In this document: positions 1-40,750 of the stretch, one piece after another
How positions within the stretch are numbered: the first letter of the stretch is position 1
Layout: every line of letters begins with the position of its first letter
NCBI GenBank assembly: GCA_003973485.1
Contig: QNXU01000269.1
Coordinates: forward strand, 1-40,750
Length of the DNA: 40,750 nucleotides
Reading direction: 5' to 3'
From: Bacteroidota bacterium
GTDB lineage: Bacteria > Bacteroidota > Bacteroidia > Cytophagales > Cyclobacteriaceae
Notes under the pieces: model-generated
Databases searched by the model: none
The model's input: the letters and a program-made list of their open reading frames with translations, nothing else
Told to the model about the DNA's origin: nothing
Made by a program: the position numbers and the translations under genes

Positions 1-2
1 TC

Positions 3-2738
3 TTGGGTCTATATTATGTCTCAAAAGGTAGAAAATCTACTAAAGAAGAACCTGTACTAGGTGAGGGTAAAACTTTCTACAGTTCTGAAGAAGTAATAAT
101 TGCAATCAATGAGAAAAAAGTTTCTAAGCACGCTAATATCAAATTGAGAACTAAAGTTCGAAATGCTGATGGAGAGCTAGAAACTAAAATTATTGAAACA
201 GTAGCTGGTCGTGTTATTTTCAATGAAAGTGTACCTGAAGAGGTTGGTTACATTGATCAATTATTGACTAAGAAAAACTTGCAAGGTATAATTGCACACG
301 TTTATAAAATTGCGGGTTCTGCCAAAACAGCTAATTTCTTAGATAATATCAAAGAATTAGGTTTCCAAAGTGCTTACAAAGGCGGTCTTTCAATGGGACT
401 TGGAGATATTATGGTTCCTGAAGTTAAAGATACTTTAGTGGAACAAGCCAAAGAAGAAGTTGATGCAGTTTGGAATAATTACTTGATGGGTCTTATCACT
501 GATAATGAACGTTATAATCAGGTGATTGATATTTGGACTAGAATCAACTCTCAATTGACTAATACCTTAATGCAACAATTAGAAGAGGATAATCAAGGAT
601 TTAACTCTATCTATATGATGATGCACTCTGGAGCAAGGGGTTCAAGAGAGCAAATTCGTCAGTTGGGTGGTATGAGAGGTTTGATGGCTAAGCCGCAGAA
701 AAACCTAGCAGGTTCTGTAGGGGGAATTATTGAAAACCCAATTTTATCTAACTTCCGTGAGGGTCTTGATGTAATTGAGTACTTTATTTCTACACACGGT
801 GCTCGTAAAGGTCTTGCCGATACTGCTTTGAAAACTGCCGATGCAGGTTACTTAACAAGAAGGCTAGTTGACGTTGCGCAGGATGTTGTGGTAAATGAGG
901 TCGATTGCGGAACATTGAGAGGATTAAATGTTTCTGCATTGAAAGATAATGATGAAATAGTTGAATCTTTAGCAGAGCGAATTCTAGGTAGAGTTAGTGT
1001 ACATGATATATATCACCCACAAACAGAAGAATTAATAGTTTCTTCAGGTGAAACAATCACTGATGAAATTTGTGATAAAATAGATGAGGCTTTAATCGAA
1101 GAAGTAGAAATCAGATCTGTATTAACTTGTGAAACCCGTCAAGGAGTATGTAGCAAGTGTTATGGAAGAAACTTAGCTACATCTAAAATAGCTCAAAAAG
1201 GTGATTCAGTTGGAGTAATTGCAGCACAGTCAATCGGGGAACCTGGTACTCAGTTAACATTGAGAACTTTCCACGTTGGGGGTACAGCTTCAAATATTGC
1301 AGTTGAAGCAACTATCAAAGCAAAAACCGCTGGTATTGTAGAATTCGAAGACTTAAGAGCGATTCAGTCTACAGATGATGAAGGTGAATCAAGAACTGTT
1401 GTGATGGGTAGGTCTGGTGAAATAAAAATCATCGATCCGAAGAGCAAAAAAGTATTGATGAGTAATCACGTTCCTTACAGTGCAACTTTAAAGGTTAAAG
1501 AAGGACAAAAAGTTGAAAAAGATCAGGAATTATGTTTCTGGGATCCTTATAATGCTGTAATTCTTTCTGAATTTGAAGGGGTAACTGAGTTCGAAAGTAT
1601 CGAAGAAGGTATTACTTATAAAGAAGAATCTGATGAGCAAACTGGCCACAGGGAGAAAGTAATTATCGATACTAAGGATAAAACTAAAAACCCTGCAGTT
1701 ATTGTTAATACAAAAGGTCAAGACCCTAAAACTTACAATATCCCTGTAGGTGCTCACTTGTCGGTTGACGAAGGAGCTACCATTAAACCTGGACAGATTT
1801 TGGCTAAAATTCCTAGATCAACCAGTAAATCGAAGGATATTACAGGGGGTCTACCTCGAGTAACAGAATTGTTCGAAGCTAGAAACCCATCAAATCCAGC
1901 AGTAGTATCTGAGATTGATGGTGTTGTGACTTTCGGAGGTATCAAAAGAGGTAACAGAGAAATTTTCATCGAATCTAAAGATGGTGTTAAGAAAAGATAT
2001 TTAGTATCTCTTTCTAAGCATATCCTGGTTCAGGATAATGACTTTGTGAAAGCAGGTTATGCATTATCTGATGGCGCTACTACACCTTCTGATATCTTAT
2101 CGATTAAAGGACCAACTGCTGTTCAAGAATATATTGTGAACGAAATTCAGGAAGTTTATCGATTACAAGGTGTGAAGATAAATGATAAGCACATCGAAGT
2201 TATCGTAAGACAAATGATGCAGAAAGTTCAAGTGTTAGAGTCAGGAGATACTACTTTCTTACCAAACCAAGTTGTAGATCGCTTTGTATTCAGAGAGGAA
2301 AACGACAGAGTATTGGATATGAAAGTGGTTACAGATGCTGGTGATTCACCAAATCTGAAACCTGGTCAAATCATTTCAGCAAGAAAATTAAGAGATGAAA
2401 ATTCTACACTGAAAAGAAAAGACTTAAAACTTGTGAAAACAAGAGATGCTGAACCAGCTGTTTCTAAACCAACATTGCAAGGGATCACGCAATCTTCTTT
2501 AGGTACTGAAAGCTTTATTTCAGCTGCTTCCTTCCAGGAAACTACTAAAGTTCTAAGTGAAGCATCAATTAGAGGTAAAGCAGATCATTTGAATGGACTT
2601 AAAGAAAATGTAATTGTAGGGCACTTAATCCCTGCAGGTACTGGTTTGAGCGATTGGAGTGAAATGATTGTTGGCTCTAAAGATGAGCTGGATAGCATGA
2701 AGGAAAGTAAAGTAACAGAAGAAAAGACTGAAGCCTAA
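3..2738 (+). CDS. rpoC: DNA-directed RNA polymerase subunit beta' (C-terminal part, 5' truncated by window)
   Basis: ORF open to window start; contains [17 protein letters not shown] zinc motif, [24 protein letters not shown] and [23 protein letters not shown], all typical of RpoC. Confidence 0.98.
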
Positions 2739-2756
2739 TTCAGTCTTTTCTTAAAA
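2719..2756 (+). terminator. Stem-loop overlapping the rpoC stop codon
   Basis: AAGAAAAGACTGAA-gcctaa-TTCAGTCTTTTCTT, perfect 14-bp stem; the rpoC TAA is in the loop. Confidence 0.6.
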
Positions 2757-2772
2757 TATAAATCCAATAATA

Positions 2773-3099
2773 ATGGAGGAAAATAAAGGTAATAAGAAAC
2801 AACAGAACCAAATTAACATTGAACTTCCTGATGATGTAGCGGAAGGAGTTTATGCTAATTTGGCAATGGTGGCTCACTCAAACAGTGAATTTGTAATTGA
2901 TTTCATAAGGTTAATGCCTGGTGTTCCAAAAGCAAAGGTGAAATCTAGAGTTGTAATAACTCCAGAACATGCCAAAAGGCTGTTGAATGCTTTAAAGGAC
3001 AATATTAGTAAGTATGAAAATAATTTTGGACCAATAAAGCAGTCAGAAGAATCACCAAAATTCCCTATGAATTTCGGTTCAAATGTTGGAGAAGCTTAA
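2773..3099 (+). CDS. DUF3467 domain protein
   Basis: 108 aa; ELPDDVAEGVYANLAMVAHSNSEFVIDFIRLMPGVPKAKVKSRVVITPEHAKRLL matches the DUF3467 family, in its usual position after rpoC. Confidence 0.85.
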   Translation: MEENKGNKKQQNQINIELPDDVAEGVYANLAMVAHSNSEFVIDFIRLMPGVPKAKVKSRVVITPEHAKRLLNALKDNISKYENNFGPIKQSEESPKFPMNFGSNVGEA

Positions 3100-3140
3100 G
3101 CTTATTCCTTATAAATTAGGACTTTGTGAAAATAATTAGT

Positions 3141-3172
3141 CAGATGTGTTTGGATAATGCATCTGTTTTTTT
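3141..3172 (+). terminator. Putative rho-independent terminator overlapping the rpsL promoter
   Basis: CAGATG-tgtttggataatg-CATCTG followed by T7. Confidence 0.55.
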
Positions 3173-3179
3173 ACCTTTG
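3149..3179 (+). promoter_or_regulatory. Bacteroidota sigma-A promoter for rpsL (TTTG-N19-TACCTTTG)
   Basis: -33 TTTG at 3149-3152 and -7 TACCTTTG (TAnnTTTG) at 3172-3179. Confidence 0.65.
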
Positions 3180-3225
3180 CAGTCCTAAAAATCTCAAGTA
3201 GTAATAGAAGATAAAGTTATAATAA

Positions 3226-3600
3226 ATGCCTACTATACAACAATTAGTTAAAAAGGGTAGAAAGAAATTGACTTCAAAGTCAAAATCTCCTGCTTTGGAT
3301 TCTTGCCCACAAAGAAGGGGTGTATGTACTCGTGTTTATACCACCACTCCGAAAAAGCCAAACTCAGCAATGAGAAAAGTGGCTAGGGTTAGGTTGACCA
3401 ATCAAAAAGAAGTGAACGCTTATATCCCAGGTGAAGGTCACAACCTTCAAGAGCACTCTATTGTGTTAATCAGGGGTGGAAGAGTGAAAGATTTGCCTGG
3501 TGTGAGATATCACATCATTAGAGGTGCATTGGATACTGCCGGTGTAAACGGTCGTACTCAAAGAAGATCAAAATATGGAGCAAAAAGACCTAAGAAATAA
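3226..3600 (+). CDS. rpsL: 30S ribosomal protein S12
   Basis: [13 protein letters not shown]...[16 protein letters not shown]...[16 protein letters not shown]. Confidence 0.99.
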
Positions 3601-3606
3601 AAAACG

Positions 3607-4074
3607 ATGAGGAAAGCAAAACCTAAAAAACGATATATTCTTCCAGATCCTAAATTTGGAGATACCTTAGTTACAAAATTTGTTAACTATTTAATGGTAG
3701 ACGGAAAGAAAAGTATTGCCTACAACATTTTTTATGAAGCCTTAGAAATGGCGGAAGAAAAAACAAAGGAGAATGGATTAGAAGTTTGGAAAAAAGCTTT
3801 ATCTAATATATCTCCTGCAGTTGAGGTGAAAAGTAGAAGAGTTGGTGGGGCTACATTCCAAGTACCTCTTGAAGTTCGTCCAGAGAGAAAAATATCTCTA
3901 GGGATCAAGTGGATGATTACATTCGCAAGAAAAAGAGGTGAAAAAACCATGACAGAACGTTTGGCTGGTGAAATCATCGCTGCTTCTAAAGGCGAAGGAG
4001 CTGCTATCAAAAAGAAAGATGATACGCACCGTATGGCTGAAGCAAATAAAGCATTTTCTCATTTTAGATTTTAA
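3607..4074 (+). CDS. rpsG: 30S ribosomal protein S7
   Basis: MRKAKPKKR...[29 protein letters not shown]; gene order. Confidence 0.99.
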
Positions 4075-4085
4075 TAGCTAGTATA

Positions 4086-6203
4086 ATGGCAAGAGATCTC
4101 AGACTAACACGTAATATAGGTATCGCAGCACACATCGATGCCGGAAAAACTACTACTACTGAAAGGATTTTATACTATACAGGTGTAAGTCACAAATTAG
4201 GTGAAGTTCATGATGGTGCGGCCACTATGGATTGGATGGAGCAGGAGCAAGAGAGAGGTATTACGATTACTTCAGCTGCTACGACTGTTTTCTGGCCTTA
4301 CAAAGGTGAAGAATATCATATTAATATAATTGATACTCCAGGTCACGTTGACTTTACAGTTGAGGTGAATAGATCTTTAAGAGTATTAGATGGTTTAGTT
4401 TTCTTATTTAGTGCGGTTGATGGTGTTGAACCTCAATCAGAAACTAACTGGAGACTAGCAGATAATTATAATGTTTCTAGAATCGGTTTTGTAAACAAAA
4501 TGGATCGTGACGGTGCGGACTTTTTAAATGTTTGTCGTCAGGTAAAAGAAATGTTAGGGACTAAATCAGTTCCATTGCAGTTACCTATCGGAGCAGAAGG
4601 TAATTTCAAAGGAGTTGTTGATTTAGTTGAAATGAAAGCCTTCGTTTGGAACGAAGAAGATAACGGAATGACTTGGGAAGAGGTAGAAATACCTGCTGAC
4701 ATGGTTGATGAAGTAAATGAATATAGAGAGCATTTACTAGAGTCTGTAGCAGAGTATGATGAAACTTTAATGGAGAAATACTTTGAAGATCCTGAGTCAA
4801 TTAGTAAAGATGAAGTAATTGCTGCTTTAAGAGCTGCTACATTAGACTTGGCATTTGTCCCTATGATGTGTGGTTCTGCTTTTAAAAATAAAGGAGTTCA
4901 AACTTTGTTAAACTATGTAATGGAACTTTTACCTTCTCCATTAGATAGAGATAAAATTATTGGAACCAATCCGGATACTGACGAGCCAACATCAAGAAAG
5001 CCAACTTCAGATGATCCTTTTGCAGCATTAGCATTTAAGATTGCTACTGATCCATTTGTAGGTCGTTTATGTTTCGTGAGATCATATTCAGGTACATTGG
5101 AATCTGGTTCTTATGTTTTCAACACAAGAACAAATAAGAAAGAAAGAATTTCTAGAATATTCCAAATGCATGCTAATAAGCAAAACCAAATTGATACACT
5201 TCATGCTGGTGATATTGCTGCAGTTGTTGGATTTAAAGATATAAAAACTGGAGATACGCTTTGTAACGAGAAACATAAGATTGTTCTCGAATCAATGACT
5301 TTCCCTGAACCAGTTATTGGATATGCTATTGAGCCTAAAACTCAAGCAGATGTTGATAAAATGGGTATGGCTATCGCTAAATTAGTGGAAGAAGATCCAA
5401 CTCTTCAAGTTAATACTGATGAAGAAACAGGTCAAACAATCCTAAGAGGTATGGGAGAGTTGCACTTGGATATCATCATGGATCGTCTGAGACGTGAATT
5501 TAAAGTTGATGTTAATCAAGGTGCTCCACAGGTAGCTTATAAAGAGGCTATTACTACTCTTGTTGATCATAAAGAAGTTTATAAGAAACAATCAGGTGGT
5601 AAAGGTAAATTTGCAGATATCGTATTTAAGTTATCTCCAGCTGAGCCTGATGAAAAAGGTGAAATCCATCCAGGATTACAATTTGACAACAAAATTACTG
5701 GTGGAGTTATTCCTAAAGAATTCATACCTGCAATTCAGAAAGGATTTACGGAAGCTATGGTTAATGGTCCATTAGCAGGATATCCTGTAGAAGCAATGAA
5801 AGTTGAATTATACCATGGTAGTTTCCATGATGTCGATTCAGATGCTTTATCTTTCGAATTGGCAGCAAGAATTGGATTTAAAGAAGCAGCAAAAAAGGCT
5901 GGTCCTCAATTGCTTGAGCCTGTTATGAAAGTGGAAGTACTTACTCCAGAGGAATATACTGGACCTGTTACAGGTGATTTGAATAAAAGACGAGGTTTAA
6001 TGAAGGGGATGGATCCTAAAGGTGCAGCACAAGTAATTAGAGCTGACGTTCCATTGTCTGAATTATTTGGATATGTTACTGACCTAAGAACAATTAGTTC
6101 TGGTAGAGCAACTGCTTCCTTAACTTTTTCACACTATGACCCAGTTCCTCGAAATATTGCGGATGAAGTAATTGCAAAATCTAAAGGGGAGACTGTTAAA
6201 TAA
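4086..6203 (+). CDS. fusA: Elongation factor G
   Basis: [46 protein letters not shown]; 705 aa. Confidence 0.99.
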
Positions 6204-6212
6204 TTAGGAATC

Positions 6213-6518
6213 ATGAATCAGAAAATTAGAATAAAGTTAAAATCATACGATCACAATTTAGTAGACAAGTCTTCTGAAAAAATTGTAAGAGCTGTAAAGA
6301 CAACAGGTGCAGTAGTGAGTGGTCCAATTCCTTTGCCTACTGACAAAGAAATTTTTACAGTATTGCGTTCTCCTCACGTAAATAAAAAATCTCGTGAGCA
6401 ATATCAGCTATGTACTTTTAAAAGACTAGTCGATATTTATTCAAATAGCGCAAAAACAGTTGACGCATTAATGAAACTTGAGCTTCCTAGTGGAGTTGAT
6501 GTTGAAATAAAAGTGTAA
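6213..6518 (+). CDS. rpsJ: 30S ribosomal protein S10
   Basis: [21 protein letters not shown]...[27 protein letters not shown]. Confidence 0.99.
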
Positions 6519-6540
6519 TTAAACAATATTTTGAAATTGG

Positions 6541-6578
6541 AAAACCAATGGTCTGGCTATCATTGGTTTTTCTTTTTT
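6541..6578 (+). terminator. Rho-independent terminator between rpsJ and rplC
   Basis: AAAACCAATG-gtctggctat-CATTGGTTTT followed by TCTTTTTT. Confidence 0.75.
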
Positions 6579-6607
6579 AGAATTTTGTATTTTTTAATGT
6601 TGTAAGT

Positions 6608-6637
6608 TTTGTAGCTTATAATATTTTACTAACTTTG
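6608..6637 (+). promoter_or_regulatory. Bacteroidota promoter upstream of rplC (TTTG-N18-TAACTTTG)
   Basis: -33 TTTG 6608-6611, -7 TAACTTTG 6630-6637. Confidence 0.65.
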
Positions 6638-6696
6638 CAGTCCTTTCGGGAAAAGCTACGGTAAAACCCGTTAAAAGGTTGTTAATCAAATTAATA

Positions 6697-7335
6697 ATGT
6701 CTGGAATAATAGGAAAGAAAATCGGAATGACTAGTATCTACGGTGTCGATGGACGAAATGTCGCATGCACGGTGATAGAGGCTGGTCCTTGTGTGGTTAC
6801 ACAAGTAAAAAAAGAGGAAACCGATGGTTATTCTGCTATTCAATTGGGCTATGAAGAGCGCAAGGAGAAGAATACACCAAAAGCATTGCAGGGGCATTTC
6901 AAAAATGCTCAAACAACGCCTAAGAAAAAACTAGCTGAGTTTCGTGAATACGAAGGTTATGAAACTTTCGTAGACAAGTTTAGTCTTGGTCAAACGGTGA
7001 CTATCGGTGACGTTTTTGAAGAAGGTGATTATGTAGATGTTGCAGGTTCTTCAAAAGGTAAAGGATTTCAAGGTGTTGTAAAACGTCATGGATTCGGTGG
7101 AGTTGGTCAAGCAACTCATGGTCAGCATAATAGACAGAGAGCGCCTGGTTCAATAGGTGGTGCTTCTTATCCGGCAAGAGTATTTCCGGGTATGCGTATG
7201 GCTGGAAGAACAGGAGGAGAAAGAGTTAAAAACACTAACCTTAGAGTTTTGAAACTTATCCCAGAGAAAAATCTACTTTTAGTAAGTGGATCAGTGCCAG
7301 GTGCTAAAAATTCATTTGTAATAATAGAGAAATAA
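6697..7335 (+). CDS. rplC: 50S ribosomal protein L3
   Basis: [15 protein letters not shown]...[25 protein letters not shown]; the tracked TTG start at 6679 adds 6 aa, ATG at 6697 fits the family. Confidence 0.98.
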
Positions 7336-7337
7336 AG

Positions 7338-7964
7338 ATGGAGCTTTCAATTTTAAAACATACAGGCGAAGACACCGGAAGAAAAGTTTCTTTATCGGAT
7401 GCCATCTTTGATATAGAGCCAAATGATCACGCTATTTACTTAGATGTGAAACAAAAAATGGCTAATGCGAGACAAGGAACGCATAAATCTAAAGAGAGAG
7501 CAGAAATTTCTGGTTCAACTAGAAAGATTAAAAAGCAAAAGGGTACTGGTACTGCACGTGCTGGTAGCATTAAATCACCAATTTTTAAAGGTGGTGGTAG
7601 AGTTTTTGGTCCTAGACCAAAAGATTATAGCTTTAAATTGAATAAAAAGTTAAAAGCTGTTGCTAGAAAATCAGCTTTAACTTATAAAGCAAAGGATCAG
7701 ATGATATCTGTATTAGAAGGTTTTACTTTTAATGAAGTAAAAACTAAAAATTATACAGATATGCTTAACAAATTGTCTTTGGATTCAAAGAAGACACTTT
7801 TAGTTCTTCCAGAAGTAGATAAGAATATCGTATTATCAGGAAGGAATATTAAGAATACGCAAGTAACTACAGTTGATTCATTAAATACATACGATGTACT
7901 TCATGCTGATCAGTTGCTTTTCGTTGAAGGTTCTTTAGAGAAAATTGAAAACTTATTTAAGTAA
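7338..7964 (+). CDS. rplD: 50S ribosomal protein L4
   Basis: [52 protein letters not shown]. Confidence 0.98.
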
Positions 7965-7969
7965 AAGAT

Positions 7970-8257
7970 ATGAGCGTTTTAATAAAACCACTTGTTACGG
8001 AAAAAGTCTCAGCCCTCAACGAAAAAGGTAAATATGGATTTGTTGTAGATATAAATGCAAATAAAATCCAGATTAAAGCTGAGGTTGAAAAAACGTACGG
8101 TGTAAATGTAGAGAGCATCAATACTATGAAGTATTTGGGTAAACAAAAATCTCGTTACACTAAGTCTAGGATTCTTACTGGTAGAAAACCTAGTTTCAAA
8201 AAAGCAATTGTAACTGTAGCAGAAGGAGAGGTAATCGATTTCTACAGCGAAATTTAA
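7970..8257 (+). CDS. rplW: 50S ribosomal protein L23
   Basis: IKPLVTEKVSALNEKGKYGFVVD; position. Confidence 0.98.
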   Translation: MSVLIKPLVTEKVSALNEKGKYGFVVDINANKIQIKAEVEKTYGVNVESINTMKYLGKQKSRYTKSRILTGRKPSFKKAIVTVAEGEVIDFYSEI

Positions 8258-8268
8258 TGATCTGAAAA

Positions 8269-9090
8269 ATGGCAGTTAAAAAATTAAGACCAGTTACAGC
8301 TGGACAAAGATATAGGTTAGCACCGGATTATACCGAGCTAAGTAAAGTGGCTCCTGAAAAGTCATTACTTGCTCCGAGTAAAAAATCAGGTGGACGAAAC
8401 AATTCTGGACGAATGACTATGCGCTATTTAGGTGGCGGTCATAAACAGAGTTTAAGAATTGTTGATTTTAAAAGGAATAAATTCAACATCCCTGCTAAAG
8501 TAGCTACTTTAGAATACGATCCAGGAAGAACAGCTTTTATTGCTTTATTGCATTATGCTGACGGTGAAAAGAGATATATCTTGGCGCCAAATGGATTGAA
8601 AGTAGGAGATACTATTCAGTCTGGTAAAGATATTGCCCCTGAAGTAGGAAATGCACTTCCATTATCAAATATTCCGTTAGGTACGATTATTCATAATATA
8701 GAAATCAAACCAGGTGCGGGTGGTGCTATGTCAAGAAGTGCAGGTTCTTATGCACAATTGCTAGCTAGAGATGGAAAATATGCGACATTAAAATTGCCTT
8801 CTGGTGAAATGAGATTAGTATTAGCTACTTGTATGGCAACTATTGGTACTGTTTCAAATGCCGATCACATGATTGTGAAATTAGGTAAGGCAGGACGTAA
8901 ACGTTGGTTAGGTCGTAGACCTAGAACAAGAGCGGTTGTTATGAATCCAGTTGATCATCCAATGGGTGGTGGTGAAGGTAAGTCTTCTGGAGGTCACCCA
9001 AGATCAAGAAAAGGTTTATTGGCTAAAGGTTTAAAAACCAGAACGCCTAAGAAATATTCCAATAAATTAATTATCGGTAAAAAGAAATAA
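8269..9090 (+). CDS. rplB: 50S ribosomal protein L2
   Basis: [32 protein letters not shown]...[22 protein letters not shown]. Confidence 0.99.
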
Positions 9091-9093
9091 TAG

Positions 9094-9372
9094 ATGGCTA
9101 GATCGTTAAAAAAAGGACCTTATATCGACTTTCGTCTTGAGAAGAAGGTTGATACTATGAATGACTCCGGTAAGAAGTCGGTTATCAAAACATGGTCAAG
9201 AAGATCTATGATTTCTCCTGATTTTGTTGGTCATACTTTTGCAGTACATAATGGAAATAAATTCATTCCTGTATATGTAACTGAGAACATGGTTGGACAC
9301 AAACTAGGGGAGTTCTCTCCTACTAGAAACTTCAGGGGTCATATAAATAAAAAAGATAAAGGTAAGAGATAA
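9094..9372 (+). CDS. rpsS: 30S ribosomal protein S19
   Basis: [17 protein letters not shown]...[16 protein letters not shown]. Confidence 0.99.
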
Positions 9373-9758
9373 TGGAAGCAATAGCTAAATTAAATAACGT
9401 ACCTACTTCCCCTCGAAAAATGAGGATGGTAGTGGATCTTATCAGAGGTGAAAAAGTTAACCGTGCTTTGAATATTCTAAAATTTGAATCTAAGCATGGA
9501 GCAGCTAGAGTTGAGAAATTATTGCTTTCTGCAATTGCCAACTGGCAACAAGCAAATCCAGAACTAGATCTTGAAGATGCTGATTTATATGTTAAATCTG
9601 TACAAGTTGATGGTGGTAGGGTTTTAAAAAGACTTAGACCTGCTCCTCAGGGTAGAGCTCATAGAATTAGAAAAAGATCAAACCACGTAACTTTGATTGT
9701 TGACAGTGCTGCGGATAAAGCGGTATTGGCTGAAACTGATAACGCTGAAAATAAATAA
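9372..9758 (+). CDS. rplV: 50S ribosomal protein L22
   Basis: [22 protein letters not shown]...[19 protein letters not shown]-like C-terminus. Confidence 0.98.
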
Positions 9759-9760
9759 CA

Positions 9761-10495
9761 ATGGGACAGAAAGTTAATCCAATAGGTTTTCGATTAGGTA
9801 TCGTTCGCGGTTGGGAATCCAACTGGTACGGAGGAAAAGGTTTATCTTTTTCTGACAAGTTAATAGAAGATCAAAAAATCAGAGAATATATATTAGCTCG
9901 TATTCCAAAAGGTGGAATCTCTAAAATTGTTATCGAAAGAACTTTAAAAAGAATCACTTTAACTGTACATACTGCTAGACCAGGAGTTGTAATTGGAAAA
10001 GGTGGTAGTGAAGTTGATAAATTAAAAGAGGAGCTTAAGAAGTTGACAAATAAGGATGTTCAAATCAATATTTTTGAAATAAAACGTCCTGAATTAGATG
10101 CCAAATTAATAGGTGAGTCTATTGGTCAACAATTGAAAGCGAGAATATCTTACAGAAGAGCGATGAAGCAAGCAATTGCTTCAGCTATGAGAGTAGGAGC
10201 GCAAGGTATAAAGATTAAAGTTTCAGGTCGTTTAGGCGGAGCTGAAATGGCACGTACTGAAATGTATAAAGAGGGTAGAATTCCTTTGCATACATTGAGG
10301 GCAGATATCGACTATGAAACAACTCCAGCACATACAATTTATGGAACAATTGGTGTGAAAGTGTGGGTTTTCAAAGGAGAGGTTTTCGGCAAGAGAGACT
10401 TGTCGCTTAATGTTGGGGCTGGCGCACCTGGTAATAAAGGTGGTGGCCCGGCTAATAATAGAAGAAGTGAACGTCCTAAAAGAAAGCGTAAGTAA
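9761..10495 (+). CDS. rpsC: 30S ribosomal protein S3
   Basis: [23 protein letters not shown]...[35 protein letters not shown]. Confidence 0.99.
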
Positions 10496-10505
10496 GCGCT
10501 TTCTT
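10480..10505 (+). other. Stem-loop at the rpsC stop codon / rpsC-rplP junction
   Basis: AAGAAAGCG-taagtaag-CGCTTTCTT, perfect 9-bp stem, no T-tract. Confidence 0.5.
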
Positions 10506-10524
10506 GGTAAAAGATTTTTAGAAA

Positions 10525-10956
10525 ATGTTACAGCCAAAAAGAACAAAATTTAGGAAAAAGCAAAAGGGTAGAGTAAAAGGAATTGCTCAGAGAGGTCATA
10601 GAATTGCCTTCGGAAGTTTTGCTTTAAAGTCACTGGAGCCGGGTTGGATTACCAGTAGACAGATAGAGGCAGCAAGGATTGCCATGACAAGAGCTATGAA
10701 AAGACAGGGTCAAGTATGGATCCGTATTTTCCCAGACAAGCCTATTACCAAAAAACCTGCTGAAGTTAGGATGGGTAAAGGTAAAGGTGCTCCAGAATAT
10801 TGGGTAGCAACTGTTAAGCCTGGAACAATCATGTTTGAAGCTGGTGGTGTATCAATGGCAGATGCTAAAGAAGCACTAAGATTAGCTGCACAGAAATTAC
10901 CAGTGAAAACCAAGTTTTCCGTAAGAAGGGATTACTCAGAAAATATAGTATCATGA
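10525..10956 (+). CDS. rplP: 50S ribosomal protein L16
   Basis: [19 protein letters not shown]...[18 protein letters not shown]. Confidence 0.99.
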
Positions 10957-11147
10957 AAAACACTGATATTAAAAAATTATCCATTGACGAGCTCAATGAG
11001 AATATAAAAGTTGAAGGACAAAAACTTCACAAGTTGAAGTTTGCACACGCAATCTCTCCTATAGAGAATCCTATGCAAATAAGAGATACTCGTAAGAATA
11101 TTGCTCGTTTGCAGACTGAACTAAGAAGTAAAGTACTTGCTAAATAA
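10953..11147 (+). CDS. rpmC: 50S ribosomal protein L29
   Basis: 64 aa between rplP and rps[20 protein letters not shown]. Confidence 0.95.
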
Positions 11148-11155
11148 TTGCTAAG

Positions 11156-11410
11156 ATGGAAAGAAACCTTAGAAAGGAAAGAGTAGGGTTAGTTGTTAGT
11201 AACAAAATGGATAAGTCCATTACCGTTTCTGTAGAAAGAAAGGTTAAACACCCTATGTATGGTAAATTCGTAAAGAAAAATACCAAATTCATGGCTCATG
11301 ATGAGGCTAATGATTGTACTATTGGCGATACCGTCAGAATACAAGAAACTAGACCAATGAGCAAGAATAAAAAATGGAGATTAGTAGAAATCGTAGAAAG
11401 AGCTAAATAA
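11156..11410 (+). CDS. rpsQ: 30S ribosomal protein S17
   Basis: [35 protein letters not shown]. Confidence 0.98.
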
Positions 11411-11412
11411 CC

Positions 11413-11781
11413 ATGATACAACAAGAATCAAGATTAAGTGTTGCGGATAATAGTGGTGCCAAAGAGGTATTATGTATTCGCGTATTGGGCGGTACTAAGA
11501 AAAGGTATGCTTCCATTGGTGATAAAGTGATTGTAACTGTTAAGTCTGCTCTTTCTTCAAGTAATTTGAAAAAAGGTACCGTTTCTAGAGCTGTCATCGT
11601 ACGCACTAAGAAAGAGGTGAGAAGAAAAGATGGTTCTTATATTCGTTTTGAAGATAATGCAGCTGTGTTATTGAACCCAAATGATGAGCCAAGAGGTACT
11701 CGTATTTTCGGACCTGTTGCTAGAGAATTGCGTGAAAAGCAATTCATGAAAATTGTTTCTTTAGCACCTGAAGTATTATAA
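11413..11781 (+). CDS. rplN: 50S ribosomal protein L14
   Basis: [27 protein letters not shown]. Confidence 0.99.
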
Positions 11782-11785
11782 TATT

Positions 11786-12133
11786 ATGGAAAGGAGAAAA
11801 AATAAACAACAGAAATTTCATATCCGCAAGGGTGATACTGTTAAGGTTATCGCTGGTAACGCCAAAGGTAAAACTGGAACAGTATTAGAAATGATAGGCG
11901 AGAAAAATAGAGCTATCGTAGAAGGAGCTAATATTGTTACTAAGCATAATAAGCCTTCTGCCAATAGTCCTCAAGGTGGTATCGATAAAGTTGAAGCACC
12001 AATTCACATCAGTAATTTGATGTTAGTGGATCCTGCAACAGGCGATGCAACAAGAACTGGACGAAAGCTTGATGAAAACGGAAAATTGCAAAGATATTCA
12101 AAAAAAACGGGGGAGGTGATCAAAAATGGCTAA
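11786..12133 (+). CDS. rplX: 50S ribosomal protein L24
   Basis: [22 protein letters not shown]. Confidence 0.97.
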
Positions 12134-12683
12134 TCCAAGAATAAAAGATTTATACCTGGGTGAAATAATTCCCGCTTTGAAAGAAAAGTTTCAATATAGC
12201 TCTGCAATGGAAGTTCCTAAACTCACTAAAATTGTGATTAATAAAGGAATTGGAGCAGCTACTGCTGATAAGAAATTAGTTGATACAGGTGTTGAAGAAT
12301 TGACCATGATAACTGGTCAAAAAGCTGTACCTACTTATGCTAAAAATTCAATTTCGAATTTTAAGTTAAGAGAAGGAATGCCTATAGGAGCTAAAGTTAC
12401 ACTAAGAGGAGAGAAAATGTACGAGTTTTTAGATAGATTATTATCTGTTTCATTACCTCGTGTACGTGACTTTCAAGGTGTGAAAGATAAAGGTTTTGAC
12501 GGAAGAGGTAATTATACTCTTGGTGTTAAAGAACAGATTATTTTTCCGGAAATAAGTATTGATAAAGTTTCAACAATTTCCGGTATGGATATTACATTTG
12601 TAACCACTGCAAAAACGGATGAAGAAAGTTTTGAATTATTGAAAGCTTTCGGAATGCCATTTGCCAGTAAAAACAATAAATAA
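12126..12683 (+). CDS. rplE: 50S ribosomal protein L5
   Basis: [41 protein letters not shown]...[30 protein letters not shown]. Confidence 0.99.
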
Positions 12684-12685
12684 TT

Positions 12686-12955
12686 ATGGCTAGAAAAGCA
12701 GTAATTGCCAGAGAAAAGAAAAGAGAGAGATTAGTCGCTAAATATGCAGCTAAAAGAGCTGAGCTAAAAGCAAATGGTGACTATGAGGCTTTAGATAAAT
12801 TGCCAAAAAATGCATCTCCAGTAAGATTACATAACAGATGTAAATTAACTGGTCGTCCTAAAGGATATATGCGTAAATTTGGAATCTCAAGGGTAACCTT
12901 CCGTGAAATGGCTTCACAGGGAAAGATACCAGGGGTAACCAAAGCAAGTTGGTGA
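12686..12955 (+). CDS. rpsN: 30S ribosomal protein S14 (long, cysteine-less zinc-ribbon-free form)
   Basis: [21 protein letters not shown]...[29 protein letters not shown]; no CxxC pairs. Confidence 0.98.
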
Positions 12956-12992
12956 TTTTTAATATTTTATTTTTATAAACAAATTAATTTCT

Positions 12993-13000
12993 TAACTTTG
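12993..13000 (+). promoter_or_regulatory. Putative -7 element (TAACTTTG) upstream of rpsH
   Basis: TAACTTTGCACGCCT in the ~90-bp AT-rich rpsN-rpsH gap, matches TAnnTTTG; no clear -33 TTTG. Confidence 0.5.
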
Positions 13001-13046
13001 CACGCCTGTTTCGGCAGAGCAACTAGAAATTATAATTAATTAAGAG

Positions 13047-13445
13047 ATGGTAACTGATCCAATAGCTGATTTTCTTACAAGGGTTCGTAATGCTATTAAA
13101 GCAAATCACCGAATCGTAGAAGTACCGGCATCAAACTTGAAAAAAAGTATGACCAAAGTACTTCATGAAAAAGGTTATATCCTGAATTATAAATTCGAGG
13201 AAGATAACGGACAAGGTAATATTAAGATTGCTTTGAAATATGATCCTGAAACAAAAACTCCAGCTATTTCAAACTTGGAGAGAGTTTCAAAACCAGGGTT
13301 GAGAAAATACTCTGATTCTGAAAACTTGCCGAGAGTTTTAAATGGTTTAGGTGTTGCTATAATGTCAACGTCTAAAGGAGTTATCACTGATAAAGAAGCA
13401 AGAACGCTTAAAGTTGGTGGTGAAGTATTGTGCTACGTATATTAA
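13047..13445 (+). CDS. rpsH: 30S ribosomal protein S8
   Basis: [27 protein letters not shown]...[17 protein letters not shown]. Confidence 0.99.
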
Positions 13446-13454
13446 AGAATAGAA

Positions 13455-14009
13455 ATGTCACGAATAGGTAAAAGTCTTATAAATCTACCTCAAGATGTAA
13501 CGCTTGAAATTACTAAGGATAACTTAGTAACAGTAAAGGGATCTAAAGGTACTTTAACGCAGCAAGTTGATACTGCTATTTCTGTTAAAAATACTGATGG
13601 GGTAGTACAACTAGAGAGAGCTACAGAATCTAAAAGACATAAAGCAATGCATGGTTTATACAGAGCTTTATTAAATAATATGGTTACTGGAGTTTCTGAA
13701 GGTTACAAAAAACAATTAGAACTTGTAGGTGTAGGTTATAAAGCTACTGTACAAGGTAATATACTAGAATTAAACGTAGGTTATTCTCACAGTATATTTT
13801 TAGGGTTACCTGAGGAAGTAAAGGCTTCTGCAGAAACGGTTAAAGGTCAAAATCCTATCGTTACTTTAGAAAGCTTTGATAAACAATTAATTGGACAAGT
13901 AGCTGCAAAAATCAAGTCCTTACGTACTGTTGAACCGTACAAAGGAAAAGGAATTAGATTTGTGGGTGAACAAGTTAGACGTAAAGCAGGTAAAACTGCC
14001 GCTAAATAA
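13455..14009 (+). CDS. rplF: 50S ribosomal protein L6
   Basis: [19 protein letters not shown]...[23 protein letters not shown]. Confidence 0.99.
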
Positions 14010-14017
14010 TATTTAAA

Positions 14018-14368
14018 ATGGCTATTAGTAAACAAGATAGACGAGCTCGAATTAAATTAGGAATTCGTAGAAAGATTTCCGGAACTGCTGAAACACCTCG
14101 TTTGACGGTATTTAAAAGTAACCGTGCCATTTATGCACAAGTAATTGATGATCTTAAAGGACATACTTTAGTTGCTGCAAATTCATTAGAATTAGGCGCT
14201 AAAAGTAATGCAGACATCGATACAGCTTCTAAAGTTGGTGAAACTTTAGCTGAAAGAGCAAAAGAAGCTGGTATCAAATCAATTGTATTTGATAGAGGTG
14301 GTTACAGGTTCCATGGTAGAGTAAAAGCATTGGCTGACGGTGCTCGTAAAGGTGGCTTAAAATTCTAA
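14018..14368 (+). CDS. rplR: 50S ribosomal protein L18
   Basis: [36 protein letters not shown]...[27 protein letters not shown]. Confidence 0.99.
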
Positions 14369-14372
14369 AAAT

Positions 14373-14891
14373 ATGTCTCAGAGTAATATAAAATCTGTTA
14401 GAGCAAGCGAAATCGAACTGAAGGAGAAAGTAGTAGCCATCAAAAGGGTTGCTAAAGTTGTAAAGGGAGGTAGAAGATTTAGTTTCTCTGCAATCGTAGT
14501 TGTGGGAGATGGTAATGGTGTTGTTGGTTATGGATTGGGTAAAGCCAATGAAGTAACTGATGCAATTACTAAAGGAATTGACGATGCTAAAAAGAATTTG
14601 GTAAAAGTGCCTATTCTTAAAGGTACTGTTCCTCACGAACAAATTGGTAAATATAGTGGTGGTTTCGTATTAGTGAAACCTGCTTCTCCAGGTACTGGTG
14701 TAATTGCAGGTGGTGCAATGCGTGCTGTTTTTGAAAGTGCTGGTGTGCATAACGTTTTAGCTAAGTCTAAAGGTTCTTCAAACCCACATAACGTAGTTAA
14801 GGCTACATTTGATGCGCTACTTAAATTAAGAGATCCTTATACAGTAGCGAAAGATAGAGGAATTGCACTTTCTAATGTATTTAATGGTTAA
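14373..14891 (+). CDS. rpsE: 30S ribosomal protein S5
   Basis: [46 protein letters not shown]. Confidence 0.99.
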
Positions 14892-14896
14892 TTACG

Positions 14897-15079
14897 ATGG
14901 CTAAGAAAATTAAAGTAACACAAACAAGAAGTGTAATAGGTAGACCAAAAGACCAAAAGTTAACAATTCAAGCTTTAGGTTTAGGTAGAATTAATAAAAC
15001 TGTGACTAAAGAATCAACTCCTCAAATTGAAGGTATGTTGAGAAAAGTAGATCACTTAGTTAATGTAACTGAAGGATAA
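14897..15079 (+). CDS. rpmD: 50S ribosomal protein L30
   Basis: [34 protein letters not shown]. Confidence 0.98.
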
Positions 15080-15080
15080 G

Positions 15081-15527
15081 ATGAAATTACATACATTAAA
15101 ACCAGCAGAAGGTTCTATTAAAAATAGAAAGCGTATTGGTAGAGGACAGGGTTCTGGTGCTGCCGGTACTGCAGGAAGAGGTCATAAAGGAGCTAAATCT
15201 AGAAGTGGATATTCTTCAAAACAAGGTTTTGAAGGTGGTCAAATGCCATTACAAAGAAGAGTCCCTAAATTTGGTTTCAATAATATCAATAGAGTAAGCT
15301 ACAAAGCTATCAACTTAAGTGATCTTCAAACTCTTCAAGAGAAGTATAGTGTTGACACTATTGATTTAGATTTATTGAAAAGCAAAGGACTTGTTGCTAA
15401 AAATGACTTGGTTAAAATTTTAGGAAACGGAACCTTAAAAGCAAAATTGAATGTTACTGCTAATGCATTTTCAAAAACTGCATTAGAAGCAATCGAGAAA
15501 GCTGGAGGAACTGCATCAAAAATATAA
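15081..15527 (+). CDS. rplO: 50S ribosomal protein L15
   Basis: MKLHTLKPAEGSIKNRKRIGRGQGSGAAGTAGRGHKGAKSRSG. Confidence 0.99.
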   Translation: MKLHTLKPAEGSIKNRKRIGRGQGSGAAGTAGRGHKGAKSRSGYSSKQGFEGGQMPLQRRVPKFGFNNINRVSYKAINLSDLQTLQEKYSVDTIDLDLLKSKGLVAKNDLVKILGNGTLKAKLNVTANAFSKTALEAIEKAGGTASKI

Positions 15528-15528
15528 T

Positions 15529-16848
15529 ATGAATCGTTTTTTTTCTACCATAAAGAATATATTCTCTATTGAAGAGCTTAGAGATAGAATTTTAAACACC
15601 ATTGGGTTTTTAATTATTTTCCGTTTAGGCTCTTTTGTAGTTTTACCAGGAGTTGATCCTTCTAAATTATCAGGGGATGCTCAAGGTATATTCGGTCTTT
15701 TAGATACCATTTTAGGTGGAGCATTTTCTAATGCATCCATCTTTGCGTTAGGTATTATGCCTTATATTTCTGCAAGTATTGTTATTCAACTTTTAACAGT
15801 TGCTGTACCATACTTCCAGAAGATGCAAAAAGAGGGAGAATCAGGTAGAAAGAAAATTACTCAAATAACTAGAGTATTGACCATTGCTATCACTTTCGTT
15901 CAAGGTGTTAGTTATGTTGCCGGAACTATTCCAAGTGAAGCAATTATGATGAGTCAAACATTTTTTACTTTTACATCAGTAATTGTTTTAACTGCAGGTA
16001 CAATCTTTTGTATGTGGTTAGGAGAAAAAATTACTGATAAAGGTATAGGGAACGGTATTTCTATGTTGATTATGATAGGAATTATCTCACGTTTTCCAGG
16101 ATCAATTGTTGCTGAAGCAATTTCTTTAGGAATGAGTGGTTTGTTGTTCTTTATACTTGAAATTGTAGCATTGTTTTTTGTAGTAATGGTAACAGTAATG
16201 TTAGTTCAAGCTACGAGAAGAATACCAGTTCAATATGCTAAACAGGTTGTAGGAGGAAGAGTTTATGGCGGACAACGTCAGTATATTCCTTTAAAAGTAA
16301 ATGCATCTGGTGTAATGCCGATTATATTTGCACAATCATTAATGTTCCTTCCTGCTTTGTTAGCTAATTTATGGGCAGAAGATAGTGATACTGCTGCTTA
16401 TATTGGAAATGTATTTTCAGACTTCCAAAGCTGGCAATACAATTTAACATTTGCATTATTAATCATAATATTTACCTTTTTATATACTGCCATCACGATT
16501 AATCCTAGTCAAATTGCAGATGATATGAAAAGAAATGGTGGTTTCGTACCAGGTATTAAACCAGGGAAAGAAACTTCAGATTTTATAGATAATATTTTAA
16601 CTAAAATTACTTTACCAGGTTCAATTTACTTAGCAATAATTGCAATTTTACCTGCCTTTGTTGCTAGAGCCGGAGTAGGAACTCAATTCTCTCAATTCTT
16701 TGGTGGTACATCCCTAATCATTATGGTTGGTGTAATTTTGGATACTTTACAACAAATTGAGAGTTATTTATTGATGCGTCATTATGAAGGAATGATGAAA
16801 TCAGGTAAAGTAAAAGGTAGTTCATCACAAAGAACAGCAGTAGCTTAA
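15529..16848 (+). CDS. secY: Preprotein translocase subunit SecY
   Basis: 439 aa multi-TM; RILNTIGFLIIFRLGSFVVLPGVD, KGIGNGISMLIMIGII, YITINPSQIADDMKRNGGFVPGIKPGKET-like. Confidence 0.99.
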   Translation: MNRFFSTIKNIFSIEELRDRILNTIGFLIIFRLGSFVVLPGVDPSKLSGDAQGIFGLLDTILGGAFSNASIFALGIMPYISASIVIQLLTVAVPYFQKMQKEGESGRKKITQITRVLTIAITFVQGVSYVAGTIPSEAIMMSQTFFTFTSVIVLTAGTIFCMWLGEKITDKGIGNGISMLIMIGIISRFPGSIVAEAISLGMSGLLFFILEIVALFFVVMVTVMLVQATRRIPVQYAKQVVGGRVYGGQRQYIPLKVNASGVMPIIFAQSLMFLPALLANLWAEDSDTAAYIGNVFSDFQSWQYNLTFALLIIIFTFLYTAITINPSQIADDMKRNGGFVPGIKPGKETSDFIDNILTKITLPGSIYLAIIAILPAFVARAGVGTQFSQFFGGTSLIIMVGVILDTLQQIESYLLMRHYEGMMKSGKVKGSSSQRTAVA

Positions 16849-16857
16849 TTAATAATT

Positions 16858-17076
16858 ATGGCAAAACAAAGTTCAATAGAGCAAGATGGAACAATAACAG
16901 AAGCATTATCAAATGCAATGTTTCGTGTAGAATTAAGTAATGGTCATGAGGTCATAGCTCATATTTCAGGGAAGATGAGAATGAATTATATTAAAATTCT
17001 TCCTGGAGATAAAGTTAAGCTTGAGATGTCTCCTTATGATTTAACAAAAGGTAGAATAGTATACAGGTACAAATAA
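16858..17076 (+). CDS. infA: Translation initiation factor IF-1
   Basis: [72 protein letters not shown]. Confidence 0.98.
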
Positions 17077-17083
17077 AAAGATT

Positions 17084-17200
17084 ATGAAAGTTAAAGCTTC
17101 AATCAAAAAGAGAAGTGTTGATTGTAAAGTAGTCCGAAGAAACGGTAAGCTTTATGTGATCAACAAGAAGAATCCACGTTTCAAACAAAGACAAGGGTAA
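17084..17200 (+). CDS. rpmJ: 50S ribosomal protein L36 (not in the supplied ORF track)
   Basis: Manual translation: [38 protein letters not shown]; between infA and rpsM. Confidence 0.97.
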
Positions 17201-17202
17201 TT

Positions 17203-17580
17203 ATGGCAAGAGTTTCCGGAGTAGATATTCCTGATAATAAAAGGGGAGTTATATCATTGACCTACATATTTGGTCTTGGTAGAAGTTCATCAGCAAAGAT
17301 TTTAGAAATGGCTGGTGTTGACGCTGATAAAAAAGTAAGTGATTGGACTGATGACGAAGCAAATAGCATTAGAACAGTCATTAGTGAAAACTTCAAAACA
17401 GAAGGTGTTTTAAAATCTGAGGTTCAAATGAGCATCAAAAGATTATTGGATATCGGATGTTATAGAGGTTTACGTCACAGAAAGGGGCTTCCATTAAGAG
17501 GGCAGAGAACAAAAAATAACTCTCGTACTCGTAAAGGAAAAAGGAAGACTATTGCAAATAAAAAGAAAGCTACTAAGTAA
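17203..17580 (+). CDS. rpsM: 30S ribosomal protein S13
   Basis: [33 protein letters not shown]...[28 protein letters not shown]. Confidence 0.99.
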
Positions 17581-17590
17581 TCATTAGATC

Positions 17591-17983
17591 ATGGCTCAAA
17601 AGAGAAAAGATAAAGCTAAAAAAAGAGTTGTTAATGTTGAAGCTATCGGACAAGCACACATCAGAGCTTCGTTCAATAACATCATCATTTCATTAACAAA
17701 CTCTACAGGTCAAGTTATTTCCTGGGCATCAGCCGGAAAAATGGGATTTAAGGGTTCTAAAAAGAACACTCCTTATGCTGGACAAGTTGCAGCTCAAAAT
17801 GCTGCACAGACTGCCTATGATTTAGGTCTAAGGAAAGTTGAAGTATATGTAAAAGGACCTGGAGCAGGGAGAGATTCTGCAATCAGAACTATACAAAATA
17901 CAGGTATTGAAGTAACGGTGATTAAAGATGTTACTCCATTACCACATAATGGATGTCGTCCACCTAAAAGACGTAGGGTTTAA
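17591..17983 (+). CDS. rpsK: 30S ribosomal protein S11
   Basis: [46 protein letters not shown]...[13 protein letters not shown]. Confidence 0.99.
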
Positions 17984-18008
17984 TTCATCGCTTAAGTAAT
18001 TAAAGAAA

Positions 18009-18614
18009 ATGGCTAGATATAAAGGACCAAAATCCAAAATAGCAAGAAGGTTTAACGAACCAATTTTTGGTGCAAGTAAAGCATTATCCAAAAAAGCTTA
18101 TCCTCCTGGGCAACATGGCAGAGGAAGACGAAGAAAACAGTCTGAATATGCTATACAGCTTATGGAAAAGCAAAAGGCTAAATACACTTATGGTGTATTA
18201 GAAAAGCAATTTGCTAATTTGTTTGATAAGGCTTCCAGAAAGAAAGGTATTACCGGTGAGGTTTTACTTCAATTATTGGAAAGCAGATTGGATAACGTAG
18301 TTTTTAGATTAGGAATTGCTCCTACTAGAAGAGCTGCTAGACAATTGGTAGGTCATAAACATATTTTGGTAAATGGTGAGATATTAAATATCCCATCTTA
18401 TCAGGTAAAAGAAAGTGATGTGATTGGTGTTAGAGAAAAATCTAAATCTTTAGAGGCCATTACTGATAGTCTTTCTTCTAATACAGCATCAAAATATTCT
18501 TGGTTAGAATTTGATAAGTCTTCAATGTCAGGAAAATTTGTAAATATTCCTCAAAGAGAAGATATTCCAGAGAATATTAATGAGCAACTAATTGTCGAGT
18601 TGTACTCAAAATAA
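18009..18614 (+). CDS. rpsD: 30S ribosomal protein S4
   Basis: [21 protein letters not shown]...[42 protein letters not shown]. Confidence 0.99.
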
Positions 18615-18641
18615 ACAGTTAATTTAAAGAAATTTTATAAT

Positions 18642-19631
18642 ATGTCCATTTTAGCATTCCAAATGCCTGAAAAGGTTGCAATGGAGAAAGCAGACGATTT
18701 TCACGGGCTTTTTACATTCAAACCATTAGAAAAAGGATATGGTGTTACAGTAGGTAATGCCCTAAGAAGAATTTTGTTATCTTCACTTGAAGGTTATGCT
18801 ATAACTGGGATAAAAATTCCTGGTGTATTGCATGAGTTTTCTGCAGTTGAAGGTGTTGTGGAAGATGTTTCTGAATTAATCTTGAATCTTAAAATGGTAA
18901 GATTTAAGAAGATTGCTGAGACTGCTGACAACAAAATTAATATTTCTCTAAAAAACACTAAGGAATTCAAGGCTGGTGACATTAATAAGTTCACAACCGC
19001 TTTTGAAATCTTAAACCCAGATTTGTTGATTTGCCACATGGATGAATCAATAAATTTTGAGATAGAATTAACTATCGAAAAGGGAAGAGGATATGTTTCT
19101 TCTGAAGAAAACACATTAGTTGATCAGGTTGCAGATTATATTGCTATTGATTCTATTTTTACTCCAATTAAAAACGTTAAATACAGCGTTGAAAATACAA
19201 GGGTAGAACAAAAGACTGACTATGAGCAATTAGTTTTAGACATTGAAACTGATGGTAGTATTCATCCTGAAGTGGCTTTAAAAGGTGCTGCTAATATTTT
19301 GATCAAACACTTTATGTTGTTTTCTGACCAAAATATGGTATTGGATGCTGGCGGATCTGATGAGCCAGAAGCTGTAGATGAGGAAATGTTGCATATGCGC
19401 AAATTGCTTAAAACAGCTTTAAATGACTTAGATCTTTCCGTAAGAGCATACAATTGCTTGAAGGCTGCAGATGTTAAAACCTTAGGTGACTTAGTAGCGC
19501 TTGAAATTTCTGATATGATGAAATTTAGAAATTTCGGTAAGAAATCTTTAGCTGAATTAGAGCAATTAGTAGCTGATAAAGGTTTAACCTTTGGAATGGA
19601 TTTATCCAAATACAAACTTGACGAAGAATAA
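18642..19631 (+). CDS. rpoA: DNA-directed RNA polymerase subunit alpha
   Basis: [28 protein letters not shown]...[23 protein letters not shown] (alpha-CTD). Confidence 0.99.
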
Positions 19632-19636
19632 GGACA

Positions 19637-20269
19637 ATGAGACACGGTAAGAAATTTAATCATTTAAGTAGAACTGCTTCCCATAGAAACGCAATGTTAT
19701 CTAACATGGCAGGTTCTTTAATCCTTTCTAAAAGGATTACTACTACTGTTGCTAAAGCAAAAGCACTAAGGAAGTATGTTGAGCCTTTATTGACAAAATC
19801 AAAAGAGGATACTACTCATAACAGAAGGATTGTATTCTCCTCTTTGAAAAATAAAGAAGTTCTTAAAGAGCTTTTTGATGAGGTAGCTACTAAAATTGCT
19901 AACAGACCTGGTGGTTACACTAGAATTATCAAATTAGGATCTAGACTTGGTGATGATGCTGAAATGGCCTTGATTGAGTTAGTAGATTACAATGAGATGT
20001 TACTAGGTGGTACTGAGAAGAAAGAAAAGAAAACTACTAGAAGAAGCCGTAGAGGTGGTGGTTCTAAATCTGCTTCTGCTAAATCAGAAGGTACTGCTAC
20101 TGAAGCTAAAGAGTCTAAAGAAGAGGCTCCAAAAAAAGAAGCTAAGCAAGAGGATGCTCCAAAAGCTGAAGCTAAAAAAGCTGAACCTAAAAAAGAGGAT
20201 GCTCCTAAAGCTGAGAAAAAAGAAACAAAATCTGAAGATAAATCAGATGAGAAAAAGGGAGATGAATAG
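19637..20269 (+). CDS. rplQ: 50S ribosomal protein L17 with a long Lys/Glu/Ala-rich C-terminal extension
   Basis: [29 protein letters not shown] core; low-complexity tail [34 protein letters not shown]. Confidence 0.98.
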
Positions 20270-20292
20270 TCTTTCTACTAATAGATTTAATA

Positions 20293-20330
20293 AAAGGGAT
20301 TGGATATTTATTCAATCCCTTTTTTTTTAT
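20293..20330 (+). terminator. Rho-independent terminator after rplQ
   Basis: AAAGGGATTG-gatatttatt-CAATCCCTTT followed by a T-tract. Confidence 0.8.
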
Positions 20331-20331
20331 T

Positions 20332-20339
20332 TATTTTTG
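20332..20339 (+). promoter_or_regulatory. Putative -7 element (TATTTTTG) for carA
   Basis: TAnnTTTG match just downstream of the rplQ terminator; -33 not clear. Confidence 0.4.
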
Positions 20340-20390
20340 TCTCAATTTAAATAAAGCTCCTTTTCATTTTCAATTTCAGAATAAGATCTG

Positions 20391-22767
<2,377 letters not shown>

Positions 22768-22786
22768 AATATTATATTTTCAATTA

Positions 22787-22822
22787 AAGGCTATTGGTGA
22801 TTTCGCCAATAGCCTTTTTTAC
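22787..22822 (+). terminator. Rho-independent terminator after eno
   Basis: AAGGCTATTGG-tgatttcg-CCAATAGCCTT + T6. Confidence 0.85.
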
Positions 22823-22870
22823 TTTTAGGCGAAATCATTTTTTTATATTACTTTTAATGTATCAATAGCA

Positions 22871-23170
22871 ATGAGTTTCATGGATAGGATTCCGAAAATA
22901 TTTAAGAATTTTTATTTCATAGCAGCATCAGTATTTCTGCTTTGGATGTTGTTCATTGATGGCAATGACTTGATTTCTCAATGGAGACTTGCCTCCAAAT
23001 ACAATGATTTACTTAAGGAAAAGGAATATTATCAAGAGAAAATCAAGGAAGTGGAATTGGATAGGGAAGGATTGATGAGCGATGATGAATTGTTAGAAAA
23101 ATTTGCTAGAGAAAGATACTTAATGAAAAAAGAATCTGAAGACCTTTTCGTTATTGTTGAAAAAGAATAA
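22871..23170 (+). CDS. Septum formation initiator family protein (FtsB/DivIC-like)
   Basis: 99 aa, one N-terminal TM then coiled coil; EKEYYQEKIKEVELDREGLMSDDELLEKFARERYLMKKESEDLFVIVEK. Confidence 0.85.
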   Translation: MSFMDRIPKIFKNFYFIAASVFLLWMLFIDGNDLISQWRLASKYNDLLKEKEYYQEKIKEVELDREGLMSDDELLEKFARERYLMKKESEDLFVIVEKE

Positions 23171-23173
23171 ATA

Positions 23174-23725
23174 TTGAAAAAGCTCGTTGTATTTTCCTTT
23201 CTGTTTATTGGTTTGATTGCTTTCTCAAGTCAAACAGTTTCTGGCCAGAAGTATATTGATGAAAGCTCTGACTTTATGGATAGACTCTATTTTGGAGGTA
23301 ATTTTGGACTTCAGTTTGGTAGTTTTACTCATATTGAGGCATCTCCCATTGTTGGTTATATGATTAATGATAAGCTTTCAGTTGGTGTTGGAGTGATTTA
23401 TCAATATTTCAGAATTAGAGGAAATAGTCAGATTGGCGATTATGAAACCAATATCTATGGAGGTAAACTTTTCGGGCGCTATAATATCTCTCAGCAGTTA
23501 TTTGGATATACTGAATATGAGAATATTAATAGGGATTTTAGACCCACACTCTCATCTGATTTAAGTAGAATTTGGGTGCCTGCTTTATTTATTGGAGGAG
23601 GCTATTTTCAACCAATTGGCAATAATGCAGGCTTTACTGTAATGGCATTGTATAATCTGTTGCATTATCCTGGTCGCTCTCCTTATAATTCACCTTTTGT
23701 TTTTCGATTAGGATTTACTATTTAG
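23174..23725 (+). CDS. Secreted/outer-membrane beta-barrel-like protein
   Basis: Signal peptide KKLVVFSFLFIGLIAFSSQTVSGQ; aromatic/Gly-alternating strands (GGNFGLQFGSFTHIEASPIVGYMINDKLSVGVGVIYQY); TTG start. Confidence 0.65.
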   Translation: MKKLVVFSFLFIGLIAFSSQTVSGQKYIDESSDFMDRLYFGGNFGLQFGSFTHIEASPIVGYMINDKLSVGVGVIYQYFRIRGNSQIGDYETNIYGGKLFGRYNISQQLFGYTEYENINRDFRPTLSSDLSRIWVPALFIGGGYFQPIGNNAGFTVMALYNLLHYPGRSPYNSPFVFRLGFTI

Positions 23726-23848
23726 GTTCTTTAAACCACGAAAGGTAGCTAAAAGCTACTTTTAGTTTGACTCACTGATTGACACAGAACCTTTTTGAAA
23801 ATTCTACAGAATCTCAATAGTTGAAAGAAAACAGCCTTTGGCTGTCTG

Positions 23849-24964
23849 TCATATTGTATTCTTTAGATATTGAGATGAGCTAAAATAATCTTGAAATTTC
23901 AAGCCGAATTTATTTCCTATTTCACTCAGATCTTCAACTACTGCTGGCAACAAAGGTATTCCATTCACTTTCCTCTCCGTACTAATTTCCCTTTCTGGAT
24001 CTCCTGGTATCAATACTTTATCATTCTCATCAGTGGTTTCTGATTTTCTGAATGTATCAATCCAATTATCCATGTGGGATTTGAATTCATCCGCAGGACG
24101 GAAAGCATCAATTCGCATAGCGCCTAAGAAATGGCCTAATCCTTCACCTACAGGGTTCTCCTTTAAGGGCAAAAAGCTTACGAACGGAGGAGCCCAAGGC
24201 CCATAATTAGCGCCAGAGAGTACTGCTGAGAAAATATCAACTATAGAGCCGAGAATGTATCCTTTATGTCCTGAGTGCTCTCTTGATCCGCCTAAAGGAA
24301 GCATGCTTCCACCTTTCTTCAAAGCATCCACATCTGTAGTTCCTTTTCCATCTTTATCCTGCACCCAGCCCAAAGGAGCTTTTTCATTCTTTCTTTTGAG
24401 CACCTCAAGTTTGCCATTAGCTACCGTAGTAGTCGCAAAATCTGCTACATAAGGAGGTTGGTTTTTCGTGGGGATAGCAATGGAAATTGGGTTAGTACCC
24501 AATAATCTTTCCTTTGAAAAGGTAGGGGATACTAAAGGGCTTGCATTCGTCATCGACCATCCAATCATATCTTTTTCCAATGCCATCATGCTGTGGTGTC
24601 CCGCAATGCCATAATGGTTAGAATTTTTTACTGATACCCAACCGGTACCCACTTTTTCTGCCTTTTCCATGGCTATTCGCATGGCAAAAGGTGCAACCAC
24701 TAATCCTAATCCTTTATCGCCATCAATTACAGCCGTGCTGGGCGTTTCATGAACAATCTTGATATTGGGTTTTGCATTTATTCTACCTTCTTCCCATAAC
24801 CTGATATAGCCATGTAGACGAGCTACTCCGTGGGAATCAACACCGCGTAAATCAGCATTCACTAGAACTTCTGCAGCTTCCTCAGCTTCATTTGACGGAC
24901 AACCCATTTTAATGAATACATCCTTCACGAAATTTTGCAAGGCTTTGTAATCAAATAAATTCAT
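23849..24964 (-). CDS. Ldh family oxidoreductase (malate/L-lactate dehydrogenase type)
   Basis: RGVDSHGVARLHGYIRLWEEGRIN...VKNSNHYGIAGHHSMMA...LLGTNPISIAIPT. Confidence 0.92.
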   Translation of the reverse strand: MNLFDYKALQNFVKDVFIKMGCPSNEAEEAAEVLVNADLRGVDSHGVARLHGYIRLWEEGRINAKPNIKIVHETPSTAVIDGDKGLGLVVAPFAMRIAMEKAEKVGTGWVSVKNSNHYGIAGHHSMMALEKDMIGWSMTNASPLVSPTFSKERLLGTNPISIAIPTKNQPPYVADFATTTVANGKLEVLKRKNEKAPLGWVQDKDGKGTTDVDALKKGGSMLPLGGSREHSGHKGYILGSIVDIFSAVLSGANYGPWAPPFVSFLPLKENPVGEGLGHFLGAMRIDAFRPADEFKSHMDNWIDTFRKSETTDENDKVLIPGDPEREISTERKVNGIPLLPAVVEDLSEIGNKFGLKFQDYFSSSQYLKNTI

Positions 24965-25899
24965 TAGGATAATTTTATTTCATTTGATAATATGGCATCC
25001 AATAAACCTTCTTTTAAAGCATAAGTGGATACTTTAATGTCAATAAATTCATTGTTCTCAATTAGGAATTGAATCAAACAAACGGCTACCACTATCATAT
25101 CCACTCGCATTTCAATCATGCCGGGTATAGCCATTCTTTCTTCTCTGGTTTTGTGAATGATTTCATTGAAAATACGGTCGAAATCTTCCAAAGAAAGTGA
25201 GAAAGCAACATCTTCAGGTTTTTCAATTCCTTTCTCCTTATAGTCAATATCTATCAAAGTATCGAAAGTACCTGAGGAGCCAATCAAATGGTGTGGTTGG
25301 TAGATATCCATTTTCACCTTAAGTTCTTCCAATTCCTTTCTTAAATAATCATCAAGCTTTTCAATGTCTTTTGGTAAAATAGGATCGTGTTTATGGAACT
25401 TATCGAGAAGTCTTTGAGCACCAATCTCAAAACTTTGCATCCAGAAAACTTCAATATTATTACAAATAATAAATTCAACACTTCCACCCCCAATGTCCAT
25501 AATTAGGGCAGGTTCAGGACCTATTTCTAAGGCTTTTTTAACTCCCTGATGAATGAATTTTGCTTCATCCATACCAGATATCAATTGGATTGAAATACCA
25601 GTAGCATCATAGATATTCTTCATAACTTCCGTTCCGTTCGATGCATTTCGCATTGCTGATGTTGCACTGGCAAATATTTGCTCAACTTGCTCTTCCTTAA
25701 TTTTATCTTTGAAATAGAGCATAGTTTTGATTGCACGTTCTTCAGCAGATTTGCTGATTTTACCCTCACTAATTCCTCCTTCACCAAGCTTAACCGCTAT
25801 TTTTTCCTTGTGAATAATTTTCTCTTCCCCATCCTTAACTTCTACAATGAGTAAGTGAAAAGTATTGGTGCCTAAATCTATAATGGCTATTTTATCCAT
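24964..25899 (-). CDS. Ppx/GppA exopolyphosphatase/phosphatase family protein
   Basis: MDKIAIIDLGTNTFHLLIVEV...ALIMDIGGGSVEFIICN...LIGSSGTFDTL; tracked start at 25923 adds 8 aa. Confidence 0.9.
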   Translation of the reverse strand: MDKIAIIDLGTNTFHLLIVEVKDGEEKIIHKEKIAVKLGEGGISEGKISKSAEERAIKTMLYFKDKIKEEQVEQIFASATSAMRNASNGTEVMKNIYDATGISIQLISGMDEAKFIHQGVKKALEIGPEPALIMDIGGGSVEFIICNNIEVFWMQSFEIGAQRLLDKFHKHDPILPKDIEKLDDYLRKELEELKVKMDIYQPHHLIGSSGTFDTLIDIDYKEKGIEKPEDVAFSLSLEDFDRIFNEIIHKTREERMAIPGMIEMRVDMIVVAVCLIQFLIENNEFIDIKVSTYALKEGLLDAILSNEIKLS

Positions 25900-26078
25900 A
25901 GTTTTGTACCTGCCTAAAAACAATGCGCAATATAGTATTTAGTAGGCAATTGGCAATTGCATTATTTGTTTCACTTATTAAATCTTTCAGTTTGCGATCA
26001 AAGCCTCCATTAGCTTTAATATTATTTATAACTTTGCTGAGGATTTTTAAATCGCTTTTAGCGATGATCACTAGGTGT

Positions 26079-28646
26079 ATGCGTCAACTTTTAAATTTAC
26101 TATTTACAATCTCGTTTTTCACCATGCTTTCGAGCTGTGCATTCCATGTGCTTACGGCTGATAAGTTTTTGCAGAAAAATGAAATGGCTAAGGCTAAAAG
26201 GCGTATTGATAAGGCGGTGGAAAAAGAGGCGGAAAATCCTGCAGCTCAATTTATGCTGGCGAAATATTACAGCCATCCTGTTTGGTCTTTTGATGCCGTA
26301 GATTCTGCCCACCTTTACAATCAATTGGTAAGCGATACCTACCCAAAATTGAATGTTGAAATCACTGAGAAATTAGCTAAAAAGGGTTTAGATAGCATGG
26401 CTATAGTTGAGCAAGCTTTAATTATTGATAGCTTGGCTTATGAAAAAGCTGCTTCCATTCACACAGAAGAATCATTCAATCATTATCTCAGTAATTATCA
26501 ATATTTAACTTTTCAGGAAAAGGCAATAGAATTAAGAAATAAGGTAGCTTATGAAAGCGCTATTGCACAAAATACCACACAAGCAGTAAGCGAGTTTTTT
26601 AAAAAATATCCCGATGCACCTCAAGCCCAGAAAGCTCGGAATGTATTTGAAACCCTTTATTATGAAAAGAAAACGCAGGATAAAGAACTCATTAATTATC
26701 AAGAATATTTAGAAGAGCGCCCTCAAACTGAATTTTCAGAAGAAGCCGCAAACATAATTTTAAATATGATAAGTGCTGGAGCCGATTCTTCTGATTATAG
26801 GCAATTTATTAATCAATATGATGAATTTAGTGCTTCAGAAATAGCGCAATCAATTCTTGATGGCTTGAATTATGAAGATAAGGTGCCGGATTTACTGACT
26901 CACAAGAAAGATAGTCTTTATTATTTCTATAATTTAGAGGAAGAAAAATTACTTGATTATCAATTTGAAAAGGTAATGCCTGATTCTTGCTTTTTTATCA
27001 AAAAGCCTTTCATTTTAAGTGAGCACAGAAACACTATTTATGCATATTTAAAATCCGGAGAGAGGGTAGGTGAGTTTAAAATCAATTCTATTGATAATTT
27101 GCCGTCTGGTTTTTTTAAAATTAATGATTTCGGTCGAGAAAGACATTTGATCCATTTTAGCTTAAATAAGCAATTGAATTTAAAAGCTTTAGACTTTCTA
27201 TTCTTGGATAATTTTCACTTGGCGAAGAGAGAGCTGAAGGGATGGCAATTGATTTCTGTTTTAAATGAACCTATCTTAAAGCAGCCCGTGGACAGCATTT
27301 GGAAAGAGCATGATGTTTTCTTTTTCAAAAAAGGAGAGGATATGGCGGTGGCTTCTGCTGCTAATTTCAAAAAAACGGGCAAAGATGATTTGAAATCTTT
27401 GAGCTTTCTTTATGATGATTATGAATGGATAGATGAGCAATATCTAAGATTGTATTCTAATGATTATGAAACTATTTTAGATAGCAAATCAAAGGTTATT
27501 TTTCCTTTGGAGAAAGCTGAATTTGATTTCTTTGATGAGTTTTGGGTTAAAGAAAAGGAAGGAGAAATAAAGTTTTTGGATAGAAATAGAAATCCTATTT
27601 TTGAAGAAAATATTGATGATTTTCAATATAAATCTGGCGTTATTGCACTTCAAAAAGATAGCCTGTGGTCTGTTTTTACCAATGGACTGAAAGGCTTTCC
27701 AAAATTTCAATATGATTCTGTTAGAATCTTTAATGCTTGGGTGACTTTTGCAGTTCAAGATTCTACCGAATATTTGCTTTTTCAATCAGGTGAAAAAATC
27801 CAATTGGAGGAAGAGGAGTCTTTCAGGATTTTGAAGAATTATAATGTTGCTTTTTCCGATGTGTCGGATCAAATCAGATTTATTGAGATTTCTAATAAGC
27901 AAGGATATTTCAAATTGTATAATGGTATTGGTAGAAAAATTAAAGAGGGTGAAAATCTTGATATTAATATCTTAACTCCACAATTAATTCAAATTCATCA
28001 GAATAGAAAGAAGCAATTGATTGATTCTGCAGGTATTGAAATAGAGATTGAAAATGCAGATGCTTTTGGAGCTTATCAGAATGGATTAATCCCTGTTTTA
28101 CAGAGTCAAAAATTTGGTGCTTTGATAGTGGACAGCCTGGAGCTCATTCCTGCACATTCACAAAGTAAATTGGAAGTATTCTTGAAAGACTCGCTCTATA
28201 TTTTCAAGGAAGATAATTTATTGGGAATAAGTGATGCCTCGGCAGAAATATTATTAGAAGCAGATTTTGAAAGCATAGAATTTTTTAATGATTCCACCGC
28301 CATAGTAGAGGAGGAGGGAGAAATTGGTATTTTAAATATTTACCAAAATGAATACTTACATGAAGAGCTAGACACTTGGGAAAGAGTGCCCTTTAAGGAT
28401 GAGCAATTTTTTATCGTCCGAAAAGGAGCAGGATACGGAGTTTTGAATCAACTTGGAGAGGAAATCATTCCGTTTATTTTCAACGAGCTTCAAGCTTATG
28501 AAAGTAAAGATAAATTATACTGGCTAGCAGAGCGCAGGCTTTCTGAAATCAATTATATCGTAATTGCCTATTTTGATAAGAATGGTAAAGTACTATTCAA
28601 AGAAGGGCTGAACTTTGATGATTATTTAGAGACTGCTTGTGATTAA
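26079..28646 (+). CDS. Large lipoprotein with WG-like repeats
   Basis: Internal ATG gives lipobox MRQLLNLLFTISFFTMLSSC; C-terminal repeats such as GYGVLNQLGEEIIPFIFNELQAY; tracked start 25923 would overlap the divergent ppx promoter. Confidence 0.7.
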   Translation: MRQLLNLLFTISFFTMLSSCAFHVLTADKFLQKNEMAKAKRRIDKAVEKEAENPAAQFMLAKYYSHPVWSFDAVDSAHLYNQLVSDTYPKLNVEITEKLAKKGLDSMAIVEQALIIDSLAYEKAASIHTEESFNHYLSNYQYLTFQEKAIELRNKVAYESAIAQNTTQAVSEFFKKYPDAPQAQKARNVFETLYYEKKTQDKELINYQEYLEERPQTEFSEEAANIILNMISAGADSSDYRQFINQYDEFSASEIAQSILDGLNYEDKVPDLLTHKKDSLYYFYNLEEEKLLDYQFEKVMPDSCFFIKKPFILSEHRNTIYAYLKSGERVGEFKINSIDNLPSGFFKINDFGRERHLIHFSLNKQLNLKALDFLFLDNFHLAKRELKGWQLISVLNEPILKQPVDSIWKEHDVFFFKKGEDMAVASAANFKKTGKDDLKSLSFLYDDYEWIDEQYLRLYSNDYETILDSKSKVIFPLEKAEFDFFDEFWVKEKEGEIKFLDRNRNPIFEENIDDFQYKSGVIALQKDSLWSVFTNGLKGFPKFQYDSVRIFNAWVTFAVQDSTEYLLFQSGEKIQLEEEESFRILKNYNVAFSDVSDQIRFIEISNKQGYFKLYNGIGRKIKEGENLDINILTPQLIQIHQNRKKQLIDSAGIEIEIENADAFGAYQNGLIPVLQSQKFGALIVDSLELIPAHSQSKLEVFLKDSLYIFKEDNLLGISDASAEILLEADFESIEFFNDSTAIVEEEGEIGILNIYQNEYLHEELDTWERVPFKDEQFFIVRKGAGYGVLNQLGEEIIPFIFNELQAYESKDKLYWLAERRLSEINYIVIAYFDKNGKVLFKEGLNFDDYLETACD

Positions 28647-28887
28647 CTGGCCCCTGTCCCCCCCCAATGGAGGAACGCATGGAATGGCTATTGTTTTTTA
28701 ATTTGTCAGAGTAGCGGCTTCATCTATCGGTCAGACGGTGGAAAACCGTCAGACCATGGGTAGCTTTTTTTAAATCTGTGAGACTTCTTCATTTCCCCAG
28801 AAGGGGGGTAAGGAGGCTTTTAATCTGAAATTCCTATCATAACTCGGTTCAAATTTTTAATTTGCAGAAAATTATAATTTAGTTTCA

Positions 28888-30531
28888 ATGAAAAGGTATT
28901 TAAGCGGAGCTTTAGCTCTATTAATTCTATATTCTTGCCAACCAGCCCAAAAGCAAGAGCAAAAAGTAAAAAAGCCTAAATTAGTAGTGGGTATCGTAAT
29001 TGATCAATTGCGTCACGATTATTTCGAGCGATATGCGGATAATTTCGGGGAAGATGGTTTTAAGAGATTAATTTCTGAAGGATTTTATAATCATAACACC
29101 CACTATAACTATATCCCAACATTTACAGGGCCAGGGCATGCCTCCGTTTATACTGGTACTACACCAGCAACACACGGTATAATTGCGAATAATTGGTATG
29201 ACAAAAACATCAAAACATCAGTTTATTGTGCTGAGGATACTTCAGTTTATACCATCGGTTCTACTTCTGAGGCTGGATTAATGTCACCACACAGAATGTT
29301 AAGCTCTACCATTACAGATGAATTGGGCTTGGCGACCAATTTCAAATCAAAAGTTATTGGGATTTCCATAAAGGATAGAGGTTCTATTTTACCAGCAGGA
29401 CATAAGCCAACGGGTTCTTTTTGGTATGATAAAAGTAATGGGCATTTTGTAAGCAGTAGCTATTACGGAAATGAAGAATTACCAAGCTGGCTACAAGAAT
29501 TCAATAATCGAAATTTGGCAGATGACTATTTGAATCAAACTTGGGAGCTTTCCATGCCATTGGAAAAATACACTCAATCCACTGCTGATGATATGCCTTA
29601 CGAAATGACCGTTAGAGGAAAAGAAAATCCCGTTTTTCCTTATGACTTAAAAGCGCTAAGAGCAGAAAACGGAAACTTCGGCTTGTTGCCAAATACTGCT
29701 TTTGGTAATACCATTTTAGCTGATTTAGCCATTGCCACTATGGAAGGAGAAGAAATGGGGCAAGATGATATCACTGATTTTTTAGCTTTAAGTTTTTCTT
29801 CCACTGATTATATTGGCCATGGATTTGGTCCGCGCTCAGTGGAGGTTCAAGATACTTATATTAAGTTGGATAAAGAGATTGGCCGATTATTTAAGCATTT
29901 AGATGAAAAAGTGGGTAAAGGAAATTACCTGATTTTTGTGACATCTGATCACGGATGTGCGGAAGTGCCTGAATATTTGCAAGCTAATAAAATTCCGGCT
30001 GACCATTATGATGGAAAAGCTTATGTGAAAAATATGAGCAATGCCTTAAATCAGAAATTTGGTGCAGGGGAATGGATAGAAGATTTTTCAAATGAGCAGT
30101 TTTTCTTGAATCATGAGTTGATAGCAGAGAAGAATATTGACTTGGATGCGATCAGGAAATTTATGGTTAATGAAGTCTTGAAATTAGAGGGAGTAGCAGA
30201 AGCTTATTCAGCTAGCGATATGCAAAGCGCTGAATTTACAAATCATAAAGCAGCAGCCTTGCAAATGGGGTATAATTTTAAACGCTCTGGGGATGTTTTA
30301 TTAATATTAGAACCCGGCTGGTTTTATCAAACTCGTTCTGCCACTACTCACGGAACTGGCTATGCCTACGATACCCATGTGCCTTTGATTTGGTACGGCT
30401 CAGGTATCAAAAGCGGAAGATCTTACAAAAGACAAAACATAGACGATATAGCCGTAACTTTGGCTCATATTTTAGGAACTAGCTTACCAAATAGCGCAAC
30501 AGGTGAACCTATTGAGGAGGTTTTGGAATAG
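28888..30531 (+). CDS. PafA-type alkaline phosphatase family lipoprotein
   Basis: Lipobox LILYSC; VGIVIDQLRHDYFERY, PTFTGPGHASVYTGTTPATHGI, SIKDRGSILPAGH, VTSDHGCAEVP. Confidence 0.92.
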   Translation: MKRYLSGALALLILYSCQPAQKQEQKVKKPKLVVGIVIDQLRHDYFERYADNFGEDGFKRLISEGFYNHNTHYNYIPTFTGPGHASVYTGTTPATHGIIANNWYDKNIKTSVYCAEDTSVYTIGSTSEAGLMSPHRMLSSTITDELGLATNFKSKVIGISIKDRGSILPAGHKPTGSFWYDKSNGHFVSSSYYGNEELPSWLQEFNNRNLADDYLNQTWELSMPLEKYTQSTADDMPYEMTVRGKENPVFPYDLKALRAENGNFGLLPNTAFGNTILADLAIATMEGEEMGQDDITDFLALSFSSTDYIGHGFGPRSVEVQDTYIKLDKEIGRLFKHLDEKVGKGNYLIFVTSDHGCAEVPEYLQANKIPADHYDGKAYVKNMSNALNQKFGAGEWIEDFSNEQFFLNHELIAEKNIDLDAIRKFMVNEVLKLEGVAEAYSASDMQSAEFTNHKAAALQMGYNFKRSGDVLLILEPGWFYQTRSATTHGTGYAYDTHVPLIWYGSGIKSGRSYKRQNIDDIAVTLAHILGTSLPNSATGEPIEEVLE

Positions 30532-30569
30532 TGTTATCCGTTGAGTTAAACGTTTAATTCTACGGTTAC

Positions 30570-30613
30570 AGCCTTTCAAGTTGATTTTAAACCAATTTGA
30601 AAGGCTTTTTTAT
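30570..30613 (+). terminator. Rho-independent terminator after the phosphatase gene
   Basis: AGCCTTTCAA-gttgattttaaaccaat-TTGAAAGGCT + TTTTT. Confidence 0.8.
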
Positions 30614-30760
30614 TAACTATTAATTCAGTAGATTGCAAAGGATATAATAGATATGTAGTCACTAAGGGGTAACTATATTTAAATATAATCACCCCATGAT
30701 TAAAATATTCAATTGTTATGCACCACATAGCATTGATTAAGGATTATTCAAAATTTCATG

Positions 30761-30768
30761 TATCTTTG
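30761..30768 (+). promoter_or_regulatory. -7 element (TATCTTTG) immediately upstream of the mntA-like ATG
   Basis: TAnnTTTG ending 4 nt before ATG at 30773. Confidence 0.5.
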
Positions 30769-30772
30769 AATT

Positions 30773-31081
30773 ATGGTTGAATTGGTTCAAAATAAACTTG
30801 ATGAGATTGTAGACGCATGTAAAAAACATCATGTGATTGCTATTGCTTTGTTTGGATCAGCTGCAAAAAATGCTATAAATGAAGACAGCGACATCGATTT
30901 TCTCGTTGAATTTTCTGATGAAATTGACGTTTTGGACTATGCTGATAACTATTTCTCTTTATTACATCACCTTCAAGAAATTTTAGATAGGAAAGTCGAT
31001 CTCGTATCTACCAAATCACTGAAGAACCCAATTCTCAAACAAGAGGTATACCAGTCAAAAGTAGATTTGTATGCAGCCTAA
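30773..31081 (+). CDS. MntA-like minimal nucleotidyltransferase antitoxin
   Basis: GSAAKNAINEDSDID = GSx10DxD nucleotidyltransferase motif; 102 aa, followed by HepT. Confidence 0.92.
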   Translation: MVELVQNKLDEIVDACKKHHVIAIALFGSAAKNAINEDSDIDFLVEFSDEIDVLDYADNYFSLLHHLQEILDRKVDLVSTKSLKNPILKQEVYQSKVDLYAA

Positions 31082-31409
31082 ACTACTCAAATACATTTTA
31101 GACATTGAGAGTGTTATCGAGGAGATCGAATCTATTAAGCAGAAAACTCAAAATGACTTCAACAATTTTTCTAATGACATTATTTTGCAACGGGCTATAG
31201 AGAGGGATTTAGAAATTATTGGCGAAGCCATTAGGAAAATCATTGGCATTAACCCAGACGTTCAAATTACAGCCTCTAAAAACATCATTGGATTGAGAAA
31301 CATTATTTCACACGCTTACGATTCGGTTGAACCAGAGATGTTATGGGGAATAATTCAAAGGAATGTTCCTGTTTTAGCTGACGAAATCCGAGCATTAAAA
31401 GGTGCATAA
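31071..31409 (+). CDS. HepT-like ribonuclease toxin (DUF86)
   Basis: RNIISHAY = Rx4HxY HEPN-RNase motif; 11-bp overlap with the MntA-like gene. Confidence 0.92.
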   Translation: MQPKLLKYILDIESVIEEIESIKQKTQNDFNNFSNDIILQRAIERDLEIIGEAIRKIIGINPDVQITASKNIIGLRNIISHAYDSVEPEMLWGIIQRNVPVLADEIRALKGA

Positions 31410-31414
31410 CATTT

Positions 31415-31609
31415 GCTAAAAATGCATTTGCTTACTGCTTCTAGCAAAGTGAAGAGGTAAATTCCCACAAAGCCAAACAGATGATTTCATTTAGATTTAG
31501 GGCAAGCATTCAGGAAGGTCTTTTTCTTTTCTCTTACAATAATTGGGGATATGGTTTGGCTTCGCTACTTTAGTATTTCATCAGCGAAGTGTAGCAAACG
31601 CATTTTAGC
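31415..31609. repeat. Structured inverted-repeat element between the two TA modules
   Basis: GCTAAAAATGCATTTGC (31415-31431) vs GCAAACGCATTTTAGC (31594-31609), inverted; internal CTTCGCT...AGCGAAG. Confidence 0.55.
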
Positions 31610-31757
31610 TTGGCGTTGCCAACTATAATCTGCAATTTGAAATACCCCCCCCCATTAAGTTATATTCTTACTACTCTGTATTTCGTGAACATACGAAGCT
31701 AAATGTATTCAATTCAGCTTTCAAAAAATGTACTGCTTCTCAAAATCCTTTAATAAA

Positions 31758-31791
31758 AGTTCTCTTTTTAAGAACTAAATTTATATTTTTG
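31758..31791 (+). promoter_or_regulatory. higBA promoter with candidate operator dyad
   Basis: AGTTCT-N7-AGAACT (31758-31776) directly upstream of -7 TATTTTTG (31784-31791). Confidence 0.5.
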
Positions 31792-31812
31792 CTGTAATTA
31801 TGAAGCTTTTAA

Positions 31813-32109
31813 ATGGATAGAATATTTGCTAAAAGAACCTTAAGAGAATTTTGGGAAAAACATGCTGACGCTGAACAATATCTCAAAACATGGTATGATA
31901 CAGCTATGAACAGTAAGTGGAAAACCCCGAATGACGTGAAAAACACTTATGCAAATGCTAGTATACTAAAAGAGGAACGAGTTGTATTTAACATCAAAGG
32001 AAATTCATACCGACTTGTAGTAAAGTTCAATTTTGAAAAGCAGTGGATATTTATCCGCTTTATTGGAACGCATGCCGAGTACGATAAAATTGATGCTAAC
32101 AACATTTAA
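31813..32109 (+). CDS. HigB-family type II toxin
   Basis: RTLREFWEKHADAEQYLKTWYDTAMNSKWKTPNDVKNTYANASILKEERVVFNIKGNSYRLVVKFNF...FIGTHAEYDKID. Confidence 0.92.
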   Translation: MDRIFAKRTLREFWEKHADAEQYLKTWYDTAMNSKWKTPNDVKNTYANASILKEERVVFNIKGNSYRLVVKFNFEKQWIFIRFIGTHAEYDKIDANNI

Positions 32110-32119
32110 ATAGATAATT

Positions 32120-32488
32120 ATGACACTAAAGCTTATAAAAACAGATGTCGAATATCAAGAGGCCCTCAACAGACTTGAAGAAATCTTTGATGCTAAAATT
32201 GGAACTCCAGAAAGTGATGAAGCTGATATTCTAGGACTTATTATTGATGAATACGAAAAAAAGCATTACCCGATAGATGCCCCAGACCCCATTGAAGCAA
32301 TTAAAATTAGAATGGAGGAGATGGATTTGAAACAGAAGGATTTAGTCGGTGTAATTGGTGGAAAAAGTAGGGTGTCTGAAATTCTTAATCGAAAGAAAAA
32401 GTTGACTGTTGATATGGTTCGCAGCTTGGCTTTAAGATTAAATCTATCAGCGCAAATTCTAATAAACGACTACAAGCTAATAAAATAA
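32120..32488 (+). CDS. HigA-family antitoxin (HTH/XRE)
   Basis: DPIEAIKIRMEEMDLKQKDLVGVIGGKSRVSEILNRKKKLTVDMVRSLALRLNL; directly after HigB. Confidence 0.92.
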   Translation: MTLKLIKTDVEYQEALNRLEEIFDAKIGTPESDEADILGLIIDEYEKKHYPIDAPDPIEAIKIRMEEMDLKQKDLVGVIGGKSRVSEILNRKKKLTVDMVRSLALRLNLSAQILINDYKLIK

Positions 32489-32493
32489 TAAAA

Positions 32494-32710
32494 TTGGCAA
32501 CATCTAAGCTCTAATGATGCGCGCTAAGGGCGCGGTTCTTTAGAGCTTCTGTTTAGCTCAACTTCCAAACCTGCACTGAACCTGCTACCTTTGACCGGAC
32601 GGTAAGTTAAGCTTAAAATGCTCATAATATTTAAATTTTATATCATGAGCTTAACGCTCCGGGCAGGTGAAATACTTCAGCTACCGGAGGTTGAGTTCAA
32701 CATCCTGTAA
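32494..32710. repeat. GC-richer structured non-coding element with nested inverted repeats (attC-like?)
   Basis: AAGCTCTAA..TTAGAGCTT; CTCAACTTCC..GGAGGTTGAG; ACCTGC..GCAGGT; CCGGA..TCCGG; GTTAAGCT..AGCTTAAC. Confidence 0.55.
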
Positions 32711-32722
32711 TAAATCATGGCT

Positions 32723-32842
32723 GTTCAGTGCGTACCGAAACTGTGGCTCTTTGTAGAAAGCCCGCCAATCCTAAGGATTGCTGCGGTAGTTAACGCAAAT
32801 TTTTATACTTTTAATCAGCCACGAATTTATACAGTGGCGTTA
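32723..32842. repeat. Second structured element adjoining the first
   Basis: TACCG..CGGTA; CAATCC-taa-GGATTG; TAACGC..GCGTTA; GCCAC..GTGGC. Confidence 0.5.
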
Positions 32843-32944
32843 CAGACAATCTCCCATGAATTACTCCTTACTAAAGTCAATATTTTTAATTTTCACAATA
32901 CCTGTTTTCGGTCAGCCTGACAAAATACAAAACCTTTAGAAGTA

Positions 32945-33388
32945 ATGATTTTCAAGACTATAAAATACCTAATACTTTGTGTTATCTACTTTGTACTTAT
33001 ATCCTCTTGTAAAAAAGCTGAAACAGAAGAAGAAATAAGTAAATTGATTGTAGGAACTTGGAAAACTCAAACTGGCGGAGGAGGTTTTACTAAACCAAAA
33101 TACTATCATTATATGGAATTTACTGAGGATGAAAGATACCTAGAAGTACATACTGAAGGAGAAATTGAAGATTTTAATAATGATTTAACAGTCGCCTTAG
33201 AGGTAACAGCTTTTCCTGGGATTTCATTAGAAGATAGTGTTTATTATGAAATTGACAATGGTACTATCATTTTTAGTACAGATAAATCCAATTTACCTTA
33301 TCCCAATTTTGTTCCAAATAATAAGGAAATTAATTGGTTAAAACCAAACAAACTTAATATTGAAGAGGACAAATATGAAAAACATTAG
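32945..33388 (+). CDS. Lipocalin-like lipoprotein, hypothetical
   Basis: Lipobox ILCVIYFVLISSC; LIVGTWKTQTGGGG...YYHYMEFTEDERYLEVHTEGE. Confidence 0.55.
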   Translation: MIFKTIKYLILCVIYFVLISSCKKAETEEEISKLIVGTWKTQTGGGGFTKPKYYHYMEFTEDERYLEVHTEGEIEDFNNDLTVALEVTAFPGISLEDSVYYEIDNGTIIFSTDKSNLPYPNFVPNNKEINWLKPNKLNIEEDKYEKH

Positions 33389-33500
33389 TCTTTTAACTTA
33401 TTTATTTCTAATAGTCATACAATATTCAAAGTAGAAATTCACTTTAAATAGGGCTAAAATTAAGCATCAAACGCAGTCTCAGATAAGCAACAAAGAACCA

Positions 33501-33638
33501 ATGAACCAATACCTAAAATCCATCCAAGACAACCTCTTCAATAAATGTGGATTAACACTTTCAGACTTCATAACCGAAACAGAATGTAAAAAAATGAATT
33601 GCCTTGATTTTAAAGGTTATAAATTGTATTTTCTTTAA
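33501..33638 (+). pseudogene. Truncated MepB-like N-terminal fragment
   Basis: MNQYLKSIQDNLFNKCGLTLSDFITETECKKMNCLDFKGYKLYFL*; resembles the N-terminus of MepB-family proteins, then stops. Confidence 0.5.
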
Positions 33639-33648
33639 AATTTCGAGT

Positions 33649-34110
33649 ATGAAGAATTTTCGCCTACCAAGAAAAACCAAAAAAGCACTAAAAGGAAACT
33701 TATGGTTGTATCCTGCAGATGAAAAAGGGAATTCATTAATGGCTCATCCTACAAAATACCAAAAAGACTATTCAGCATTGAAGAAAGGTATAGTGAGGAA
33801 TTTAATTGACCCTAAAAAAAGCCGAGCTAGAAGAAAAGCATTTAGAGAGAGATTAGATAAAGAAAATTATATTAGTGACGAAGAGCTGAAACGTTATGTG
33901 GATGATATCATTCGAGAAGATCTTAGAAATTCTTCCTACAATACATTGATTAAGGCTAAAAATCATCCTAAGGCTGTAAAAGCATATTTTAATTTTGTTA
34001 ATGCCTACCAAATATTTTCTGGTGGTGAAGATTCTTATGGCAATATATGTTGTATGGCAATTGATAGTGCAAGGGCTTTATTGAAAGAACCCAAAAAGAG
34101 AAAGAAGTAA
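33649..34110 (+). CDS. Hypothetical protein, basic
   Basis: MKNFRLPRKTKKALKGNLWLYPADEKGNSLMAHPTKYQKDYSALKKGI...; internal ATG preferred over tracked 33604. Confidence 0.7.
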   Translation: MKNFRLPRKTKKALKGNLWLYPADEKGNSLMAHPTKYQKDYSALKKGIVRNLIDPKKSRARRKAFRERLDKENYISDEELKRYVDDIIREDLRNSSYNTLIKAKNHPKAVKAYFNFVNAYQIFSGGEDSYGNICCMAIDSARALLKEPKKRKK

Positions 34111-34184
34111 TCGGCCTTGAATTAATTTGAGTGCAAGAGATAGATTTTTTAATCTAGTTAGAGATATTCAAAATATAAATCCTC

Positions 34185-34598
34185 ATGATCTTACCCGAAC
34201 ATAAAATAAAAGAAATTGTAGATTGGTTAGGGACTGGAATGCTGGTGTTCTACCATAAAGAAACCGGTGATGTTCTATATCACCCTGATCCAGATAATCC
34301 ATACTTTGAACCCGAACTTTGGCAAGACCAAATAGACGAAATTGAAAAGGATCGGGATAAATATCTAAAATTCGAATCTATGGATTCTCGCCAATCTTTT
34401 AAAGTAATGGAGCATTTTGCTGATTCATTATCGGATTTGAAATTTAAAGGAATGCTTTATGACCGACTTTCAAGAAAAAAGCCGTTTCAAAATTTCAAAA
34501 TGCTGGTTGAGAGTTCAGATTATCGACAGGATTGGTTTGATTTCAGGGATAATGCTAGTATTGAATGGATGAAAGAGCAACTTGAAGGTTATGAATAA
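34185..34598 (+). CDS. UPF0158-like hypothetical protein
   Basis: KIKEIVDWLGTGMLVFYHKETGDVL...MDSRQSFKVMEHFADSL...FKMLVESSDYRQDWFDF. Confidence 0.65.
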   Translation: MILPEHKIKEIVDWLGTGMLVFYHKETGDVLYHPDPDNPYFEPELWQDQIDEIEKDRDKYLKFESMDSRQSFKVMEHFADSLSDLKFKGMLYDRLSRKKPFQNFKMLVESSDYRQDWFDFRDNASIEWMKEQLEGYE

Positions 34599-34666
34599 TG
34601 TTTTCTCAAAGAGAATTTTTTTGACGGAGGTTGATTATTTATTTTTGCACCTTAATTGTTTTATCT

Positions 34667-35974
34667 ATGTACTATACTTTCCATTATTCAAAGCCATTAT
34701 TTTTATCTATTGTTCTATGTTTATGTTGTACTTTGATTTTTGATTCTTCTGCTCAAAAATCTGATTATAAGGAATTTAAGTTTGTTTATGATGTTAAAAT
34801 TAACGGCCTTAAAGAAGCAGGAGTTGAATCTCAATTGCTTCAGATAAAGAAAGCTCAAGAAAACATTAATGATTCCATTTTAGAAGAAATCAGCTATTGG
34901 AATAATGCTTATCCTTCCTACAGATGGCATCAAATTTTGATGGAAATAGGTGATGATTTTCAAGGACATAAAAATGGAGGACGGGTGGCTATTATTCATT
35001 TAGCTATTTATGATGCTTTGGTGGAAGTTTGGAAGCAAAAGCAAAAAATAGAACAAAAAGCCCCTTACGAAATTGACTCACAATTAGTCTCTTATGGTAA
35101 GAAATTTGAATACTCCTCTTTTATTTGCGAATGGAGTGCTGCGGCTGGGGCTGCCCATCAAATCATTATTTATTACTTCCCTGAAAGTAAATTAAAAGCA
35201 GATTCTCTGTTATTTCAGTTTAAAGAAGCTCGACTCAAAACAGGACTTCAATTTCCATCAGATATTGAATATGGACTAGAAATTGGTGAGGCTATTGCTG
35301 AAAAATATATTGAATATGCTCAAACAGATGGAACAAAAAAGATATGGTCAGGCGAAGTCTCCAAAGGCAAAAATTTATGGTTGGGAACTCCCAGTAAATG
35401 GGATCCGATGAAGGCAAAATGGAAGCCTTTGACATTGGAAACCCAAGATCAGTTTAGACCACAACCACCACCCAATGATTGGGAGGAGGATATGGAAGAG
35501 CTGCGAGAATTTAATGAAAACCATAAAAGCAGTGATATTGCATGGAAATGGAAAAGCCAACCTATTTATGATAGATTAATTGAAAGAAAAATTTTAGAGT
35601 ATAAATTAAATTCTTTTGAATCGGCTTATGCTAATGCCCTTTTTCATACTGCTCGTTTTGACGCTACCATTGCAGCTTGGGATGGGAAATACCATTATTG
35701 GACTATCAGGCCTTTTCAATATGACCCAGAATTTAAGCCCATTTTAATTGACACCCCAAATTTTCCAGGTTATCCTGCTGGGCATACCACCGTTGCCGGA
35801 GCTTTGTCTGAGGTATTATCAAATTTATTTCCAAGAGACAGTGAAGAGTTCCGAAAACTAGCACTAGAATGCTCGGAATCACGATTTGAAGGGGGAGTTC
35901 ATTTCAGAACTGATAATGAGGTTGGTTTGGAAGTTGGTAAGAGAGTAGGAAAGTATGTGATGGAGAATTTTTAG
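34667..35974 (+). CDS. Vanadium-dependent haloperoxidase / PAP2-superfamily phosphatase-like secreted protein
   Basis: FPGYPAGHTTVAGALSEVLSNLFPRD and ESRFEGGVHFRTDNEVGLEVGKRVG motifs; TATTTTTG -7 box at 34640-34647 supports ATG 34667. Confidence 0.85.
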   Translation: MYYTFHYSKPLFLSIVLCLCCTLIFDSSAQKSDYKEFKFVYDVKINGLKEAGVESQLLQIKKAQENINDSILEEISYWNNAYPSYRWHQILMEIGDDFQGHKNGGRVAIIHLAIYDALVEVWKQKQKIEQKAPYEIDSQLVSYGKKFEYSSFICEWSAAAGAAHQIIIYYFPESKLKADSLLFQFKEARLKTGLQFPSDIEYGLEIGEAIAEKYIEYAQTDGTKKIWSGEVSKGKNLWLGTPSKWDPMKAKWKPLTLETQDQFRPQPPPNDWEEDMEELREFNENHKSSDIAWKWKSQPIYDRLIERKILEYKLNSFESAYANALFHTARFDATIAAWDGKYHYWTIRPFQYDPEFKPILIDTPNFPGYPAGHTTVAGALSEVLSNLFPRDSEEFRKLALECSESRFEGGVHFRTDNEVGLEVGKRVGKYVMENF

Positions 35975-36050
35975 AAATTAGAATAGCTAACATAATGACT
36001 GAACTTTATTTTAAAATTCTTTAAATTGAGAACTGAACAACCTTTTAACT

Positions 36051-36608
36051 ATGAAAGCAAAATCTGCTGAAAATTCAAGAACAACTATTACTGAATTGAT
36101 GATTCCATCTTATGCTAATTTTGGAGGCAAAATTCACGGAGGAATTTTACTTTCCTTGATGGATAAGGTGGCTTATGCTACGGCTACTAAGCACAGTGGT
36201 GCTTATTGTGTGACTGTATCAGTTGATAATGTAGATTTCCTGCAGCCAGTTGAGGTCGGAGAACTGGTTTCCATGATGGCTTCGGTAAATTATGTGGGCA
36301 ATTCCAGTATGATAATTGGCATAAAGGTAATAGCAGAGAATGTGAAAACAGGTTTAGTAAAGCATACCAATACCAGTTATTTCACCATGGTGGCTAAAAA
36401 TGATGACGGTAGTTTGATGACAGTGCCCTCCTTAATCTTGAACACAAAAGATGATGTAAGAAGATTTGCAGAAGCAGTTAAAAGAAAGCAATTAAGAAAA
36501 GGTTATCAAGAACAAATGGAGGCTGAAAAATCTGCTTTCACTTTTGAGAAACAGAAAGAGTTGATTGTTGATCAGCGGTGTGAAGTCCATATTGAAGAAA
36601 AAAAGTAA
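36051..36608 (+). CDS. Acyl-CoA thioesterase (hotdog fold)
   Basis: MIPSYANFGGKIHGGILLSLMDKVAYATATKHSGAYCVTVSVDNVDFLQPVEVGELV. Confidence 0.93.
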   Translation: MKAKSAENSRTTITELMIPSYANFGGKIHGGILLSLMDKVAYATATKHSGAYCVTVSVDNVDFLQPVEVGELVSMMASVNYVGNSSMIIGIKVIAENVKTGLVKHTNTSYFTMVAKNDDGSLMTVPSLILNTKDDVRRFAEAVKRKQLRKGYQEQMEAEKSAFTFEKQKELIVDQRCEVHIEEKK

Positions 36609-36638
36609 GCTTGTCCCCTATTAAAAAGCTTACTTTTT
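36601..36638. terminator. Bidirectional terminator between convergent genes
   Basis: AAAAGTAAGCTT-gtcccctattaaa-AAGCTTACTTTTT. Confidence 0.8.
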
Positions 36639-36648
36639 CAGATATGTA

Positions 36649-37059
36649 TTATGATTGTTTAGACTTCAACCATTCTTTTGCTTCATCTACAGTTTTGAAT
36701 GTTGCCATTTCCAAATGACCCCCAATATTCATATTTAATTCTTTTGCAGACATTTCTGAAAAAGTGTTTTGAGAGACTACATGCGCATAATACTTTAACC
36801 CTGCTTCAATAACTTTAGGAATCAATACTGATTCAATCCAATCCATTGCTTGAGTCCATGGACCAGTGGATTTACTATCGTCATTTAATAAATAAGGACA
36901 CTTCGTTTTTTTAACTAAATCAGCAAAGTCTAATCCCCAGCTTTTTATGGCGTCAACATTAGCATAACCTTCCCAATCGCAAAAAATCCAATTGTTTTCC
37001 TCTTGAAATTCTGTCTTGCAAATAACTCTGTCAAGGTTGTTTTTGGTATTAAATTTCAT
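36649..37059 (-). CDS. Hypothetical protein (STAS/SpoIIAA-like fold possible)
   Basis: 136-aa intact ORF; NWIFCDWEGYANVDAIKSWGLDFADLVKKTKCPYLLNDD. Confidence 0.65.
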   Translation of the reverse strand: MKFNTKNNLDRVICKTEFQEENNWIFCDWEGYANVDAIKSWGLDFADLVKKTKCPYLLNDDSKSTGPWTQAMDWIESVLIPKVIEAGLKYYAHVVSQNTFSEMSAKELNMNIGGHLEMATFKTVDEAKEWLKSKQS

Positions 37060-37205
37060 TTCAATAAAGTAGTTTTAAAGTTTAACATGTTTTTAATTTA
37101 ATATTAAAACAAATAAACTAAAATTATAAGAACCTTAAAGTTTATATTTGATGGGTTTAATACATGGGCGGTAATTTTTTTATAAGTATAGGAGGGTAGA
37201 GCGTT

Positions 37206-37592
37206 ATGAAAAAAATAATTTTAATAATATCGGTAATCGTTATAGGGTTGATGTTTTACTCACTAAATGAAACCGAAAATATTAATTCTTTAGAGGGAGA
37301 TTTTAAAGAGTTGGCTTTTAAAAGAAATGAAAATAATACGGGGCCAATCCAACGCGTTTACGCTTTCTCTATCGAAGATACTTTGTGGTCTGAAATGAAA
37401 AAACATGCCGATTTATTACCTCATACCAAATATGGATCTACTGAAGTTTATTACTTCTTAGAGGAGCAGATTTCAGAAGTTGAATTGAACCTTAGCTTAA
37501 AAGGTATAAATCAAGAAGCAAAATCAAAATGTATGGCTCAGGCTATAAAAGATGGCCAATCAAGATTGATATTTAAAAAGAACCCTTTTTAA
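37206..37592 (+). CDS. Hypothetical membrane-anchored/secreted protein
   Basis: N-terminal hydrophobic MKKIILIISVIVIGLMFYSL; 128 aa. Confidence 0.6.
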   Translation: MKKIILIISVIVIGLMFYSLNETENINSLEGDFKELAFKRNENNTGPIQRVYAFSIEDTLWSEMKKHADLLPHTKYGSTEVYYFLEEQISEVELNLSLKGINQEAKSKCMAQAIKDGQSRLIFKKNPF

Positions 37593-37598
37593 TCTGCT

Positions 37599-38462
37599 TT
37601 AATACTTTAACAAAACTTTCCAAGCTTCCATCACTTTGTTCTCTTCTAGTAATTGATGAGCAATTTTATGTAAATCATCTGCATTGTTTTTATCATATTT
37701 GACAGAAATCATTACGCTCTCTAATTCTGAAGCTACAGGTATTTTCTCAATATTGCCTAATTTCCCTAGGTCATTTCCTGATAGGATATCACTATTTTTT
37801 ATCTCTTCAGGCAAAGCATCAACTCCAATTCCAAGCTTTTGCAATGGTTTCTCTACTTCGAATAATGCATTCTTAGAACGGCTATACCAATTTCCGCCTA
37901 ATCTTCCTATAGGATCCAATTTAAAAGGGTCAATTTTTCCATTTTCATCTAATATCGCTTCATTCAGGTGAATATGAATTACTTCACAGATAATAAGATT
38001 GCCAGCTCCACCATCTTCTCCTGTTTCTATTATCTGCTTCACCTTGCATTCAAATGCCACAGGAGATTCCGCAACTCTTGGAGGCTTTACTTTCGTAGAT
38101 TTTGCCTCTGTAAATCCAGCTTTCACAAATTCGTTAACCCCTTTATCATATTCGGTAGAAGCCAATGACATTTGCTCAACCATTGGATAATTCGCAATAT
38201 TGATTACCACTTCCGCTACTTCTTTTACATTTTCATAAGAATGCTTAGTAGTGTTGTCTCTTCCTCTTCTGGCAGGTGAAAAAATTAAAGTCGGTGGATT
38301 CGATCCAAAAACATTAAAGAAGCTAAATGGACTTAAATTTACATTTCCTTCTTTGTCAATTGTACTGGCAAAAGCGATAGGTCTAGGAGCAATAGCTCCT
38401 AATAATATACCGTGCAATTCTGGGGTTTTGATGGATTTCGGATCAAATTCTTTGTAACTCAT
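37599..38462 (-). CDS. Flavin reductase family protein (FMN-binding split barrel)
   Basis: HGILLGAIAPRPIAFASTIDKEGNVNLSPFSFFNVFGSNPPTLIFSP. Confidence 0.93.
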   Translation of the reverse strand: MSYKEFDPKSIKTPELHGILLGAIAPRPIAFASTIDKEGNVNLSPFSFFNVFGSNPPTLIFSPARRGRDNTTKHSYENVKEVAEVVINIANYPMVEQMSLASTEYDKGVNEFVKAGFTEAKSTKVKPPRVAESPVAFECKVKQIIETGEDGGAGNLIICEVIHIHLNEAILDENGKIDPFKLDPIGRLGGNWYSRSKNALFEVEKPLQKLGIGVDALPEEIKNSDILSGNDLGKLGNIEKIPVASELESVMISVKYDKNNADDLHKIAHQLLEENKVMEAWKVLLKY

Positions 38463-38600
38463 GCTCGAATTTTGCTAAAGTTTTCTGAATATTCAAATGT
38501 TTTATGATTAGTCGTTCACTCAAATTCGATAAAGTAAGTTTAATTAAGCCTCACTTCTTCATTCTTCTCCTAAATAATATAAAAATAAGATATATTTCTA

Positions 38601-39125
38601 CCACAAAAGGAAAAGAATATAAAAAATAGCCAAAGGCTACTATCACATTAACCACTGAGTTAAACAGAGGTATAAACTAAGATCACAAAGATAATGTCAG
38701 GTAAAGCTAAATATTTCTGGGCAATGACTTTTAATTAGGGCTTGCTTAAAAAGTCTCAAGTGCCTCATATACAATCGGACTAAGTGAAGGAGTATTGGTA
38801 TACTTTGAGCTTTAGCCCGGGAAGTAGATGAGGTGCTTGAGGCTAGAGTACTAGAAAATCAAAAATTGATTTTCTAGTACAAACAATATTAGTTATTTCC
38901 TTAAAAAGACTTACACTAATTGAAAAACTATTATTCAATAATCACTACCAAAACAGGTATTAAGTTCAATTTTGTTAAATAATCTGTTTTTAAGCAAGCC
39001 CTAATTAAGCAATTTGGCATAGTAAGAATTGCTCAACAGCTTTAGCTGTTACTTTGTGGTCATTGTGAACAACTTAGAGAATCTCTGTGGTTAAAAGAAA
39101 AAAGCCTTAGACTTTCCTTTTGTGG
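38601..39125. repeat. Degenerate inverted repeat pair flanking the MITE-like element
   Basis: CCACAAAAGGAAA (38601-38613) vs TTTCCTTTTGTGG (39113-39125); TTAACCACTGAG vs CTCTGTGGTTAA. Confidence 0.55.
38731..39008. mobile_element. MITE-like non-autonomous element, ~278 bp
   Basis: TTAATTAGGGCTTGCTTAAAAA (38731-38752) / TTTTTAAGCAAGCCCTAATTAA (38987-39008), perfect 22-bp inverted termini; no ORF; internal hairpins. Confidence 0.75.
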
Positions 39126-39203
39126 TTAAGTTTTAGTAGTTAATTTTTCGCATTTCTGAACAGATTCCCTAAGGAGAAAGAAAATTGCTTAAGCTTAATG
39201 ATA

Positions 39204-40750
39204 TCAGTCATTCTCTTGCAGCCACATTTCTAAAACCAATAGTGCATAAATCATATAATCAGTATTTCTTTCCTGATATTTAGCTCCTTTCATCAACAAC
39301 ATGATTTCTGTATAATTCACATAGCTGTAAATTTTTGCTTGCGGATTAAAAAGTAAATCTTTCAACAATGCATTAAAATCATTTTTCAACCAATTTCCCA
39401 ATGGCGCTTCAAATGAAGTCTTGGGTGCTTGAGTTACGGATTTAGGGAGTTTATCTGCATAAATTGACTTCAATAAATGCTTTCTATTAAATCCTGAAAT
39501 TTTAAATGAATCAGGTAATTGGTTACTGAATTCAAATAATTGATGATCTAAAAATGGTGAACGCCCTTCTATGGAATAAGCCATGCTTGCCCTATCCATT
39601 TTTGCTAAAATACCTGAAAGAAGATTGAAATTTCTATCCCATTCCATTAATTGGTCAAGACTGGAAAGTTTGGAGTTAAAATGTTTATTTAAAAGATCTA
39701 AAGAGGAGGTTTTGATTTCATTTTGATTGCTCCAAAAGAATGACATATCAGTATCTTGAAACATGTCAGTGGTATATAATAAATATCTTTGGTTGGCTGG
39801 TAATGCCGAAATTCTGGATATCCTATTTAAAAAGCCCAGTTTTGATCGTCTTTTTCCTATTGGTAGTAGCGATTTTAAATATTTTGTAAAGGCAAGATAA
39901 TTGATGTTTTTGGCTGTGAAGTATCTTCTGTAACCTCCAAATAATTCATCACCTCCATCTCCATTGAGCATTACTTTAACATGTTGAGAAGAGGCTTCGG
40001 CTATAGCTAAGTTTGGTAAAGCACTACTGTCCGCCATGGGTTGACCAAAGGTATTGATTGATTTTTCGAGTAATGCCAGCGGACTTTTATCAATTTTTAT
40101 GATTTCATGTTTCAAACCAAACTGATTTGCAGTCTCTTTGGCGATTTTGCTTTCATTTTGTGTGGTTTGAAAAGGATATTCCACCGTAAATGCTTTTAGA
40201 TTTTGCTCATGCTTTGAAGCTTCATAAGCAATTACAGAGCTATCCCATCCACCCGATAGAAACAGACCTTTCTCAACATCTGCTCTTAATCTGATTTTAA
40301 CAGAATCTTCAATCTTAAGCTGTGTTTTTTTCTTTGCTTCATCAAAGGAGATTTCTTCTTTTGGTTGATACTGATGTTTCCAATAAGGGTAAATAGTTAA
40401 TTTTCCTTTTTGATATTTTAAGTAATGTGCAGGAGGGATGGCAAAAACATTATGATAGATGGTTTCAGGCTCTGGAATATTGGAGAAGCATAAATAATGG
40501 TATATAGCATTTTTATTAATTTCAACTTCAGCATTACTTAGCTCCATTAATTTTCTTAGACTCTTCAATTCAGAAGCGAAAAGTAGAATATCTTCATCTT
40601 GATAGTAGTATAAAGGCTTTTGCCCCATTCTGTCCCTTGCCAATAAAAAGCTATCCTCTTTCTCATCATAAAAAGCAAAGGCAAACATTCCTCTAAGAGT
40701 TTCTAAAGCTTTATGGATTCCTTTTCTTAAAATTAGTTGAAAAAGAATAT
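39204..40750 (-). CDS. asnB: Asparagine synthase (glutamine-hydrolyzing), N-terminus beyond window
   Basis: RGMFAFAFYDEKEDSFLLARDRMGQKPLYYY, LFLSGGWDSSVIAYEA, LNGDGGDELFGGYRRY, SIEGRSPFLDHQLFEF; frame open to the window end. Confidence 0.92.
   Translation of the reverse strand, partial: ILFQLILRKGIHKALETLRGMFAFAFYDEKEDSFLLARDRMGQKPLYYYQDEDILLFASELKSLRKLMELSNAEVEINKNAIYHYLCFSNIPEPETIYHNVFAIPPAHYLKYQKGKLTIYPYWKHQYQPKEEISFDEAKKKTQLKIEDSVKIRLRADVEKGLFLSGGWDSSVIAYEASKHEQNLKAFTVEYPFQTTQNESKIAKETANQFGLKHEIIKIDKSPLALLEKSINTFGQPMADSSALPNLAIAEASSQHVKVMLNGDGGDELFGGYRRYFTAKNINYLAFTKYLKSLLPIGKRRSKLGFLNRISRISALPANQRYLLYTTDMFQDTDMSFFWSNQNEIKTSSLDLLNKHFNSKLSSLDQLMEWDRNFNLLSGILAKMDRASMAYSIEGRSPFLDHQLFEFSNQLPDSFKISGFNRKHLLKSIYADKLPKSVTQAPKTSFEAPLGNWLKNDFNALLKDLLFNPQAKIYSYVNYTEIMLLMKGAKYQERNTDYMIYALLVLEMWLQEND

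Follow-up and report, generated by a model that had tools for sequence, protein, structure and literature searches.

Bacterial MITEs are AT-rich, foldable elements that derive from IS elements and are bounded by terminal inverted repeats (TIRs), and transcripts of Correia/NEMIS and ERIC are processed by RNases (PMC10969869, PMC2229807). The Correia/NEMIS elements of Neisseria are short and IS-like, with TIRs and TA at their ends, and their folded transcripts are substrates of RNase III (PMC2229807, PMC10969869). ERIC elements are palindromic and have spread over several Enterobacteriaceae genera, and their insertions at 3' ends can change the upstream mRNA (PMC10969869). Their TIRs are short, 7 bp (PMC2229807). 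In the same phylum as the genome studied here, an IS982-derived MITE has been described in Cardinium; it is confined to one strain and presumably persists through its parental IS (PMC9769881).

Here, we analyzed a window, the whole stretch of 40,750 nt under study, from a Marivirga draft genome (3.68 Mb, 457 contigs). It carries an element that is short (264 bp), bounded by TIRs, free of a transposase and dispersed in multiple copies with target duplications. With a probability of about 85%, we consider it to be a non-autonomous IS5-family MITE that is moved in trans and whose internal module, P1, is selected for a fold on one strand. Similar to Correia/NEMIS, it is IS-like and foldable and has TIRs and TA at its ends. 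However, the fold of Correia/NEMIS consists of the paired TIRs, whereas this element has an internal one-sided module and IS5 ends and belongs to a different phylum. ERIC is likewise a palindromic element dispersed in several genera, but its TIRs are shorter. To our knowledge, IS5 ends are not known for ERIC. The parental IS of the Cardinium MITE is of the IS982 family, and the consulted parts of that paper do not mention a conserved RNA module (PMC9769881). The NF033578-type IS5 elements of Cyclobacteriaceae and their relatives (L172, L177, L301) have the terminal repeats and the TA-N(2-3)-TA duplications in common with the MITE, and near their transposase-proximal end they carry, as it does, the AAGTGCAAG box in a subterminal position. 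In contrast, they are ~1.6 kb long, contain a transposase gene and lack P1, while the MITE is mostly 240-290 bp across relatives and has no ORF. A non-exhaustive literature search, with ISfinder outside its scope, turned up no comparable IS5 MITE from Cyclobacteriaceae, and its conserved, strand-specific module appears to set the family apart as new.

Table 1. Features of the MITE and its target duplications in the window.
Feature	Position	Strand	Basis
Left target duplication TAATTA (palindromic)	38732..38737	.	TA-N(2-3)-TA rule over 116 copies
MITE proper, 264 bp, GGG...CCC	38738..39001	+	Complete copies in many genera share these boundaries
Left terminal inverted repeat GGGCTTGCTTAAAAA	38738..38752	+	Close likeness to IS5-family ends
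P1: hairpin of ~93 nt, interrupted by internal loops; outer arms 38755-38768 / 38828-38841 plus inner helices	38753..38846	+	Strand-specific, covarying
P2: 15-bp perfect arms, 3-nt loop	38848..38880	.	Sequence varies among copies, pairing stays
Right half, related to transposase-proximal (5') end of NF033578-type IS5, with decayed AAGTGCAAG box	38881..38986	-	
Decayed AAGTGCAAG box (intact form conserved at the 5' ends of IS5)	38909..38918	-	Window sequence and family motif
Right terminal inverted repeat	38987..39001	-	Exact inverted match to left repeat
Right target duplication TAATTA	39002..39007	.	Rule across 116 copies

An earlier note on this DNA had described an element of ~278 bp with perfect 22-bp TIRs. 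The inverted match between 38731-38752 and 38987-39008 is indeed exact (22/22), but comparison of complete copies showed that the TIR proper is 15 bp. The remaining 7 bp are the 6-bp target duplication TAATTA and one chance base; TAATTA is its own reverse complement, and thus the apparent TIR was inflated. The note had left it undecided whether TAATTA at the outer edges was TIR or duplication, and the complete copies (116 compared) settle this in favor of a duplication, which corrects the element to the boundaries in Table 1. A direct duplication of 6-7 bp flanks 72 of the 116 distinct complete copies, and 69 of these 72 have the form TA-N(2-3)-TA. The proposed lack of a transposase gene holds, as the element contains no ORF of at least 80 aa. 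It folds at z = -10.1 relative to 200 shuffles.

We searched the host genome and relatives for copies and found that the element is not single copy but multi-copy, with related termini. The host genome has related sequence at ~20 places, which comprise full-length copies, contig-end halves and short derivatives. The full-length relatives are on contigs C45, C56 and C104, and the short form (123-135 bp) lacks the left module. Contigs C23, C53, C69, C92, C94, C191, C230, C277 and C305 begin or finish inside the P2 hairpin (query ~126-151); the host assembly breaks at P2 of these other copies because P2 is a perfect palindrome. Within the genus set, 6 of 10 genomes match the MITE, and the congener copies that were compared occupy sites different from the window insertion. 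One other insertion site is common to three species, where L002 and L056 have the identical flank AAAGAACTATTGTACC and the flank of L057 begins in a matching way, which indicates that some insertions are older than speciation. A covariance model of P1 detected members in 36 of 297 Cyclobacteriaceae genomes, or 19 of 85 genera, and also in two genera of two further families. When the family was searched at the DNA level, most matches were to positions 1-116, which hold the TIR and the long hairpin. The complete elements of other genera share the same plan of TIR, module, second hairpin and IS-like right end. Viral contigs, plasmids and phages gave no hits.

The genes to either side of the window insertion encode a flavin reductase-like protein (37599-38462) and an asparagine synthase (39204-40688). 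This pair is syntenic in congeners, and the element is found between the two genes in none of them; in G008, the contig stops before the asparagine synthase gene. As for empty sites in relatives, synteny is kept and the element is absent, but a base-resolution empty site was not found among the loci compared, because a different interspersed repeat directly borders the element. The MITE is nested in this repeat (window 38525-38730 and 39010-39190), in which ACCACAAAAGGAAA occupies 38600-38613 and the complementary sequence 39113-39126. At the window locus, the enclosing repeat is present in G009 and missing in several congeners.

The ends of the MITE were compared with those of IS elements. 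Bounded IS5-family elements (~1.6 kb) have the ends GGG(C/T)(T/C)TGCTGAAAAA and the target duplications TAATTA, TAAATA, TATTTA, TAGTTA, TACTTTA and TAAGTTA, and the MITE follows the same rule. The match between IS ends and MITE ends is close, and exact in some cases only. For example, the IS L177 has GGGCTTGCTGAAAAA at both ends, and many other MITE copies have this sequence as their TIR; the window TIR is one base different. In G418, a genome from another family of the same order, eight identical IS5 copies are present, and the seven examined all have TANNTA duplications. In the same genome, the TIR pattern was matched 57 times in forward and 57 times in reverse orientation, with most of the matches in the inspected loci paired as MITEs, and roughly 50 MITE copies are present. 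One of these (L281 2526-2948) is 423 bp long and has an additional inner insert.

The inner sequence of the MITE is homologous to IS elements in the right half only, where a MITE relative (L112) and L177 are 71% identical over 73 nt. Of 100 MITE right ends, 42 carry the AAGTGCAAG box, at a distance of 61-85 nt from the tip. In the IS elements, it lies at 63-74 nt in 15 of 16 5' ends and in 0 of 16 3' ends, and its frequency in shuffles is 1.1%. The right half is, as judged by this homology, a remnant of the transposase-proximal end of an IS. Copies, target duplications, non-orthologous sites in congeners and matching IS5-family ends all favor the suggestion of the earlier note that the element is a non-autonomous transposon. 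From the IS5 ends, the duplications, the co-occurrence in G418 and the right-half homology, we infer mobilization in trans, probably by an IS5-family transposase, as the best explanation.

A 1.65-kb IS directly adjoins the C56 copy of the MITE in the host genome. Its protein (466 aa) was assigned to the NF033578 IS5 family transposases with 322.8 bits (NCBIfam cut-off 275), and relatives of this transposase were found in 44 of the 297 Cyclobacteriaceae genomes. We rejected this IS as the sole or general mobilizer because other Marivirga genomes yielded no full-length relative of it. A complication for the reading of trans-mobilization is that an NF033578 match (E <= 1e-8) was absent from 11 of the 18 MITE-bearing genomes checked, including two near-complete Marivirga genomes; the MITE copies there may be stranded because their genomes are without an NF033578-type transposase. 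A search for an autonomous element carrying P1 found none, and the long G418 copy has no transposase.

The earlier note had considered the interior of the element to be cruciform-prone. The two 14-bp arms of the P1 stem pair at 12 of 14 positions, as claimed, and both mismatches are G-U/U-G wobbles on the + strand. These wobble positions are conserved, with U-G in 15 and G-U in 16 of 17 modules. A structure-free alignment of the 17 modules gave a 30-pair fold in which 12 pairs were doubly changed; none of 500 shuffles was as good, and slid controls were far lower. When 78 members were aligned, by fitting to the covariance model and hence with a bias towards it, double changes were found at 21 of 30 pairs, and there were 294 compensatory cells versus 79 in shuffles. 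We then aligned 54 non-redundant members independently and without a structure. The fold persisted, G-T cells (180) far outnumbered A-C cells (20), and no consensus fold was obtained for the reverse strand. Of 100 elements, 99 had a stabler RNA on the + strand than on the reverse (mean -34.2 versus -22.2 kcal/mol). A cruciform would be strand-symmetric, and thus P1 is better read as RNA or single-stranded DNA. The palindromic pairing of the earlier note is confirmed, but its symmetric DNA cruciform gives way to a preferred one-strand fold, which suggests that the conserved structure is one of RNA (or single-stranded DNA).

Searching the window and relatives with the covariance models of Rfam 15 returned, at E <= 1, only unrelated low-scoring matches. 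The IS5 elements examined gave only TIR-level scores for P1, up to 23 bits versus 92 for a true copy. A nested small palindrome was observed in the P1 stem of L002, L006, L007, L004/L108 and L102, and also in L101, L106 and L064. These are CCTGCCAGAGGCAGACAGG or hairpins of the CCCG-N-CGGGACAAGTT type at about the same helix position; one is present in the C45 copy and absent from its two orthologous copies in other species. The separate perfect hairpin that had been noted, P2, is as described: 38848-38862 and 38866-38880 pair at 15/15 positions. P2 is (almost) perfectly paired among copies despite differing sequence (GCACTTG/CAAGTGC versus GTACTAG/CTAGTAC), and this pairing is kept by selection or by template-switch correction.

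That the whole structure is a chance inverted repeat or an assembly artefact is hardly conceivable. Copies from independent genomes, some of them complete, have identical boundaries, related copies carry target duplications, and the hairpin-linked assembly breaks spare the window copy; we rejected this candidate on these grounds. It is improbable, but less so, that the element is an ordinary MITE formed by internal deletion, with hairpins that arose as neutral by-products and a conservation due solely to recent spread or horizontal transfer. Stable folding and AT-richness are usual in MITEs (PMC10969869), and near-identical copies from recent bursts do exist. However, double changes at 21 of 30 pairs across genera are unexpected under neutrality and argue against a strictly neutral P1, as do its strand asymmetry and its absence from the IS elements examined. 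This absence also speaks against the proposal that P1 acts as DNA, in which an extruded or single-stranded hairpin would increase transposition as a site for the transposase or a host factor, with no function as RNA. Every examined P1 copy is inside a TIR-bounded element, its retention over ~20 genera is what a cis-acting transposition signal would give, and single-stranded DNA could be strand-specific too. Against this, the strong asymmetry and the conserved G-U pairs fit RNA better than a symmetric cruciform. Short P1-less copies also carry target duplications, and thus P1 is not strictly required for movement. We regard a purely DNA-level role as possible but rather unlikely.

It could instead be that P1 is a functional 3'-UTR element: after a sense insertion behind a stop codon, it would stabilize, process or terminate the upstream mRNA, and hosts would keep useful copies. 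The folding strand is the strand read from the upstream gene. Within 150 nt on the P1 side, neighbor genes presented 52 3' ends and 10 5' ends, compared with 42 and 31 on the opposite side (p = 0.0013), although these gene orientations rest on simple ORF calling. The bias was first seen in one set (39:6 versus 27:21), and the held-out half had the same direction (13:4 versus 15:10, p = 0.33). Because the held-out loci are not significant by themselves, a 3'-UTR role is only suggested, and we rejected the bias as proof of it. Moreover, both ends of the element favor gene 3' ends, a preference that would also be seen if intergenic insertions simply survive. This role of P1 thus seems doubtful to us, to about the same degree as the purely DNA-level one.

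We return to the reading of a trans-mobilized IS5-family MITE with a selected P1. From what was computed here, namely copies, ends, duplications, the relation of the ends to IS5, covariation and strand asymmetry, we infer a mechanism of trans-mobilization, transcription and P1 function. The element would have kept both IS5 ends, a short terminal repeat on the left and ~110 bp of the transposase-proximal end on the right, and the ~93-nt structured P1 module and the second hairpin P2 would have replaced the transposase gene. An NF033578-type IS5 transposase from elsewhere in the genome would bind the ends and mobilize the element, and insertion would leave the 6-7 bp TA-N(2-3)-TA duplication. 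P1 would be retained by selection on its one-strand fold, most likely as RNA in read-in transcripts from a neighbor gene; a Bacteroidetes-type promoter consensus was sought inside the element and not found. Tentatively, and at somewhat less than even odds, the modeled fold suggests that P1 may be a previously undescribed mobile functional RNA, a MITE cargo that would act on neighboring mRNAs or on transposition of the element itself, with a fold conserved in ~20 Cytophagales genera.

MITEs are usually viewed as decaying deletion derivatives with disposable interiors. Unlike most MITEs, this family keeps an internal module whose one-strand shape is preserved across genera while its sequence has changed, and it makes the idea of a selected RNA as bacterial MITE cargo directly testable. 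The P1 covariance model can be used to annotate a Cytophagales repeat family that is lacking in Rfam, and the family explains contig breaks in Cytophagales assemblies.
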